A stretch of 64,000 nucleotides of DNA from assembly GCF_006442815.1 (NCBI RefSeq), contig NZ_VFVL01000030.1, forward strand, positions 1 to 64,000, given 5' to 3'. This DNA comes from Mesorhizobium sp. B2-4-3 (GTDB lineage Bacteria > Pseudomonadota > Alphaproteobacteria > Rhizobiales > Rhizobiaceae). Below are positions 1-64,000 of the stretch, in pieces. Position numbers and translations under genes: made by a program. The stretch's first letter is position 1, and every line of letters starts with the position of its first letter. Under the pieces are notes generated by a model. That model worked only from the letters and a program-made list of their open reading frames with translations, searched no databases and was not told the origin of the DNA.

Positions 1-75
1 TCCATCACTCTTGACCACGGTCATAAGAGGGTCTGCGCGCGTCGCTTCGCTCCTTGCTCCGCCCTAGAATGACGA
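1..75. repeat. B-family palindromic repeat, right arm only (cut by window edge)
   Basis: The stretch carrying gtctgcgcgcgtcgcttcgc and ending in ccctagaatgacg matches the right arm of the B elements at 43.05, 50.57 and 53.07 kb. The left arm would lie outside the window. Confidence 0.75.
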
Positions 76-99
76 AGGCGCTTTCTGGCCGGCGCGATC

Positions 100-555
100 C
101 TAGCCCGTAAACCGCGGACCCAATTCCTCGATGCGGGCGATCATCTGCTGGAATTCCTCCAGGATGCGTCCGTGCAGCTGCACGGCGAGGTCCGGGTATT
201 CCTCCAGGATGCGGCGGAACATTTTCCGGCTCAGCCGGATCACTTCCGAATCGACCGCCGCGGAAGCGCTGGTCAGCCGGTTGGTATCGGCGATCAGGGC
301 CAACTCGCTCAGCATGGTGCCCGGGCCTGCCGTACCGATCGGGACGCGTTTGCCGCCTAGCTCCCGATAGAGTGCGATCAAACCGCTGACCACGATATAG
401 GCAGAGTCAGCGACGTCGTCCTCGCGGTAGAGCTTATGGTCGGCCTGGAGCACGGTGGTCTCGGCGCCGAAGGCGAGCAGGCGCAGCTGTTCCTGCGTGA
501 AGCCCTGGAAAAGCTTCACGCTGGACAGGATGTGGATGTCGTCATCCAGCGCCAT
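100..555 (-). CDS. Cyclic nucleotide-binding domain protein without DNA-binding domain
   Basis: A 151-residue protein consisting almost only of a Crp/Fnr-type cNMP-binding beta-roll (about residues 10-125: LFQGFTQEQL entry helix, GTMLSELALI in the phosphate-binding-cassette region) followed by one long C-terminal helix. No helix-turn-helix follows, so it is not a Crp-type transcription factor; it probably senses a nucleotide or acts as a regulatory subunit. It lies downstream of and on the same strand as the CenR/OtpR-type regulator. Brucella has, from memory, a similar pairing of OtpR with a protein annotated as a cAMP-dependent protein kinase regulatory subunit, so joint function in envelope stress is plausible (inference). 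About 250 bp, partly repeat, separate the two genes. Confidence 0.85.
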   Translation of the reverse strand: MALDDDIHILSSVKLFQGFTQEQLRLLAFGAETTVLQADHKLYREDDVADSAYIVVSGLIALYRELGGKRVPIGTAGPGTMLSELALIADTNRLTSASAAVDSEVIRLSRKMFRRILEEYPDLAVQLHGRILEEFQQMIARIEELGPRFTG

Positions 556-716
556 CCTAGCTGTGTCCCCGAGCGGTCAGTCCAGTCCCTCCATTGGAGC
601 GGCGCGCCCTCCTGGGCTCGCGAGAAACGCTCCACCGTGCATCGTGCGATGCCTGCAACGAGCCGATCCATCACCCTCCAGCACCAGGATCGTACCCGAA
701 GCGGTCCCGCCCGACC

Positions 717-805
717 GCTCTATCTCTTTTGGCTCAATTCCAGCCGGAAGGCTACGGCGAAGCCGCCTAGCGCAACCGTTTCACACTTTATCTTGGATCA
801 TGAAA
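717..805 (+). repeat. Degenerate A-family intergenic repeat
   Basis: Partial match to the A repeat seen at 4.0 and 42.9 kb (tatctctttt, then caattccagccggaaggctacggcgaa with substitutions, then cacactttatcttgga). It occupies the spacer between the cenR-like gene and the cNMP-binding gene. Confidence 0.5.
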
Positions 806-808
806 TGT

Positions 809-1492
809 TTAAGGAACCAGCTTGTAGCCGCCGCTTTCTGTCACAAGAATTTCGGCATTGGAAGGATCGCGCTCGATCTTCTGGCGCAACCGGTAGACAT
901 GGGTCTCCAGCGTGTGCGTGGTGACGCCGGAATTGTAGCCCCAGACCTCTTCCAACAGCACGTCGCGCGTCACCACCTTCTGGTCGGCGCGGTAGAGGTA
1001 CTTGATGATCGAGGCTTCCTTCTCGGTCAGCCGCACCTTGGCGCCGCGCGGATCGATCAGCAGCTTCTGGCTGGGCTTGAACGTATAGGGGCCGACGGAG
1101 AAGGTCGCGTCCTCGCTTTGCTCATGCTGGCGAAGCTGGGCGCGGATGCGCGCGAGCAGAACCGCGAAGCGGAAAGGCTTGGTCACATAGTCGTTGGCGC
1201 CGGCCTCGAGACCCAGAATCGTGTCGGAATCGGTGTCATGGCCGGTCAGCATGATGATGGGCGCCTTGTAGCCGCCCTTGCGCAGGATTTTCACCGCCTC
1301 GCGGCCATCCATGTCGGGCAGGCCGACATCCATGATGAGCAGGTCGACGACGCCGCCGCGCGCCGCGGCAACGCCTTTTGCGGCGGTCGATTCCTGCTGG
1401 ACGTCGAATTCTTCGTAGAGCGCCAGTTGCTCGACCAGGGTGGCGCGCAGGTCGTCGTCGTCATCGACGATCAGGATGGTGCGTGATGTCAT
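809..1492 (-). CDS. cenR: CenR/OtpR-type OmpR-family response regulator
   Basis: A 227-residue two-component response regulator. The receiver domain spans residues 1-120 with the acidic pocket IVDDDDD, phospho-acceptor Asp55 in LLIMDVGLPD and the YVTKPF lysine. A winged-helix Trans_reg_C domain follows (about 130-225, ending SGGYKLVP). The sequence closely matches my recollection of Brucella OtpR and Caulobacter CenR, essential or near-essential envelope regulators in alphaproteobacteria. The partner kinase is not in the window. The start follows a spacer divergent from the L,D-transpeptidase gene, so both may share a promoter region. Pairing an envelope regulator with a peptidoglycan cross-linking enzyme is suggestive. 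Confidence 0.9.
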   Translation of the reverse strand: MTSRTILIVDDDDDLRATLVEQLALYEEFDVQQESTAAKGVAAARGGVVDLLIMDVGLPDMDGREAVKILRKGGYKAPIIMLTGHDTDSDTILGLEAGANDYVTKPFRFAVLLARIRAQLRQHEQSEDATFSVGPYTFKPSQKLLIDPRGAKVRLTEKEASIIKYLYRADQKVVTRDVLLEEVWGYNSGVTTHTLETHVYRLRQKIERDPSNAEILVTESGGYKLVP

Positions 1493-1651
1493 GGATCAAT
1501 CCGTTGTTTTAAAAAGAATATTCAGTTGACCTCCCCCCATTTATGCGGAAGCTCACCGGCGCAACAGCCGATCACAGTGATTTGTTCCGTGACACAATCA
1601 TACAAGAAAAAACGCGCGCGCAATGCGGCGGGCGCATTTTTGCCGAAAGGC

Positions 1652-2241
<590 letters not shown>

Positions 2242-2250
<9 letters not shown>

Positions 2251-2502
2251 CTTTCCCGGTTTCTGCCAACCCGCGCCGAGCAGCCCGATCTCGCGAAGCT
2301 CCCGGTCCATCGCCTTCGCCACATCCCGGCGCTCGGCGCCGATGTCGCGCAGCTGGCTGTCGGAGAGGTCTTCGGCCGACTCGTGGGGCAGCCGGGCGGC
2401 GACCCGGGCCTGGCGCAGCCAATCGCGTGCCGAACGCAGCCAAAGGGTGAGGCCGGAGGGAGATTCCAGGGGGGTGCAGGGCTTCAGGGCGATCTCAGAC
2501 AT
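2242..2502 (-). CDS. DUF1127-like small protein
   Basis: An 86-residue protein if started at ATG 2502 (MSEIALKPC); an in-frame ATG at 2565 gives a longer form without an obvious ribosome-binding site. The C-terminal half has the DUF1127 (YjiS-like) pattern LSDSQLRDIGAERRDV. Members of this family are small basic proteins linked in rhizobia and Brucella to stress and RNA-related regulation, but this one is longer than the roughly 45-70 residues usual for the family. It is divergent from the LysR gene and ends inside inverted copies of the heptanucleotide repeat. No function beyond family membership can be inferred. Confidence 0.7.
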
Positions 2503-2633
2503 GGCTCTATCCGTGTTTCTCCAGATATCAAATCCGGTTTGATGGTGTTTCGATGAAGCCATCATGCCGTATTGAAAAACAAACGAGAAACGAGTAGTTC
2601 TTTTCTGATCATCAAGTTTTATTTGGAGATCGC

Positions 2634-3554
2634 ATGGCCAAGCTGCTACCCGGAACGCGTGCGCTGCGGACCTTCGAAGCGGCCGCCAGGCATCTCAACT
2701 TCACCCGCGCCGCCGACGAGCTCGGCCTGACGCCGGCAGCGGTCAGCCATCAGATCAAGGAAATCGAGGACCAGCTCGACTTGGTGCTGTTCACGCGCAC
2801 CAGCCGCACCATCCGGCTGACGGAGGCGGGGAACGTTCTGTTCGAGGCTTCGATCGATGCGCTCGACCTGCTCAACCGGGCGGTGTCTCGAGCCCGCAAG
2901 ATGACGCGCGGCACCTCGCTTTTGAAGGTGACGCTCGACGCGCAGTTCGCGACCAAGTGGCTGATGCGGCGCGTCGACGATTTCCGCCAGCAGAAGCCGG
3001 GCATCGAGCTGCGTTTCGACATCACCTACGATGTCAGGGATTTCGAGCGCGACGATGTCGATGTCGGCATCCGCTTCGGCACAGGCAAATATCCGGGGCT
3101 CGCGGCGCACCGGCTGTTCGAGAACATCATCATCCCGGTCTGCAGCCCGGCGTTGCTGGCGTCAGGTCCGCCGCTGAAGGAGCCGCGCGATCTGTTCAAC
3201 CACACGCTTGCGCATATCGACTGGTCGCGGCAGGGGGTGACGTGGCCGAACTGGAGCATGTGGATGCAGGCGGCCGGCGTCGACGATTTCGACGACAGCC
3301 GCACGCTGGTCTTCGGGTCGTCGACCGATGCCACCCAGGCGGCGCTCGACGGCAATGCGGTGGCGCTCGCCGATTTCGCCATGGTCGCCAACGATCTTTC
3401 GCAAGGGCGCCTGGTGCGGCCCTTCGAGCTCGGCATCAAGGTGGCGCCGGAATTCGCCTATTTCCTGGTCTATCCCGAGGCCGCGAAGGACGACGCCCGG
3501 GTTATCGCTTTCCGCGATTGGCTTACCGAGGAGGCGGCGAAGACGCCGACGTGA
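2634..3554 (+). CDS. LysR-family transcriptional regulator (GcvA-like)
   Basis: A 306-residue regulator with an N-terminal winged HTH (about residues 6-65: LRTFEAAARHLNFTRAADEL, then TPAAVSHQIKEIE) and a periplasmic-binding-protein-like effector domain (about 95-300). The HTH and the TRTSRTIRLTEAG wing are typical of the GcvA/AmpR-like branch. An SD-like ggag lies 5-8 nt before the ATG. It is transcribed away from the DUF1127 gene, its only divergent neighbour, and is followed by a convergent DUF1761 gene, so its target cannot be read from context. Confidence 0.92.
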   Translation: MAKLLPGTRALRTFEAAARHLNFTRAADELGLTPAAVSHQIKEIEDQLDLVLFTRTSRTIRLTEAGNVLFEASIDALDLLNRAVSRARKMTRGTSLLKVTLDAQFATKWLMRRVDDFRQQKPGIELRFDITYDVRDFERDDVDVGIRFGTGKYPGLAAHRLFENIIIPVCSPALLASGPPLKEPRDLFNHTLAHIDWSRQGVTWPNWSMWMQAAGVDDFDDSRTLVFGSSTDATQAALDGNAVALADFAMVANDLSQGRLVRPFELGIKVAPEFAYFLVYPEAAKDDARVIAFRDWLTEEAAKTPT

Positions 3555-3562
3555 TGGCCGCC

Positions 3563-3988
3563 TCAGCCCGCCGGCGCGGCCGGTGCGCCGAACCAGCCGA
3601 TGACGGCGCCGATGATCAGCATCACGCCCAGCCAGTGACCGGCGTCGATCAGCGTCAGGGCCCAGCCGAAGCCCTCATAGCGGTGGTTGACGGCGAGCGT
3701 GGTGGCGATGAAGCCGAGCCAGAGCACGAAGCCGAGCAGCAGCCCCGCGATCGGGTTCGGCTCGCCGCCGGTAATCGCGCCCAACACCAGTGTCAGGACA
3801 AGCGCCATGATGAGCTCGGCGACGAAGCTGACGATGAAGGGAACGGCCGAGCGCTGCATGGTGGCGGGGTCGAGCTTGGCCGCCCTCAGCCAGGGCTTGC
3901 TCAAGCCCATGTACCAGGCGGCGCCGAACAACCATGCGACGACAGCGGCGGCGATCACCGCCAGCCAGTTCACGACCGAAAAATCCAT
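3563..3988 (-). CDS. DUF1761 integral membrane protein
   Basis: A 141-residue membrane protein with four predicted transmembrane segments (about residues 7-28, 49-70, 78-100 and 112-135) and the DUF1761 pattern NWLAVIAAAVVAWLFGAAWY near the start. I choose ATG 3988 because ggagggg lies just upstream; an in-frame ATG at 4018 falls in the flanking repeat. Function of the family is unknown. It converges on the LysR gene with an 8-bp gap. Confidence 0.85.
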   Translation of the reverse strand: MDFSVVNWLAVIAAAVVAWLFGAAWYMGLSKPWLRAAKLDPATMQRSAVPFIVSFVAELIMALVLTLVLGAITGGEPNPIAGLLLGFVLWLGFIATTLAVNHRYEGFGWALTLIDAGHWLGVMLIIGAVIGWFGAPAAPAG

Positions 3989-4010
3989 GCTTTCCCCTCC
4001 AAGTCTCGTG

Positions 4011-4109
4011 CGTTTCACCGTTTCACGGAAACGGCGAACCGCACTATCTACTTGTTTTTACGCAATTCCGGACGGAAAACCGCTCACACTTTTCCTGGAA
4101 TTGCTCTAG
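4011..4109 (+). repeat. A-family intergenic repeat, complete copy
   Basis: About 99 bp beginning cgtttcaccgtttcacggaa, with the internal landmark gcaattccggacgga and ending ttttcctggaattgctctag. It contains internal palindromes (gtttcaccgtttcacggaaac; caattccgg/ctggaattg). The same family recurs at least seven more times in the window. Confidence 0.9.
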
Positions 4110-4139
4110 AGGCGATGGAACGCTTGTTCGGTCGTTCCG

Positions 4140-4796
4140 TCAAGCAAGGCGCCAGACAGTCGTGCGCTTGACCTCGGCGTCCTCCAGCACGCGCGTCACA
4201 GGAACCTGGTAAACGGCCAGCGATTCCAGCCCGGTCCCGGGGAGATAGGCGCGGCCCGGATCGCCAATGAGGATATCGGCGCCGCGAGCCCGCAGGCGCG
4301 CGAACCAGGGCAGCAAGCTGTCGGCGAAAGCCTTGTCGTAGAAGACGTCGCCGGCAAGCACGACGTCCCAGCCATCGTCGGAGCCGACGCAATTCGTGCC
4401 GAGGAATTGCGCCTCAACGGCGTTGGCCTCGAGGTTGAGCGCGATCGCCGTCTCGCAAAACGGGTCGATGTCAGCGGCGATCACCTTTGCCGCGCCGGCT
4501 TTCATCGCGGCGATGGCGACGAGGCCCGAACCGCAAGCGAAGTCGAGCACCCGTTTGCGGCGCACCGTCCCGGGATTGTCGAGCACGTAGCGGGCGAGAC
4601 CCTGGCCGCCGGCCCAGGCAAAGGCCCAGAAAGGTGGCGGCAGGCCGATCTCGGCCAGCTCTTCCTCCGTGCGCAGCCACAGATCATGCGCCTCGTCGGC
4701 GAGATGCAAAAACACTTCCGGCACATGCGGCGGCGCCATCAGCGCCGTGTTGTCGAGGATGAACTTTTTCGCGCTTTTCGGCGTGAGCTTCGTCAC
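4140..4796 (-). CDS. SAM-dependent methyltransferase, ETFB-lysine/METTL20-like
   Basis: A 218-residue class I methyltransferase. The SAM-binding motif I reads VLDFACGSGLVAIAAMKAGA, followed by motif II VIAADIDPFCETAIALN and the post-I region DVVLAGDVFYD. The layout resembles the METTL20/nicotinamide-N-methyltransferase-like group that in Agrobacterium and mitochondria methylates lysines of electron transfer flavoprotein beta; that substrate is inference. Start: GTG 4796 overlaps the TGA of the upstream EVE gene as GTGA, implying translational coupling. An in-frame ATG at 4838 would run 46 bp into the EVE gene and is less likely. Confidence 0.8.
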   Translation of the reverse strand: MTKLTPKSAKKFILDNTALMAPPHVPEVFLHLADEAHDLWLRTEEELAEIGLPPPFWAFAWAGGQGLARYVLDNPGTVRRKRVLDFACGSGLVAIAAMKAGAAKVIAADIDPFCETAIALNLEANAVEAQFLGTNCVGSDDGWDVVLAGDVFYDKAFADSLLPWFARLRARGADILIGDPGRAYLPGTGLESLAVYQVPVTRVLEDAEVKRTTVWRLA

Positions 4797-5218
4797 GGTG
4801 CCGGGTTGAGCTCGGCCATGCGGCAGACCTCTTTCCATTCGGCCGGCGTCACCGGCTGAACGGAAAGCCGGCCGAGCCGGACCAGCGCCATCTCGGCGAG
4901 CTTGGGATTGGCCTTGACCTCTTCCAGCGTCACCGGCTTCGGCACGTCCTTATAGGCGCGGATGTCGACGCATTCCCAGCGCGGATCGTCGGTCGTGGTG
5001 TCGGGGTGGGCCAGCGCGCAGACCTCGGCGATGCCGACGATGTCGAGGCCCTCGTTGGAGTGATAGAAGAAGCCGAGATCGCCGATCTGCATCGCCTTCA
5101 TGTTGTTGCGGGCGGCATAGTTGCGCACGCCGTCCCATTGCGTGCCGGCCTTGCCTTTGGCCTTCAGCGCCTCGAAGGAAAAGACCGAAGGTTCGGACTT
5201 GAACAGCCAATAGTTCAT
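4793..5218 (-). CDS. EVE-domain protein
   Basis: A 141-residue protein made of a single EVE domain (PUA-like fold): MNYWLFKSEPSVFSFEAL at the N-terminus, WDGVRNYAARNNM, and GDLGFFYHSNEGLDIVGIAEV in the core. EVE domains bind modified bases or nucleotides in RNA or DNA; bacterial stand-alone EVE proteins have no settled role. The start at 5218 is taken from the family's MNYWLFKSEP beginning; the frame is open to 5251. It is the first gene of a coupled pair with the methyltransferase. Confidence 0.88.
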   Translation of the reverse strand: MNYWLFKSEPSVFSFEALKAKGKAGTQWDGVRNYAARNNMKAMQIGDLGFFYHSNEGLDIVGIAEVCALAHPDTTTDDPRWECVDIRAYKDVPKPVTLEEVKANPKLAEMALVRLGRLSVQPVTPAEWKEVCRMAELNPAP

Positions 5219-5311
5219 ATCGTTTGTCCCATCGCTTTGTCGCACCGCCACGCATGGCGTCCCCGTCTATGCTTACTCTTTCGCCGCCGCTGCGGCGAGA
5301 GCAGCGAACGA

Positions 5312-5608
5312 TCAAGCGCCGGCGGGCTTCTGGAAGACCCAGTTCCACGGCCGGATCTGGACGCTTTCGAACAGGCCGGCCTTGGCGTAGGGATCGGCGG
5401 CCGCCAACGCTTGGGCACCAGCCATGTCCGGCGCCTCGATCATCACCAGGCTGCCGTCCGGCTTGCCGTCGGCGTCGAGGAAGGGACCGGCAAAGGCAAG
5501 CTTGCCTTCGGCGATCAGGCCTTCCAGGAACGCCGCATGCGCCGGCCGCGTGTCGACGCGCAGTTGCAGGCTGCCGGGCTTGTCCTTGCAAATCAACGCA
5601 AACAGCAT
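5312..5608 (-). CDS. YciI family protein
   Basis: A 98-residue protein matching the YciI-like fold (MLFALICKDKPGSLQLR start, DTRPAHAAFLEGLIAEGKLAFAG, and DPYAKAGLFESVQIRPW near the end). The conserved His-Asp pair of the family is plausibly His25 and Asp83 region. YciI proteins are ferredoxin-like dimers, possibly hydrolases or dehydrochlorinase-like; function is unproven. It lies directly downstream of gpsA (17 bp), in the common rhizobial order tsaD-gpsA-yciI-EVE, so it is probably part of that operon. Confidence 0.88.
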   Translation of the reverse strand: MLFALICKDKPGSLQLRVDTRPAHAAFLEGLIAEGKLAFAGPFLDADGKPDGSLVMIEAPDMAGAQALAAADPYAKAGLFESVQIRPWNWVFQKPAGA

Positions 5609-5625
5609 GTTTCAACTCCGATGAT

Positions 5626-6645
5626 TCAGATGTCGGTTTCGGTCTTGAGCGGGCGTGTCATCAACGCGGTCACGGCCTGGCCGATGGTCACCTTGCCGTC
5701 GAGGATGGCGGCGACGGCCGAGATGATCGGCGCCTCGATGCGGCGTTCGGCGGCGATGCGGGCGGCGATGCCGGCCGTCGGCACGCCTTCGGCGAGCGGC
5801 AGGCCGGCAAGCGGCTTGCCCTGGCCGAGCGCCAGGCCATAGGCGAAATTGCGCGACTGCGATGACGAACAGGTGAGCAAGAGGTCGCCCAGGCCGGAAA
5901 GCCCCATCAGCGTCTCCGGCCTGGCGCCGAAAGCGGCGCCGATGCGGCGCAATTCGACGAAGCCGCGCGTCACCATGGCTGCCTGGGCGCTGGCGCCCAG
6001 ACCTGCGCCGGTGACGGCGCCGGCGGCGATGGCAAAGACGTTCTTCAGCGCGCCGCCGATCTCGACGCCGATCAGGTCGGCGCTGGAATAGCAGCGCAGG
6101 TTCTCCGCCGAGAAGCGCGCGGCGAGCTCCGCTGCCAGATCGCCTTCGCGAGCGGCAACCACGACTGCCGTCGGCAGGCCGGACGCGACGTCGCTGGCGA
6201 AGCTCGGACCGGACAGTGCCGCGACCGGATTGCCGGGCAGGCTCTCCGCGACGATCGCCGAGAGCAGCGCGCCGGTGTCGCGCTCGATGCCCTTGGCGCA
6301 GAGCACCAGCGGCGCTCCCTGAGGCACATGGTTGCGTGCTTCGGCCAGGACCGCGCGCAGCGACTGCGCCGGCGTCACGGCGAGCACGCAGTCGGCGCCG
6401 TCGAGCGCCGCGGCCATATCGCTGGTGGCGGCGATGCCCGGCGCGATCCGGATGCCGGGCAGGTAGCGCGGGTTCTCGCCGCGGGCGATGGCAGCGACGG
6501 TCTCAGTGTCGCGCGCATAGAGCCGGACGTCGTGGCCGGCGCGTAGCATGGCCAGCGCCAGCGCCGTGCCCCAGGCGCCGCCGCCCAGCACCGCGACGCC
6601 CCAGCCGCTGCCCGATTTCCTGCCGCCCGTCACCTTCGCGCTCAT
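5626..6645 (-). CDS. gpsA: NAD(P)H-dependent glycerol-3-phosphate dehydrogenase
   Basis: A 339-residue cytosolic enzyme reducing dihydroxyacetone phosphate to sn-glycerol 3-phosphate for phospholipid synthesis. The Rossmann motif [19 protein letters not shown] lies near residue 15, the [19 protein letters not shown] substrate loop in the middle, and the catalytic Lys in [12 protein letters not shown]. The start ATG 6645 overlaps the tsaD stop as ATGA, so the two are translationally coupled; the frame is open upstream to 6849 but that is tsaD antiframe. It ends 17 bp before the YciI start. Confidence 0.96.
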
Positions 6646-7730
6646 GCCTTGGCACCGCGCCGGCCCGAGCCGACCAGGGGCGCCGAAACACTGTCGAGCG
6701 GCCAGCGCGAACGCGGCACGAAATCGGCGGTGTTTTCGTCGGCGATGCCGGCGCGCAGCCGCTCGATGCCGGCCCAGGCGATCATCGCCGCATTGTCGGT
6801 GCAGAGTTTCTGCGGCGGCGCGACGAAGGCGAAGCCGGCTTGCGAACAAAGCGTTTCAAGCGTTGCCTTGATGGTGCGATTGGCGGCGACGCCGCCGGCG
6901 ACGACCAGCGCCGGTCTCGCCTGGCCGGGGAATTCCTGGCGGAAGCGGGCAAGCGCGCGGCCGACACGGTCGCCCAGCGCGTCCGCCACCGCCGCCTGGA
7001 AAGAGGCGCAGATGTCGGCGACGTCCTGGTCGCTCAGCGGCGCGATGGCGGTTGCCGCCTGGCGCACCGCCGTCTTCAGGCCGGAGAAAGAGAAATCCGG
7101 TTGCGCAGAGCCCTTCATCGGACGTGGGAAGGCGAAGCGGCGCGAGTCGCCGCTGGCCGCAACCTTCTCGACATTCGGGCCGCCTGGATAGGGCAGGCCG
7201 AGCATCTTGGCCGTCTTGTCGAAAGCTTCGCCGAGCGCATCGTCGATGGTCGTCGCCCAGCGCTGGTAATCGCCGACGCCGCGCACCGCGACGATCTGGG
7301 TGTGGCCGCCGGAGACGAGCAGCAGCAGATAGGGGAAGTCGAGACCGTCGGTCAGCCGCGCCGTCAGCGCATGGCCTTCGAGGTGGTTGATGGCGATCAG
7401 CGGCTTGTTGGCGGCTGCGGCGATCGCCTTGGCGGTCATCAAGCCGACGATCAGCCCACCGACCAGACCCGGCCCCGCCGTCGCGGCAATCGCGTCGACC
7501 TCGTCGAGCGAGACCGACGAGTCGGCAAGTGCTGCCTCGATGATGCCGTCCAGCGCCTCGACATGGGCGCGGGCGGCGATCTCGGGCACGACGCCGCCAA
7601 AGGCCGCGTGCTCCTCGATCTGGCTGAGCACGATGTTGGACAGGATTTCGGGCGCGGAGCCGCCGTCCAACGCCACCACGCTGGCCGCCGTCTCATCGCA
7701 ACTCGTCTCAATGCCCAGAACGCGGATCAA
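6642..7730 (-). CDS. tsaD: tRNA N6-adenosine threonylcarbamoyltransferase TsaD
   Basis: A 362-residue ASKHA-fold enzyme that transfers the threonylcarbamoyl group to A37 of ANN-decoding tRNAs, in complex with TsaB and TsaE. The ATPase-fold start [16 protein letters not shown], the [14 protein letters not shown] block, the metal-binding [13 protein letters not shown] histidines and the [13 protein letters not shown] loop are all present. It is first in the tsaD-gpsA-yciI-EVE-methyltransferase run and is divergent from hemC, the arrangement typical of rhizobia. Confidence 0.97.
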
Positions 7731-7792
7731 TTGGTCGCTGTCCAGAAAGATTGTGTCGCCGGAGGTCTGTCGATATTCAGGTGATGCCGGCC

Positions 7793-7886
7793 TGCAAATG
7801 GCGGTTTTCTGCGCTTCCGGTGCTCACGTACCCAAAAGTACGCTCCGCTCCGGTTCTCGAAACCCACCATTTTCGGCTCGGCCTGA
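7793..7886. repeat. Long imperfect inverted repeat between tsaD and hemC
   Basis: The left arm (aaatggcggttttctgcgct...cacgtac) and right arm (gtacgctccgctccggttct...cccaccatttt) are imperfect reverse complements around cccaaaa, with cgtacccaaaagtacg at the centre. It lies in the divergent tsaD/hemC promoter region, so it could be regulatory or a decayed intergenic repeat. Confidence 0.6.
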
Positions 7887-7941
7887 CCTTGAATCTCGGC
7901 AGACCTCGAGTTCACTCGGGGGTTATCACGGACCGCGCGCC

Positions 7942-8865
7942 ATGCAAACTTTGAAAATCGGAACACGCGGCAGCCCGCTGGCGCTCGCCCAGGCGCATGA
8001 GACGCAGGCGCGGCTGATGCAGGCGCATGGGCTGCCCGAGCAGGCATTCGAAATGATGCCGATCTCGACCAGCGGCGACCGCATCCAGGACCGGCCGCTG
8101 TCGGAAGCCGGCGGCAAGGGCCTGTTCACCAAGGAAATCGAGGAAGCGCTGCTTGACGGCCGCATCGACATCGCCGTGCATTCATCGAAGGACATGCCGA
8201 CGGTGCTGCCCGACGGATTGGAGCTTGCCACGTTCCTGCCGCGCGAGGACGCCCGCGACGCCTTCATCGGCAAGAAGGTGAAACGGATCGCCGACCTGCC
8301 GCATGGCGCGATCGTCGGATCGTCGTCGCTTCGCCGGCAGGCGCTGCTTCGCCGCATGCGGCCGGATTTCGAGGTGGTGATGTTCCGCGGCAATGTGCAG
8401 ACCAGGCTGCGCAAGCTCGACGAAGGCGTCGCCGAAGGCACCATCCTCGCCTATGCCGGGCTGAAGCGGCTCGGGCTCGAACATGTCGTCACCGACCTGA
8501 TGCCGCTGGAAGCTTTCCCGCCGGCGCCGGGACAAGGCGCGATCGGCATCGAAACGCGCATCGGCGACCGCGATGTCGAAAGGATGCTGGCGGCGATCCA
8601 TCACGTGCCGACGGGCCAGGCACTGGCCTGCGAGCGGGCCTTCCTCGCCGCGCTCGACGGCTCGTGTCGCACGCCGATCGCCGGCCATGCGACGGTGTCG
8701 GGCGAGAAACTCTCCTTCACCGGGCTGATCATCTCGCCCGACGGCAAGGAATCGCACGAGGTCCGGCTGGAAGGCGAGGCCGCGGACGCGGCGGAGATCG
8801 GCCTGGACGCCGCGCGGACGGTCCGCGCCAGGGCCGGCGCTGAATTCTTCGACGGCTGGGCCTGA
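7942..8865 (+). CDS. hemC: Hydroxymethylbilane synthase (porphobilinogen deaminase)
   Basis: A 307-residue enzyme that polymerises four porphobilinogens into hydroxymethylbilane for heme, siroheme and cobalamin. It has the typical start [19 protein letters not shown], the active-site Asp in VHSSKDMPT, the [13 protein letters not shown] binding loop, and the Cys that carries the dipyrromethane cofactor in [13 protein letters not shown]. The start ATG 7942 is fixed by homology; the frame is open far upstream but that region overlaps tsaD. It is followed after 1 bp by hemD. Confidence 0.97.
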
Positions 8866-8866
8866 C

Positions 8867-9580
8867 ATGGTCCGCGTCCTGGTGACGAGGCCAGAGCCTG
8901 GCGCGTCGCGCACGGCACTGCGCCTCGAAGGCCTGGGATTTCAGCCGGTCCTGCTGCCGTTGACCGAGACGAGCGCATTGCCTGTCGAGGCGACCATCGG
9001 CGGCGATGTCGTCGCGGTCACTGTTACCAGCGCCAATGCGGTGCGGCATGCGCCGAAGGCGCTGGTCGCGGCGCTTGCAGGCCTGCCTTGCCACACGCTT
9101 GGAAAACGGACGGCCGAGGCCTGCCGCGCGGCGGGGTTTGTCTCCGTCACGGAAGGTCCGGGCGATGCCGAGGCGCTGGCCGACGCCATCGCCGGCGGCC
9201 TTGCCGGCAAGGCAATCGTCTATCTGTGCGGTCGTGTCCGCTTCCCGGTATTCGAGCGGCGGCTGGCGGCGGCGGGCGTGCATGTCCAGGCGATCGAGAC
9301 TTACGACACGATAGGTGTCGACTATGGCGATGCCGACGTGGTCGCCCGCCTGTCGGGCCGGCCGATCGACGCCGCGCTGCTTTATTCGGCCAAGGCCAGC
9401 TTGGCGCTGGCCAGCCTGATTGCGCGGCCGGCCTTGCGGCATCTCTTTGAAAAAACGGAATTCTTGGCGCTTTCGGCGCGTGTTGCCAAGCAGTTGGAAG
9501 AGGTTGCCAGTAACAGGGTCGGCATCGCGTCCAAGCCCGAGGAAGAGGCGTTGCTGGCGCTTTTGTCGCTGCCCGGCTGA
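8867..9580 (+). CDS. hemD: Uroporphyrinogen-III synthase
   Basis: A 237-residue two-domain HemD that closes and inverts hydroxymethylbilane to uroporphyrinogen III. The family is poorly conserved, but the start MVRVLVTRPEPGASRTALRL, the VAVTVTSANAVRHAP segment and the LLYSAKASLALASLI segment (the conserved Y-S-x-x-S/A region) fit well. It begins one base after hemC and precedes mic60, a gene order conserved in alphaproteobacteria, which supports the call. Confidence 0.93.
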   Translation: MVRVLVTRPEPGASRTALRLEGLGFQPVLLPLTETSALPVEATIGGDVVAVTVTSANAVRHAPKALVAALAGLPCHTLGKRTAEACRAAGFVSVTEGPGDAEALADAIAGGLAGKAIVYLCGRVRFPVFERRLAAAGVHVQAIETYDTIGVDYGDADVVARLSGRPIDAALLYSAKASLALASLIARPALRHLFEKTEFLALSARVAKQLEEVASNRVGIASKPEEEALLALLSLPG

Positions 9581-9680
9581 GCCGCGTCATCACACCGCCC
9601 CTTTTCACCGCTTGGTGATGTGCTAGAGCATCCCCTGGACCCTTTGAACCATCCTCAAGCCAGTTCGCGGAGCCCAAAGC

Positions 9681-11156
9681 ATGGTCAAGACGCCGAAGAT
9701 GCGACATTCGAAGACCCGGCGCGAGCCGGTGACTATCGAACTCGAGCCCGGCGCCGTCTCGCGAATCACCGACGAGGAAGCCGTCAAGGCCGAGGCCGAG
9801 GCCGCGCAGACCGACGAGGCGAAGGCGGAAGAGGCCGCCGCCGCTTCGCAGCCGGAGGCCCCAGAAGAGCCGATCCATGCCGAGCAGGACGATATCGAGC
9901 CATGGGAGCATAGCGACGCCGCGCAGGCTGCAGCCGATAAGCCCGAGGCCGGCAAGGACGAGCCGGAGGCGCCATATCCCGGCGGTTCCGACGCGCCGAA
10001 GAGCCAGTCCAAGGGCTTCGAGTATAATTTTGAGGACGCCTCCGCGCCCGGCGCCGGCGCCTCGACAGCGAAGCCAAGCGAGACACGAAGTGAGACACGG
10101 AGCGAGGATCGCGTGCCGCAGCCTTCGCGCAAAACCGGCGTCAACGCCATCGCCGCGGGCGTCATCGGCGGCGTGATCGCGCTTGCCGGCGCCGGCCTGC
10201 TGCAGGCGGTCGGCCTGCTTGGCGCGCCAGGCTCGGGCGGCGGATACCTCGACGGCGTCAATGGCGAGATCGCTTCGCTGAAGAGCGAGATCGCGGCGCT
10301 GAAGGAAAGCGACGGCACCGGCGCCGCCGCCAAGGTCGACGGCCTTTCATCGGCGCTCGACCAGGTCAAGGCCGATGTCGCGGCGCTGAAATCCTCGGCC
10401 GGGCAGAGCGGCGACGGCGCCGCGCTCAAGGCGCTCGGCGACAAGGTCGGCCAGATCGAGACGACCGTCGCCGACCTGCAGAAGAACGGCAGCGTGGCGC
10501 CAGTCGATCTCGGGCCGCTCAACGAGAAGATCGCCGGGCTCGACGCGCTGGTGAAATCGACTGGCGACGCGGCCAAGGGCGAGGACGGTCGGGTCGCGGC
10601 GCTGGAACAGTCCGTGTCGCAGCTTTCCGGCAAGGTCGAGGCGCAGGCCTCGCAGCCCAAGATCGCGCTGGCGATCGCGGCCTCGGCGCTGAAGTCGGCG
10701 CTCGATCGCGGCGCGCCCTTCGCGACCGAGCTCGACACGTTCGCGGCGATCGCACCGGACGCGCCCGAGCTCGCGGCGTTGCGCTCCTATGCCGAAAAGG
10801 GCGTGCCGACCCGCGCCACTATCGCTTCGGAGGCCGATGCGGCCGCCAATGCGATGGTCGAAGCGGCGACACCGGTCGACCAGAATGCCGGCTTCTTCCA
10901 GAGCCTGGTGTCGAGCGCGGAATCGCTGGTCAAGGTGCGGCCGGTCGGCGCCGTCGAAGGCAAGGGGGTGCCGGAAACCGTGGCCCGCATGGAAGTCGCG
11001 GTCAACCAGGGCGACTACGCCAAGGCGCTCGCCGAATACGACACGCTGCCGGACGCGGCAAAGGCAGCCGGGGCCGATTTTGCCGGCAAACTGAAGGCGC
11101 GGCTGGAGGTCGAAAAGCAGCTCGAAGCGCTGATTGCCGGCGCGACGAAGGCGTGA
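9681..11156 (+). CDS. mic60: Alphaproteobacterial Mic60 (mitofilin-like) inner-membrane protein
   Basis: A 491-residue protein: an acidic, Ala/Glu/Pro-rich disordered cytoplasmic stretch (about 1-150), one transmembrane helix (GVIGGVIALAGAGLLQAVGL, about 155-178), a coiled-coil periplasmic section (about 190-330) and a C-terminal mitofilin-like domain (about 380-490). This is the architecture of bacterial Mic60, which shapes inner-membrane invaginations and contacts outer-membrane proteins. Its position between hemD and hemY is the known alphaproteobacterial synteny. A 100-bp gap separates it from hemD, so it may have its own promoter. Confidence 0.88.
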   Translation: MVKTPKMRHSKTRREPVTIELEPGAVSRITDEEAVKAEAEAAQTDEAKAEEAAAASQPEAPEEPIHAEQDDIEPWEHSDAAQAAADKPEAGKDEPEAPYPGGSDAPKSQSKGFEYNFEDASAPGAGASTAKPSETRSETRSEDRVPQPSRKTGVNAIAAGVIGGVIALAGAGLLQAVGLLGAPGSGGGYLDGVNGEIASLKSEIAALKESDGTGAAAKVDGLSSALDQVKADVAALKSSAGQSGDGAALKALGDKVGQIETTVADLQKNGSVAPVDLGPLNEKIAGLDALVKSTGDAAKGEDGRVAALEQSVSQLSGKVEAQASQPKIALAIAASALKSALDRGAPFATELDTFAAIAPDAPELAALRSYAEKGVPTRATIASEADAAANAMVEAATPVDQNAGFFQSLVSSAESLVKVRPVGAVEGKGVPETVARMEVAVNQGDYAKALAEYDTLPDAAKAAGADFAGKLKARLEVEKQLEALIAGATKA

Positions 11157-11166
11157 GGACGACAAG

Positions 11167-12735
11167 ATGATCCGCCTCCTCGTCTTCCTCCTCGTCGTCT
11201 TCGCGCTGGGACTGGGCTTCGCCTGGCTGGCAGACCGTCCGGGCGACATGCTCGTCACCTTCAACGGCTACCAGTACCAGATCACGCTGATGGTGGCGGC
11301 GGTGGCGATCGTCGCCGTGGTCGCCGCGGTGATGATCGTCTGGTGGCTGATCAAGTCGCTATGGAACAGCCCCTACACGATCTCGCGTTATTTCCGGGTG
11401 CGCCGCCGCGACCGCGGCTACCAGGCGCTGTCGACGGGCATGATCGCCGCCGGCGCCGGCGACGGCGCGCTGGCGCGCAAGAAGACCAAGGAGGCGGCCA
11501 AGCTGATCAAGTCCGATCAGGAGCCGCTGATCAATCTGCTCGACGCCCAGGCCTCGCTGCTCGAAGGCGACCATAAAGGCGCGCGGGAAAAATTCGAGCG
11601 CATGCTCGACGATCCCGAGATGCGGCTGCTCGGCCTGCGCGGGCTTTATCTCGAGGCCGAGCGCCTCGGCGACCGCAATGCCGCGCGCCACTATGCCGGC
11701 CGTGCGGCGGCGGTTGCGCCGCAGCTTGCCTGGGCGGCGGAATCGACGCTCGAGGAGCTGACCGAACGCGGCGACTGGGACGGCGCGCTGAGGCTGGTCG
11801 AGGCGCAGAAATCGACAAGGCAGATCGAGCGCGACGCGGCCAACCGCCGCCGCGCCGTGCTGCTCACCGCCAAGGCGCAGGCGCTGGTCGACAGCGACCC
11901 GAACGCGGCCCGCGCCGCGGCGCTCGAAGCCAACAAGTTGGCGCCGGACTTCGCGCCGGCGGCGGTCATCGCCGCCGATCTGGTTATCCGGCAAAACGAC
12001 GTGCGCAAGGGCTCCAAGATCCTGGAGGCCGCGTGGAAGGCCGAGCCGCATCCGGATATCGCCGAGCTCTACACCCATGCAAGGCCGGGCGATGCCGTGC
12101 TCGACCGCCTCAACCGGGCGAAGAAGCTGCAGGAATTGAAGAAGAATCACGCCGAGTCGTCCATGACCGTGGCGCGGGCGGCGCTCGACGCACAGGATTT
12201 CGCCACCGCGCGGCGCGAGGCGGAGGCCGCGATCCGCATGGACCGCCGCGAGGGCGCCTATCTGCTGCTCGCCGATATCGAGGAAGCCGAGACCGGCGAC
12301 CAGGGCAAGGTGCGGCAGCTGCTGTCGAAGGCGGTGCGCGCGCCGCGTGACCCGGCCTGGGTGGCGGACGGCGTCATCTCCGAGCGCTGGGCGCCGGTGT
12401 CGCCGGTTACCGGCAAGCTCGACGCCTTCACCTGGCGCGCGCCGATGGAACGACTTGGCCAGTTGATCGACAGCGAGACGGATGTTGCGGTGCCGGCGAT
12501 CACCGCCGCGCCGGCCGCCGCATCCGCTGAAAAGGCGATCGACATTGTTGCCGACGCGCCTGCCGAGAAGCCGGCGCAGGCGAATGGCGGCGAGAGGGAC
12601 GCGGCCGTTGCGGAAGCCGTCAGCGAAGCTGAAACAACCGGACGGGGTTCGGAATTACCGCCTTTGCCGGACGATCCGGGTGTCGCGCCGGAAGAAGAAG
12701 CGGAAAAATCGCCGCGCCGGTTTCGTTTGTTCTGA
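11167..12735 (+). CDS. hemY: HemY-type TPR protein of the heme operon
   Basis: A 522-residue protein with two N-terminal transmembrane helices (about 3-20 and 38-62), the HemY_N region ending WWLIKSLWNSPYTISRYFR, and tandem TPR-like helices after residue 90 (for example DPEMRLLGLRGLYLEAERLG). The last 100 residues are Ala/Pro/Glu-rich and disordered, ending SPRRFRLF. The family is tied to late heme synthesis by gene context, but its biochemical role is unsettled; it is not protoporphyrinogen oxidase. The start at 11167 gives the canonical membrane start MIRLLVFLLVV, 10 bp after mic60. Confidence 0.9.
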   Translation: MIRLLVFLLVVFALGLGFAWLADRPGDMLVTFNGYQYQITLMVAAVAIVAVVAAVMIVWWLIKSLWNSPYTISRYFRVRRRDRGYQALSTGMIAAGAGDGALARKKTKEAAKLIKSDQEPLINLLDAQASLLEGDHKGAREKFERMLDDPEMRLLGLRGLYLEAERLGDRNAARHYAGRAAAVAPQLAWAAESTLEELTERGDWDGALRLVEAQKSTRQIERDAANRRRAVLLTAKAQALVDSDPNAARAAALEANKLAPDFAPAAVIAADLVIRQNDVRKGSKILEAAWKAEPHPDIAELYTHARPGDAVLDRLNRAKKLQELKKNHAESSMTVARAALDAQDFATARREAEAAIRMDRREGAYLLLADIEEAETGDQGKVRQLLSKAVRAPRDPAWVADGVISERWAPVSPVTGKLDAFTWRAPMERLGQLIDSETDVAVPAITAAPAAASAEKAIDIVADAPAEKPAQANGGERDAAVAEAVSEAETTGRGSELPPLPDDPGVAPEEEAEKSPRRFRLF

Positions 12736-12768
12736 GGCCGGGTTTTGATGGGCAGGGAAAAGGTGTCG

Positions 12769-13248
12769 ATGTTCGAGCGTGTGTTGTCCTTCCTGAGAGA
12801 TTTGCCGGCTGCCGGCCATGCCAGGCCGAGCGCCGACGATCCGCGCGTCGCGGCCTCGGCGCTGCTCTACCATGTGATGAACGCCGACGGTGTGCGCCAG
12901 GACGTCGAATGGGAGCGGTTCAAGCAGATCCTGGCCGAGACCTATTCGGTGAGCGGCGAGGAGCTCGACGCGCTGGCCGCGGCCGGCGAGAGCGCCGACA
13001 ATGAGGCGATCGACCTCTACGCCTTCACCAGCGTGCTCAAGCGCAACCTCGACGCCGAGGCGCGCAAGGCCTTCATCGGCCTGATGTGGGAAATCGTCTA
13101 TGCCGATGGCGAGCTTGACGAGCTCGAGGACAACACCGTCTGGCGGGTCGCTGAGCTGATCGGCGTCGAGCGCCGCGACCGCATCGAGGCGCGCCGCAAG
13201 GCGGCGGCCGAGGTGCCCGGCGCGCGGGGCACGTCGAGCGACGAATAA
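12769..13248 (+). CDS. TerB-family (tellurite-resistance-like) protein
   Basis: A 159-residue all-helical protein with the TerB/DjlA pattern: DPRVAASALLYHVMNADGVR, then AFIGLMWEIVYADGELDELE, each with an acidic D-G turn. Family members bind metal at such acidic sites; in alphaproteobacteria a TerB protein commonly follows hemY. I place the start at ATG 12769 (MFERVLSF) with aaaagg 8 nt upstream; an ATG at 12748 and a TTG at 12745 are alternatives. No role in tellurite resistance can be inferred from this gene alone. Confidence 0.82.
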   Translation: MFERVLSFLRDLPAAGHARPSADDPRVAASALLYHVMNADGVRQDVEWERFKQILAETYSVSGEELDALAAAGESADNEAIDLYAFTSVLKRNLDAEARKAFIGLMWEIVYADGELDELEDNTVWRVAELIGVERRDRIEARRKAAAEVPGARGTSSDE

Positions 13249-13266
13249 CAGGACCCATCGCCCTCC

Positions 13267-13983
13267 ATGCCACCCAGACCGAGGCCGAGACCAAAGATCC
13301 TGATCGTGCTGCATCAGGAGAATTCGAGCCCCGGCCGCGTCGGCCATATGCTCCTGGAAGAAGGTTTCGATCTCGACATCCGCAGGCCGCCGCTCGGCGA
13401 CGGGCTGCCCTGCACGCTGGAGGATCATGCCGGCGCTGTTATCTTCGGCGGGCCGATGAGCGCCAATGACGAGGACGAGTTCGTCCGCCGCGAGACCGAC
13501 TGGCTGGAAATCCCGCTCAAGGAGAACCGGCCGTTCCTCGGCATCTGCCTCGGCGCGCAGATGCTCGCCAACCATCTCGGCGGCAAGGTCGAGGGCCATG
13601 GCGAGGGCCTGGTCGAGATCGGCTGGTATCCGCTGAAGGCGACCGACGCCGGCAAGAAACTGCTGCACTGGCCGGAGATGGTCTACCAGTTTCATCGCGA
13701 AGGCTTTTCGCTGCCGAAGGAAGCGACGCTGCTGGCAACGGCGGAAACCTACCCCAACCAGGCCTTCCGCTATGGCGAGAATGCCTGGGGCATCCAGTTC
13801 CACGGCGAGCTGACCCGGGTGATGATGCAGCGCTGGGTGGTGCGCGGCGCGCATCGCTTCGAGCTGCCCGGCGCCCAGCCCGGCCGCGACCATCTCGGCG
13901 GCCGGCTGATCTGGGACATGCATCTCAAGCGCTGGTTAGCTGAGTTTCTGGGGCTGATTTTTGGCCGGCCGGCCGTGGAGTAG
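13267..13983 (+). CDS. Class I glutamine amidotransferase (GMP-synthase-like)
   Basis: A 238-residue stand-alone GATase1 protein. The catalytic Cys lies in FLGICLGAQMLANHLGG, preceded by the oxyanion-strand motif GAVIFGGPMSAND, and the catalytic His in WGIQFHGELTRVM. Such proteins hydrolyse glutamine or gamma-glutamyl compounds; the absence of a synthetase domain leaves the substrate open. It follows the TerB gene by 18 bp and is probably co-transcribed with it. A decayed relative lies at 22.67 kb. Confidence 0.88.
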   Translation: MPPRPRPRPKILIVLHQENSSPGRVGHMLLEEGFDLDIRRPPLGDGLPCTLEDHAGAVIFGGPMSANDEDEFVRRETDWLEIPLKENRPFLGICLGAQMLANHLGGKVEGHGEGLVEIGWYPLKATDAGKKLLHWPEMVYQFHREGFSLPKEATLLATAETYPNQAFRYGENAWGIQFHGELTRVMMQRWVVRGAHRFELPGAQPGRDHLGGRLIWDMHLKRWLAEFLGLIFGRPAVE

Positions 13984-14042
13984 AGCAAAGCCCGATTGCC
14001 CTGAACGGCCGAGCTTGACCCGACCTGCACCTGTCCCCGCGC

Positions 14043-15041
14043 CTATCTGCTCGTGGCTTGCGAATCCCGGGCCGAAGGCAGGCTGGCCTCGAGGAAGCGG
14101 TGCCAGGCGCCGCCGAGAACCAGCGCGGTCTCGGCCTCACCGAATCCGGCCGAGGAGAGGCCTTGCGACAGCTTCGGAAAATCGAGGTTCGATCTGAACC
14201 AGGACGGCTGACCCGGAAAACTCGCGGCAGCCTGGATCTCGCGGGTCCAGCGGCCCTCGCGCATCCAACGCACGACGCTGTCGGGCTGATCCTGGCAAAG
14301 ATCCGAGCCGATGCCGAGATGCTCCGCTCCCATGATTTCAGATGCCTCCTTGGCCATCTTTCCGAATTGATCGAGCGTCGTGTCCGAACCGTTCGGAAGA
14401 TGCAGCGGGTAGAGCGAAAGGCCGAGCAGCCCTTCTTTTGCGCGCAATGCCTGCAGGACGGCCCTGGAGACATTGCGGTTGCTGTCGCGCAGCCAGCGCG
14501 GATTGGCGTGGCTGATGACCACCGGGCGTTGCGACAGCGCGATCGTTTCCAGCGCGGTCCGCTCGCCGGCATGCGACAGGTCGATGATCATGCCGAGCCG
14601 GTTCATCTCGGCGATGGCCTCGCGCCCCATCCGCGTCACCCCGCTGTCTTCCCTCTCCATCCAGCCGCAGCCGAGCAGCGACTGGTTGTTGTAGGTGAGT
14701 TGCATGAAGCGGATGCCGAGATCGAACAGCATCTCGATCAAGCCGATATCGTCCTCGATCGGCATCGGGTTCTGCAGGCCAAGCAGGATCGCCGTCCGGT
14801 TGGTGGCCCGCGCGCGCTCGATGTCGCCGGCATCGCGCGCCAGAAGGATCAGGTCCTCATTGTCGCGAAAGCGCGCGCGCCAATCGACGAGATGGCGCAC
14901 CGTTTCGCGAAAACCTTCATGATAGCCGACCGTGGCGTGGACCGCGGTCAACCCGCCCCGGCGCATCTCCTCGAAAATTTCGCGCGACCAGTTGCAGTAT
15001 TGCAGCCCGTCGATCAGCACTTGCGGCGCGTCGCTGGTCAT
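14043..15041 (-). CDS. M19 (membrane dipeptidase)-like protein with altered metal site
   Basis: A 332-residue TIM-barrel amidohydrolase of the peptidase M19 family, without a signal peptide. The IIDLSHAGERT (His157) and PVVISHANPRW (His178) metal ligands are present, as is LGIGSDLCQD. But the N-terminal H-x-D pair, normally DGHND or DxHxD, reads DGLQYCN here (residues 11-17), and the bridging Glu region, normally G-x-E-G, reads GLQNPM (Gln90). A normal binuclear zinc site is therefore unlikely, and ordinary dipeptidase activity is doubtful. The start ATG 15041 overlaps the aldehyde dehydrogenase stop (ATGA), so they are coupled. The real reaction is unknown. Confidence 0.8.
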   Translation of the reverse strand: MTSDAPQVLIDGLQYCNWSREIFEEMRRGGLTAVHATVGYHEGFRETVRHLVDWRARFRDNEDLILLARDAGDIERARATNRTAILLGLQNPMPIEDDIGLIEMLFDLGIRFMQLTYNNQSLLGCGWMEREDSGVTRMGREAIAEMNRLGMIIDLSHAGERTALETIALSQRPVVISHANPRWLRDSNRNVSRAVLQALRAKEGLLGLSLYPLHLPNGSDTTLDQFGKMAKEASEIMGAEHLGIGSDLCQDQPDSVVRWMREGRWTREIQAAASFPGQPSWFRSNLDFPKLSQGLSSAGFGEAETALVLGGAWHRFLEASLPSARDSQATSR

Positions 15042-16486
15042 TCGGCCACGCCCGCGTGGATGTAGGATGTCTTGACCTGCGTGTAGAACTCGACCGCCGC
15101 GTGGCCTTGCTCGCGCGGGCCGTAGCTCGAGGCGCGAACGCCGCCGAACGGCACGTGATAGTCGGTGCCGGCGGTCGCCAGGTTGACCATGACGCAGCCC
15201 GAGCGAGAGGCGTGGCGGAATCTCGTCGCGCGCGCCAGCGAGCGCGTGGCGATGCCGGCCGTCAGCCCATAGGGCGTGTCGTTGGCCAACAGGATCGCCT
15301 CGTCGAGGTCGTCGGCTGGAATGACGCAGGTGATCGGCGCGAACATCTCCTCCTGGTTGATGCGCATGCGCGAGCGGCCGTTGAGAAACACGGCGGGCGC
15401 CATATAGTGGCCGCGATGCGCCAGGTCGAGCGCCTCGCCGCCTGTCGCAAGCTCGGCGCCTTCGCTGATGCCGAGCGTCACATAATCGAGATTGGCCGAG
15501 AGCTGCTCGGTGCTGACGACTGGCCCCATCTGGACGCCGGCCGCAAGCGCATGGCCGACCTTGAGGGCTTTGGTTTTCGTCAGCAGCTTGTCGACGAAGG
15601 CGTCGTGGATCGGCCGATGGACGATCAGGCGGGACGCCGCCGTGCATTTTTGCCCGGTGCCGCCAAAGGCGCCGTTCACCGCAAGGTCGACGGCGCGGTC
15701 GAGATCGGCATCGTCCATGACGACGAACGGATTCTTCGACCCCATTTCGAGCTGCAGCTTCACGAAGCGCGCGGCGGCCAGCGCCGCGATGCCGGAACCG
15801 ACGGCACCGGAACCGGTGAAGCTCAACCCTTGTATGTCGGCATTGGCGGCAAGCTCGCGGCCGATCGTCGACCCGGAACCCATAACCAGGTTGAACAGGC
15901 CTTTCGGGATCGCCTGCCGGCCGATTATCTCGGTCAGCGCCCAGGCGCTGGCCGGGGTGATGCTGGCCGGCTTCCAGACCACGGCATTGCCGAAGGCAAG
16001 CGCCGGCGCGATCTTCCAGGACGCGGTGGCGATGGGGAAATTCCAGGGCGAAATGATCGCGACGACGCCAAGCGGTTCGCGTTCGGTCAGAACGTCGACG
16101 CCAGCCCTGACCGAGTCGGCCGAGGAGCCGAGATTGCGCAGCGCCTCGGCGGCGAAATAGGTGAAGAACTGTCCGGCGCGAAAAACCTCGCCGACGCCCT
16201 CGGGAAGCGTCTTGCCCTCCTCGCGCGAAAGCAGTTCGCCAAGCTCCTTCGAGCGTGTCATCAGCTCGCGCCCGACGGCGTCGAGAACGGCGGCTCGCGC
16301 TTCGAGCCCGGCCGCGGCCCATTCCCGCTGCGCGCCTTGCGCCGCCGCCACGGCGTCATGGATGTCGGACGGCCGCGCCTGGGCAAAACGCCCGACCATG
16401 TCGGTCACGTCGGACGGATTGACGTCCTCGACCCAGTCGGCGCCGTCGCGCCATTCGCCTGCGATGAAGTTCTGACCGTTCAGCAT
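15038..16486 (-). CDS. NAD(P)-dependent aldehyde dehydrogenase, ketoglutarate-semialdehyde-dehydrogenase-like
   Basis: A 482-residue cytosolic aldehyde dehydrogenase. The cofactor segment ISPWNFPIATASWKIAPAL, general base Glu247 in LQLEMGSKNP and nucleophile Cys281 in GGTGQKCTAASR are intact. The N-terminus QNFIAGEWRDG...NPSDVTDMVG and the C-terminal PFGGVRASSYGPREQG resemble 2,5-dioxovalerate (alpha-ketoglutarate semialdehyde) dehydrogenases such as Bacillus YcbD/GudE; substrate is inference. It is the first gene of a two-gene unit with the M19-like gene and is divergent from the LysR regulator. Confidence 0.87.
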   Translation of the reverse strand: MLNGQNFIAGEWRDGADWVEDVNPSDVTDMVGRFAQARPSDIHDAVAAAQGAQREWAAAGLEARAAVLDAVGRELMTRSKELGELLSREEGKTLPEGVGEVFRAGQFFTYFAAEALRNLGSSADSVRAGVDVLTEREPLGVVAIISPWNFPIATASWKIAPALAFGNAVVWKPASITPASAWALTEIIGRQAIPKGLFNLVMGSGSTIGRELAANADIQGLSFTGSGAVGSGIAALAAARFVKLQLEMGSKNPFVVMDDADLDRAVDLAVNGAFGGTGQKCTAASRLIVHRPIHDAFVDKLLTKTKALKVGHALAAGVQMGPVVSTEQLSANLDYVTLGISEGAELATGGEALDLAHRGHYMAPAVFLNGRSRMRINQEEMFAPITCVIPADDLDEAILLANDTPYGLTAGIATRSLARATRFRHASRSGCVMVNLATAGTDYHVPFGGVRASSYGPREQGHAAVEFYTQVKTSYIHAGVAE

Positions 16487-16586
16487 CGTGTTCGACCTGC
16501 ATCAATTCGGTTGACAACGACCTAACCAATGCTGTGAACTTCAATCAAGCTCAATTTTTGGCACAAATGTTCAGGCAAGCTTAACA
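16487..16586. promoter_or_regulatory. Divergent promoter region, ALDH / LysR
   Basis: A 100-bp AT-richer spacer between two divergent genes, the usual place for LysR-family binding. It contains ttgacaacgacctaaccaat, the repeated element caagct (twice) and aatcaagctcaattttt. No clear T-N11-A palindrome stands out, so only the region, not a site, is proposed. Confidence 0.5.
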
Positions 16587-17495
16587 GTGACCAAAACCAT
16601 CAGCCTGACCGGCATGCGCAGCTTCGTCGCGGTCTGCGAGACCGGCGGCGTGCGCGCCGCCGCCGATCGGATCGGCCGCACCCCATCGGCCGTGTCGATG
16701 ACCTTGAAACAGCTGGAAGACGACATCGGCGCGCCGCTGTTCGAGAGCGAGCGCAAGGGCGCGCTTTCGCCGGTCGGTCGTATCGTGCTCGACGAGGCGC
16801 GTGCCATGATCGCGCATTACGACCGCGCCTGCCTGGCGATGACCAGCTATGCGGCGGACCGGCAGGGCCGCTGCGACGTGGCCAGCGTGCCTTCGGTCGC
16901 CGTGACCCTGCTGCCGCGCGCGATCGCCCAGCTTCGCGCCGAAGGCAGCCGGTTCGACATCCATGTTCGCGACAGCGATTCCAGCGCGATCGTCGACGCG
17001 GTCGAGAACGGCATGGTCGAGGTCGGGCTCTGCGTGCTGGCCAGCAAGCGGCCGCAGCTCAGCTTTGAGCCGCTGTTCCACGAGCCGCTCGATTTCGTCT
17101 GCCCGGCCGATCATCCTCTGGCGAAATCGAAGCGCCCGCTGAAATGGGCTGAGCTCGATGGCGAGAGCTTCATCCGCAATGGCGCGGCCGCAGCGCTCGG
17201 GCTTGCCGAGACCGAGGCTTTAGCCGCCGGCTCGAAGCTCACCGCGACCAATGTGAGCTCCAACCTGGCGATGGTGGAGGCCGGGCTCGGCGTCACCATC
17301 CTGCCCCGGCTCTGCCGCTGGAAATCGAGCCACGACGTGCGCTTCGTTCCCCTTGCCGACCCGCGCTCGAGCCGGACCGTCGGCTGGATCGCCAAGGAAG
17401 GCCGGAACCTGCAGCCGGCGTCGCTGCGGTTCATCGAATGCATTCGCCTGCAGACGCAGGCGAGCGAAGGAGAGTTCGGCTATGCGGCGGCATGA
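16587..17495 (+). CDS. LysR-family regulator of the SABATH/M19-like cluster
   Basis: A 302-residue regulator with an N-terminal winged HTH (SLTGMRSFVAVCETGGVRAA, then RTPSAVSMTLKQLEDDIGAP) and a substrate-binding-like effector domain (about 90-290). The start is GTG 16587 (MTKTISL); an internal ATG at 16614 would delete the first residues of the HTH. It is divergent from the ALDH/M19-like pair and lies 15 bp ahead of the Ldh gene, so it probably controls both arms. Its HTH differs from the LysR gene at 2.6 kb. Confidence 0.9.
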   Translation: MTKTISLTGMRSFVAVCETGGVRAAADRIGRTPSAVSMTLKQLEDDIGAPLFESERKGALSPVGRIVLDEARAMIAHYDRACLAMTSYAADRQGRCDVASVPSVAVTLLPRAIAQLRAEGSRFDIHVRDSDSSAIVDAVENGMVEVGLCVLASKRPQLSFEPLFHEPLDFVCPADHPLAKSKRPLKWAELDGESFIRNGAAAALGLAETEALAAGSKLTATNVSSNLAMVEAGLGVTILPRLCRWKSSHDVRFVPLADPRSSRTVGWIAKEGRNLQPASLRFIECIRLQTQASEGEFGYAAA

Positions 17496-17510
17496 TTGGC
17501 GGATGGCCGG

Positions 17511-18515
17511 ATGACACGCCTGACGCAAGCCCGCATCGAGACGCTCGCCCACACCGCGCTGCTGCGCCATGGCGCAAGCGAGCGGCAGGCCGAGGCGCTC
17601 GCCGCAGCCATCGCGGCAGCCGAACGCGACGGCCTGAAGTCGCATGGGTTGATGTACCTGCCGACCTATTGCGAGCATTTGACCTGCGGCAAGGTCCTGG
17701 GGCTGGCCGAGCCGCGCCTGACGCGTCCGGCTCCGGCTGTCGTCGCCGTCGATGCCGGCAACGGCTTTGCGCACGCGGCAATCGTCACCGGCACGCCGCC
17801 GCTGATCGAGGCGGCGCGCTCGCAAGGCGTGGCGGCTTTGGCCATCCGCAACTCCTACAATTGCGGCGCGCTCGGCTATCACACCGAAAACATCGCGCGG
17901 GCCGGCCTGGTCGGTCTGGGCTTCACCAACGCGCCGGCCTCGATCGCGCCCTGGGGCGGGCGCAAGGCCGCCCTCGGCACCAATCCCTGGTCGCTGGCGG
18001 TTCCCGACGGGCAGGGCGGCGCGCGCTTCGTCATCGACCAGAGCGCCAGCATCGTCGCCAAGAGCGAAGTCATCAAGCGGGCCCGCGTCGGCGAGCCGAT
18101 CCCGCCCGGCTGGGCTTTCGACGCAAGCGGCGAGACGACCACCGATGCCGGCGAAGCGTTGAAGGGCACGATGGCGCCGGCGGGCGGCTACAAGGGCGTC
18201 GGCTCTGCATTGCTGGTCGAGATCTTCGCCGCATGCCTGACGGGAGCGAACCCCGGGCTTGTCGCCAGTCCCTTCTCCGGCACGGCCGGAGGTCCGCCTG
18301 GAACCGGCCAGTTCTTCCTGGCGGTCTCGCCAGGAGCAACATCGGCCGGGGCATTCGCGGGCAATCTGGAAACCGTCGCCGGCGCCTTCATCGGCGAGGC
18401 GAGGCTTCCGGGCACAAGGCGTTTCGACGCGCGCGAGCGCAACGCCGGAGACGGCATCGAGGTGGCGGCGGAAACGCTCGCCACCTTGGAGAAGCTCGCA
18501 GGGACGGCCGCATGA
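17511..18515 (+). CDS. Ldh-family (malate/L-lactate/imino-acid) dehydrogenase
   Basis: A 334-residue member of the Ldh_2/MDH2 family of NAD(P)H oxidoreductases with its distinctive non-Rossmann fold. Seen are GLKSHGLMYLPTYCEHL (catalytic His region), AIRNSYNCGALGYHTE, FTNAPASIAPWGGRKAALGTN and GGYKGVGSALLVEIF near the end. The family includes malate, sulfolactate and ureidoglycolate dehydrogenases and delta1-pyrroline-2-carboxylate/piperideine-2-carboxylate reductases. With a KGSA-dehydrogenase-like neighbour, an imino-acid substrate is attractive but unproven. Start ATG 17511; a TTG at 17496 is also in frame. The stop overlaps the next gene (ATGA). Confidence 0.87.
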   Translation: MTRLTQARIETLAHTALLRHGASERQAEALAAAIAAAERDGLKSHGLMYLPTYCEHLTCGKVLGLAEPRLTRPAPAVVAVDAGNGFAHAAIVTGTPPLIEAARSQGVAALAIRNSYNCGALGYHTENIARAGLVGLGFTNAPASIAPWGGRKAALGTNPWSLAVPDGQGGARFVIDQSASIVAKSEVIKRARVGEPIPPGWAFDASGETTTDAGEALKGTMAPAGGYKGVGSALLVEIFAACLTGANPGLVASPFSGTAGGPPGTGQFFLAVSPGATSAGAFAGNLETVAGAFIGEARLPGTRRFDARERNAGDGIEVAAETLATLEKLAGTAA

Positions 18516-20167
18516 CGGCGATCGCGCTGCGCCCGCCGGAGGTCGTCATGCGCTTGCAGCGGCTGGGCGCCGCGCATCCGACGCGGCTCAGCTTCCTGCG
18601 CCAGTTGATCCGCCGCGCCGTCAGGGAAAAATGGCGTGTGCGCAAGGACCGGTTCGACCTCGACGACAAAGGGTTCGGGCGCGCGGTCTATGCGGTCGAG
18701 ACCCCGGCAAGGACCTACAGCCTTGTCGCGTTCTCGACCCCGCTCGACGACGAGAAGCGGTCCGACCGGGTGATCGCGCAGGCCTGGGACACGAGCTACG
18801 TGCTTTACGACGGATTGCCGGATGACGCCGAAATCGCGCGGCTGGAGGCAAATGCGCCGCTGCAGGAGGCGGGCCGCTACACCAGAAGCGAACTCGTGCT
18901 GGCGCGTGCGAACAAAAGCGTGCGGCTGTTCGAGGAAGTCGCCGCGGCACTGGCGCAGGGACGACAGCCGCACGAGGAGCAGTTGCTCGGCGTCGGCTAT
19001 CTGCTGCGCACCACGGCGGTCTACGGCAATGGCAAGTTCGGCATCGCCGATCGCGACGAGATCGCCGCGCGCCCGGAGCTTGCCGGGTCGTTCCAGGCGG
19101 AAATGCTCACGGTCTGGCTGATCCGCTCCTTCACGCTCGACCTTGTCGATCACATCGCCTATCGCCGCAATCCGGCCGGCGCGGCAGGGCTGGCGCCGGA
19201 TTTGCGCCGGGCGCTCGGGGTCGGCAACGCGACGGGGCTCGGAATGGCGCCGTTTCTCGTTCGCCATCCGCTGTTGACGCATAGCTGGTTCCTGGCCCGC
19301 GAAACCGCGCTGGCAAGGGTGCGCGCCGAACCGCAAGCCGGCGCGGCGGAACGAGAGGTTTTCTCGAAAGCGCTCGCCGAGCTACGCCGGCGCGTGGCTC
19401 GCTGGCACAGCGACGATGCCCGCCAGGCCGCCGCGACGTGCTCTCTGACTGGCGATCTCGATGCGCTGGTGGAAAATTTCGACCGGCTTCTGGCGCAGCC
19501 CAGCCCCTGGGATGCGCTCTATCGCTTCGCCGAAGACCATTTCTCGCTCGAGGGGCAGGAAGCCTGCGTCTCGCTGATCCTCGAGCCACACGGTGCCCTG
19601 ATTGACGAACTCGGCGACACGATGAAGGCCGACGAGACGCCTGGCCATGGCATTGACGGCACCATGAGCTGCGCCTCGCTTCGGCAGGCGCTTCTCGACT
19701 GCTATTCCTGGGCGACCAAGGTCGACTTCGCCGACCCGGCCGCCAACGCGCGTTTCTGGTATGTCTCGGCGGAGAAGCTCGAGCCCCGGCTTGGCGAACG
19801 CTTCGAGGAGGACGGCGCCGAGCTCGAACAGCCTTTGGCCACCGCGCGCGACGCACTCAGCCTGGCCGAGGCTCTCGCGGGGGAGCCACCCTCGGCCAGT
19901 GTCGCGGACTTTCTGTTGCGCCGGCCGGAATGGCGCCACGCGGTGCGGCGCGCCCAGATCGTCGCGAAATTCCCCTATGCCGAGATCCACGACAATCTGA
20001 TCGGCGCCGACTTGCGGCCCGTCGACATATTGCGTGCCAAGCTCGCCTTCTTCGGCGCGCGCAGTTTCGACCCGCGCTCCGACCGTTGGCTGCGGATCGC
20101 GCTGTTCAGCGGCGAGCCCCTGATCGAGGATGTCGCCGCCATGGCGCCGGCAGGAGAGGCGGCGTGA
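18512..20167 (+). CDS. Protein of unknown family in the SABATH cluster
   Basis: A 551-residue protein I do not recognise. It has no signal peptide or transmembrane segment and is helix-rich, with many Arg, Glu and Ala residues. Notable stretches are REKWRVRKDRFDLDDKGFGR (about 37-56), AYRRNPAGAAGL in the middle and WRHAVRRAQIVAKFPYAEIH near the end. No nucleotide-binding, Rossmann or HTH motif is visible. It starts at ATG 18512 overlapping the Ldh stop (ATGA) and ends overlapping the DUF3726 start (GTGA), so all three genes are translationally coupled. The same frame is open upstream to 17438, but that part lies antiphase to LysR and Ldh and is not coding. It may be a biosynthetic or carboxylate-binding enzyme; that is only a guess. 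Confidence 0.82.
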   Translation: MTAIALRPPEVVMRLQRLGAAHPTRLSFLRQLIRRAVREKWRVRKDRFDLDDKGFGRAVYAVETPARTYSLVAFSTPLDDEKRSDRVIAQAWDTSYVLYDGLPDDAEIARLEANAPLQEAGRYTRSELVLARANKSVRLFEEVAAALAQGRQPHEEQLLGVGYLLRTTAVYGNGKFGIADRDEIAARPELAGSFQAEMLTVWLIRSFTLDLVDHIAYRRNPAGAAGLAPDLRRALGVGNATGLGMAPFLVRHPLLTHSWFLARETALARVRAEPQAGAAEREVFSKALAELRRRVARWHSDDARQAAATCSLTGDLDALVENFDRLLAQPSPWDALYRFAEDHFSLEGQEACVSLILEPHGALIDELGDTMKADETPGHGIDGTMSCASLRQALLDCYSWATKVDFADPAANARFWYVSAEKLEPRLGERFEEDGAELEQPLATARDALSLAEALAGEPPSASVADFLLRRPEWRHAVRRAQIVAKFPYAEIHDNLIGADLRPVDILRAKLAFFGARSFDPRSDRWLRIALFSGEPLIEDVAAMAPAGEAA

Positions 20168-20742
20168 TCGACCTGTCGCTCAACGAGGTGGAAACGCTGA
20201 GCGCCAAGGCGGCGCGGGGCGGCGGATTTTCATGGGGACTGGCAGAGGATATCGGCCGCGCGGCGCGCCGGATCGCAGTCGAGGACGACAAATGGGGCGT
20301 GGCCATGCTGAGCCTTGCCGAAAACGTGCAGTCCTTCGCGCCGCCCGATCCTGCCCGCGCGGCGCGCTGGCGAAAAGGCGAGGCCGACAAGCCGGCCGAA
20401 ACGCCGCTCTGTCCGATCCGAACCGCGGCTTTGCTGCTCGACGATCCGCTTCCGGCGAGCGCGCTGCCGCTGGCGATCGTCGGTGTCGGCCTGCCTATCT
20501 GGCTCGACGCCATGCTGCGCCGCTCGGCCCTGCGCGTAGCGCGGCCCGTGGGGCCGGCGACGCGCGCCGATGTCGTCATCGAACACCGTCCCGAAATCGG
20601 GCAGCAGCCGACAGGCCGGCGCGGCGCGATCGACGAGCGGACGCTTGCGGCGCTCAATTCCTTCGCCGCCAGAACCTATGTGCCGGAAAGCGAAAGGTCG
20701 CGTGTGCGTGGTGCCGGCGGCGGCCGGGTGGACGACGAATAA
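20164..20742 (+). CDS. DUF3726 family protein
   Basis: A 192-residue protein starting at GTG 20164 with caggagagg upstream and a GTGA overlap with the preceding gene. The N-terminus has the DUF3726 pattern LSLNEVETLSAKAARGGGFSWGLAEDIGRAARRI in two parts; the remainder is Ala/Leu/Arg-rich, with a basic C-terminus. The family has no known function. Its tight coupling to the 551-residue protein suggests the two form a complex. Confidence 0.75.
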   Translation: MIDLSLNEVETLSAKAARGGGFSWGLAEDIGRAARRIAVEDDKWGVAMLSLAENVQSFAPPDPARAARWRKGEADKPAETPLCPIRTAALLLDDPLPASALPLAIVGVGLPIWLDAMLRRSALRVARPVGPATRADVVIEHRPEIGQQPTGRRGAIDERTLAALNSFAARTYVPESERSRVRGAGGGRVDDE

Positions 20743-20754
20743 GGGGAGAAACAA

Positions 20755-21861
20755 ATGAGCGCAGCCGACGGCCAGAAGATCGCCATGCGCGGAGCGGGTT
20801 ACTACTCGGCCAACACCGTGGGCGCCAAATACGTTATCGACAAGGTCGGCGATCTCGTCGTCGAGGCCGTCGCCCGCATGCCACGGCTGGCGGACGGCCA
20901 GCCATTCGCCATCGCCGATTTCGGCGCAGCCGACGGCGGCACCTCGATGGACATGATGCGGCGGCTGGTCGGCGCCGTCCGGGAGAGGGAACCGGACCGG
21001 GCGATATCGATCACCTACACCGACCTGCCCAACAATGATTTCTCGACGCTGTTCCGGCTCAGCCAGGGACTGCTTGGCACCTCGACGGAGGTCCCGCTGG
21101 CCGAGACGCCCGGGCTCTATATCTTCGGCAGCGGCACCAGCTTCTATCGCCAGATCGTGCCGGACAATTCGCTCTCGTTCGGCTTTTCCGCCACGGCGAT
21201 GCACTGGATCAGCAAGCGGCCCTGCATGATCGCCGACCATGTCCAGGCGGTCGGCGCGACCGATGCCGAGCGCCAGCAGTTTCGCGCCCAGGGGCTGCGC
21301 GACTGGGAGACGATTCTGCTGGCCAGGGCGCGCGAGCTCAGGTCGGGCGGCCGGCTGGCGCTGGCCAATTTCTGCGTCGACGAGGATGGGCGCTATCTCG
21401 GACACACGACCGGTGTCGACATGTTCGACGGCTTCGCGCGCCATTGGCGCGATCTGGCTCGGGCGGGACGGATCAGCGAGACGGAATATGTCAACGCGAC
21501 GTTCCAGCAATTCTACAAGACGCCGGATGAGTTCGCGGCACCCTTCCGCGATCCCGCTTCGCCGGTGTCGCAGGCCGGACTGAGGCTGGAAAACATCTTC
21601 ACCATGGTGACGCCGTGCCCCTATGCCGAGGCCTTCCGGATCCATGGCAATGCGCAGAATTTCGCCAGGGCCTATGTGCCCACGTTGCGCTCATGGTCGG
21701 AAACCGTCTTCGCCAACGCGCTCGACCCCTCGCGTCCCGCGGCCGATCGTTCCGCAATCGTCGACACTCTTTACGGCGCGTACGAAGCCGATGTCGCGCG
21801 CGCGCCCGAAGGCCACCGGATGGACTATGTCCACTGCGTGACGGAAATCGTCAAAGGATAA
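20755..21861 (+). CDS. SABATH-type SAM-dependent carboxyl methyltransferase
   Basis: A 368-residue enzyme resembling plant salicylate/jasmonate/theobromine methyltransferases. Hallmarks: MRGAGYYSANTVGAKYVID near the N-terminus (SAM and substrate loop), AIADFGAADGGTSMDMM (motif I, about 52-68), YTDLPNNDFSTLF (88-100; plant form NDLPxNDFNxxF), and GSGTSFYRQIVPDNSLSFGF then ATAMHWIS (126-153; plant form GSFYxRLFPxxSLHFxHSSYSLxWLS). The substrate pocket Tyr/Ser of plant HSSYSLxWLS reads FSATAMHWIS. The reaction is expected to be methyl ester formation on a small carboxylic acid. A strong SD (ggggag) precedes the ATG, 12 bp after the DUF3726 gene. Such enzymes are rare in bacteria. Confidence 0.88.
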   Translation: MSAADGQKIAMRGAGYYSANTVGAKYVIDKVGDLVVEAVARMPRLADGQPFAIADFGAADGGTSMDMMRRLVGAVREREPDRAISITYTDLPNNDFSTLFRLSQGLLGTSTEVPLAETPGLYIFGSGTSFYRQIVPDNSLSFGFSATAMHWISKRPCMIADHVQAVGATDAERQQFRAQGLRDWETILLARARELRSGGRLALANFCVDEDGRYLGHTTGVDMFDGFARHWRDLARAGRISETEYVNATFQQFYKTPDEFAAPFRDPASPVSQAGLRLENIFTMVTPCPYAEAFRIHGNAQNFARAYVPTLRSWSETVFANALDPSRPAADRSAIVDTLYGAYEADVARAPEGHRMDYVHCVTEIVKG

Positions 21862-21986
21862 GTGGTGCCGGCCTGTGGGCCCCAGCCTTGCACTTGGTCT
21901 CGGTCGTGGGACGTCAAGGAGGCCACGCAGAACTTCGCGCCGCTCGGTATCAGGTGCTTGTGCGAAATCCCCGGGGTTAAAGAATT

Positions 21987-22253
21987 TCAAGGCGTTTGTT
22001 CAGCGGTAAGTTCCTGGATTTTCTCAAGCAGGTTTTTGACCAGCAGCCGGTAGGCGCGCGTGAGCTCGTCCGGTGATAATTCGACTCTGATGTCGTACTT
22101 GCCGGAATAGTTCACCTGCAGATCGACGGTTCCGAACAGCGTCGTTGCACCATCGCGAATGTCGGTCGCCACGATCATGTTCGCCAATGGCTGATCCAGC
22201 AGAATGACGCCTGGTTCTCCGGGATGATTGTGCGTCGTCGTGCGTATTTTCAC
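21987..22253 (-). CDS. Small protein of unknown function
   Basis: An 88-residue protein starting at GTG 22253 with an excellent SD (aggaggg, 8 nt upstream). It looks like a small beta-rich domain (VILLDQPLANMIVATDIRDG, LFGTVDLQVNYSGKYDIRVE) followed by a C-terminal helix (ELTRAYRLLVKNLLEKIQEL). No family recognised. It converges on the SABATH gene and is divergent from the small gene at 22.39 kb. Confidence 0.7.
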   Translation of the reverse strand: MKIRTTTHNHPGEPGVILLDQPLANMIVATDIRDGATTLFGTVDLQVNYSGKYDIRVELSPDELTRAYRLLVKNLLEKIQELTAEQTP

Positions 22254-22386
22254 AACGTAACCCTCCTGTTAGGCCTGTCCAAAATAGAAGCCATCCCGTC
22301 AAAACGCGAGGAACAAAAATGGATGGTATCGGCGCGGCCACGAATCTGTGTTATGCGCCGCCCGATCAATCAAAGGACGACCCCCT

Positions 22387-22617
22387 GTGAGCGAACTGAC
22401 CGTGGCCGAGGCGACCGAAAGCATCTACGCCTCACTCCGAGCCGACAATGCCGATATCGACGCCCACATCGCGGCACTCAAGGTGGCGCTGGCGCGAGAG
22501 GGGAAGAAACAGGCTGTGTTCGATCCGGCCAGATTGGTGCAGAACAACCGCGCCGGTCGCAAGCTGATGCAGGCCTATTTTCGGCAGCGCGGCGTCAGCG
22601 TGAGTTTTTCGGAGTAG
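22387..22617 (+). CDS. Small helical protein of unknown function
   Basis: A 76-residue protein read from GTG 22387 (VSELTVAEATESIYASL), with aaagga about 10 nt upstream. Predicted to be two helices with a basic turn (REGKKQAVFDPARLVQNNRAGRK) and a short C-terminal part. No family recognised; similar small proteins of about 75-90 residues with the pattern AALKxALAREGKK occur widely in Mesorhizobium (recollection, unchecked). It lies next to the amidotransferase remnant, in a region of accessory character. Confidence 0.65.
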   Translation: MSELTVAEATESIYASLRADNADIDAHIAALKVALAREGKKQAVFDPARLVQNNRAGRKLMQAYFRQRGVSVSFSE

Positions 22618-22667
22618 AGGAACTGCAAGCGAAGCGATCTCAATCGGGCGTTGGCAGTGCTCTGCCG

Positions 22668-22779
22668 CAGGCCGATGAGCGCCAACGACGCGGACGAATT
22701 GGTGCGCGGCGAGGCGACGTTTCGCTGGCGCGCATGTATTCCAACCAGGCCTTTCGCTATGGCGACAATGCCTGGGACT
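22668..22779 (+). pseudogene. Remnant of a class I glutamine amidotransferase
   Basis: Two short stretches in different positions match the intact amidotransferase at 13.27 kb: RPMSANDADELVRGE (gene: GPMSANDEDEFVRRE) and MYSNQAFRYGDNAWD (gene: TYPNQAFRYGENAWG). In the gene they are some 90 residues apart and enclose the catalytic Cys; here they are joined by about 12 bp, so the active site is deleted. The fragment stops at the end of the large gene at 22.78 kb. Confidence 0.8.
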
Positions 22780-25700
22780 ATCGCCCCTCTATCCGTAGCT
22801 TTGCATCAAGGTCTTCACGAGCCCCGTGGCGGTCGTACGACTGCGCCAGATCATGCAAAGCACCGGCGAGGTGAGGGTGGGTTACTTCTAGTGCACCGGC
22901 GTGATGCCGATAATGCGCCGCCAGTGCGCGTTCCTGGTCGCCCCCCTCGTAGGCTCCCCGTGAATGCACGCCGCGCTTGTTCATGCTCCCTGTGTAAAAC
23001 CCTCCAAGCATATCTTCGGAAGAAGTGCGCTCCAGGAGAGCCCGGGCAGCTTCGCCCGGCCACAAACCGTCAGCACCATCCGGCGCATGGGCCAAGATTT
23101 CTCCCAGCGTGATGTCGCACACCGCAAGCCGATCTTGCTGAGCGGCGAGCCGCCGGGTCTCTTCCACGAATTGAACGGCTTGATCGAGGTCGATCGAGCC
23201 ATCGGCACTGGTGCCCGGCTGACGCTCGCAGGCGTGTAGGATATGCCAAGCATTCTCGGCGGCGCCTCGTTGCCTATCATCTGCTTCTCGATCGGAGCCG
23301 CTGTGCGGTTTGTAGATGAGACAGAGGAGTTCGACAAACACCTCTGGTCGTGACATGAGAACCCGGTACAGTGTCTTCGCGTGCTGCTCTCCCTCGAAGC
23401 CGAATGCGCGGATTATCGCGAACTCGAGTTGAACGAGCCGCATCTCGTCGATCGCTCCCGAGTCTTCGAGATAGTCGATCGCGCGTTGAAAGACGTAACT
23501 CTGAGGGATATGGCCTTCGGCCACTTCGAGTCCCTTCATGACCCCTTCTAGCATGTCTATGACAAGCTCGGGGTCATAGGGAGAGAACTTGATATGGCAG
23601 GCATTCAGCGCGGATACCGGCCGGCCGTGCGCGACGAGCTTGCGGATTGCTGTCTCCATCTCTACCGGGTTGTCGAGCCACAAATTGTTGGTGCAATTTG
23701 ACCAGAAGTATTCGGACCTGCTGATGCCGTCGGCGCGATCCCATATCTGCGGATGATGAGGGCACAGGACGAGGAGGCGCGCCAGCCAATCCGGCACATG
23801 CCCCGCCGCAGGTGCGATCTCGAAGATCCTCCCGAGGGCAGCACTGCGTTCTTCCGACGACATACAGCACAGGATGGCGGCCGCAACGGTCGTTCGAACT
23901 TCTCCGCGGTGAAGTTGGCCCGCTTCCTCGACGATCCACCGATCGAGTTCCTGCTCCGGTAGCTCGATATGCGGGAGATGGCAGCCAACGGTCCAGGCAT
24001 CCGCGTGAAGGGTGGCGAGCTTGACAACGCCTTCCCAACCAAGCGCTTCGAATACGTCCCTCAGCGCTGCGCGGGCGGTTTGCACCCCTTGGCGCTCTTC
24101 GGCGTCGAGTTCGGTTCCTCGTGTGCGGATTGGAAGTTCGACCCAACTGCTCCGGAACAGCCAAGCGTGCCTGACGATGACGTCGTCCGGTTCCAGGTCC
24201 GCATAGACGGCCTCAAGCGGGTCGAGCAGCGTGCTGAGTGTCGCATCGTCACGCTTCTCGTCATAGTTGCGATGCCAATGCAGCTTATGACGTATGGCCG
24301 AACGGAGCACTTCCTTGTCTTCATCGCCTAGCGCCCGGCATTCCCAGATCAGCTCGATGATCCGTTGCTGGCGCGGCGTGTCGAGTGTGGCGTATTTGGC
24401 GATGAGCTTCGCAATGCGTTGAGCATGGCCTCGCGACATCTCTATCTGGCGATCGATTGCCGCGGCCACCATCGTGTGACGCTCCAGGCCGGTCACACCA
24501 TAGCCGGCGCCCGCATCGTCGGACCGCCATTTGGGCCGTGCGATATGGTTGGCGAAATCGGGGCCGGCTCCGGTCAAGCTGTCGAGAAGCTGATAGGCGG
24601 CATCCGGTGTCTGCTCGATCAGGAAATCGATCGCGCTGATCCGTTGCTCGACCGTTGCGGCGGTCTGCGGGAACCACGAACGGTAGAGATCGAGCAACGA
24701 GCTTCTGGGTTTGTTGCCCCAGTTTCCATCGATCTCCACGGCGGACAGTTTCGCCAGTATCAGCGAAACTCGTCGCAACCGGTTCGGAGCCCAGGCCAAC
24801 GTCTCGAGTGCCCAAAGCATCCCGGCGTGCCAGCATCGGCTGCCGATCCCTGTGCTCTTGGTTTCGGCAAAGACAGAAAGCGGACCGCTGCCAGGTCTGC
24901 CTATGCCGAATTCGACCGCCGTCAAAAACTCGTGAGGGCTTGCCTCAGCCAGAGCGGGGAGTTGGCTGGCCAAGGAGAGCCAGCGAACCCGGTCGCCATC
25001 GCGAAGCAGATTGCGCACGAGGCGATCTATACGACCTTGGATGTCGATCGCTATGAGTGCGGGGACATCGACGCCGCGCGCCGCAAGTTTGATGAGCGTG
25101 TCGCACAAGGCGTCCAGCAGCAGTCCACTGATCGGCCGCACTTTGCCATGAATGGCAGCGGCATAGCGGTCTTCCTCCGCTAGTTCGAGCTGCGGATCGG
25201 GCGCGGCGAGGACAGCCTCCAACTCGGTGAAATAGCGATCCAGCTGCACCAGCGTGATGCGTTCACCGAAAATGGCGAGGAGCTCAAGCGCAGACTTCGC
25301 TTTCCAGACCGTGCCGATGTGCAGCAATGGCGAATCGTCAAGCCGCTCGAGCGCGAGCAGATCGGTTTCCAACTCCTCATACGGCCTGCCGCTGATCCGC
25401 GCGACGATCTCAGCATCGCTCGGCTTGCTGGTCGACCAGCCTCCGACGAGGCAGACCGTCGCCAAGGCATCGGCGGCCGGGCTATCGAGCCAGCTTGGCC
25501 GTCGAATGGCTGGATTGATCGCGTGCTGGCGCCGAAGCACAGACCAGGAGCGGCCGCAAAGCGTCGACAGGCGCCGCGTGTCATTCTCATCGAGTCCGAT
25601 GAGCTGGAGCGCCTTTTCGAACTCGCCGGGCAATGCCCGCTCCAGCACCATCTCGGCATCGTTCAGCCTTGCGGCGAGGCCCTTGAACTGGCGGGCCATG

Positions 25701-26566
25701 TCGCCCGACGCGTACGGCACCACCAACGCCAGTCGATCCCTAACCGCTGGCGCCTCGGCTACGGCCGGTGTCGCAGCTACCGCAACCCCGATGCCTGCAT
25801 TCTTCTCGACATAGCGCCAGCCGTCCGTGCTAGTGACTATGACCGATTGGCTGGAAATATGGTCATTTTCGAGCAGTGCGGCCGCTGTGAAGGCAACCGC
25901 TTCCTCGACACTGTCTGCCTTGATCGCTAGCGGCTCGGTCGCCGTTCCGCCACGAATCCGTTCAACCCGATGAACCAGCTTTGTCGCCTGGTCGATCCGA
26001 CCAGTGAGCAATGCTGCGGACATGATCTTGGGAGTGCATTGCGCACCCCACTTTTCCAGATACGCGGCCAGGCTCTCGACACCGGGGCCGACGATGCCAA
26101 GTTCTTCGCCGAAAGCGAGCGCTACCGCCGGGCACTGTTCGAGCCACTGCTCCAGGTCGTCAGCGTCATAGGCCCGAACGTCCTTCCACGAACCTTCCGC
26201 GATTTTCTCGTCCCGCCAGCGCGACTTAGCCGCCCAACGGCGGGCGGTGACAGCAACGAAGCTACGCTCTGCTCTGATTTCCGGCGACGTCGCTGATGTA
26301 CGCTTGGCGAAGTCTTCGTTTGCCTTGGTAATGGAGTCAGCGCGACAGCTTAATTCCCAACAGGAATGGCCGACAGGCACCCACGCGTTGCCCGTTTCGC
26401 TGTGCAGCTCTCCGTCAAACCCCGGCAACGCGACGGATTCACCAGCCGGCATCGCCATCTGCGTCACGGTCGAGACGCTGTGGATCAGCCGGCGTAGGAG
26501 CCGAGGCAATTCTGCCTGAGCTGGTGTCGTGTTGGCCCAACTGGCAATCTGTGTAGCAGTAACCAT
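22778..26566 (-). CDS. Large protein with PD-(D/E)XK-like N-terminus, possible defence protein
   Basis: A 1262-residue soluble protein, start ATG 26566 (MVTATQIASW). About residues 40-200 look like a restriction-endonuclease-type domain: LPGFDGELH with Asp51, VPVGHSCWELSCR with Glu71, then KANEDFAKRT, FVAVTARRW and WKDVRAYDADDLEQWLE. The middle (about 320-560) resembles the winged-helix and helical linker of STAND-type proteins, but no Walker A P-loop was found. The rest is helical-repeat-like to the C-terminus. Large proteins with this layout occur in defence islands. The gene stands alone between an amidotransferase remnant and an MFS gene, consistent with an acquired insertion. Function is inference; no catalytic K of the E-x-K motif is clear (it reads ELS). 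Confidence 0.72.
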   Translation of the reverse strand: MVTATQIASWANTTPAQAELPRLLRRLIHSVSTVTQMAMPAGESVALPGFDGELHSETGNAWVPVGHSCWELSCRADSITKANEDFAKRTSATSPEIRAERSFVAVTARRWAAKSRWRDEKIAEGSWKDVRAYDADDLEQWLEQCPAVALAFGEELGIVGPGVESLAAYLEKWGAQCTPKIMSAALLTGRIDQATKLVHRVERIRGGTATEPLAIKADSVEEAVAFTAAALLENDHISSQSVIVTSTDGWRYVEKNAGIGVAVAATPAVAEAPAVRDRLALVVPYASGDMARQFKGLAARLNDAEMVLERALPGEFEKALQLIGLDENDTRRLSTLCGRSWSVLRRQHAINPAIRRPSWLDSPAADALATVCLVGGWSTSKPSDAEIVARISGRPYEELETDLLALERLDDSPLLHIGTVWKAKSALELLAIFGERITLVQLDRYFTELEAVLAAPDPQLELAEEDRYAAAIHGKVRPISGLLLDALCDTLIKLAARGVDVPALIAIDIQGRIDRLVRNLLRDGDRVRWLSLASQLPALAEASPHEFLTAVEFGIGRPGSGPLSVFAETKSTGIGSRCWHAGMLWALETLAWAPNRLRRVSLILAKLSAVEIDGNWGNKPRSSLLDLYRSWFPQTAATVEQRISAIDFLIEQTPDAAYQLLDSLTGAGPDFANHIARPKWRSDDAGAGYGVTGLERHTMVAAAIDRQIEMSRGHAQRIAKLIAKYATLDTPRQQRIIELIWECRALGDEDKEVLRSAIRHKLHWHRNYDEKRDDATLSTLLDPLEAVYADLEPDDVIVRHAWLFRSSWVELPIRTRGTELDAEERQGVQTARAALRDVFEALGWEGVVKLATLHADAWTVGCHLPHIELPEQELDRWIVEEAGQLHRGEVRTTVAAAILCCMSSEERSAALGRIFEIAPAAGHVPDWLARLLVLCPHHPQIWDRADGISRSEYFWSNCTNNLWLDNPVEMETAIRKLVAHGRPVSALNACHIKFSPYDPELVIDMLEGVMKGLEVAEGHIPQSYVFQRAIDYLEDSGAIDEMRLVQLEFAIIRAFGFEGEQHAKTLYRVLMSRPEVFVELLCLIYKPHSGSDREADDRQRGAAENAWHILHACERQPGTSADGSIDLDQAVQFVEETRRLAAQQDRLAVCDITLGEILAHAPDGADGLWPGEAARALLERTSSEDMLGGFYTGSMNKRGVHSRGAYEGGDQERALAAHYRHHAGALEVTHPHLAGALHDLAQSYDRHGAREDLDAKLRIEGR

Positions 26567-26698
26567 GACGCCAAGATAGCGTCTGGGAGTGCCGAACGGA
26601 AGAAGAACAGGACGACGCTTCGTGGCTGTGGAAAAGCGAGTATCGGCGCAAGCTGCCCGGCCCGAGCGTCGGATCCGGCGGCTCAGATAAAGACCCAA

Positions 26699-27937
26699 TC
26701 AGTTGCGGCTGTTGAGGTGCTGTACCTGGCGCAGCGCCGGGAACAGATAGGCCCACAGGCCGGCGACGGCGATGGCGCCGATGCCGCCGATCACCACTGC
26801 GGGAACCGTGCCGATCAGCGCCGCCATGGTGCCGGCGCGGAATTCGCCGACCTCGTTGGAGGCGCCGACGAAGACCTGGTTGACGGCGTTGACGCGGCCG
26901 CGCACCTCGTCCGGCGTCCAGAGCTGGATCAGCGTCTCGCGGATATAGACGCTGAACATGTCGGTGGCGCCGAGCAAGGCGAGTGCTGCGATCGACAGCC
27001 AGGTGATGGTCGAGACGCCGAACAGCACGGTGAAGGCGCCGAACAGAGCGACGAAGCCCAGCATGATCTTGCCGGCATGATCGCGGATCGGATGGCCGGC
27101 GAGCCAGACGGCGACGCAGATGGCGCCGATGCCAGGCGCCGAGCGCAGCAGGCCGAGCCCCCAGGGGCCGAGCTCCAGTATGTCGCGCGCATAGACCGGC
27201 AGCAGCGCCGAGGCGCCCGACAGAAGCACGGCGAAGAGGTCGAGCGAGATCGCGCCGAGCACGATCTTCTCGCCCCAGATGTAGCCGAAGCCGGCAAACA
27301 GCGTCTGCATCGTCGGCTTGTCGGTGGCCGTCTGCTGGGCGGGCTTGGGAATGGTGAAGACGAGCGCGGCCGCGGCGAGCATCAGGACGGCGGCGGTGGC
27401 GTAGGCGACTTCCGCCGAAACGCCGTAGAGCAGGCCGCCGGCGACCGGGCCGACGATGGTCGCCGTCTGCCAGGCCGACGAGTTCCAAGCGATCGCGTTG
27501 GCGAAATCCTCCTGCGGCACGAGATTGGCGAACAGCGAGGACGAGGCCGGGCCGTAGAAGGCGCGGGCAATGCCGAACATCACCAGCACGATGAAGATCG
27601 GCAGCGGGCTGGTCAGCCCGCGCAAGGCCAGAAGCAGCAGGGCCAGTGCGCAGCCGGCCTCGACCAAAGTCGACAAGGTCATGATCAGGCGGCGGCCAAA
27701 GCGGTCGGCGACCACGCCGGTGACCAGGACCAGAAGCAACGAAGGCAGGAACTGGACGATGCCGACAATGCCGAGGTCGAACGGATCGCGGGTCAGGTCA
27801 TAGACCTGCCAGCCGACGGCGACCGACACGATCATGGTGGCGAAGGTGGTGAGGAAGCGCGCCGTCCAGTAGCTGAGGAACGGGCGGTGGCGGAAAGCAG
27901 CGTAGCGCTGGTCTGGTGACGTTGCTTCGACGGTCAT
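26699..27937 (-). CDS. MFS transporter (MFS_3/EntS-like exporter)
   Basis: A 412-residue major facilitator protein with about 12 transmembrane helices. The loop motif VADRFGRRLIMTLSTLVEAG (A-motif region between TM2 and TM3) and the FYGPASSSLFANLVPQEDFA segment are typical of the MFS_3 branch that includes enterobactin exporter EntS and several uncharacterised exporters. The substrate is unknown; the neighbours give no hint. I take ATG 27937 (MTVEATSPDQ) as start; the frame is open to 27982. The gap to the next gene upstream is 232 bp and shows nothing further. Confidence 0.87.
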   Translation of the reverse strand: MTVEATSPDQRYAAFRHRPFLSYWTARFLTTFATMIVSVAVGWQVYDLTRDPFDLGIVGIVQFLPSLLLVLVTGVVADRFGRRLIMTLSTLVEAGCALALLLLALRGLTSPLPIFIVLVMFGIARAFYGPASSSLFANLVPQEDFANAIAWNSSAWQTATIVGPVAGGLLYGVSAEVAYATAAVLMLAAAALVFTIPKPAQQTATDKPTMQTLFAGFGYIWGEKIVLGAISLDLFAVLLSGASALLPVYARDILELGPWGLGLLRSAPGIGAICVAVWLAGHPIRDHAGKIMLGFVALFGAFTVLFGVSTITWLSIAALALLGATDMFSVYIRETLIQLWTPDEVRGRVNAVNQVFVGASNEVGEFRAGTMAALIGTVPAVVIGGIGAIAVAGLWAYLFPALRQVQHLNSRN

Positions 27938-28169
27938 GGTTTGAGGGCCCCGTTGCGACGATGGCCGGCGGGGCACTTCCACGGTGGGCGCTGGTCCGGC
28001 CGCAACCCTTTAGCCCAGTTCGTCTTGCCATGCGCGCAAAAAATCCACTGGATGAAGGATTTTGCCGGAGTGTCTCATCGAACGCGCACGAACTCTCGCC
28101 ATGGCGCAGCGAGAGAGGCGATCGGCTCGCAGGTCGAGTTGCCGAAGCCACCCGGTCGCCAATCCGGCC

Positions 28170-29252
28170 TCAATGAGGTGCTCCAAAGTATTTGGTCCGA
28201 AGCTCATCGATTTCACCTTTATCGCGGGCGCCGAGCAATTCTATTGTCAGCGGACGGGTCAAGGGGCTCTGGCGCGGAAGGGCGAAGCCATACTTGTCCG
28301 GTTGGAACAGGCGCCCAACCACTTTCGTCGGTGGATTGGGATGTGTGTAGGCATAGTATTCCAGAACCGGTGCATCGGCGATGATGGCGGTCACCTGGCC
28401 ATCCACCAGCCCGTCGACGGCGCGATCGAGGCCGGCGTAGGTCTGCGTCTGCAAGCCCTCCTGTTGCGCAAAATCCTCCTCGACCGTACCACTCAGCACG
28501 CCGACCGTCTTGTCGGTGAGGTCGGCGATGTCGTTGATCTGGTTGGTGAGTGAAAGCGTCGTCATCACGCTCGTGACCGACGAGGTGACGTAGGCAAGCA
28601 CGGCGATACCGCAAACCAGCCACAGACCTTGCCAGATGCGCCCGATCCAGCCGAACAGGTTCTTTCGCGACGGCGGCTTGCCGGATGTCGCGACCGACAT
28701 CACTGTATAGAAGCTCTCGGCGATGCCGTCGCGCCACCGCTTGGGGAACGCCGCGTCAAACCGCCGGTCGAAGAAGGTGAGTAGAACCGTGGCAGCCACG
28801 ATGATCAGGCCGATCCAGACATAGGCCTTCAGGAAACCGGCATCGCTGAGACCCTCGATCAGATTGCCGAAGCCCTTTCCCTGATCCGTGCCGGTCATGA
28901 TCCGCATGCCGCCGTCGAACCAGGGTTGGGTGAAGTCGACCCGTTCAGCCCGGGACTGGTTTATGGTGAGGTTGGTGACGGCCACGTCGACCTTGCCGGA
29001 GGCGGTGGCCTCGACGAGATCATGGACGGTCTGGAATTCGACATAGCGGTACTGGCGGCCCAGTTTCGGAGCGAGATCCTCCCAAAGATCGACTGCCATG
29101 CCAGTGAGCCGTCCGCCATTCTTCATGACGAAAGGAGGATTGACGAAGACACCAACGTTCAGCGGCGCGGAAGGCTGTTGGGCATGGGCGGCAATCTGTG
29201 GCCACAACAGCGCCAGAAGCAGGGCGAAAGCGCCGGCTAGCCTGCACCACAT
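28170..29252 (-). CDS. GluR0-like ligand-gated ion channel (SBP domain split by a pore module)
   Basis: A 360-residue protein with a cleavable signal peptide (1-24, ending AAHA) and the two lobes of a family-3 solute-binding domain split by a channel. Lobe 1 spans about 28-138 (ligand-type VTNLTINQSRAERVDFTQP), then TM1 141-161, a re-entrant pore helix about 178-192 (FYTVMSVATSGKPP), TM2 201-232 ending SSVTSVMTTLSL, and lobe 2 from about 240 (DLTDKTVGVLSGT). This is the prokaryotic ionotropic glutamate receptor plan, lacking the third TM helix of animal receptors. The K+ filter TVGYG of Synechocystis GluR0 is not present, so ion selectivity is open. Confidence 0.85.
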   Translation of the reverse strand: MWCRLAGAFALLLALLWPQIAAHAQQPSAPLNVGVFVNPPFVMKNGGRLTGMAVDLWEDLAPKLGRQYRYVEFQTVHDLVEATASGKVDVAVTNLTINQSRAERVDFTQPWFDGGMRIMTGTDQGKGFGNLIEGLSDAGFLKAYVWIGLIIVAATVLLTFFDRRFDAAFPKRWRDGIAESFYTVMSVATSGKPPSRKNLFGWIGRIWQGLWLVCGIAVLAYVTSSVTSVMTTLSLTNQINDIADLTDKTVGVLSGTVEEDFAQQEGLQTQTYAGLDRAVDGLVDGQVTAIIADAPVLEYYAYTHPNPPTKVVGRLFQPDKYGFALPRQSPLTRPLTIELLGARDKGEIDELRTKYFGAPH

Positions 29253-29880
29253 CCGCGTTGCGATCCTTTTCTCGTCAGCCGAGGACGACCGACGGCGTTC
29301 ATGAGACCCGAAACATTGAAAATCCGCCGGCCAGTTCCTGCGTTTCTTTCGCTCCGTGCAAAGGGTGACCTGCTTCGAAAATGCCAGGGCAATATATCGA
29401 TATGCAAGCGATGGTGTATCAGGATATCTCGCTCCGCTTTCTTGCCTATCCTTACGTAACTCGACGGCGTCATTTTGTATTAGTTCTTAGTCTATGCGTT
29501 CTGCAAAAGTGTAATAGGGTTCGTTTTATGGGAAGTTTGTGTCGATAACATATTAGCATTCGCTAAGCGAGTCGACATGGTCGCATGATTATTAATCATT
29601 TTCAAAGTTAAGCCAGTGGCCTGACATTTTTTCCTTGCCATAGGTCAACTTCAGACGCAACCTTCAGGCGACATCAACCGCGCTGGCGGATTGTCGGCAT
29701 GCTTGGGCGGATGGGCGCTAAGCATGGAGAGGGAATAGGCATTCACCGAGGCGGCTCCCACAGGGAGCGTCCCCCCCCCCTCGACCTTAAGAGCACTTGC
29801 TGGTGGTTCGATCGCCGCAATCGTTGTGCGGCGATCCGGACGAACATCGCATGGCCGCCAGCCAGTCGGAGGAGTGAGCC
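29253..29880. other. AT-rich intergenic region upstream of the repeat lipoprotein gene
   Basis: A 628-bp stretch without a credible gene. The part 29460-29640 is distinctly AT-richer than the surroundings and contains the inverted repeat atgatta-t-taatcat near 29586 and the near-palindrome gctaagcg. A 10-base C run lies at 29771-29780, after a short hairpin (gctccc/gggagc at 29755-29769). The promoters of both flanking genes must lie here. Confidence 0.7.
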
Positions 29881-30210
29881 ATGAAATTGATGATCCACGC
29901 GACCTTGGTCGCCGCCTCGCTGACGTTCGCCGGTTGCACCACCGACAGCATCGATAGTCGACCGCAATACGACAGGAACGGCAACCCCAATTTCGATACG
30001 CGTGGCCGTTACATCGGATGTCATGGGCTCGGATGCAAAGTCGACGACCCTGACGATGCGGATCAAAGCATCGACGACAGGCCGCAATACGACAGGAACG
30101 GCAATCCCAACTTCGATACGCGCGGCAACTATCAGGGTTGCAACGGCATCGGCTGCGAGGTCGACACGCCGGATGACGACAGGTCGTCGGACGATGACGA
30201 TTCCGGTTAA
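29881..30210 (+). CDS. Lipoprotein with two tandem Asp/Asn/Gly-rich repeats
   Basis: A 109-residue protein with a strong SD (ggagg) before the ATG, a signal peptide and the lipobox LTFAGC (Cys19), so it is predicted to be anchored to the membrane by lipid. The mature part consists of two nearly identical 36-residue units, each containing RPQYDRNGNPNFDTRG, then a G-C-x-G-I/L-G-C pair of cysteines, then an acidic D-D-P-D-D tail. The repeated D-x-N-G-N-P and acidic segments suggest calcium binding, which is inference. Function unknown. Confidence 0.8.
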   Translation: MKLMIHATLVAASLTFAGCTTDSIDSRPQYDRNGNPNFDTRGRYIGCHGLGCKVDDPDDADQSIDDRPQYDRNGNPNFDTRGNYQGCNGIGCEVDTPDDDRSSDDDDSG

Positions 30211-30241
30211 TGGACTCCGCAGCAAGAGAAGGACGCTATCC

Positions 30242-30715
30242 ATGTCTGAATTCGGCGACCTGGAGCAGTTCACCGTTTCACGGAAACGCCGAACTGTTCT
30301 AGCTGTTTGTTTTTGCGCAATTCCGGGCCTCGCCGGGCTGGAAATGACGCTGGCCCCTGCTTTCGCAGCGAATAACGCCTGTGACGGCATAAAGATCGAA
30401 GTGACGAAGGCGCGCAAACAGGAATATGCCCCTCTCGTCGCCGCGGCGGTGGGCAACAAGTTCAAGCCTGCCCAGGCGAAGTTCTTCACGATCATGGAGA
30501 GCGGCAACTGGAGCGCCGTTTACGTCTCCACGCCCGTCAGCGATGACGGCGTGATGTTCTTCCAGACGGTCAACGGGAAGAAACAGTTCCGCGACGTCTG
30601 GGGCGGTTATGCGGAGCCATCGGAAAAACCCGACCTTGTGTCTTGGGCGAAGAAGCTCGGAGCGCCGGAAAGATTGGCCAGATGTTTCGCCGAAACCGTC
30701 ACGGAACGACAGTGA
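30242..30715 (+). CDS. Small secreted protein with repeat-derived signal peptide
   Basis: A 157-residue protein, start ATG 30242 with agaagga upstream. Residues 9-29 are encoded by a copy of the A repeat: FTVSRKRRTVLAVCFCAIPG supplies the positively charged n-region and hydrophobic core of a signal peptide, continuing LAPAFA before the mature start NNACDGIKIEV. The mature domain (about 40-157) has one Cys at each end (NNAC; LARCFAETV) and a beta-rich middle (GNWSAVYVSTPVSDDGVMFF). No family recognised. It ends 17 bp inside the convergent aminotransferase gene. Confidence 0.75.
   Translation: MSEFGDLEQFTVSRKRRTVLAVCFCAIPGLAGLEMTLAPAFAANNACDGIKIEVTKARKQEYAPLVAAAVGNKFKPAQAKFFTIMESGNWSAVYVSTPVSDDGVMFFQTVNGKKQFRDVWGGYAEPSEKPDLVSWAKKLGAPERLARCFAETVTERQ
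30267..30327 (+). repeat. A-family repeat inside a coding region
   Basis: gtttcaccgtttcacggaaa, then cgccgaactgttctagctgt, then tttgcgcaattccgg match the first half of the A repeat seen at 4.0 and 42.9 kb. It is read in frame as part of the signal peptide of the gene at 30242. Confidence 0.88.
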
Positions 30716-31817
30716 CGGCCTCTCTCAGGGCAACCGAGATGGCCGCCAGCCCGCCGCGCAACTCCGCCTCTTTCGGCCAGCCGAAGCCGAGGCGGAAGAA
30801 GCGTTTCGGCATCTCGAACCAGTGACCGGGACCGACATAGGTGCTGTGCTCCTCCAGCAGCCGGGTGTAGAACTTGTCGAGGTCGAAGCGGGCATCGACG
30901 TTGAGCCGCGGAAAGCCGACGACGCCGCCTTGCGGCCGCACCCAGTCGACCAGCGCCTCGCCGTCGATCCAGTCCTGGACGATGTCGCGGCGCCTGGCCA
31001 TTTCGGGGAGCAGCGAGGCGAGGAAGGCATCACGGCGTTCGAGCGTGGCGCGCGCGATCGCCTCGTCGATGACGCTGCCGCAGATGCCGATCTGCTCCTT
31101 GGCGGCGAGGAATGTTTCCTGCAATTGCGGATCGCGGGTCACCAGCCAGCCGATGCGGATGCCCGGAATGCCGAAGGCCTTGGACAGCGAGCAGACGCTG
31201 ATGGCGCTTGGGCTGAGCGAGGCCGCCGACGGCAACCGCGCGCCATAAGAGAGGTCGCGATAGGTCTCGTCGACCAGCAGCCGGCATTTGCGGCTCTCCG
31301 CAAGCGCGATCAGCGCGTCGAGATCGGCGCGTGTCATCATCGTGCCGGTCGGGTTGTGCGGGCAGGTGACGCTGATCAGTTTGGTGTTAGGCCGCATCTC
31401 TGCCTTCACACGGTCGATGTCGATGGCAAAGTCCTGGTCGAAATCGAGATCGACATAGGAGATGGCGCAGCCGATCGCCTTGGGGGTCTCGATGTTGGTG
31501 GCGTAGTTCGGCCGCACGACCACGAGATGGTCGCTGGCCGACAAAAGCGACGTGGCGATGATGAACAGCGCGCCGGCCGCGCCAGCGGTCACCAGCACAT
31601 CGTCGGGAGCAAGGCCCTTGTCCTGCCCGGCGATCAGCGCCCGCAAGTCCTTGTCGCCGCGATGCTCGCCGTAAAACAGCGTGAGGTCGGGCAGCGCGAG
31701 ACCGATGTCGGAAAGTTTCTGGTCGGCGATCGAGCTTTCGGAAAGGTTGTGGCGGATGCGGTCGTAGCCGTATTCCTCCGGCGCTTCCTTCTCGATCACC
31801 ATCCTGGCGTAGTTCAT
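30699..31817 (-). CDS. PLP-dependent class I/II aminotransferase
   Basis: A 372-residue fold-type I aminotransferase. Present are the small-domain/cofactor loop AGAAGALFIIATS (about 80-90), CPHNPTG (152-158), the PLP-ring Asp183 in LLVDETYRDL, the PLP-binding Lys213 in SLSKAFGIPGIRIGW, and the substrate carboxylate Arg in FFRLGFGWP. Closest in layout to the AspC/AlaT-like subfamily I gamma; the substrate cannot be fixed. The start ATG 31817 has gggggag upstream. Upstream lies an A repeat, and it does not appear to form an operon with MucR. Confidence 0.87.
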   Translation of the reverse strand: MNYARMVIEKEAPEEYGYDRIRHNLSESSIADQKLSDIGLALPDLTLFYGEHRGDKDLRALIAGQDKGLAPDDVLVTAGAAGALFIIATSLLSASDHLVVVRPNYATNIETPKAIGCAISYVDLDFDQDFAIDIDRVKAEMRPNTKLISVTCPHNPTGTMMTRADLDALIALAESRKCRLLVDETYRDLSYGARLPSAASLSPSAISVCSLSKAFGIPGIRIGWLVTRDPQLQETFLAAKEQIGICGSVIDEAIARATLERRDAFLASLLPEMARRRDIVQDWIDGEALVDWVRPQGGVVGFPRLNVDARFDLDKFYTRLLEEHSTYVGPGHWFEMPKRFFRLGFGWPKEAELRGGLAAISVALREAVTVVP

Positions 31818-31840
31818 AGCCGGCTCCCCCAGCGGTTCAT

Positions 31841-31912
31841 CGTTTTAAACAAACCGCACGTCCTGTTTTGACGCAATTCCGTGCCGCTTTACACTTTTCC
31901 TGGAATTGCCCT
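31841..31912 (+). repeat. A-family intergenic repeat, partial
   Basis: Matches the A family from the cgtttt/aaac core through gacgcaattccgtgccg to acttttcctggaattgccct. It lies between the aminotransferase start and the mucR terminator. Confidence 0.75.
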
Positions 31913-31930
31913 GGTGGCCTCATCCAAGCC

Positions 31931-31976
31931 ACAAAAGCAGGAAGCCTGCCAAGGCTGTTTCCTCGGCAGGCTTCCT
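31931..31976 (-). terminator. Rho-independent terminator of the mucR gene
   Basis: A perfect 12-bp inverted repeat (AGGAAGCCTGCC at 31939-31950, GGCAGGCTTCCT at 31965-31976) with a 14-nt loop. On the minus strand it is followed by CTTTTGT, a short U-run. It lies 26 bp past the MucR stop. Confidence 0.85.
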
Positions 31977-32002
31977 CAAACCATTGGTGCAGGCGCGTTA
32001 TT

Positions 32003-32464
32003 TCAGGCCGAGGCTTTGGCCTTCCTGCCCCTTGCAGGCTTCGCCGGCTCCGGTTCCGCCTTGCGGCCGAGGCCGATCGACTTGGCGAGCTGCGAGCGCG
32101 ACGCCGCGTAATTTGGCGCGACCATCGGGTAGTCCACCGGGAGGCCCCATTTGGTCCGGTAAGCCTCCGGCGTCAGGCCGAAATGCACGCCGATATGGCG
32201 CTTCAGCGATTTGAACTTCTTCCCGTCCTCGAGGCAGATGATGTAATCCGGCGTCACCGAGCGCCTGGGATTGACGGCGGGAACGAGCGGGGGCGCCGCG
32301 GGCGCCGCCGGCTGGCTGATCCCGCCGATCGAAGAGGCGACGCTGGCGATCAGTCCGCCCAGGTCCGAAGCAGGCAGGCGATTTTTCGCGACATAGGCCG
32401 ATACGATATGAGCGGTGAGCTCGAGCAGGTCGATTTCCCTGGCTGTGCTTGTGTCCTCGTCCAC
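32003..32464 (-). CDS. mucR: MucR/Ros-family zinc-finger transcriptional regulator
   Basis: A 153-residue regulator starting at GTG 32464, chosen because ggaggg lies 6 nt upstream and the protein then begins DEDTSTAREIDLLELTAHIV, the normal MucR N-terminus. The prokaryotic Ros finger lies near 77-94: Cys77-x2-Asp80-x9-His90-x3-His94 (CLEDGKKFKSLKRHIGVH), with Asp replacing the second Cys of Ros; Mesorhizobium loti proteins with this substitution are known. MucR proteins are H-NS-like repressors of exopolysaccharide, motility and symbiosis genes that bind AT-rich DNA. The C-terminal tail is basic and repetitive (EPAKPARGRKAKASA). Confidence 0.9.
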   Translation of the reverse strand: MDEDTSTAREIDLLELTAHIVSAYVAKNRLPASDLGGLIASVASSIGGISQPAAPAAPPLVPAVNPRRSVTPDYIICLEDGKKFKSLKRHIGVHFGLTPEAYRTKWGLPVDYPMVAPNYAASRSQLAKSIGLGRKAEPEPAKPARGRKAKASA

Positions 32465-32668
32465 GTAGTCCCTCCATTTCTGCCGCAAGGTCGCGAAAAC
32501 GATCCGGTTTTCGCGGTGTAATGTCGAAGCGCTGCGAGCGTTGTTTGCGAATTCGGGAAGCCGCAAGGGCCGCAGGCCGGCGAATTCCTAGTCGGCAAAT
32601 CTGCGCGGCGCAACGTTTGTCGCGTCAATACACGCTGTTTTGAACAATTATACTGAAATATAACAATA
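32465..32668 (-). promoter_or_regulatory. mucR leader and AT-rich promoter region
   Basis: An intergenic region with a hairpin (9-bp stem CGCGAAAAC/GTTTTCGCG at 32492-32515, loop gatccg) 28 nt ahead of the GTG start and an AT-rich stretch near 32640-32665 (attatactgaaatataac). MucR proteins commonly repress their own genes through AT-rich sites, so autoregulation is likely (inference). Confidence 0.65.
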
Positions 32669-33373
32669 TCAGACGACCAGCGCCTTGTCGCGCCACAGAC
32701 GAAATCCTCCCTCGAAAGCGCGAGTGTTGTCGCCGCGCCGGGATTTTTCAGGCAATTGATCGAGCTTGTCGACATTGCCGCCGCCGATCACGACATAATC
32801 CGGCTGCAAGGCGGCGCGAAGCCTGTCGACAACGTCGAAAACGTATTTGCGCCACCTCTTCTTCCCGCGCTTTACCAGGCCGCGCTCGCCGACGTAATCC
32901 TCGAAACTGGCGCCTTTCTTGTAGGGCAGGTGGGCAAGCTCCATGGGCTGTCCGACATTCTTGATGATCATGGCGGCGCCCAAGCCCGTGCCGAGGCCGA
33001 GGAACAGCATGCGGCCGCCGTCATAGCTGCCGATCGCCTGCATCAACGCGTCGTTGACCAGCTTCACCGGCTTGCCGAAGGCAGCGGTGAAATCATAGCC
33101 GTTCCAGCCCTTGCCGAGGTTGAAGGGATCGAGCGAGGGTTTGTTGTCGCGCACGGGGCCCGGATAACCCATCGAGATCACGTCGTAGTCCAGGTCCTCC
33201 GCCAGTTTCTTCACCGAAGCGACGACCTGGTCCGGGGTCAAGCCCGGCCCGGACGCGACCCGGCGCATCTCGCCGCCGGCGCTGGTGAGAATCTTTACAT
33301 GCGAGCCGCCGACGTCGATGGCGAGCACGATCGGATCGCTGCCCGCCGCGGCGGTTTTTGCTGCCTTCGCCAT
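32669..33373 (-). CDS. ROK-family sugar kinase (polyphosphate-glucokinase-like)
   Basis: A 234-residue ROK protein with the ATP-binding start VLAIDVGGSHVKILTSAG, the DYDVISMGYPGPVRDN region and the LFLGLGTGLGAAMI phosphate loop; length and MGYPGPV motif fit the polyphosphate/ATP glucokinase (PpgK) branch. It should phosphorylate glucose to glucose 6-phosphate. It is the last gene of a same-strand run after GH15, gnd and zwf, so glucose released by the glucoamylase would enter the oxidative pentose phosphate path. No zinc-finger motif of classic ROK repressors is present. SD ggggagg before the start. Confidence 0.85.
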   Translation of the reverse strand: MAKAAKTAAAGSDPIVLAIDVGGSHVKILTSAGGEMRRVASGPGLTPDQVVASVKKLAEDLDYDVISMGYPGPVRDNKPSLDPFNLGKGWNGYDFTAAFGKPVKLVNDALMQAIGSYDGGRMLFLGLGTGLGAAMIIKNVGQPMELAHLPYKKGASFEDYVGERGLVKRGKKRWRKYVFDVVDRLRAALQPDYVVIGGGNVDKLDQLPEKSRRGDNTRAFEGGFRLWRDKALVV

Positions 33374-33389
33374 CCCGTCCTCCCCAAAG

Positions 33390-34766
33390 TTACTTGCTCG
33401 GATTGATCCAGCCGTCGGGCGGGCCGAAGCCGTTCATGGCATCGGCCGGCCCCCAGGTCCTGGGCGCATAGATTGCCGGCGCCGTGGTGTCGCCGAGCAC
33501 CGGCCCGACGATGCGCCAGGCAAGCTCGGCCGCGTCCTGGCGGGTGAAGAGTTGGCCGTTGCCGTTCATGGCGTCGCCGATCAGCCGTTCATAGGGCGGC
33601 ATGTCGCCCTTGGTGTCGTCGAGCGCGGTCAGCTCCACCTGCTCGCCGATCATGTCGTCGCCGGCGACCTTGCGCTGGGCACCGATCGAGATCGCCACCT
33701 GCGGGTCGATGCGGAAGCGCACATAATTGGCGTCGCCCGGCTTGATCGGGTCGAAGACGTCGAGCGGCGGCCGCTTCATGCGCACGATCACCTCGGTGGC
33801 GTGCACCGGCATGTTCTTGCCGGCGCGGATGAAGAAAGGCACATCCTGCCAACGCCAGGTGTCGACGAAGAAGCGCACCGCCGCGAAGGTCTCGACCGGC
33901 GAGTTGGGCCTGACGCCCGGTTCGGCCAGATAGCCGTCGAACTGGCCGCGCACGACATCGTCCTTGGTCAGCGTGCGGATGGCGCGCAGCACCTGTACCT
34001 TCTCGTCGATCAGGTCGTCGGCCGAGCGGCCGACCGGCGGTTCCATGGCCAGAAGCAGCAGGATGTTGAGCAGGTGGTTCTCGATCACGTCGCGGATGCA
34101 GCCGACATCGTCATAGAATTTGCCGCGGCCCTCGACGCCGAAATCCTCGGCCATGGTGATCTGCACGCTTTCGACGAAGTTGCGGTTCCAGATCGGCTCG
34201 AGGAAGGCGTTGGCGAAGCGGAAATAGAGCAGGTTCTGGATCGCCTCCTTGCCGAGATAATGGTCGATGCGGAAGATCGACTGTTCGTCGAACACCAGAT
34301 GCAGCACCCGGTTCAGCCAGCGCGCCGACTGCAGGTCGTGGCCGAACGGCTTTTCCACCATCAGCCGCGCGCCGCGCGCGGTGCCGGACTGCTCCAGTCC
34401 TTGCACAACGGTTTCGAACATGGTCGGGGGGACGGCCATGTAGTGCAGCGGCCGCTGCGCGGAACCCAGCGCCGTCTTCAGCTTCTCGAAGGTCGCGCCG
34501 TCGCGGTAGTCGCCGCTGACATAGCGCAGCTGTGAGGCGAGCTTGGCAAAAACCTTGTCGTCGATCGAACCCAGCGCCGTGACGATGCCGTCGCGGGCGC
34601 GGTCCACCAGTTTGGGGAGTTCCCAAGGGTCGAAGGCGACGCCGATCACCGGCTCGCTCAGCGTGCCCTTGGCAACCATCTGGTAGAGCGCCGGGAAAAT
34701 CTTCTTGTGCGCAAGGTCGCCGGTCGCTCCGAAAAGCACCAGCGTGTCAGACCTCTCTTGGCTCAT
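33390..34766 (-). CDS. zwf: Glucose-6-phosphate 1-dehydrogenase
   Basis: A 458-residue NADP-dependent enzyme that opens the oxidative pentose phosphate and Entner-Doudoroff pathways. Present are the Rossmann start [29 protein letters not shown], and the active-site [21 protein letters not shown] (His and Lys). It is slightly shorter than the usual roughly 490 residues. SD ggggag precedes the ATG. It follows gnd by 12 bp and precedes the ROK kinase by 16 bp, in one likely operon. A second, conventional zwf may exist elsewhere, as is common in rhizobia. Confidence 0.95.
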
Positions 34767-34778
34767 GCAGTTTCTCCC

Positions 34779-35786
34779 CTACGCCTTCGGCTTCTCGATA
34801 TGGCCGCCGAAGGCGTAGCGCATGGCGGACAAAAGCTTGTCGGCGAATTGCGATTCGCCCTGCGAGGAGAAGCGGTCGAACAGCGCCGAGGACAGCACCG
34901 GCGCCGGGACGCCGGTGTCGATCGCGGCCTTGAGCGTCCAGCGGCCCTCGCCGGAATCGGAGACGCGGCCGCCGAACTGGACGAGCGCCGGGTCGCTCTT
35001 CAGGGCGCCGGCGGTGAGATCGAGCAGCCAGGAGCCGATGACGCTGCCATGCCGCCATACCTCGGCGACGGCGGGTAGGTCGACGTCGAACTGGTAGTAT
35101 TGCGGGTTCTCAAGCGGGCTGGTCTCGGCGTCGGCGGTGCGCTGCCTTTTGCCGGCATTGGCCGACTTCAGGATGTTCATGCCCTCGGCATAGGCGGCCA
35201 TGACGCCGTATTCGATGCCGTTATGCACCATCTTGACGAAGTGGCCGGCGCCGCTCGGCCCGCAATGGAGATAGCCGAAGGGCGCCGTGCCGGCATCCTT
35301 GGGCGGGTTGGCGCCCGCATCGGCGCCTGGCGCCAGCGTGGCGAAGACCGAATCGAGATGCTTAACCGCGTCGTCCGGCCCGCCGATCATCAGGCAGTAA
35401 CCCCGCTCCAGGCCCCAGACGCCGCCGCTGGTGCCGACATCGACGAAGTTGATGCCTTTCACCGCCAGCTTCGCCGCCTGGTCGACGGCATCGTGGTAGT
35501 AGGAATTGCCGCCGTCGATGATGATGTCACCCGGCTCCATCAGCGCCGCGACCTGGTCGACGATCTTGCCGGTGATCGCGGCCGGCAGCATCAGCCAGGC
35601 GCAGCGCGGCTTGGCGAGCTTGCCGACGAATTCCTCCAGCGAGGCCGCGCCAATGGCGCCGTCCTTGACCATGCCGGCGACGCTTGCCGAATTGATGTCG
35701 TAGACGACGCATTCATGGCCGTCGCGCATCAGGCGCCGCACCATGTTGGCGCCCATCCTGCCCAGTCCCATCATTCCGATCTGCAT
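34779..35786 (-). CDS. gnd: Decarboxylating 6-phosphogluconate dehydrogenase, short type
   Basis: A 335-residue GndA-type (YqeC-like) enzyme converting 6-phosphogluconate to ribulose 5-phosphate with CO2 release. It has the Rossmann start QIGMMGLGRMGANMVRRL, IIDGGNSYYHDAVDQA, the substrate motif GTSGGVWGLERGYCLMIGG, and the catalytic block GAGHFVKMVHNGIEYGVM (Lys and His/Asn). The length of about 335 residues marks the short NAD-type group rather than the 470-residue enterobacterial form. Lies between GH15 and zwf. Confidence 0.94.
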   Translation of the reverse strand: MQIGMMGLGRMGANMVRRLMRDGHECVVYDINSASVAGMVKDGAIGAASLEEFVGKLAKPRCAWLMLPAAITGKIVDQVAALMEPGDIIIDGGNSYYHDAVDQAAKLAVKGINFVDVGTSGGVWGLERGYCLMIGGPDDAVKHLDSVFATLAPGADAGANPPKDAGTAPFGYLHCGPSGAGHFVKMVHNGIEYGVMAAYAEGMNILKSANAGKRQRTADAETSPLENPQYYQFDVDLPAVAEVWRHGSVIGSWLLDLTAGALKSDPALVQFGGRVSDSGEGRWTLKAAIDTGVPAPVLSSALFDRFSSQGESQFADKLLSAMRYAFGGHIEKPKA

Positions 35787-35837
35787 GGTTTCATCCCGAT
35801 TGCTTGAGGAAAGGAGAAGTACAATGGCCCGCCTGGA

Positions 35838-38249
35838 TCACGATTGGGCGTCGATGCCGACGCTGAAGTCGACATTCTCCCAACGCATCGCCCCGGGCCA
35901 GAAAAAAGTGAAGACTATGGTGGTTCCCGGCCGCAGGCGGTCAACGGGCAAATCCACCAGATGAATGCCGAACGCATTTTCGGCCGTCCTGCTGTCCTGC
36001 ACGGTCAGCCATTTGTCGCTGCTCCAATGGACGACGCCGGGCGCCGACAATTCGACGCGGAGGGCCTTGCCGGCGGGAATGGAGCGGATCTTGTTGTTGA
36101 AGCGCCAGATCCGCAGCGGCGAGACCGTCTTGCCCTTGATGTAGCGCTCGACGCCCTGCGGCGGCAGGTCGAAGACGGCGCCGTCGCGCAGCGAGCGCAA
36201 CAGCTTGATGTGCTCGGCATGCGCCCAGACCAGCGGCATGGCGCTGCCGGAAGGGGCGCCCAGCCGTAATTCACGGTCCGGCATGTCCGGGCGATCCCAG
36301 ACCTGTTCCGGCAGAAGGCCGCCGACGCCGGCCGAGCGTTCGAAAGTCTCAAGCAACTGCGCCGCTTTGTCCTTGCGGCCGGCGGCCAGCTCGTAATGCG
36401 CGCGCTCGCCGGCAAGCAGCGGCCACGGCCGCCCCCGGCCGGTGCCGTCGAAGGGTGCCCCGTCCTCATGCTCACCATAGCCGTCGCCGGTATAGCGGTA
36501 CCAGAGCGGCCCTTGCGGCAGGTCGCAGCGCAGCTCGGCGTCGATCGCCTTGACGGTGTTGAGGATGCGCCGATCGTCAGCGGCCCTCAGGCCGAAGCGG
36601 ACCAGCGCCAGCGCATCCGGGCTGATGATCGCCTCGGCCGGCTTGTCGGTGTCGCCCGGCGGCCGGTTCTTGATCGGCACGAAGCCGTCCTTCGGCGAGG
36701 CGGCGGCGCCATTGTCGGGCGGGGCGATGCGGACATAATAGCCTTCGATGCTCACCTTGGCGCTTGCCTCGGTGCCGGTCACATAGGTCCAGCGCTCGAT
36801 CTGGTCGTTCCAGCAATCGGCGGTCTCGCGCAGATAGTTTGCCGGCTCATTTTTACCGCAGGCGTCAAGCATGTCGGCGGCGGCAAGCAGTGCCGCTATC
36901 TCCACGGCCAGCGTGAACGGGCTGTAGCCGGCGTCCTCTTCCCAGCGGTCCTCGCCGGTGACCGGGCCGTTGCGCACGACATAGGCGGCCGCGTTCTCGA
37001 TCATACCCAGGAAGTCGGCGAGCTTCGCCTTCGGCAGCTGGCCGGCGCGACGCAAGGCGTCGGCCAAAAGCAGCGGAAACGCGCATTCGTCCATCTGGAT
37101 GCCGGGCCAGTAGGCGGTGCCGTCGGACCAGCAATTCTGCGGCCAATGGCCGTCCGGCTGCTGGATCGAACGCAGATAGGCGAGGATCTGCAGCGCCTGC
37201 CTGCCGTCGCCGGCAGCGAGGAAGCCGCCCGCCGTCTCGACCAGGTCGCGCGGCCAGACAAGGTGATAGCCGCCGAGATCGTCGTCGCCCTTGTTGAAAC
37301 CCCAGGGGATCGATAGGCTGGCGACCGCGGCGCCGGGTCTGGCAATCGACAGATGCGTCGCCAGCACCGCGCTGCTGACGCGGTAGGCGTTCAGACCGGA
37401 GGCGGCGTGACGGTCGAGTCTTTCCAGCCCAGCCTGGAATGTCCGCCAGTTCTCGACATAGGTTTTGGCCGCCGGCTCGAAACCCTGTTTCAGGCTCGCG
37501 AGCGCAAGATCGGCGGCTTCCTCAGGCGAAGCGCCGAAGCCGAGCGCCAGCAAGGCAACCGTCTTGCCGGCAGTAAAACCGATCTCGCCGGTCAGCGCGA
37601 CATTGCCGTTTTCGGCCACCCGGCCGGACGGATCGAGCGCGCCATTGTCGTGCAACTGCTGCCAGCCGTCGGAAAAGCCGACATAGCCGGCCGAGCAGGC
37701 GCCCCAGGGCAAGGAGGAGGCAAGCGCCAGCGAGACACCGCGTCCGGTGGCGAACAGAAAACGCTGCCCCTTGTGCTCGCCGACCCAGCCGGTGTTGCCC
37801 ATGCCGGCATTGACGAGATGTGGCGCCAGCAGCGCGTAAACGCGGTAATCGGCAGGCTGTCCCTTGAGGGCGGTGAAACTGGTTTCCTGCAGCAGGACAG
37901 GTCGTTTCGAATCCGTAACGATTCGCTTTTCGATCCGGTAGGCGCCGTCGGAAGCGGTGTTGGTCAGCCGGTAGCCAGGGACACCGTCCTCGAAAGGGTC
38001 GACGGTGTGGGCCGCATCGCGTTTTTCTTCGGAAAAATAGCCGCCGGGACCGATCACGATCAGCCCCAGGTCGCGCGTGCAGGCGCTGTCGAGGCGCGGA
38101 TAATAGATCTCGTTCAGGATGCCGTGGCTGGTGGTGAACCAGAGCGGGCTTTTTGCCGAAAGCGCGGTGCCGACGCCGCTTTTGGCGCTCGATGTCCAGC
38201 GCGCCGGAATCCCGGGCGCGCCTTTAGCAACGGTCGGCGTCACTGCCAT
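35838..38249 (-). CDS. Glucan 1,4-alpha-glucosidase (GH15)
   Basis: An 803-residue enzyme with an N-terminal beta-sandwich (about 1-270) and the GH15 (alpha/alpha)6 barrel (about 290-700). The substrate motif WPRDLVETAGGFLAAGDGRQ, catalytic acid Glu in RWEEDAGYSPF and catalytic base Glu in GLLPEQVWDRPD are present, and a C-terminal beta domain follows. No signal peptide is seen, so it should act on cytosolic glucans such as glycogen, releasing beta-glucose. A strong SD (aggagg) precedes the ATG. It heads a run with gnd, zwf and the ROK kinase, linking glucan breakdown to the pentose phosphate pathway. Confidence 0.9.
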   Translation of the reverse strand: MAVTPTVAKGAPGIPARWTSSAKSGVGTALSAKSPLWFTTSHGILNEIYYPRLDSACTRDLGLIVIGPGGYFSEEKRDAAHTVDPFEDGVPGYRLTNTASDGAYRIEKRIVTDSKRPVLLQETSFTALKGQPADYRVYALLAPHLVNAGMGNTGWVGEHKGQRFLFATGRGVSLALASSLPWGACSAGYVGFSDGWQQLHDNGALDPSGRVAENGNVALTGEIGFTAGKTVALLALGFGASPEEAADLALASLKQGFEPAAKTYVENWRTFQAGLERLDRHAASGLNAYRVSSAVLATHLSIARPGAAVASLSIPWGFNKGDDDLGGYHLVWPRDLVETAGGFLAAGDGRQALQILAYLRSIQQPDGHWPQNCWSDGTAYWPGIQMDECAFPLLLADALRRAGQLPKAKLADFLGMIENAAAYVVRNGPVTGEDRWEEDAGYSPFTLAVEIAALLAAADMLDACGKNEPANYLRETADCWNDQIERWTYVTGTEASAKVSIEGYYVRIAPPDNGAAASPKDGFVPIKNRPPGDTDKPAEAIISPDALALVRFGLRAADDRRILNTVKAIDAELRCDLPQGPLWYRYTGDGYGEHEDGAPFDGTGRGRPWPLLAGERAHYELAAGRKDKAAQLLETFERSAGVGGLLPEQVWDRPDMPDRELRLGAPSGSAMPLVWAHAEHIKLLRSLRDGAVFDLPPQGVERYIKGKTVSPLRIWRFNNKIRSIPAGKALRVELSAPGVVHWSSDKWLTVQDSRTAENAFGIHLVDLPVDRLRPGTTIVFTFFWPGAMRWENVDFSVGIDAQS

Positions 38250-38445
38250 GCATTGGCCTCCTGCTGCGTTCCTAGACCAGGAGTCGCCGTCTTTTCAATC
38301 GTCGCACCGCAAGTTGATCGAGCAGTGCCAATGCTTTGGAGTTGACAGCTTGCGGTTCCTCTGAATTTGTCTGACAATAGATAAAAAACAGAGAATTCGC
38401 GTTACGGCCATCTGTTAAATTGCAGCAACCTCGGGAGGAACCGAC

Positions 38446-39462
38446 ATGAAGAAACTGCTCGTATTGGGTGCATTGGCGGCGATGCTCGCCTCGGGCACCG
38501 CGCTTGCCGACACCAGCGGCAAGAAGATCGCATTCTCCAACAATTATGCCGGCAATTCGTGGCGCCAGGCGATGCTCGACAGCTACGGCATCGTCACCAA
38601 GAAAGCGGTCGACGACAAGGTGGTCGGCGCGGCGGACGTCTTCACCACCGCCGACAAGGAAGTGCCGACCCAGGCAGCGCAGGTGCAGAACCTGATCCTG
38701 CAGGGCTATGACGCCATCGTCATCAACGCGGCCTCGCCCGATGCGCTCAACGGCGCCATCAAGCAGGCCTGCGACGCCGGCATCACCGTCGTCTCCTTCG
38801 ACGGCACCGTGACCGAGCCCTGCGCCTATCGCGTCGTCGTCGACTTCAAGGACATGGGCAAGCAGGAAGTCGAGCAGATGGCCAAGTTCCAGCCCAAGGG
38901 CGGCAATCTGCTGGAAATCCGCGGTCTCGCCGGCACCTCGATCGACGATGCCATCCATGCCGGCATCCTCGAGGGCGTCGCCGCCCATCCCGAGTTCAAG
39001 ATCGTCGGTTCGGTGACGGGCGACTGGGACCAGACCACGGCGCAGAAGGCGGTGGCGACCATCCTGCCGTCGCTGCCGGATGTCGTCGGCATCGTCGACC
39101 AGGGCGGTGACGGCTATGGCGCCGCGCAGGCCTTCGCCGCGGCCGGCAAGCCGCGCCCGACCATCATCATGGGCAACCGGCAGGACGAGCTGAAGTGGTG
39201 GAAGGAGCAGAAGGAGAAGGACGGCTACAAGACCTGGTCGGCCTCGATCGCGCCCGGCGTCTCGACGCTGGCCTTCTGGGTGGCGCAGCAGGTGCTCGAT
39301 GGCCGCAAGGACATCCCGCATGACCTCCTGGTGCCGTACCTCGCCTTCACCCAGGACGATTTCGAGGCCGCGCTGCCGAACATCAAGGAGGGCGGCGTCG
39401 CCACGCACGAATACACGCAGGAAGACGCCATCGCGGCCATCAAGGCCAACATCAAGCAATAG
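38446..39462 (+). CDS. CUT2 sugar ABC transporter substrate-binding protein
   Basis: A 338-residue periplasmic binding protein with a signal peptide (MKKLLVLGALAAMLASGTAL, cleaved after ALA) and the Peripla_BP_4 fold: GKKIAFSNNYAGNSWRQAML near the N-terminus, QNLILQGYDAIVINAASPDA, and VGIVDQGGDGYGAAQAF. It resembles the RbsB/XylF-type group. SD ggaggaa lies 6 nt before ATG. Followed by the ATPase and two permeases on the same strand. The sugar is unknown. Confidence 0.92.
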   Translation: MKKLLVLGALAAMLASGTALADTSGKKIAFSNNYAGNSWRQAMLDSYGIVTKKAVDDKVVGAADVFTTADKEVPTQAAQVQNLILQGYDAIVINAASPDALNGAIKQACDAGITVVSFDGTVTEPCAYRVVVDFKDMGKQEVEQMAKFQPKGGNLLEIRGLAGTSIDDAIHAGILEGVAAHPEFKIVGSVTGDWDQTTAQKAVATILPSLPDVVGIVDQGGDGYGAAQAFAAAGKPRPTIIMGNRQDELKWWKEQKEKDGYKTWSASIAPGVSTLAFWVAQQVLDGRKDIPHDLLVPYLAFTQDDFEAALPNIKEGGVATHEYTQEDAIAAIKANIKQ

Positions 39463-39509
39463 TGGTGGGCAGGTTGCCGCCCGCATCGCCAACCGGATAA
39501 AAGTTGAGG

Positions 39510-40973
39510 ATGCTCCAGGCTATTGCAGATATCGTCAGACTGGACGGCGCCGAAAAGCATTTCGGCGCCGTCCGGGCGCTTAACGGCGTCGACTTCCATG
39601 TCGGCGCCGGCGAATGCGTCGGGTTGGTCGGGCATAACGGCGCCGGCAAGTCGACGCTCATGCATATGGTGGCCGGCACGCTGCGGCCGGATGGCGGGCA
39701 GATCGCCGTGCGCGGCAATCAGGAGGCGAGCTATTCGGTGGCGCGGGCGCTCGAGCTCGGCATACGCTGCGTGTTTCAGGAATTGTCGCTCTGCCCCAAT
39801 CTCAGCATTGCCGAGAATACGCGCATCAACCATCCCTCGCTCGCCGGTTTCGGCTGGCGGCGCAGGGCCGCCGACCTCATCCGCGCCAAGCTCGACGAGA
39901 TCTTCCCCGACCACGGCATTTCGGCGGACGACATTGCAGGCGACCTTTCGATCGGGAGGCGGCAGATGGTCGAGGTGGCACGCGCCTTCACGCTGACCCG
40001 CGAGCCGCTGCACCTGGTCATCCTCGACGAGCCGACCTCCTCGCTCGACGCGCATACGGCGGGCCAGCTGCTTTCATTCGTGCGCCGCTTCGTGGCGGCC
40101 GGCGGCAGCTGCATCCTGATCTCGCATGTGCTGGGCGAGGTGCTGCAGAACGCCGACCGCATCGTGGTGATGCGCGACGGCAAGGTGGTCGCGGCGGATG
40201 CCGCAAGCGCGTTCGACCGCGATAGACTGGTCGCCGCCATGGGCGGCGCCGAAGGACATCAGAAGGCCGCAGCCGAGACCTGGAAGACCGAGCCCGGCGC
40301 GCTCAGGGTTCGCGCGCGCCCGGCCAAGCAGCAGGACGACAAGGAGCTTGTCGCCCGCGCCGGCGAGATCATCGGGCTTGCCGGGCTTGCCGGGCATGGC
40401 CAGACGGACCTGCTCCTGGCCATATTCTCTGCTGCCTCCCGCGCCAGGGCAGGCATCGAGGTGACCGCGCCGGTGGCGCTGGTCGCCGGCGACCGCCAGT
40501 CGGACGGCATCTTTTCGCAATGGTCGATCGCGCAGAACATCGGTATCCGCTCGCTGGCCCGGCTGCGCAGCGGGCTGCTGATCTCGCCGCAGCGCGAGGC
40601 CGAGCTTGCCGAGGCCTGGAAGAAGAAGATCGGCATCCGCACGCCCGACATGAACAACAACATCTATTCGCTGTCGGGCGGCAACCAGCAGAAGGCGCTG
40701 TTTGCCCGCGCGCTCGGCTCCGACGCCGAGATCGTGCTGATGGACGACCCGATGCGCGGCGTCGATATCGGCACCAAGCTCGAAGTCTACGACCTCGTGC
40801 GCGAGGAGGCCGCCAAGGGCCGAACCTTCCTCTGGTACACCACCGAGACCGAGGAACTCGACAATTGCGACCATGTCTATGTCTTCAAGAACGGCCGCAT
40901 CGTCGCAAATCTTGGGCGCGACGAGCTGACGGAGGAAAAGATCATCCAGTCCTCGTTCGGCGATGCGGCCTGA
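39510..40973 (+). CDS. CUT2 sugar ABC transporter ATP-binding protein (RbsA-like)
   Basis: A 487-residue fused double ATPase typical of RbsA/MglA. The first half has a Walker [20 protein letters not shown], signature [13 protein letters not shown] and Walker [15 protein letters not shown]. The second half has a degenerate Walker A ([12 protein letters not shown]) but an intact signature [16 protein letters not shown] and [11 protein letters not shown], as in other CUT2 ATPases. The start is uncertain: ATG 39510 or TTG 39504; neither has a good SD. Its stop is 1 bp before the first permease start. Confidence 0.9.
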
Positions 40974-40974
40974 G

Positions 40975-41952
40975 ATGACCGCGATCACTCCCGGCACGCT
41001 GCCCAAATCTTCGCCGCGCGGCAGTGCGGCCAGGGCGCGCATGCTGCGCGGTCTTTTGCCGGCTTTGTCGCTGGCGCTGGTGTTGATCGCGATCGCCTGG
41101 CTCAACCCGCGCGCCATCAGCTATTTCGGCTTCAACCTGATGCTCAACCTGGCGATCCCGATCGCGCTGGCGACGATCGCGCAGATGTACGTCATCGCCG
41201 GCAACGAGCTCGACCTGTCGATCGGGACGTTCGTCGGGTTTGTCGGCTGTGTTACCGCGACCTGGCTGAGGGACGCGCCGCTCATCGGCATTCTCGTGCT
41301 CATCGGCTCGATCGGCGTCTATGCGCTGCTCGGCGCGCTGATCCATCTGCGCAATTTGCCCTCGATCGTGGTGACGCTCGGCATGAGCTTCGTCTGGCAG
41401 GGGCTTGCGATCCTGGTCCTGCCCAAGCCCGGCGGCAAGGCACCGGACTGGCTGCTTTCGATCATGTCCTTCAAGCCGCCCTACATCCCGTTCCCGATCC
41501 TTGCCGCGCTGCTGATCGCCGCAGTCGTGCATTTCGGCCTGATGCGCACCTCCTATGGCGTGATCCTGCGCGGTTCCGGCGGCAACGCCGCGGCGTTGAG
41601 GCGCGCCGGCTGGTCGCTGCTCCGCACCAAGGTCGTGCTGTTCGCGCTGACCGGCCTGTTCGGCGTGCTTTCCGGCATGGCGCTGATCGGCATCACCACG
41701 TCGGCCGACGCCAATATCGGCAACGGCTACACGCTGCTGTCGATCGCCGGCGTCATCCTCGGCGGCGGCGAGTTCGTCGGCGGCCGGGTGTCGCCGATCG
41801 GCGCCGTGCTCGGCGCGCTGACGCTGGCCTTGGCCGCCTCGCCGCTCTTGACCTTCATGCACATCCCGCCCGACTGGCAGGTGGCCGCCAATGGCGCGAT
41901 CCTGATCATCGTGCTGGCGGCGCGGGTGCTGATCAGCCGCAGGGAGCGGTGA
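40975..41952 (+). CDS. CUT2 ABC transporter permease 1
   Basis: A 325-residue RbsC-like permease with about 8-9 transmembrane helices. Landmarks are IAQMYVIAGNELDLSIGTFV (LivH/RbsC-type), LRNLPSIVVTLGMSFVWQG and GNAAALRRAGWSLLRTKVVL, the cytoplasmic EAA-like coupling segment. I place the start at ATG 40975 (MTAITPG), overlapping nothing, one base past the ATPase stop. It works with the second permease as a heterodimer. Confidence 0.9.
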   Translation: MTAITPGTLPKSSPRGSAARARMLRGLLPALSLALVLIAIAWLNPRAISYFGFNLMLNLAIPIALATIAQMYVIAGNELDLSIGTFVGFVGCVTATWLRDAPLIGILVLIGSIGVYALLGALIHLRNLPSIVVTLGMSFVWQGLAILVLPKPGGKAPDWLLSIMSFKPPYIPFPILAALLIAAVVHFGLMRTSYGVILRGSGGNAAALRRAGWSLLRTKVVLFALTGLFGVLSGMALIGITTSADANIGNGYTLLSIAGVILGGGEFVGGRVSPIGAVLGALTLALAASPLLTFMHIPPDWQVAANGAILIIVLAARVLISRRER

Positions 41953-41955
41953 GCG

Positions 41956-42903
41956 ATGACCTCGGTGCGGACGCTGCTTGAAAAACCCTGGATCTGGTCC
42001 TTCGTCGGCGCGCTCGTCGTCTGGCTGGCAACGATTGCCTTCACCGGCGGCTACGGCGCCGGCGGCATGGTCACGGCGGCGCTGTCGCTCGCCGTCTTCA
42101 CCGTCATCGTCGGCGTCGGCCAGATGTTCGTCATCACGTTGGGACCCGGCAATGTCGACCTGTCGCTGCCGGCCAATATCGGGCTGGCCAGCGCGGTCGC
42201 CATGAAGGTGATGGGCGGCAGCGATTCCATGATCCTGGTCGGTCTGCTGGCGGCACTTGCCTGCGGCGCCGCGATCGGCGCCATCAACTACCTGCTGATC
42301 TGGGCGCTGCGCATCCCGCCGATCATCGCCACGCTGTCGGCGAGCTTCATCATCCAGTCGGTCGACATCAGCTATGGCCGCGGCCTGCAGATCAAGCCGC
42401 CGCCTGGCTTCGCCGACTTCACCAACTGGCAGGTGCTGGGCATTCCGGTGCTGGCGATGCTGACGGTGGTCTTCACGATCGGCGCCGCACTTGCGCTGCA
42501 GCGCATGATCTACGGCCGTTCGGTGCTGGCGATCGGCCAGAACATCCGCGCCGCATGGCTCGCCGGCGTCCATGTCGGCCGCATCCGTTTTCTCACCTAC
42601 ACGCTGTGCGGCGCGCTGGGCGGCATCGACGGGGCGTTGCTTGCCGGCTATTTCCGCGGCGCCAATGTCGACATCGGCAACGAATACCTGCTCGCCTCGA
42701 TAGCGGTCGTGGTCATCGGCGGCACCTCGGTCGCCGGCGGCAAGGCCAACGTGCCGGGCGTCTGGGGCGCCGGCCTGTTCCTGGTGCTCTTGCTCACCAT
42801 GCTCAACACCTTCGGCGTCAGCGCCGGCGTGCGGCTGGTGCTGACCGGACTGATCATCGTCGGCGTAATCACGGCGGCCGGCGGCGAGAAGGCGGTGCGC
42901 TAG
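41956..42903 (+). CDS. CUT2 ABC transporter permease 2
   Basis: A 315-residue RbsC-like permease, 3 bp after permease 1. Landmarks are GQMFVITLGPGNVDLSLPAN, LRIPPIIATLSASFIIQSV, and the coupling region GQNIRAAWLAGVHVGRIRF; about 8-9 transmembrane helices. The two non-identical permeases suggest a specialised sugar importer of the Rhizobiales. An A repeat begins directly after the stop codon. Confidence 0.9.
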   Translation: MTSVRTLLEKPWIWSFVGALVVWLATIAFTGGYGAGGMVTAALSLAVFTVIVGVGQMFVITLGPGNVDLSLPANIGLASAVAMKVMGGSDSMILVGLLAALACGAAIGAINYLLIWALRIPPIIATLSASFIIQSVDISYGRGLQIKPPPGFADFTNWQVLGIPVLAMLTVVFTIGAALALQRMIYGRSVLAIGQNIRAAWLAGVHVGRIRFLTYTLCGALGGIDGALLAGYFRGANVDIGNEYLLASIAVVVIGGTSVAGGKANVPGVWGAGLFLVLLLTMLNTFGVSAGVRLVLTGLIIVGVITAAGGEKAVR

Positions 42904-43029
42904 AGCGTTTCACCGTTTCACGGAAACGGCGAACCACTCTATCTCTTTGTTTTGACGCAATTCCGGACGGAAGGCTACGGCGAAACCGCCGAACCTAACC
43001 GCTCACACTTTTCCTGGGGTCGCCCTAAT
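42904..43029 (+). repeat. A-family intergenic repeat, long copy
   Basis: A long A copy: gagcgtttcaccgtttcacg, tatctctttgttttgacgca, attccggacggaaggctacg, gcgaaaccgccgaacctaac, then cgctcacacttttcctgggg. It begins directly at the permease stop. Confidence 0.9.
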
Positions 43030-43047
43030 GAAGCCGCCCCCCAACGT

Positions 43048-43229
43048 CGTCATTCTATGGCGGAGCAAGGAGCGAAGCGACGCGGCGCAGACCATAGAAT
43101 CCATGCCGTGACTGGGAAGCGCCGCCACAGTGCAGAATTTTGCTCCGTTGCACTCCTTGGCGAAGGTAACGGCATGGATTCCAGGGTCTTCGCGACAGAG
43201 CTTCGCTCCTGCTCCGCCCTAGAATGACG
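43048..43229. repeat. B-family inverted repeat, empty form
   Basis: A 182-bp palindrome: the left arm cgtcattctatggcggagca...gaatccatgccgtgac and the right arm gtaacggcatggattccagg...gctccgccctagaatgacg. Its centre is gtgcag-aattttgctccg-ttgcac, with near-perfect inverted ends. No gene inside. Confidence 0.92.
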
Positions 43230-43316
43230 ATCGGGATGGGCGTTTCGGCCAATCTCGAACGCATGCACCTGCCAACACAAACAGAGCCGACCGGTCTAAA
43301 TCCCTGTGTAGTGCCA
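43230..43316 (-). repeat. G module flanking the B element
   Basis: Reverse complement of 63806-63895: gcgtttcggccaatctcgaa, cagagccgaccggtctaaat and gtagtgccac match. Together with the B arms it makes a larger mosaic repeat. No gene is seen in 42904-43356. Confidence 0.85.
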
Positions 43317-43356
43317 CTAGAGCAAACGGTCTTCCGTCCAGGATTGCGTTGAAGCC

Positions 43357-43890
43357 TTACTTTGCGGCCTTAGCCCGCGCGATCGCGTCGACGATCATCT
43401 TCTTGGCGTATTTGGAATCGTGCCAGCCTTCGATCTTGACCCATTTGCCGGGTTCGAGATCCTTGTAGTGCTCGAAGAAGTGCTGCACCTGCTGGCGCGT
43501 GATCTCGGGCAGATGCGTGTATTCGGTGACGTTCTCGTAGCGCAGCGTCAGCTTCGGCGAGGGAACGGCGATCACCTTTTCGTCCTGGCCGGCATTGTCT
43601 TCCATGATCAAGACGCCGATCGGCCGCACATTGATGACGCAGCCCGGCACCAGCGCACGCGTGTTGCAGACCAGAACGTCGATGGGGTCGCCGTCGCCCG
43701 ACAGCGTGTGCGGCACGAAGCCGTAATTGCCGGGATAGCGCATCGAGGTGTGCAGGAAGCGGTCGACGAACAGCGTGCCGGCCTCCTTGTCCATCTCGTA
43801 TTTGATCGGCTCGCCGCCGATCGGCACCTCGATGATGACGTTGACGTCGTCGGGCGGGTTCTTTCCGGTGGCAATCGCTTCGATACGCAT
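43357..43890 (-). CDS. ppa: Inorganic pyrophosphatase
   Basis: A 177-residue family I soluble pyrophosphatase. Present are the Lys/Glu active site ([20 protein letters not shown]), [20 protein letters not shown], and the metal-binding DGDPIDVLV and [13 protein letters not shown] (Asp cluster). Length and motif order are normal. SD agaggga before the ATG. It stands alone between repeats. Confidence 0.96.
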
Positions 43891-44000
43891 GGTCTATCCC
43901 TCTCTCGATTCCAAGACCGATAGCGGGCGAAGCGTCATGGTGCAATGCGGCGAATGGCACTGGACGCTCATGGAAGCGCACAGTTTGTGATGGATTGTAA

Positions 44001-44110
44001 CCTAAAGCATGTCTCCCGAAAGTGGGAACCGGTTTCGGGATAAAGACATGCGTAAAATCAAGAACCTAAAGCGCATGGAGCGAATCTGAAAGATCGCGAC
44101 GCGCTTTAGG
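44001..44110. repeat. C-family rhizobial intergenic repeat
   Basis: Contains tcccgaaagtgggaaccggt, ttcgggataaagacatgcgt, then ctaaagcgc...gcgctttag, a palindrome flanking atggagcgaatctgaaagat. It abuts the GNAT stop codon and may serve as terminator. Confidence 0.85.
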
Positions 44111-44115
44111 CGACG

Positions 44116-44625
44116 CTAGTCATTCCAGACGAAAGCCACTTTCTTGAGCGCCTTCTGCTCGAAGACCTCGACGCCTTCGGCGATATCGCGGCCGCCATTG
44201 CCGGCATAGAAGGCCAAGGCGTTGTGGTTTTCTTCCAGCGCCCACACCACCAGGCCGCGCAGGCCGTGATCGGCAAGGCGTGCCTTCGCCGCCTTGAACA
44301 GGCGGCTGCCCAGCCCGATGCCCTGATATTCGGGACGCAGGTAAAGCTCGTAGATCTCGCCCTGCTGCCTGAGTTCGCGGGCGCGGTTCTTGCCGATCGT
44401 GGCATAGCCGGCGACCGTTCCGCCGATCTCGACCACCAGCACCGTGGCCGCGCGGCGAATCGCGTTGGCCCACCAGTCGACGCCGCGGCGGTTGATCATC
44501 GAGGTCAGCGTGCGGTGCGGGATGATGCCGGAATAGGCGCCGCGCCAGGCCTGCTGGTGCACCTCGGCGATGGCGCTCGCGTCGCGCGGCTCTGCCTTCC
44601 GGATGTCGATCGTCAGCGTGTTCAT
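44116..44625 (-). CDS. GNAT-family N-acetyltransferase
   Basis: A 169-residue GNAT enzyme. The acetyl-CoA-binding motif A reads LYLRPEYQGIGLGSRLFKAA (Q/R-x2-G-x-G/A), with IRKAEPRDASAIAEVHQQAW at the N-terminus and LEENHNALAFYAGNGG near the C-terminus (the N-x2-A-x2-FY motif). Such acetyltransferases act on small molecules or protein N-termini; the substrate cannot be predicted. Ends in a C repeat. Confidence 0.9.
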   Translation of the reverse strand: MNTLTIDIRKAEPRDASAIAEVHQQAWRGAYSGIIPHRTLTSMINRRGVDWWANAIRRAATVLVVEIGGTVAGYATIGKNRARELRQQGEIYELYLRPEYQGIGLGSRLFKAAKARLADHGLRGLVVWALEENHNALAFYAGNGGRDIAEGVEVFEQKALKKVAFVWND

Positions 44626-44729
44626 GATTGGTTAACCATAAACCTGCATCGGCTGATTGCAAAGAGTCCGCCAACATGCCTTCTCGCTTTCGCACAGGCG
44701 AAAGGGTGGGTGTGCCGACGAGGCGCCTA

Positions 44730-44843
44730 GAGCCGGATGATTTCAGGTCGAATCGACCTGAAATCTGAATCCGTCTCTAAATCCAAGAGATAGAGCATGA
44801 TGTCGCCCGAAAACCGCCTCACACTTTTCGGCATCATGCTCTG
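44730..44843. repeat. D-family rhizobial intergenic repeat
   Basis: Two palindromes: atttcaggtcg-aat-cgacctgaaat (44740-44764, perfect) and agagcatgatg...catcatgctct (44792-44802 and 44832-44842). The second abuts the end of the next gene and could end its transcript. Confidence 0.85.
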
Positions 44844-44844
44844 A

Positions 44845-45483
44845 TCAGATTTCGACGAGATGATCGTCGAGTTCGTTGGTGTCGCCTTCCGTCACCGGGA
44901 AATGCTCGGCGAGCACCGCGCCGACCGTGCCGATGGCCTTGACGAAGCCGTCGGGCAGCCGGTCGTCGCCGGCATGTTTCGTCAGGTCGCGCACAACGCC
45001 GTCCCAGACATGCTGGCCGACTTTGGCATCGATGCCGGCGTCGGCGACGACCTCGGCATAGCGTTCGGCGATGGAGACGAAGATGAGCACGCCCGTGCGC
45101 GCCTGGGTGCGGTGGACGTTGCGGGCCAGGAACTGCTTCATCGCATTGGCGTGCGCCGCCTGATAGCGCAGCCCTCTCGGCACGAAATGAATGCGCAAGG
45201 CGGGCAGAAACCAGAGCAGGGCGAGCACCGAGGCCTGCGCCAGCACTTGTGCCAGGACGAAATGCGGCAGCCGGATGGTCAGCCACAAGCCCTCCAGCCC
45301 GTAGGCGACGGCAAGGCTGGCGATGAACAGGCCGATCGTCGTCGTGAACGCGGCCGGAAAGAAGTAGCCGTCGCTGGCTCGAGCGACGACGCAGTAGATC
45401 TCGCCGTCGGTCTTCAACTCGGCCGTCCGGATCGCCTCGGCGATACGGTCATGGTCTTCGGCGCTGATCGATCGCGTTGCCAT
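44845..45483 (-). CDS. TPM-domain membrane protein
   Basis: A 212-residue protein with the TPM domain (N-terminal ISAEDHDRIAEAIRTAELKTDGEIYCVVARAS in two parts, about 5-36) and two transmembrane helices (about 44-65 and 79-94), then a domain ending LRIHFVPRGLRYQAAHANAM. TPM proteins assist photosystem repair in plants; bacterial homologues often pair with LemA and YgcG-like proteins. It lies 6 bp after the YgcG-like gene, in one operon. Confidence 0.85.
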   Translation of the reverse strand: MATRSISAEDHDRIAEAIRTAELKTDGEIYCVVARASDGYFFPAAFTTTIGLFIASLAVAYGLEGLWLTIRLPHFVLAQVLAQASVLALLWFLPALRIHFVPRGLRYQAAHANAMKQFLARNVHRTQARTGVLIFVSIAERYAEVVADAGIDAKVGQHVWDGVVRDLTKHAGDDRLPDGFVKAIGTVGAVLAEHFPVTEGDTNELDDHLVEI

Positions 45484-45489
45484 GATGCC

Positions 45490-46299
45490 TCACCAGCTTC
45501 CCGAGGAGCCGCCGCCGCCGGACGAGCCGCCGCCGCCGGAAAACCCGCCGCCGCCTCCTCCCGAGGACCAGCCACCGCCGCCCGACGACCAGCCGCCGCC
45601 ACCCGACGAGGAGGATCGCCGGCCAGGCTCGAAAGTCATGCCGAGCCAGCGATAGCGGCCGGGTCCGATCTTCTGGCCGAAGATCGGCGGCAGCACCGTC
45701 ATCGCGATGCCGCCGAAGAAGATCAGCGCCCAGATGGTGATGAAAATGGCGAAGAACAGGTCATCGGAGTTGAACGGCGCCTGCTCGTTGCGCTTGCCGC
45801 GCGCTTCGAGCTCCTCCGGATTGCCCTCCAGCACCATGATCATGTCGTCGACGGCCTTGGTGATGCCGCCGGAGAAATCGCCGGCGCGGAAGGCCGGCAC
45901 CATGTCGTTCTCGATGATCAGCTTGGTGTGCAGGTCGGTCAGCGTGCCTTCCAGCCCGTAGCCGACCTCGATGCGCATCTTGCGGTCGTTGGGCGCGACC
46001 AAGAGCAGCGCGCCGTTGTTTTCCTTGGCCTGGCCGAGCTTCCAGAAGCGGAACAGCCGGTTGGCGTAAGGCTCGATCTCCTCGCCGCCGAGGCTGGGAA
46101 TGGTGGCGACGACGATCTGGTCCGAGCCCTTGGTTTCGAAGTCGGCGAGCTTTTGCGTCAGCGCCGCGCGCGTGCCGGCATCGATGATGCCGGCATTGTC
46201 GACGACGCGGCCGGTGAGCGCGGGAAGGTCGGCGGCAAGGGCGGCGAGGGGGAGGAGGAAGAGGGCGAGCAAAACACCGCCGAAGGCGCTCCGGCACAC
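45490..46299 (-). CDS. YgcG-like TPM-domain protein with Gly/Ser-rich tail
   Basis: A 269-residue protein if started at GTG 46299. A signal-like hydrophobic start (FGGVLLALFLLPLAALAADL) leads to the TPM domain (ALTGRVVDNAGIIDAGTRAAL...TIPSLGGEEIEPYA), one transmembrane helix about 195-218 (AIFITIWALIFFGGIAMTVL), and a Gly/Ser tail (SSSSGGGGWSSGGGG repeats). The start is uncertain: an E repeat lies at 46297-46455, and GTG 46299 with the G-rich SD-like agaggggg both fall in the repeat. No other in-frame ATG precedes the hydrophobic start within the gene body. Confidence 0.8.
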   Translation of the reverse strand: MCRSAFGGVLLALFLLPLAALAADLPALTGRVVDNAGIIDAGTRAALTQKLADFETKGSDQIVVATIPSLGGEEIEPYANRLFRFWKLGQAKENNGALLLVAPNDRKMRIEVGYGLEGTLTDLHTKLIIENDMVPAFRAGDFSGGITKAVDDMIMVLEGNPEELEARGKRNEQAPFNSDDLFFAIFITIWALIFFGGIAMTVLPPIFGQKIGPGRYRWLGMTFEPGRRSSSSGGGGWSSGGGGWSSGGGGGGFSGGGGSSGGGGSSGSW

Positions 46300-46455
46300 C
46301 CCCCTCTGGCCTGCCGGCCATCTCCCCCGCAAGGGGGGAGATTGACAGCTTCGTCGCCGGCTTTCTCTTTCAGAGGCTGAAAGTTGGCGAAAGCGCGGAT
46401 GACGGCTGATCTCCCCCCTTGCGGGGGAGATGTCCGGCAGGACAGAGGGGGGTGT
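46297..46455. repeat. E-family palindromic repeat (complete)
   Basis: Left arm cacccccctctggcctgccg...gcaaggggggagatt (46297-46342) and right arm gatctcccccctt...gtccggcaggacagaggggg (46408-46455) are reverse complements around a middle containing ggcgaaagc. It lies between lemA and the YgcG-like gene; matches E3 at 61.45 kb. Confidence 0.9.
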
Positions 46456-46502
46456 GAAGGAACTCAAGGCCTGCAAGCTCGATTAAATTTCAGCCGAGGC
46501 TC

Positions 46503-47150
46503 TCACCCGCCCTGCTTGGTGGTGCTCGTGCCGAAATCGACCTTTGGCACCTGCATCTTGTCTTCCTCGACGGTGAAGTTGGCAAACGGCTCGTTGCCGC
46601 GGAACCAGAAGGTCGCCCACAGCACGGAGGGGAAGGTCTTCAGCGTCAGATTGTAGTCCCTGACCGCCTGGATGTAGTCGCGCCGCGCCACCGCGATGCG
46701 GTTCTCGGTGCCTTCGAGCTGCGCCTGCAGCGCGAGAAAATTCTGGTTGGCCTTGAGGTCGGGATAGGCTTCCGACACCGCGATCAGTCGCGACAGCGCG
46801 CTGGTCAGGCCGGCCTGGGCATCCTGGAACTTCTTCAGCGCGTCCGGGTCCTTCAGCGTGTCCGGCGTCACGGTGATCTGCGTCGCCTTGGCGCGCGCCT
46901 GGACGACCGCGTCGAGCGTATCCTTTTCATGCGAGGCATAGCCCTTCACCGTCTCGACCAGGTTGGGGATCAGGTCGGAACGGCGCTGATACTGGTTGAG
47001 CACCTCGCTCCAGGCCGCATGGGCGTTCTCTTCCGCCGTCGGGATGGTGTTGTAGCCGCAGCCGGCAAGTAGCGGCAGCACGAAAGCCATCATCAGGAAG
47101 GCGGGCAGGCTGCGGAAGGGGGAAGCTAGTGAGAGGCGCTCGGCAATCAT
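46503..47150 (-). CDS. lemA: LemA family protein
   Basis: A 215-residue protein starting at ATG 47150 with agggacc upstream. The signal sequence includes PLLAGCGYN, a lipobox with Cys, so it may be a lipoprotein. The LemA domain follows: YNTIPTAEENAHAAWSEVLNQYQRRSDLIPNLVETVKGYA, then ALSRLIAVSEAYPDLKANQNFLALQ, in parts. LemA proteins are membrane-anchored helical bundles of unsettled function, usually with a TPM neighbour as here. Confidence 0.93.
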   Translation of the reverse strand: MIAERLSLASPFRSLPAFLMMAFVLPLLAGCGYNTIPTAEENAHAAWSEVLNQYQRRSDLIPNLVETVKGYASHEKDTLDAVVQARAKATQITVTPDTLKDPDALKKFQDAQAGLTSALSRLIAVSEAYPDLKANQNFLALQAQLEGTENRIAVARRDYIQAVRDYNLTLKTFPSVLWATFWFRGNEPFANFTVEEDKMQVPKVDFGTSTTKQGG

Positions 47151-47274
47151 GATTGGTCCCTCGACAGAAGTTGCATGCGAAGCATTACCACAATCCACGC
47201 GTAAGAAAATGCTCGGCTGACGACGCCGATTCCGGCGCGGGCGCGAGCCACTGTGACTAGCCGAGCGAACAGGA

Positions 47275-47365
47275 TTCCATCTCTGTTTGACGCAATTCCG
47301 GTCGGGAAGGCTACGGCGAAGTCGCCGAGTCTAAACGCTTCGCACTTTTCCTGGAATTGCTCTAA
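47275..47365 (+). repeat. A-family intergenic repeat
   Basis: ccatctctgtttgacgcaat, tccggtcgggaaggctacgg, then cttttcctggaattgctcta match the A repeat. It lies upstream of the gene at 47391. Confidence 0.85.
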
Positions 47366-47390
47366 GCTCCGGGCAGGAAAGGGCAATTGC

Positions 47391-47642
47391 ATGGCCGAGC
47401 GCCGGGACGACGAGACCGAATCGCGCCGCATCCTCGAACGCGTGGCGCGCGAGACGGCGCCGGGCGGCGCGTCGTTCATCGTCCGCACGGCGAAGGACGC
47501 GCGCGACCGTGTCACCGCCGCCGACGCCGACCGCGCCGATCCCATCGAATATTGGGGAACCCGCATTGGCCGAACGCTCGGTTTCGTCATTGCCATTGGG
47601 CTATTGGCCTGGCTGGTGTATGCCGCCACACGTGGCGGCTAG
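47391..47642 (+). CDS. Small single-TM protein of unknown function
   Basis: An 83-residue protein, start ATG 47391 with aggaaaggg upstream. It is charged and soluble at the N-terminus (MAERRDDETESRRILERVAR) and ends with one transmembrane helix (TLGFVIAIGLLAWLVYAATR). The conserved-looking DPIEYWGTRIGR precedes the helix. No family recognised; it lies 12 bp before pdxY and is probably in the same operon. Confidence 0.78.
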   Translation: MAERRDDETESRRILERVARETAPGGASFIVRTAKDARDRVTAADADRADPIEYWGTRIGRTLGFVIAIGLLAWLVYAATRGG

Positions 47643-47654
47643 GATTCAGATTCC

Positions 47655-48539
47655 ATGAATGCAGAAAAAACCGACGCGCCGCGCGCGGTCATCGTCATCT
47701 CCAGCCATGTCGCCCGCGGTTCGGTCGGCAACCGCGCCGCGGTCTTTGCGCTGGAGACGCTGGGTTTCCCGGTCTGGGCGGTGCCCACTGTCATCCTGCC
47801 CTGGCATCCGGGCCACAGCCGGGCCACGCGCATCGTGCCGCCGCTCGATCAGTTCAAGGCGCTGATGGCCGATCTCGAGCGGGCGCCGTGGCTGGGCGAG
47901 GTCAGGGCCGTGCTTTCGGGCTATCTCGGCGAGGCAGGCCAGGCGGAAGCCGTCGCTTCGCTGGTTGCCACCGTCAAGGAAAAGACGCCGAACGCGCTTT
48001 ACGTCTGCGACCCGGTGATGGGCGATTCCGGCGGGCTCTACGTGCCCGAGCCGACGGCCGTCGCCATGCGCGACAAATTGATGCCGATCGCCGATATCGC
48101 GACGCCGAACCGCTATGAGCTGGAATGGATGGCGGGCGCGCCGCTGCCCGACATCAAGGCGGTGACGGCGGCCGCGCTTCATGCCGGTCCTTCGACCATG
48201 CTGGTGACCTCGGCGCCCGCCATGATGGCGGGCGGCACCGGCAATTTCCTGCTCGACGGCAGCCAGGCGCTGCTTGCCGAGCACCGCGTGATCGAGAGGC
48301 CGCCGAATGGGCTCGGCGACTTGACCGCCGCCGTCTATCTGGCGCGCGTTCTCTCCGGCCAGGCGCCGGTCAAGGCGCTGCAATCGACCACCGCCGCCGT
48401 CTACGAGATCCTCGCCCGCACCGCGAAGCGCGGCGGCGACGAGCTGCAGCTCGAAACCGACGCGCAGAGCCTGTCGCACCCCATGGCCATGGTGCAGTTG
48501 CGCCATCTCCTGCATCCCGGGCGGGACAAGCGGGCGTGA
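47655..48539 (+). CDS. pdxY: Pyridoxal kinase
   Basis: A 294-residue PfkB-fold kinase that phosphorylates pyridoxal to PLP for salvage. Present are SSHVARGSVGNRAAVFALET (substrate loop), VWAVPTVILPWHPGH, VCDPVMGDSGGLYVPEP and the anion-hole PPNGLGDLTAAVYLARVLSG with the catalytic Asp. The stop overlaps the DUF429 start (GTGA). PdxY versus PdxK cannot be fully separated, but length and motifs fit PdxY. Confidence 0.93.
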   Translation: MNAEKTDAPRAVIVISSHVARGSVGNRAAVFALETLGFPVWAVPTVILPWHPGHSRATRIVPPLDQFKALMADLERAPWLGEVRAVLSGYLGEAGQAEAVASLVATVKEKTPNALYVCDPVMGDSGGLYVPEPTAVAMRDKLMPIADIATPNRYELEWMAGAPLPDIKAVTAAALHAGPSTMLVTSAPAMMAGGTGNFLLDGSQALLAEHRVIERPPNGLGDLTAAVYLARVLSGQAPVKALQSTTAAVYEILARTAKRGGDELQLETDAQSLSHPMAMVQLRHLLHPGRDKRA

Positions 48540-49300
48540 CGCCAGACGGCGGCCTGGCCGGTGTCGACGGCTGCAAGGCCGGCTGGATCGCCGTCCACCG
48601 CGAGCTGGACAAACCGCCATCGGTATCGGTCTTCCCGAGCTTCCAGTCGCTGCTCGACGCGCTGCCGAATGCCACCGTCGCCGTCGACATGCCGATCGGC
48701 CTGCCGGATTTTTCGCGCAAGGGCGGCCGCGGGCCGGAAGCGCTGGTGCGGCCTTTGCTTGGGGCACGGCAATCGAGCGTGTTCGCCATTCCCTCGCGGG
48801 CGGCGCTCTATGCCGATACCAGCGACTTCACCACGATCGAGGCCTGGCATGCGGCGCACCGGCTGGCAAGCGCGGTGGCATTGGCTACCTCGGATCCGCC
48901 GCGCGGCGTTTCCATCCAGGCCTTCGGCATTTTTTCGAAGATCCGCGAGATCGACCAGCTGTTGATCTCGCGGCCCGATTTGCGCGGCCGGGTGTTCGAA
49001 TCGCATCCGGAAATGGCGTTCTGCCAGCTGAATGGCGGCACGGCGATGGCGCTGCCGAAGAAGATCAAGGGAGCGGTCAACCCGGCCGGCATGAAGGAGC
49101 GCAAGGCGCTGCTTTGCCGGCATGGCTACGAGAAAGCCTTCCTCGACCAGGCAGCGCCACGCGGCGCGGCGAGCGACGATTTCCTCGACGCGGCGGCCAT
49201 GATGCTGATTGCCGGGCGGATCGCCGGCGGCGAGGCGCGGCCGTCGCCCGATCCGCCGCCGACCGACCGCTTCGGCATCCCCGTTGCCATCTGGGCGTGA
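48536..49300 (+). CDS. DUF429 protein (predicted RNase-H-fold)
   Basis: A 254-residue DUF429 protein starting at GTG 48536, overlapping pdxY (GTGA). It has the fold-typical start GLAGVDGCKAGWIAVHREL, acidic VAVDMPIGLPDFSRKGGR, VFESHPEMAFCQLNGGTAMA and DDFLDAAAMMLIAGRI, with the Asp/Glu layout of an RNase-H-like nuclease. Function is not known. Transcribed with pdxY. Confidence 0.87.
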   Translation: MTPDGGLAGVDGCKAGWIAVHRELDKPPSVSVFPSFQSLLDALPNATVAVDMPIGLPDFSRKGGRGPEALVRPLLGARQSSVFAIPSRAALYADTSDFTTIEAWHAAHRLASAVALATSDPPRGVSIQAFGIFSKIREIDQLLISRPDLRGRVFESHPEMAFCQLNGGTAMALPKKIKGAVNPAGMKERKALLCRHGYEKAFLDQAAPRGAASDDFLDAAAMMLIAGRIAGGEARPSPDPPPTDRFGIPVAIWA

Positions 49301-49383
49301 CGCATATCGGGCCGAGCATGATTGCCGCAACGATTGCGACGCAGCGATCCGCAATTCGGCATTGCCCGCGACCGGCTTTTGCC

Positions 49384-49442
49384 GCTAGAGCCTTTTTCGA
49401 TCGCAACGAGCTGCCGCCCCCAAGCCCCGGAAAGGCTCTAGC
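49384..49442. repeat. Perfect 12-bp inverted repeat before the carbonic anhydrase gene
   Basis: gctagagccttt (49384-49395) and aaaggctctagc (49431-49442) are exact reverse complements around a 35-bp centre, ending just before the carbonic anhydrase start. It may regulate or terminate upstream transcription, or be a small repeat element. Confidence 0.75.
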
Positions 49443-49447
49443 CGCCC

Positions 49448-50089
49448 ATGCCTCACCTCCCCGAGCACCTGCTGAACGGCTATCGCAACTTCATGACCGG
49501 TCGCTATCCTACCGAAAGCGGGCGCTACCGCTCGCTGGCGCGCGAAGGCCAGGCGCCGGAGACGATGATCGTCGCCTGCTGCGATTCCCGCTCCGCCCCG
49601 GAAGCGATCTTCGATGCCGGGCCGGGCGAGCTCTTCGTGCTGCGCAATGTCGGCAATCTGGTGCCGCCCTATGAGCCGGACGGCGAGTTCCATTCGACCT
49701 CGGCCGCGCTCGAATTCGCCGTGCAGAGCCTCAAGGTGAAGAACATCGTGGTGATGGGCCATGGCCGTTGCGGCGGCATTCGCGCCGCGCTCGACACCAA
49801 TGCGGCGCCGCTGTCGCCCGGCGACTTCATCGGCAAATGGATGAGCCTGATCGCGCCGGCTGCCGAGACGGTGGCCGCCAGCACGATGATGACGGCAACG
49901 GAGCGCCAGACGGCGCTCGAGCGCATCTCGATCCGCTATTCGATCGCCAATCTGAGGACCTTTCCCTGCGTCTCGATCCTCGAAGGCAAGGGACGGCTCT
50001 CGCTGCACGGCGCCTGGTTCGACATCTCGACCGGGGAGCTGTGGTTGATGAACAAGGACACCGGCGATTTCGAGCGGCCGGAGCTATGA
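49448..50089 (+). CDS. Beta-class carbonic anhydrase
   Basis: A 213-residue zinc enzyme interconverting CO2 and bicarbonate. Zinc ligands are Cys44 (VACCDSRSAP, with Asp46 and Arg48 forming the C-x-D-x-R dyad), His105 and Cys108 (VVMGHGRCGG). Length and ligand spacing are normal. It begins 6 bp after a perfect 12-bp inverted repeat and ends 10 bp before the NTF2-like gene, probably co-transcribed. Confidence 0.95.
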   Translation: MPHLPEHLLNGYRNFMTGRYPTESGRYRSLAREGQAPETMIVACCDSRSAPEAIFDAGPGELFVLRNVGNLVPPYEPDGEFHSTSAALEFAVQSLKVKNIVVMGHGRCGGIRAALDTNAAPLSPGDFIGKWMSLIAPAAETVAASTMMTATERQTALERISIRYSIANLRTFPCVSILEGKGRLSLHGAWFDISTGELWLMNKDTGDFERPEL

Positions 50090-50099
50090 CGGAGGGATA

Positions 50100-50516
50100 A
50101 TGCCCCGGAGCCGGTGGAAGGTCTTTCTCGCGGCGGCGCTGCTCATATCCTCGCTCGTCCGCGCCAGCGCCGACGACGGCGCCATCATCGACCGCTGGTA
50201 TTCGGCGCTGCTCGCCGCCGACCGCACCGAGCTTTCCGAATTGCTTGCCGACGACGTGCGCATGAAGCTGGACGATATCGGCGTCGTGCAGACGAAGCAG
50301 GATTTCATCGCCTCGATCGACGAATGGCAGAGCGCGGTGGCGGGCGCCGCGATCCGTCATCGCATCGAAAGGAGCGAGAACGGCGAGACCACGGTGCTCG
50401 CCTGCTACGACTTCCCCAGCAATGACACGCTGATGCGCGAGACCTTCACCGTCGCCGGCGGCCGCATCGTCGCCAGCACCCAGACGGCGGTGGCGCAGGA
50501 CTGCAGCGCCTATTAA
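50100..50516 (+). CDS. Secreted NTF2-like (SnoaL-type) protein
   Basis: A 138-residue protein with a signal peptide (FLAAALLISSLVRASA) and a single NTF2-like domain (IIDRWYSALLAADRTELSEL, then MLADDVRMKLDDIGVVQTKQ in part). Such folds bind small molecules or act as isomerase-like enzymes; no catalytic residues can be assigned. The SD ggaggg is close to the ATG. It lies immediately after the carbonic anhydrase. Confidence 0.8.
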   Translation: MPRSRWKVFLAAALLISSLVRASADDGAIIDRWYSALLAADRTELSELLADDVRMKLDDIGVVQTKQDFIASIDEWQSAVAGAAIRHRIERSENGETTVLACYDFPSNDTLMRETFTVAGGRIVASTQTAVAQDCSAY

Positions 50517-50521
50517 CGTTT

Positions 50522-50798
50522 GCGTTGGTGGGTCGCATGCCTTGGCGATTGGCCGAAACGCCCGTCTCTTCGTCATCCATGGGCGGAGCAAGGAGCGAAG
50601 CGACGCCGCGCAGACCCGAGGATCCATTCCGTGACATACGAGCGTCGCAACGGTGCAGAATTTTGCTCCGCTGCACCTTTAGGCTGAGGTCACGGAATGG
50701 ATCCTCGGGTCTCCGCGTCCGCTTCGCTCCCGCTCCGCCCGTGGATGACGAGGTTGAGAGGCTTCAGCCAATCTCCAGCGGTTGCGATGAACCAGCGC
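50522..50798. repeat. G-B-H mosaic repeat, empty B form
   Basis: G module at 50522-50570 (gcatgccttggcgattggcc), B palindrome at 50571-50750 (arms cgtcatccatgggcggagca...; centre gtgcagaattttgctccgctgcac, a perfect inverted hexamer pair), and H module to 50798 (ggcttcagccaatctccagc). The same order G-B-H is at the end of the window. No gene is seen from 50517 to 50943. Confidence 0.9.
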
Positions 50799-50843
50799 GT
50801 TTCACCGTTTCACGGAAATCGGCGAGCCGCCTTATCCCTTGAA
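50798..50843 (+). repeat. A-family repeat, 5' part only
   Basis: gcgtttcaccgtttcacgga followed by gccgccttatccctt is the first part of the A repeat; it then ends abruptly. Confidence 0.75.
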
Positions 50844-50943
50844 TGCTCGTAAGGCGAATCCTGAAACGACCCTTGTTGCACGCTGCGCGGCATCGCCCTA
50901 CATCCGAGGCAGCCCGCCTCCAAATCAGCCCACCGGAACAATC

Positions 50944-52998
50944 ATGTCATCTTCAAAAACCGTCGATCTCGCCGCCCATCCGCTGACCGTCTGGCAGGGG
51001 CCGCTCGGCCTGCCGGATTTCTCGCGCATCAGCGACAATGATTTCGGGCCTGTCTTCGATGCGGCGCTCGAGGCGCACCAGGCCGAGATCGACGCGATCG
51101 CCGGCAACAGCGAGACGCCGACCGTCGAGAACACGCTGGCAGCGCTCGAACTCGCGGGTGAGGCGCTCGACCATGTATCGTCAATCTTCTGGTGCCGCGC
51201 CGGCGCCCACACCAACGACACGATCCAGGCGATGGAGCGCGAGGTTTCGCCAAAGATGTCGCGACATTTCTCGGCGATCTCGATGAACGAAAAACTGTTT
51301 GCCCGCATCGACGACCTCTACCAGCGGCGCGACAGCCTGAAGCTCGATGCCGAAACGCTGCGCGTGCTGGAAAAGACCTGGAAAGGCTTTGTCCGGTCGG
51401 GCGCCAAGCTCGACGCCGAAGGCAAGAAACGGCTCGCGGCCATCAATGAGGAGCTTTCCTCGCTCGGCACCAAATTCGGCCAGAACGTGCTGGCCGACGA
51501 GCGCGACTGGGCTTTGTTCCTCGATGAAGCCGATCTCGCCGGCCTGCCCGATTTCCTGAAGAGCGCCATGGCCGAAGCGGCCGAGATCCGCGGCCAGAAG
51601 GGCCGCTATGCGGTGACGTTGTCGCGCTCGATCTACGAGCCGTTCTCGACCTTTTCCGAGCGCCGCGACCTGCGCGAGATCGCTTTTCGCGCCTTCATCA
51701 TGCGCGGCCAGAATGGCGGCGCCACCGACAATACGGATGTGGTGCGCGACATGCTGAAGCTGCGCGCCGAGAAGGCCAAGCTGCTCGGCTACGGCTCCTT
51801 CGCGGCGCTCAAGCTCGACGACACGATGGCAAAGACGCCGAAGGCCGTGCACGCGCTGCTCGATCCGGTCTGGGAAAAGGCGCTGGAGAAAGCGGCGGCT
51901 GACCAGAAGGAGCTGGAGCGGCTGGCCGCGGAAGCCGGCAGCAACGAAAAATTCGCGGCCTGGGATTGGCGCTTCTACCAGGAGAAGCTGCGCGCCGAGA
52001 AATTCGCCTTCGACGAGGCGGAGCTGAAGCCTTACCTGCAGCTCGAACGCGTCATCGAAGCCTGCTTCGACGTCGCCACGAGATTGTTCGGCATCACATT
52101 CGAGGAGAAGAAGGGCATCGCCGCCTGGCATCCCGACGCGCGAGTTTTCGTGGTCAAGAATGCCGACGGCAGCGAGCGCGGCCTGTTCCTGGCCGACTAT
52201 TTCGCGCGGCCCTCAAAGCGCTCCGGCGCCTGGATGAGCGCGCTTCGGTCCGGTCACAAGCTCGGCGACGGTGCCCAGCCAGTGATCTACAACATCATGA
52301 ATTTCGCCAAGCCGCCGGCCGGCGAGGCAGCGCTTCTGTCGGTCGATGAGGCCAAGACGCTGTTCCACGAGTTCGGTCATGCGCTGCACGGCATGCTGAC
52401 CGAGGTGACCTGGCCGTCGGTCTCCGGCACATCGGTCAGCCGCGATTTCGTCGAGCTGCCCTCGCAGCTCTACGAGCATTGGCTGACGGTGCCGGCGGTG
52501 CTGGAAAAGCATGCGCTGCATGTCAAGACAGGCAAGCCGATGCCGAAGGCGCTGCTCGACAAGATGCTCGCCGCCCGCACCTTCGGCGCCGGCTTCGCGA
52601 CCGTCGAGTTCACCGCCTCGGCGCTGATCGACATGGCTTATCACGCGCGATCCGACGCGCCCGCCGAACCGCTTCGCTACGAGGCAGAGACGCTCGAAAA
52701 GCTGCATATGCCCGACACGATCGCGATGCGTCACCGCACCCCGCATTTCGGCCATGTCTTCGCCGGCGACGGCTATTCAGCCGGCTACTATTCCTACATG
52801 TGGTCGGAAGTGCTCGACGCCGATGCCTTCTCGGCTTTCGAGGAGACGGGCGATCCCTTCAACCCGGCGCTCGCCGAGCGGCTGCGGAAGAACATCTATG
52901 CCGCGGGTGGGTCCAAGGATCCGGAGGAGCTCTACACGGCGTTTCGGGGCAAGATGCCCTCGCCGGAAGCGATGATGGCGAAGCGCGGGCTGGTGTGA
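50944..52998 (+). CDS. M3-family oligopeptidase (Dcp/OpdA type)
   Basis: A 684-residue cytosolic zinc metallopeptidase starting at ATG 50944 (MSSSKTVDLAAHPLTVWQGP). The zinc motif H-E-x2-H is in AKTLFHEFGHALHGMLTE, with the third ligand Glu in VELPSQLYEHW, and GYSAGYYSYMWSEVLDADAF near the end. M3 enzymes trim peptides and cleaved signal peptides. The frame is open to 50839, but that part is a repeat. Ends in an E repeat. Confidence 0.93.
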   Translation: MSSSKTVDLAAHPLTVWQGPLGLPDFSRISDNDFGPVFDAALEAHQAEIDAIAGNSETPTVENTLAALELAGEALDHVSSIFWCRAGAHTNDTIQAMEREVSPKMSRHFSAISMNEKLFARIDDLYQRRDSLKLDAETLRVLEKTWKGFVRSGAKLDAEGKKRLAAINEELSSLGTKFGQNVLADERDWALFLDEADLAGLPDFLKSAMAEAAEIRGQKGRYAVTLSRSIYEPFSTFSERRDLREIAFRAFIMRGQNGGATDNTDVVRDMLKLRAEKAKLLGYGSFAALKLDDTMAKTPKAVHALLDPVWEKALEKAAADQKELERLAAEAGSNEKFAAWDWRFYQEKLRAEKFAFDEAELKPYLQLERVIEACFDVATRLFGITFEEKKGIAAWHPDARVFVVKNADGSERGLFLADYFARPSKRSGAWMSALRSGHKLGDGAQPVIYNIMNFAKPPAGEAALLSVDEAKTLFHEFGHALHGMLTEVTWPSVSGTSVSRDFVELPSQLYEHWLTVPAVLEKHALHVKTGKPMPKALLDKMLAARTFGAGFATVEFTASALIDMAYHARSDAPAEPLRYEAETLEKLHMPDTIAMRHRTPHFGHVFAGDGYSAGYYSYMWSEVLDADAFSAFEETGDPFNPALAERLRKNIYAAGGSKDPEELYTAFRGKMPSPEAMMAKRGLV

Positions 52999-53002
52999 TT
53001 GG

Positions 53003-53061
53003 CTAATCTCCCCCCTCGTGGGGGAGATGGCCGGCAGGCCAGAGGGGGGCGCTGTCCCGGC
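53003..53061. repeat. E-family half element, left side of the GIY-YIG locus
   Basis: aatctcccccctcgtggggg, then gatggccggcaggccagagg, then ggggcgctgtcccgg; the reverse complement of 53592-53650. Its orientation relative to the partner is opposite to that in the complete E elements at 46.30 and 61.45 kb. Confidence 0.88.
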
Positions 53062-53072
53062 AGCCCATCCTT

Positions 53073-53577
53073 CGTCATTCCAGGGCGGAGCAAGGAGCGA
53101 AGCGACGCGCGCAGACCCCAGAATCCATGCCGTGACGGTTGAGCGCCGCCACGGTCCAGAACGCTCACCAGCCGATCCCGCGAAAGAACTCGAACCATTC
53201 CGGGTTGCTCTTCTCGATCAATTCCACCTTCCATTGGCGCGGCCAGCGCTTCAATGATGTCTCACGCTGGATGGCATCGGTGATGTCGAAATGCTCTTCG
53301 TACCAGACGAGGCGCTGCACGCCGTAACGGCTGGTGAAGGTGGAGCCCTGGCCGGTCTTGTGCTCGGGCATCCGGCGAGCAAGGTCGTTGGTGACACCAA
53401 TAGATCGTGCCGCCTTTCTGGCTTGCGGTCATGTAGACGTAGCCTGTCATGCTTCGATCTTACCTGGCGCCATCGCCAACGGCTATTCTGGGCAGTTGCA
53501 TTCTATGGTCAATGTCACGGCATGGATTCTAGGGTCTGCGCGCGTCGCTTCGCTCCTTGCTCCGCCCTAGAATGACG
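53073..53577. mobile_element. B-family palindrome carrying a GIY-YIG gene
   Basis: The left arm (53073-53163: cgtcattccagggcggagca...atccatgccgtgacg...cgccgccacggtccagaac) and right arm (about 53495-53577: cagttgcattctatggtcaa...cacggcatggattctagg...ctccgccctagaatgacg) are the same sequences that form the closed hairpins at 43.05 and 50.57 kb. Between them, in place of the roughly 12-nt centre, is a minus-strand GIY-YIG gene. No transposase is present. Confidence 0.82.
53165..53450 (-). pseudogene. Frameshifted GIY-YIG endonuclease
   Basis: Read from ATG 53450: MTGYVYMTASQKGGTIYW, then out of frame; read in a second frame: IGVTNDLARRMPEHKTG then QGSTFTSRYGVQRLVWYEEH to 53165 (ending FRGIGW). 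The GIY-YIG motif is split as G-T-I-Y|(I)G-V-T-N. At about 53400 the sequence reads caatagatc where the family needs caatatagatc, a 2-base deletion. The intact protein would be about 95 residues. Cargo of the B element. Confidence 0.85.
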
Positions 53578-55120
53578 AAGGCCGGGTCGGCGGGACAGCG
53601 CCCCCCTCTGCCCTGCCGGGCATCTCCCCCACAAGGGGGGAGATTGGCAGTTTCCACGGATCCGCCACCCTCGGCCAGATCAGCCTCGTCAGTTTCCTGT
53701 AATCCGTCTTCGCCGGATTGCTCGGATAGGAACTCGGCGCCGCGACGTAGATGATCTCGGCGGCGATCGGCGCGAAGCCGGCGTAGAAGTGGTTGGTCGA
53801 CTTGATCAGCAGAATATCTTTCGCCATCGGATCGATGCCGATGTTGGAGAAGACATCCGGCTCGAAGGTCTGGGTGCGGTTGGTGTTGAGGATAACGTCG
53901 ACCTCGGTGCCTTCGATGCGCACCACCGCCGAAGGTCCCAGCGTCACGCGGCTCGGGCCGAAGCTCTGCCAGCCTTCATTGGTGGTCTTCAGCACCGTGA
54001 CGCGGGCGTCGATCGGCTCGCCGGCCTGAGGGCCGGCCTTGCCGCCGAAGCGCAGGTCGATGACGGCGCCTTCGCCGGCCGCGTGGCAGAAGGTCACCGC
54101 GATCGGATCCCAGATCGTCGCCACGCCGACCTTGTGTACGCCGCGCGTCAGCAGCTCGCGCAGCACGATGGTGCCGTCGCCCGGCACGCCGCCGCCCGGA
54201 TTGTCCCAGATGTCGGCGATCACGACCGGCTTGTCCTGGCGCTCGGCGCGCACAGCAAGCGCCTGCTCGATGCCGACCGAGGCGGAAAGCATCGTCATCG
54301 CCGTCTTTTCACGCAAGGCGTAGAGTTCGCGCCCCAGCGTTTCTGCGAGCTTGTCGCCCTTTTCCTTGTCGTCGTCGGTGACGACCAGGATGCGCGTTCC
54401 CATCTCCGGCACGTCGGCGGCCATGAAGCCGTGGACGACCGAGACCGACAGCACGCCGTCCTTGCCATGCAGCGCCTTGATCCTGTCGACGAAGGAGCGC
54501 ATCGGCTCGCGGCTGGTCGGCAGCACCTGGATCATACGGCAGTCGAAGGTCGAGATCACCGGCTTGATCTCGCCGCGCGCCGCGGCAATGCCGAGCTCGA
54601 CGACGTGCTCGCCGCGCTCGTAGAAATCGGTGTGCGGGAATTCGAGGAAATAGGCCATGACATCGCAGGCCGCGACGCGTTTCGGCGTCAGGTGGCTGTG
54701 CGGATCGAACTCGCAGGCGATCACCACCTTTGGACCGACGATGGCGCGCACGCGTTCCAGCAGATCGCCTTCACAGTCGTCATAGCCTTGCGCGATCATG
54801 GCGCCATGCAGGCCGAGGATCACCGCATCGACCGGCAGCGCGGCCTTGAGCTGATCGAGGATCTCGTCGCGCAGCGCCTCATAGGTCTGCCGCTGCACGA
54901 GGCCGCCGGGCTCCGCCCAGGTGGCGGTGCCTTCGATGACCGTCAACCCTTCCTTGGCCGCGCGTTTGCGCAAAGCCACGATCGGCGAGGAGCAAAGCGT
55001 CGGCGTCTCCGGGTGCTTGCCCGGACCGGCATAGAAGGCCATCTCGAACGAGGCCCGGTCGGTCGGCACCGGCGAGAAGGTGTTGGTTTCCGTCGCCAGC
55101 GAGGCGGTGAAGATGCGCAT
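53567..55120 (-). CDS. M81 (MlrC/microcystinase-C-like) metallopeptidase
   Basis: A 517-residue protein starting at ATG 55120 (MRIFTASLATETNTFSP), with ggag upstream. The M81 N-terminal zinc region appears as ATETNTFSP and VILGLHGAMIAQGYDDCEGD; the C-terminal part has ADIWDNPGGGVPGDGTIVLR. Family members degrade linear microcystin or cleave related amides. The last 27 residues ([19 protein letters not shown]...PSSF) are encoded by an E repeat and the B arm, and the stop codon lies in the B arm; the natural end was probably near VADPWK. It is the last gene of the same-strand CUT1 transporter run. Confidence 0.88.
   Translation of the reverse strand: MRIFTASLATETNTFSPVPTDRASFEMAFYAGPGKHPETPTLCSSPIVALRKRAAKEGLTVIEGTATWAEPGGLVQRQTYEALRDEILDQLKAALPVDAVILGLHGAMIAQGYDDCEGDLLERVRAIVGPKVVIACEFDPHSHLTPKRVAACDVMAYFLEFPHTDFYERGEHVVELGIAAARGEIKPVISTFDCRMIQVLPTSREPMRSFVDRIKALHGKDGVLSVSVVHGFMAADVPEMGTRILVVTDDDKEKGDKLAETLGRELYALREKTAMTMLSASVGIEQALAVRAERQDKPVVIADIWDNPGGGVPGDGTIVLRELLTRGVHKVGVATIWDPIAVTFCHAAGEGAVIDLRFGGKAGPQAGEPIDARVTVLKTTNEGWQSFGPSRVTLGPSAVVRIEGTEVDVILNTNRTQTFEPDVFSNIGIDPMAKDILLIKSTNHFYAGFAPIAAEIIYVAAPSSYPSNPAKTDYRKLTRLIWPRVADPWKLPISPLVGEMPGRAEGGAVPPTRPSSF
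53592..53650. repeat. E-family half element, right side of the GIY-YIG locus
   Basis: gggacagcgcccccctctgc, cctgccgggcatctccccca, then caaggggggagattggcag; the reverse complement of 53003-53061. It encodes part of the C-terminal tail of the M81 gene on the minus strand. Confidence 0.88.
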
Positions 55121-55133
55121 GAACGCTCCGTAG

Positions 55134-55204
55134 CGGACTTTTTGTTTTTCGCAATTCCGGACGGAAAACCGCCGCACATTTTTCCTGGAATTGCTGGAAT
55201 TGCT
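55134..55204 (+). repeat. A-family intergenic repeat
   Basis: ggactttttgtttttcgcaa, ttccggacggaaaaccgccg, then cacatttttcctggaattgc; ends with a doubled ggaattgct that reaches the permease stop. It forms the leader of the M81 gene. Confidence 0.88.
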
Positions 55205-56027
55205 ATTTGACCGCGCCGAGCGCCAGTCCGCGGACGAGATAGCGCTGCAGCCAGATGAAGAGGATCGCCACCGGCAGTGTCGCCAGCAGCGTGGCCGCCA
55301 TGACATGGTGCCACTCGATCGTATAGCGTCCGGCGACCAGCGAGAAAACCTGGATCGGCAGCGTGTAGCTTTCCTGGCTGCGCAGCATGGTGAGCGCGAC
55401 GACGAACTCGTTCCAGGCGTTGATGAAGGTGAAGATCGCCGTCACCGCGATCGCCGGCAGGCAAAGCGGCAGGAAGACCTTGCGCAAAGTCAGCCAGCGG
55501 CCGGCGCCCTCCATCCAGGCTGCCTCCTCGAGGTCGCGCGGAATGGTGTCGAAATAGCTCTGCAGCATCCATACCGTGAAGGCGACGTTGAAGGCCATGT
55601 AGATGAAGCCGAGCGCGGTGGTACTCTCGACCAGGCCCCAGGCGGCCATCAGCCGGAACAGGCCGAGCACCAGCACGATCGGCGAGATCATCTGCGAGAT
55701 CAAAAGGAACTGCCGGAACGCGCCGTAGCCGGCAAAACGAAAGCGCGACATCGCATAGGCCGCCGGCACCGAGATCAGGATGGCGCCGATGGTCGCCAGC
55801 GCCGAGACATAGAGCGAGTTGACGAGGGCCTGGCCGAAGCCGGTCGCCACCCACATGTCGGCGAAATTCGACCAGCGGAATTCGCTCGGCCACCAGGTGG
55901 GGGTGAGCACCTCCGTGCGCGGCTTGACCGCGGTGAGGAACATCACGGCGAAGGGAAAGATCGTCACCACGATCAATGGCAAAAGCAGCAGCCAGGCGAT
56001 GATGGTGCGTTTCAGCTTGCCGTTCAT
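55203..56027 (-). CDS. CUT1 ABC transporter permease (MalG/UgpE-like)
   Basis: A 274-residue permease with six transmembrane helices, an N-terminal [20 protein letters not shown]-type segment and the EAA-type coupling loop [20 protein letters not shown] followed by [15 protein letters not shown]. It forms a heterodimer with the upstream permease; the start overlaps that gene's stop (ATGA). The stop codon abuts an A repeat. Confidence 0.93.
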
Positions 56028-56893
56028 GCCCGCTGCTCCCGCATGGCTAGCCGCACATAGATCATGGTGAAGACGAGCAGGATGGCGAACATCACCAGCG
56101 ACACTGCCGAGGCTTCGCCCAGTTTGCCGATGCGGAAGGCGAGCTTGTAGAGATGCGTGACCAATATGTCGGTCGAGTTCGCCGGCCCCCCTTGAGTCAT
56201 CACCCAGATGATCGGGAAGGAGTTGAACACGTAGATGGTGTTGAGCACGATCGCGATATTGATGAAGGGTTTCAAGAGCGGAAAGGTGATCTCGCGGAAC
56301 TGCTGGAAAGGCGTGGCGCCCTCGAGTGCCGCGGCCTCATAGAGATCGTCGGGGATCGAGGACAGGCCGCCGAGGAAGATCGTGGTGGTGAAGGGGACCG
56401 TCACCAATATGCCGATCAGCACCTGCATCGGGAAGGCCGTCTCGGCGCTCGCCAGCCACTGGATGTTCTGGCTGATCAGGCCGAGCTTCATCAGCGCCGA
56501 GTTCAACATGCCGCTCTCGCCGCTGAGCGCCCAGCGCCAGACCACCGCCGTCATGGTCAGCGACACCGCCCAAGGCAGCATGACGATGACGCGGGCGAGG
56601 CCACGGCCATAAAAATCCATGTTGAGGATCATCGCCACCGGGATCGACAGAAGCAGCGCGCCGCCGACCACCAGCACGGTCCACAGCCCGGTGCGCCAGA
56701 GCGCCGCGACGAAATCCGGATCGGCGAACAACTCGGCGAAGTTGGCAAAGCCACTGAACTCGCGCAACTGGCCGAAGCGGTTGACGTCGTGCGTCGAGAT
56801 CTGGATCAGGTCCCAGACCGGCCAGAAGATGACGATCGCCGCCAGGAACAGGCTGGGCAGTGTCAGCAGGTAGGGCAGGAAGCGATTTTGCAT
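56024..56893 (-). CDS. CUT1 ABC transporter permease (MalF/UgpA-like)
   Basis: A 289-residue permease with six transmembrane helices and the EAA coupling loop [20 protein letters not shown], then [20 protein letters not shown]. Its stop overlaps the next permease start. A 385-bp gap with an F repeat separates it from the binding-protein gene on the same strand; they are probably still co-regulated. Confidence 0.93.
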
Positions 56894-57048
56894 CGGCCGG
56901 TTTGTACTGCGTTGCGAGGCTTCAATGGGATGGTTTGCCAGCTAGGCCAATTCTCATCTGTCTTGCTAGGCGCTCAGTTTCGAATTCTTTCCAGGCGCCG
57001 CCCCTCACCTGTCTGCCTGTCCTCCGCGGCAGTTGCGGAAGAGCGCCC

Positions 57049-57215
57049 TTCATCTCCCCCGTCGATCGGGGAGAGGTGTCGAGCGAAGCTCGACGGAGTG
57101 GGGGTCGACCCCTGGGCGCAAGGCGAGGAGGTTCGCGGCGTTTGCCAGGTGGTTCCCCCACCCCGTCTCGGTTTCGCCGAGCCACCTCTCCGCCCCTCCG
57201 GAGGGAGAGGAAGGA
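57049..57215. repeat. F-family intergenic palindrome
   Basis: Arms at about 57053-57104 (tctcccccgtcgatcgggga...gagaggtgtcgagc...gagtgggg) and 57157-57208 (ccccaccccgtctcggtttc...gccacctctccgcccctccg) are imperfect reverse complements. It lies between the binding protein and permease genes. Nothing else is seen in 56894-57278. Confidence 0.8.
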
Positions 57216-57278
57216 CCGGGAAGGTGTGGCGCGCTCCGACGGGGTGGAGCGCGCCACGGGGCGCAGGGAGATACGCCC

Positions 57279-58508
57279 TTATTTCTTCTTCAGGACGGCG
57301 TCGGCCTTGGCCGCCGCATCCTTCAAGCCGGCCTCGGGATCGCCGCCGAGATAGATCTTCTGCATGGCGTCCGACGTGATCTGGGCGATCTCTTCCCAGC
57401 CCGGGATGACCGGCGCGAAGCGGGCGTCGGGCAGAAGTGCTGTAAAGGCGGCGAGGTCGGCGTTGTTGACGTAATAGTCCATCTTCGCCTCTTCCTTGTT
57501 CACCGGCAGGAAGCCTTCGCCCTGCGTGAACTTGGCGCGCTGCTCCTTGGTGAACAGGAAGTCGAGCAGCTTCCAGGCCTCGTCCTTGTTCTTGGAGTTC
57601 TTGAACATGATGATGCTATCGGTGACGCCATAGGTACCGCGCGCGCCGGTCGGGCCGGCCGGGATGGCGGCGACGCCGTATTTCAGCTTCGGCGCTTCTT
57701 CCTTGATCTGGTTGGATAGGAAGGGCGCGGTGATCATCATGCCGACCTTGCCCTGCTTGAACAGGTTCTGCACATCCTCGCGGTTGTTGGAGGTGACGCC
57801 CGGTTCGGTCAGGCCCTCGTCGATCATCGACTTATAGAGCTTGGCGGCTTCGAGCGCACCGGGCGTGCTCAAGCCGGACGTGCCGTCCTTGTTGAGGATC
57901 TCGGTGCCCTGCGACCACATCGCATAGTAGTAGTAGACGTCGGTCTCGATCTCCTTGCCCTGCAGGCCGAAGCCGAAGGCGCCTTGAGCCTTGATCTTGC
58001 GGGCGTCTTCCTGCAGCTCGGTCCAGGTCGCCGGCGGCTTGGCGATACCGGCCTTCTCGAACAGCTCCTTGTTGTAATACATGGCGCGCGCGGAAGCCGC
58101 GATCGGCAGGCCGTAGGTCTTGCCGTCCATGATCGAGGGCTGCAGGAAGGTGTCGATGAAGCGGTCCTTGAACTCGGGCTTGATGTAGCTGTCGAGCGGC
58201 TCGGCGACATCCTGCTGGACGAAGTCGATCAGCCAGCGCGTGCCGATGATCGAAAGGTCGGCGTTGGTGCCGGCGGTGATGTCGGTGGTGAGCTTCTGCA
58301 GGAGCACATCCCATGGCACCACTTCATATTTGATGGTGATGCCGGGATTGGCCGCCTCGAATTCCTTCTTCACCGCTTCGAAATAAGGGCCGGTCTTGGC
58401 GCTGTATTCGGCGACGGTGACGCGCACCTCGCCGGCATCGGCAGGTGCTGCAAAAGCCAGCATGCTCATTCCGGCCAACAGGCCGACAGTCCATTTCGCA
58501 AGGCTCAT
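57279..58508 (-). CDS. CUT1 ABC transporter substrate-binding protein
   Basis: A 409-residue periplasmic family 1 binding protein with a signal peptide (LLAGMSMLAFAAPADAG, cleaved after ADA). Mature landmarks are VRVTVAEYSAKTGPYFEAVK, FEAANPGITIKYEVVPWDVL and FLFTKEQRAKFTQGEGFLPV. It resembles UgpB/MalE-type carbohydrate binders; the sugar is unknown. It is divergent from the SDR-ATPase-RpiR genes. Confidence 0.92.
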   Translation of the reverse strand: MSLAKWTVGLLAGMSMLAFAAPADAGEVRVTVAEYSAKTGPYFEAVKKEFEAANPGITIKYEVVPWDVLLQKLTTDITAGTNADLSIIGTRWLIDFVQQDVAEPLDSYIKPEFKDRFIDTFLQPSIMDGKTYGLPIAASARAMYYNKELFEKAGIAKPPATWTELQEDARKIKAQGAFGFGLQGKEIETDVYYYYAMWSQGTEILNKDGTSGLSTPGALEAAKLYKSMIDEGLTEPGVTSNNREDVQNLFKQGKVGMMITAPFLSNQIKEEAPKLKYGVAAIPAGPTGARGTYGVTDSIIMFKNSKNKDEAWKLLDFLFTKEQRAKFTQGEGFLPVNKEEAKMDYYVNNADLAAFTALLPDARFAPVIPGWEEIAQITSDAMQKIYLGGDPEAGLKDAAAKADAVLKKK

Positions 58509-58562
58509 CTGATTTCTCCCATTGATGCACGTTGGCGCCTGGCCCTTATGGGCGCAGGATTT

Positions 58563-58631
58563 ATGTTACTTTCCTACATTATCCATCATTCCGCGCCATG
58601 CAAGCGGATTATCATGTTGCTTAATTACATT
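58563..58631. promoter_or_regulatory. Pair of similar operator-like sites in the divergent promoter
   Basis: ATGTTACTTTCCTACATT (58563-58580) and ATGTTGCTTAATTACATT (58614-58631) match at 14 of 18 positions, are partly palindromic (ATGT..ACAT ends) and lie 51 bp apart between two divergent transcription units, in otherwise AT-rich DNA. The RpiR regulator encoded at 60.53 kb is the obvious candidate to bind them (inference). Confidence 0.6.
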
Positions 58632-58680
58632 TGCTTGGGTAGCCTGCCGGCTTAAAATGAGGGGTGGAGGAGCGGACAGC

Positions 58681-59451
58681 GTGGGTTCGAAAGCCGAGTT
58701 CGAAGGCAAGACAATTGTCGTCACCGGCGCCGGCGGCGGCCTCGGTTCGGCGATCGTCGAGCTGATGGCGGAGCACGGCGCGCGAATCGTCGGCTGCGAC
58801 CAGTCGACGGAAGCGCTGGCCAGCCCGCACATCGCCTCGCGCCATGTCTTCAACCTGCTCGACCGGGCCTCGATCGAAGCGGCGATCCCCGCGCTGCTCG
58901 ACAAGGACGGCGTTCCCGACATCCTGATCAACAATGCCGGCTGGACGCGCGCCGAGACTTTGAAGGCGCTGACGGCGGACAAAATCGAGCAGGAGCTCGG
59001 CCTCAATTTGACCGGGGTGATGACTTTCGCCGATCCGCTCATCAAGGCGATGTCCAAGCGCGGCGCGGGCAGCGTCGTCTTCATCTCCTCGGTCAACGCC
59101 ATCGCGCATTTCGGCAATCCGGCCTATGCCGCGGCCAAGGCCGGCATCAACGCCTACGCCAAATCGATCGCCGTCGAGCTCGGCCGCAGCGGGTTGCGCG
59201 CCAATGTCGTGTGCCCAGGCTCGATCCGCACCGCCGCCTGGGACCATCGCCTGGCCAAGGACCCCGAGATCTTAGGCCGGCTCAAGCGGCTCTATCCGCT
59301 CGGCCGCATCGTCAACGCGTCGGAAGTGGCGGAGGCCGTCGCCTTCCTTGCCTCCGAGCGCGCTTCCGGCATAACAGGTGCCGTTGTGCCCGTGGACGCC
59401 GGACTGACAGCCGGCTACCTGCCTTTCATCGACGACATATTGGGAGCGTGA
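58681..59451 (+). CDS. Short-chain dehydrogenase/reductase
   Basis: A 256-residue SDR starting at GTG 58681, with ggaggag 9 nt upstream; an in-frame ATG at 58657 is less well placed. NAD(P) motif TIVVTGAGGGLGSAIVELMA, catalytic Ser in VVFISSVNAIAHF, Y-x3-K in PAYAAAKAGINAY (Tyr and Lys), and C-terminal GITGAVVPVDAGL. Close to sugar or polyol dehydrogenases; the substrate may be the imported sugar (inference). It begins the forward unit with the ATPase and RpiR. Confidence 0.9.
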   Translation: MGSKAEFEGKTIVVTGAGGGLGSAIVELMAEHGARIVGCDQSTEALASPHIASRHVFNLLDRASIEAAIPALLDKDGVPDILINNAGWTRAETLKALTADKIEQELGLNLTGVMTFADPLIKAMSKRGAGSVVFISSVNAIAHFGNPAYAAAKAGINAYAKSIAVELGRSGLRANVVCPGSIRTAAWDHRLAKDPEILGRLKRLYPLGRIVNASEVAEAVAFLASERASGITGAVVPVDAGLTAGYLPFIDDILGA

Positions 59452-59453
59452 CC

Positions 59454-60521
59454 ATGACCGACGTCCAGTTCCGCAACCTGTCGAAATCCTTCGGCCAGCA
59501 CAAAATCCTCGAGGACATCAACCTCGACATCCGGACCGGCGAGTTCGTCGTGCTGGTCGGCCCGTCCGGCTGCGGCAAGTCTACGCTCCTGCGCATGCTG
59601 GCAGGGCTGGAGGCGATCACCTCCGGCGATCTCGTCATCGGCGGCACGCGCGCCAACGAGTTGCCGCCGCAGAAGCGCAACATCGCCATGGTGTTCCAGT
59701 CCTACGCGCTGTTCCCGCATCTGAAGGCTGCGGAAAATATCGGCTTCGGCCCGAAAATCCGCGGCGAGACGCGCGCCGCGATCGACGACAAGGTCAAGAA
59801 GGCGTCGGGCGTGCTCAACCTCTTTTCCTACCTCGACCGCTATCCGCGGCAATTGTCGGGCGGCCAGCGCCAGCGCGTCGCCATGGGCCGCGCCATCGTG
59901 CGCGAGCCTTCGGTCTTCCTCTTCGACGAGCCGCTTTCCAACCTTGACGCGCAATTGCGCGTGCAGATGCGCACCGAGATCAAGGCGCTGCACCAGCGGC
60001 TGAAATCGACCATCGTCTACGTCACCCACGACCAGATCGAGGCGATGACCATGGCCGACCGCATCGTGGTGATGGATCGCGGCCGCATCCAGCAGGTCGG
60101 CCAGCCGCTGGAGCTCTACGACAAGCCGGCCAACAAATTCGTCGCCGCCTTCATCGGCTCGCCCTCGATGAGCTTCGTCTCCGGCGTGCTGAAGAGCGCT
60201 GGAGCCAAGTCCTGGTTTGAAACGACGGGCGGCGGCCGTCTGGCGCTCCCGGGCAAGGCCACGTCCGGCAGCGACACGGTCGAGGCCGGCATCAGGCCCG
60301 AGCATTTCGTGGTTGGCGCCGGCGACGATGCGATCGCGATCAAGGTCGATGTCGTCGAGCCGACCGGGTCGGAAACGCATGTCTACGGCTCGGTCGGCGA
60401 CGACACGGTGCGCGCGGTGTTCCGCGACCGGCTGCAGGTGAAGCCGGGCGACCGGCTGCCGGTGAGCGTCGACCCGCGCAACATCCACCTCTTCGACAAG
60501 GCGACGGGCCTGCCGCTCTGA
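59454..60521 (+). CDS. CUT1 ABC transporter ATP-binding protein (UgpC/MsmK-like)
   Basis: A 355-residue ATPase, start ATG 59454 with gggag upstream. Walker A GPSGCGKSTLLRMLAG, signature LSGGQRQRVAMGRAI, Walker B VFLFDEPLSNLDAQLR and the C-terminal TOBE/OB domain with ESGIRPEH-type EAGIRPEHFVVG. It supplies the ATPase for the divergent permeases and binding protein, 3 bp after the SDR. Confidence 0.95.
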   Translation: MTDVQFRNLSKSFGQHKILEDINLDIRTGEFVVLVGPSGCGKSTLLRMLAGLEAITSGDLVIGGTRANELPPQKRNIAMVFQSYALFPHLKAAENIGFGPKIRGETRAAIDDKVKKASGVLNLFSYLDRYPRQLSGGQRQRVAMGRAIVREPSVFLFDEPLSNLDAQLRVQMRTEIKALHQRLKSTIVYVTHDQIEAMTMADRIVVMDRGRIQQVGQPLELYDKPANKFVAAFIGSPSMSFVSGVLKSAGAKSWFETTGGGRLALPGKATSGSDTVEAGIRPEHFVVGAGDDAIAIKVDVVEPTGSETHVYGSVGDDTVRAVFRDRLQVKPGDRLPVSVDPRNIHLFDKATGLPL

Positions 60522-60530
60522 GATGATGAC

Positions 60531-61412
60531 ATGAAGACCCCGGCCGACATCATCACCCGCCTGCAATTGATATCGCAGGACGGCACCAAGTCGGACCGCC
60601 GGCTGGCCGGGCTGGTGCTTTCCGACCTCGATTTCGCCTCCAAGGCCGCGATCTCGGAGATCGCCGCGCGCGTCGGCGTCAGCGAGCCGACCGTCACCCG
60701 CTTCTGCCGCAATCTCGGTTGCGAGGGCCTGCGCGATTTCAAGTTCTACCTGGCGCAGGCGATCGCCATCGGCGGCCAGTATCTGTCGCCGGAGCCGCTC
60801 AGCCGCGACGCGCGCGAGCAGCGCATCGCCTCGGCGATTACCGAGGCGGCGATCGCCGCCATCCAGCGCGCCAGCGAAAACCTCGACATGACGACGCTGA
60901 TGGATGTCGCCGCCCGCATCGCCGCTTCCGGCAATGTGCTGTGCATCGGCTCCGGCGGCATTTCCTCGATGATGGCGACCGAGATGCAGAACCGGCTGTT
61001 CCGGCTCGGCCTGTCGGCGCTCGCCCAGATCGACGGCCAGCTGCAGCGCATGTATGCCGCGGTGGCGACGCCCGAGACGACGCTGGTCGCCTTCTCGGTG
61101 TCGGGCTATGCGCGCTCGGTGATCGAGGCGGTCGAGGTGGCGCAGCAATATGGCGCCGCCACCGTCGCCATCACAGCGCCGGATTCGGCTCTGGCCAAGG
61201 TCGCCGACACGGTGATCCTTTTGCAGTCGGTCGAGGACGGCAACATCTACAAGCCGACCTCGTCGCGCTACGCGCTTTTGGCCATCCTCGACATGATCGC
61301 CACCACGGTGGCGGAGGCGCGCGGGCCGAAAGTGCTGGAGAATTTGCGCCGCATCAAGCAGAGCGTGAACACGCTGAAGGTGGACGATCCGAAGCTGCCG
61401 CTGGGGGACTGA
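60531..61412 (+). CDS. RpiR/MurR-family transcriptional regulator
   Basis: A 293-residue regulator with an N-terminal HTH_6 domain (about 20-85: [20 protein letters not shown], then [14 protein letters not shown]) and a C-terminal SIS sugar-phosphate domain (about 130-270: [37 protein letters not shown]). It probably senses a phosphorylated sugar and controls the adjacent CUT1 transporter genes; operator candidates lie in the divergent region at 58.56-58.63 kb. 10 bp after the ATPase. Confidence 0.93.
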
Positions 61413-61453
61413 GCGGTTGCAGCGGCTTGCGCCGCCGAAGTTGGCGATCCTTC

Positions 61454-61613
61454 GCGCCCCCCTCTGGCCTGCCGGCGATCTCCCCCACGAGGGGGGAGAT
61501 CGGCAGTTCCGGCGCCCCGCTCACCCTAGTACGTTGGAGATTGGCGAAAGCCGCCGCGACATCTGATCTCCCCCCTTGTGGGGGAGATGTCCGGCAGGAC
61601 AGAGGGGGGCGCT
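61454..61613. repeat. E-family palindromic repeat (complete)
   Basis: gcgcccccctctggcctgcc...acgaggggggagat and gatctcccccc...gtccggcaggacagaggggg are the arms, with the middle ggcgaaagcc in common with the E element at 46.30 kb. It lies between RpiR and the DUF167 gene and may end transcription of both. Confidence 0.9.
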
Positions 61614-61633
61614 GTCCCGCCAACATTTCAAAT

Positions 61634-61948
61634 TTAGGATTGCCCAAAAGCCTCGATGCTTTTCGCCAACTCAGCCGCATCCCCCAAGACCCGCAGCGTC
61701 TTCAGTCGCGAGGTGCCGCCGGCGACCACCGAAACGGCCGACACCGGCACGCCCAGCGCCTTGGCCATCATCCGCTCCAGCGCTTGATTGGCGGCGCCGT
61801 TCCCCGGCACGGCGCGCACGCGGGCTTTAAGGTGACTGCGGCCGTCGGCGGTGGTCTCGACGCCATCGATCCGGTCGAGCGCCGCCTTCGGCGTCAGCCG
61901 CACGAAGAGGTCGATGCCGTTCTCGCGAAGCCGGAACGGCGTGCTCAT
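61634..61948 (-). CDS. DUF167 (YggU-like) protein
   Basis: A 104-residue protein of the DUF167 family: [40 protein letters not shown] and [16 protein letters not shown] (the family's T-S-R-x-K motif, here [10 protein letters not shown]). The start overlaps the YggT stop by one base (TGATG). The family is small, of unknown function, and commonly sits after yggT. Confidence 0.88.
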
Positions 61949-62247
61949 CAGCCGCCGGCCACGACCCAGGACCAGACGGTGGTGACCAGAAACTGCCGGA
62001 TGAAGAAAATGATCAGCAAAAGAATGATCGGCGAAATGTCGATGCCGCCGAGATCGGGCATGAAGCGGCGGATCGGGCGCAATGCCGGGTCGGTCAGCCG
62101 GTAGAGCATGTTGCCGACGCTGCCGACGAACTGGTTGCGCGAGTTGACGACATTGAAGGCATAGAGCCAGGAAAAGATCGCCGAGGCGATGATGATCCAC
62201 CAGTAGATATCAAGCGCCATGACGATGGTCTGAATAAGGGCGATCAT
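61948..62247 (-). CDS. yggT: YggT family membrane protein
   Basis: A 99-residue protein with two transmembrane helices (about 5-27 and 70-93) and the conserved R-x-[32 protein letters not shown] region. YggT proteins have been linked to osmotic and ion homeostasis. The start ATG 62247 gives the usual length; the frame is open upstream through the tandem repeat but has no family character. Confidence 0.92.
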
Positions 62248-62282
62248 GCCGGTCTCCAAATTGTCGCCGACATGTAGCCATT

Positions 62283-62358
62283 GCTTGGCTTGCGGGCAAG
62301 GCCCGCGGGCTTGGCGTGCGGGCAAGGCCCGCGGGCTTGGCGAGCGGCAAGGCCCGCC
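62283..62358. repeat. Three tandem 26-bp units, each a small palindrome
   Basis: Units at 62283-62308, 62309-62334 and 62335-62358 share gcttggc then tgcgggcaaggcccgcgg, with the short palindrome gcgggc-aag-gcccgc in units 1 and 2. They lie between yggT and tRNA-Ala. Confidence 0.85.
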
Positions 62359-62437
62359 AGTCAGCGTGCTCGTCGCCTGCCGGTCTTTCGCCTTGACATG
62401 AAACGGCCGCGACCGATACAAGCCCATCCGCTGGAAC

Positions 62438-62513
62438 GGGGCTGTAGCTCAGCTGGGAGAGCGCATCGTTCGCAATGATGAGGTCAGGGGTTCGATCCCC
62501 CTCAGCTCCACCA
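62438..62513 (+). tRNA. tRNA-Ala (CGC anticodon)
   Basis: A full cloverleaf fits: acceptor ggggctg/cagctcc (with one G-U), D-arm gctcagctgggagagc, anticodon stem catcg/tgatg with loop ttcgcaa (anticodon cgc at its centre), variable aggtc, T-arm agggg-ttcgatc-cccct, and an encoded CCA end. It decodes GCG. Confidence 0.97.
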
Positions 62514-62691
62514 GCCGGCACACGCATGCGCCTCTCGTCGGCGGTTGCCTTCTTCGCTCAGCATTTTGTGACCGCCGGATTTCGGGCCGCGTGCTTGGAA
62601 CCAATGGCGGGGCAAGACGGTTCAGCTATAGTTTTGCAGCTGATGTGCCCGGCCGGCTGGGTAAGCGGCGATGCTCGAGGAGTTTCCCACC

Positions 62692-63135
62692 ATGAAGATT
62701 TCGTCCAGGTTCCGTTCCGTCGCGGTCGCGGCAATCGCCGCCGCGGGCGTCAGCATTGCCAGCGCCGCGCATGCCGACAGCGGCACGATCCGCTTCTCCG
62801 TCTACAAGGCCGCCTTCTTCATCGGCGGCTCCGGCGGCGAAGGCACGCTGACCTTCCATGGCAAACGCTATCCGATCTCGATCGGCGGCGTCTCGGGCGG
62901 CTTGGCCTTCGGGGCCTCCAAGACCTATTTCCAGGGCAGGGTGCGCCATATCCGGCGCGCCAGCGACGTAACGGGCGTCTACGGCGCGGCGGGCGGCGGC
63001 GGCGCGCTCGGCAGAGGCGCCCAGGTGATCGTCATGACCAACGACAAGGGCGCCCAGCTGGAGCTTGCCGGCAGGCAAGTCGGCCTGCAGGTCAACGCGG
63101 ATCTCAGCGGCATGAGCATCGCGCTGAAGAGGTAG
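62692..63135 (+). CDS. Small secreted protein, possibly SYLF/DUF1134-like
   Basis: A 147-residue protein starting at ATG 62692 (MKISSRFRSVAVAAIAAAGV) with a signal peptide ending in AHA. The mature part is Gly-rich and beta-rich: GTIRFSVYKAAFFIGGSGGE, SIGGVSGGLAFGASKTYF, and LELAGRQVGLQVNADLSGM. It resembles the lipid-binding SYLF/DUF1134 group only loosely. It follows tRNA-Ala after 178 bp. Function unknown. Confidence 0.72.
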   Translation: MKISSRFRSVAVAAIAAAGVSIASAAHADSGTIRFSVYKAAFFIGGSGGEGTLTFHGKRYPISIGGVSGGLAFGASKTYFQGRVRHIRRASDVTGVYGAAGGGGALGRGAQVIVMTNDKGAQLELAGRQVGLQVNADLSGMSIALKR

Positions 63136-63271
63136 GAGCCGCAACTTCCCGCTCTTCGTGGACAGGCCGGCAAAGGCGCCGTCTGGGCGCCGAAAGCCGG
63201 CCGCTGGAGGCCATGAGGCGCGCAAGCAGGCTGCTTGGCACGCGAAGGGGGCGGTCTCGGCCTCAGGGGCC

Positions 63272-63607
63272 TCAGTCGTCCGAATTATCCCAATTGTCTT
63301 CGTCCGGCGGCGGGTAGTCGGGAATGACCCGGATAATCGGCCGCGGACGCTGATAGCGCCAGTAATACTCGTCCGGCGGCTGAGGTTCATAGGTGCGGTA
63401 GGCAGGCCGGTCGTAGTTGCGGCGCTTCCAGTATTTGTGCTTCTTGTGCGGTCGCACGCAGTAGCCGTCCTCGGTCAGATAAGCGCATGTGACATGCGCC
63501 TCCTGCACCAGGCCGTTTCCGGCCGGCATGCCAATCATCGGCGCCGCGTGGACCACTGGCATCACCGCCAGCATGGTCCCGGCAAAGGCAAGAACAGATA
63601 ATTTCAT
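63272..63607 (-). CDS. Small secreted Tyr/Pro/Asp-rich protein
   Basis: A 111-residue protein starting at ATG 63607, with ggagagg upstream. A signal peptide (LAFAGTMLAVMPVVHA) is followed by a basic middle with one Cys pair (VTCAYLTEDGYCV), RPHKKHKYWKRRNYDRPAYR and a Pro/Asp tail (YPPPDEDNWDNSDD). No family recognised; similar low-complexity periplasmic proteins are common in rhizobia. Confidence 0.75.
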   Translation of the reverse strand: MKLSVLAFAGTMLAVMPVVHAAPMIGMPAGNGLVQEAHVTCAYLTEDGYCVRPHKKHKYWKRRNYDRPAYRTYEPQPPDEYYWRYQRPRPIIRVIPDYPPPDEDNWDNSDD

Positions 63608-64000
63608 CGGCCTCTCCAATCTCTGCAGATCAAGGCCGGAAGAACGTCCTGATTTGGGGAGATTTGCGGCAGCCGAGATCACTTTGATTTTCGGCCGCAC
63701 ATATGAGCGTCAGATGATGTATCGAGCGGGCATGCCCGGAGCCGCCTTCTGGCTTTAAGTCGAGAGCGACCTGTGCCCCTCGAACCGAGCGCACCCATCG
63801 CGCTGGTGGCACTTGCACGGGGATTTTGACCGGTCGGCTCTGTTTGCGGTGGCAGGCGGCATGCGTTGGAGATTGGCCGAAACGCCCATCGCGATCGTCA
63901 TTCTAGGGCGGAGCAGGAGCGAAGCGACGCGGCGCAGACCATAGAATGACGACGTCCGGGCGGCTTCAACCAATCCCCGGCGTTTGCGCTGATTTCACGG
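63608..64000. repeat. G module, collapsed B element, H module; nothing else seen
   Basis: G module 63806-63895 (tggcacttgcacggggattt, tgaccggtcggctctgtttg, cattggccgaaacgcccatc in near-identical form to 43.23-43.32 kb). Collapsed B element 63896-63951 (cgtcattctagggcggagca...accatagaatgacg; the central part of both arms is missing). H module from 63955 (ggcttcaaccaatccccggc), then tttcacgg, possibly the start of an A repeat. No gene from 63608 to the window end. Confidence 0.82.

Follow-up and report, generated by a model that had tools for sequence, protein, structure and literature searches.

The gene at positions 30242..30715 (+ strand) of the window, by which we mean the whole stretch of 64,000 nucleotides from Mesorhizobium sp. 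B2-4-3 that was analysed, encodes a secreted protein whose signal peptide contains repeat sequence, and the question that it raises is whether the repeat gave this protein its export signal, as an earlier note on this DNA had proposed, or altered a signal that was already there. The reading frame starts with an ATG at 30242 and codes for 157 amino acids plus a stop; a likely ribosome-binding site, GAGAAGGA, lies 5′ of this ATG at 30226..30233 (+), and purine-rich leaders are found in most homologues. The first 42 residues, MSEFGDLEQFTVSRKRRTVLAVCFCAIPGLAGLEMTLAPAFA, form the predicted signal peptide and are followed by ANNACDG..., with the cleavage site set by eye. A copy of the repeat at 30260..30326 (+), covering 67 of ~105 bp, is read in frame as LEQFTVSRKRRTVLAVCFCAIP. 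The earlier note correctly placed a repeat copy in the signal region; the copy encodes residues 7-28, however, not 9-29, and is truncated, the 3′ side of the element being absent.

Comparison of 30240-30360 with the window's own 6.2-Mb genome yielded 42 DNA matches, including the query itself and two weak matches on the opposite strand. The best other copy is 88% identical over window positions 30260-30326 (67 bp, E = 9.7 × 10−18), a similarity far beyond chance that identifies this segment as a member of a dispersed repeat family. A 105-bp consensus, put together by hand from copies in the window, retrieved at least 40 strong copies, spread throughout the genome. In many copies, consensus positions 2-43 match their own reverse complement, so that the dispersed element has an inverted-repeat structure; the net length is 102 bp in most full copies. 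Read in the frame of the window gene, the full consensus gives LERFTVSRKRRTALALCFYAIPDGKPLTLFLELL followed by a stop, and ends in TAG. DNA comparison within the window located another copy at 4005..4109 (+), and a further one lies at 42900..43027 (+), its first 4 nt overlapping the end of the open reading frame at 41956-42903. Matches to the repeat peptide occur in 375 plasmid records (235 from Rhizobium and 114 from Sinorhizobium), and matches to the repeat-containing signal, with all 42 residues as the query, in 17 of the 109 genera of a family sample of 394 genomes. Three genus genomes (G028, G059 and G093) contain 315-406 repeat candidates at first look, compared to 138 in the window's genome, a burst-like, 2-3-fold excess.

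The mature part of the protein (30368..30712, +) is a conserved domain of ~115 amino acids, for which AlphaFold predicts one confident alpha/beta fold (pLDDT 93-97 at residues 51-150, falling below 50 across almost the whole of residues 1-43). Among the 14 homologues compared, one comparison was saturated and the other 13 give pairwise dN/dS values of 0.08 to 0.25; the expectation of the earlier note that the mature domain is a real folded protein is borne out. Searches of Pfam, NCBIfam, Rfam and PDB folds gave no name for the protein, and the PDB fold search returned no match at E 0.001 (best E = 0.19). Changes private to the window branch comprise 3 synonymous and 7 non-synonymous substitutions, which is not different from the neutral expectation, and the counts in other lineages are comparable and similarly noisy. 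The pairwise comparisons show long-term constraint on the mature domain, whereas the window-branch counts are uninformative on selection after the insertion. Directly upstream of the gene lies a lipoprotein-like open reading frame of 109 amino acids (29881..30210, +) that, as read from its sequence, contains a doubled DRPQYDRNGNPNFDTRG unit; the doubled unit measures 120 nt. Of 22 homologue loci, among them some duplicates, 18 have a counterpart of this neighbour directly upstream of the homologue; L049 and L051 instead show a partial match to it ~1 kb downstream of the homologue.

To place the repeat in the history of the gene, we compared the N-termini of its homologues. A search of the genus produced matches in 107 of 146 genomes at E 0.001, most of them via the repeat alone, and a strong match to the window protein itself was found in 11 of these 146 genomes besides the window's. 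A second collection, which overlaps with the genus set, contains 13 named loci (9 from Mesorhizobium, 2 from Chelativorans, and 1 each from Nitratireductor and Phyllobacterium). Of the resulting 24 homologue rows, 22 have an in-frame start codon (17 distinct sequences), and all 22 combine a repeat-free N-terminus, typically of 31 residues (for example, MSELNGLIRRRAKIVMVGLAGLGMALTSAFA), with a hydrophobic segment, which argues that the signal predates the repeat. The other two rows, L015 and L045, are identical in the signal region, where they have an extra base and lack an in-frame start, through either a sequencing error or loss of the signal. The alignment of homologues that the earlier note had called for indicates strain specificity: among the homologues found, the repeat-bearing N-terminus is limited to the window's genome. 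The note had also named, as a refutation, relatives with the same N-terminus in genomes without the repeat; this applies in part, in that the repeat-free relatives share with the window protein an export signal, the sequence of which differs.

The closest N-terminus, that of L014, is MSEFGDLVRRHAKTVMIGLAGL. In the alignment of the two genes, with boundaries set by eye, 63 nt of repeat at 30263..30325 (+) stand opposite 30 nt of L014, a net gain of 33 nt. The segment 5′ of this replacement, MSEFGDL (30242..30262, +), which begins the n-region, is common to L014 and similar in other homologues, and the segment 3′ of it, GLAGLEMTLAPAFA (30326..30367, +), aligns with the remaining h-region and the c-region of the homologues, including AFA before the likely cleavage site. 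As judged from this alignment, the start codon, MSEFGDL and the GLAGL...AFA end are ancestral. Translation from a start downstream of the repeat, which the earlier note had named as refuting evidence, appears unlikely because MSEFGDL and the leader upstream of the repeat resemble those of the repeat-free homologues, and because the next ATG (Met35) would keep only 8 signal residues. We consider it very probable that a palindromic repeat was inserted in frame into the signal peptide of an already exported protein and was later trimmed, with export retained. The element would be palindromic, non-autonomous and probably mobile, RIME-like and CTAG-ended; its copy in the window gene, once trimmed, would contribute SRKRR and TVLAVCFCAIP in place of the former n-region charge and the initial half of the former h-region, and the original start, MSEFGDL, and the original end, GLAGL...AFA, would have been kept.

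The comparison of N-termini leads to the conclusion that the repeat rewrote an existing export signal of the window protein and did not create one, and the interpretation of the earlier note is accordingly only partly supported. The repeat on its own does read as a charged stretch followed by a hydrophobic run in the window frame, as would be expected if a protein without an export signal had acquired one from it; with a hydrophobic segment in every repeat-free row that has a start, and with a start and c-region of the window signal that appear ancestral, this de novo recruitment, the central proposal of the earlier note, is largely refuted and is highly improbable. The more limited claim of the note, that the repeat provides the n- and h-regions, held up: the repeat encodes SRKRR, the charged n-region, and TVLAVCFCAIP, the first half of the h-region. 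By rule, the resulting signal has the features of a Sec substrate, namely, a positive n-region (SRKRR), an h-region (TVLAVCFCAIPGLAGL) and small residues at positions −3 and −1 (AFA). The Kyte-Doolittle hydrophobicity of its h-region is 2.74 over 10 residues, the highest among 95 ungapped repeat copies (mean 1.72, s.d. 0.39; 89 of them stop-free), a comparison that should be conservative because many of these copies were fetched by similarity to the window peptide. This value also exceeds that of 20 of the 22 homologue rows, with L042 and its duplicate L012 reaching 2.99. Judged by eye against the usual lipobox rule, LAVC in the window signal was not accepted as a lipobox. Most likely, the window protein is still exported by Sec and its signal still cleaved.

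Two other readings concern what the insertion did to export. RKRRTVLA could have turned a Sec signal into one of the twin-arginine (Tat) type: RRTVL fits the TatP pattern RR.[FGAVML][LITMVF], which is found in none of the 22 other rows with the starts chosen and in 71 of the 89 stop-free repeat copies in the frame of the window gene. However, the homologue L051 would fit the pattern as well if an upstream GTG were its start, the pattern alone gives 7% false positives on Gram-negative Sec signals (PMC1182353), and the h-region of the window signal, at 2.74, is more hydrophobic than those of 20 of the 22 other rows, whereas Tat signals tend to be less hydrophobic. This high hydrophobicity speaks for Sec over Tat, and a change of route appears improbable. 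Alternatively, the insertion could have damaged the signal, leaving a gene on its way to loss or a cytoplasmic product, in agreement with the lack of any sign of constraint in the window-private changes and with the presence of the allele in one genome alone among those searched. Against such damage, the frame is intact, the n-, h- and c-region features are kept, the start is conserved, the hydrophobicity is at the top of the range among copies, the codon score of the mature part is normal (0.21 vs. a window mean of 0.20), and the private counts of other lineages are no different in kind; we regard damage as decidedly improbable. The insertion of a repeat into a signal that continued to function accounts best for the window gene, and other genes of the genus can be compared to it.

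Six more genes of the genus have members of the repeat family in frame within their signal peptides, and for five of them repeat-free relatives are known. A search of the 394 family genomes with the 42-residue signal, with a second look at the loci, revealed an in-frame copy in a large membrane protein; genes of this kind were then traced through 144 genus genomes by reading their N-termini. The gene for a 7TMR-DISM/PAS protein (Pfam; case B, L199-L202), present in 142 of the 144 genomes, has the insert in G043, G059, G028 and G093, and 26 of the 30 loci read are empty, including that of the close relative G141. A phytase-like esterase (Pfam; case C, L289), encoded in 140 of 144 genomes, has it in G129, with 24 of 25 loci read empty, including that of the close relative G046; in G036, the same gene contains a separate insert of 42 codons, in the other phase and at a nearby site (case D, L364). 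The gene for an MTRSL protein (case E, L314 and L365), found in 141 of 144 genomes, has a 34-codon insert in G123 and a 42-codon variant at the same codon in G007, and 23 of 25 loci read are empty. A MauG-type lipoprotein (Pfam; case F, L339 and L340; gene in 136 of 144 genomes) has the insert in the window's own genome (L339) and in G015, again with 23 of 25 loci read empty, and a caspase-like protein (Pfam; case G, L384) has it in G028, with 19 of 20 loci read empty; in the latter gene, an in-frame ATG just 3′ of the repeat is a second possible start. For a protein that resembles solute-binding proteins by eye (case H, L404 in G028), no empty site was found, G028 and G093 being the sole carriers of the gene among the 144 genomes. 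Pfam gave no match for the proteins of cases E and H. In cases B, C, E, F and G, the insert lies between the n-region and the h-region, and each clean insertion lengthens the gene by exactly 34 codons. Compared to L404 (G028), L405 (G093) keeps the 3′ part of the repeat alone, as if trimmed after insertion, and such a relic suggests that trimming of the repeat does happen. The insert of case B has accumulated 4 synonymous and 3 non-synonymous changes (one-sided p = 0.06), too few to rely on.

We claim the recurrence of the repeat in signal peptides, as distinct from a measured preference: the preference is unmeasured because cases C, E, G and H were found with a query that contained the h-region of a signal peptide and case D was found through case C, a bias of the search that does not apply to B, where the match covers the repeat part only, or to F, which came from the DNA search of the window's own genome. 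Among 534 copy-frames in the loci fetched, there is one interior candidate, the second repeat copy of L106 (G099:C355), which is likely in frame inside a phosphopantetheinyl-transferase-like domain; because this copy is seemingly inside a folded domain, signal peptides would not be the sole coding site. A screen of 60 in-frame genus copies, chosen by open-frame length, for a second N-terminal fusion yielded none, the copies having the look of antisense shadow frames, intergenic copies or genes that start downstream. The coding model of that first screen did not separate sense from antisense, misplacing 15 of 41 training frames; after retraining it misplaced 6 of 51, and the signal-peptide cases became conspicuous. 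The retrained model flagged 27 frames, of which 8 rows belong to the signal-peptide cases and 1 to the interior candidate; the others are, by eye, mostly genes starting after the repeat, and a few, such as L031, L115, L126, L132 and L165, remain flagged candidates. Export signals seem to be sites at which insertion of the repeat is tolerated, presumably because a signal peptide needs mainly charge and hydrophobicity and is removed.

Of the six empty sites printed, two have CTAG exactly at the junction (L290 for case C and L315 for case E), and the other four have CTTG (L203), CTGG (L316), CATG (L362) and ATTG (L385); filled copies have CTAG-like repeat ends on both sides. These observations bear on whether the element has a defined, duplicated target site of the MITE kind. 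CTAG, which contains the stop codon TAG, is rare in the window, with 34 occurrences observed vs. 75.9 expected from trinucleotides. Of 30 copies in the window's own genome (L052-L081), 9 abut or overlap the stop of an open frame at least 100 codons long, compared to a rate of 2.6% per copy in a control of 3000 random positions, and in 7 of these 9 the TAG lies one base inside the repeat end. All seven annotated plasmid hits that were opened (L082-L088; hits H4, H7, H10, H17, H33, H42 and H59), picked for having an annotated gene at the position of the match, overlap that gene by 3-4 nt at its stop end alone and were therefore rejected as within-gene copies. The description of the repeat as intergenic elsewhere is, given the stop-touching copies, the copy at 42900 with its 4-nt overlap and the intragenic copies, inexact. 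The fit of the CTAG ends to stop codons offers an explanation for why an ‘intergenic’ repeat sits so near genes.

Among 85 full copies (both ends present), the net length is divisible by three in 57; one coding phase is open in 48 of these, the second in 36 and both phases in 31, compared to 29%, 32% and 6%, respectively, in a shuffled-sequence control; in the reverse orientation, 14 and 11 of the 57 are open. These copies are related and were partly fetched via these frames, so that the counts describe the element and are no proof of selection for readability. In-frame insertion would be possible because the sites are CTAG-like, the length is usually a multiple of three bases, and the element is readable in two of three phases. 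A broader reading, which we offer tentatively and would not favour at present, is that of a coding-compatible mobile element that enters CTAG-like sites, which within a gene fall either on a stop codon or in one of two readable phases; stop codons and signal peptides would be its two safe harbours in genes, and it would repeatedly rewrite export signals, occasionally perhaps changing the route or efficiency of export.

Rhizobium-specific intergenic mosaic elements (RIME), reportedly described by Osteras et al. in 1995, are, like the present repeat, rhizobial, repeated and short, and its size of ~105 bp presumably fits that of RIME1; the resemblance is one of host range and size. RIME are treated as intergenic repeats where they are mentioned in PMC2573895 and PMC2245857. 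According to Delihas (2007; PMC2759123), a portion of the signal peptide predicted for Yersinia YPO1552 consists of the RU-2 (YPAL) repeat, and the signal peptides of YPO1552 homologues from other genera bear no relation to RU-2. That repeat is a different one, in a different branch of the phylum, and is described there as one main signal-peptide example, whereas here seven genes of one genus are affected and close relatives have empty sites for most of them. For Rickettsia, palindromic elements (RPE) of 105-146 bp are described in PMC2229807 as fused in frame in genes for conserved proteins and apparently tolerated; the Mesorhizobium repeat is likewise palindromic and in frame inside conserved genes, with repeat-free relatives found here. 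The RPE, likened here by description, are Rickettsia-specific, whereas the present cases are mostly in signal peptides, with one probably intradomain. Given RPE and RU-2, an in-frame repeat in genes or in a signal peptide is of an already known kind. Beyond these precedents, the open-access library searched contained no report of recurrent signal-peptide insertion of this kind; what is new is that a single element recurs in signal peptides within one genus, that empty sites exist and that a target is likely. Sister species differ in whether the signal peptides of corresponding proteins contain a 34-residue, probably mobile insert, and these natural pairs make it possible to test how extensively a signal peptide may be altered before it fails, and whether a mobile repeat redirects a protein.

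The window also contains a second repeat family, which consists of long inverted pairs (CCCCCCTCTGGCCTGCCGG...GGGGGAGAT) at 46285-46461, 52981-53660 and 61443-61624.
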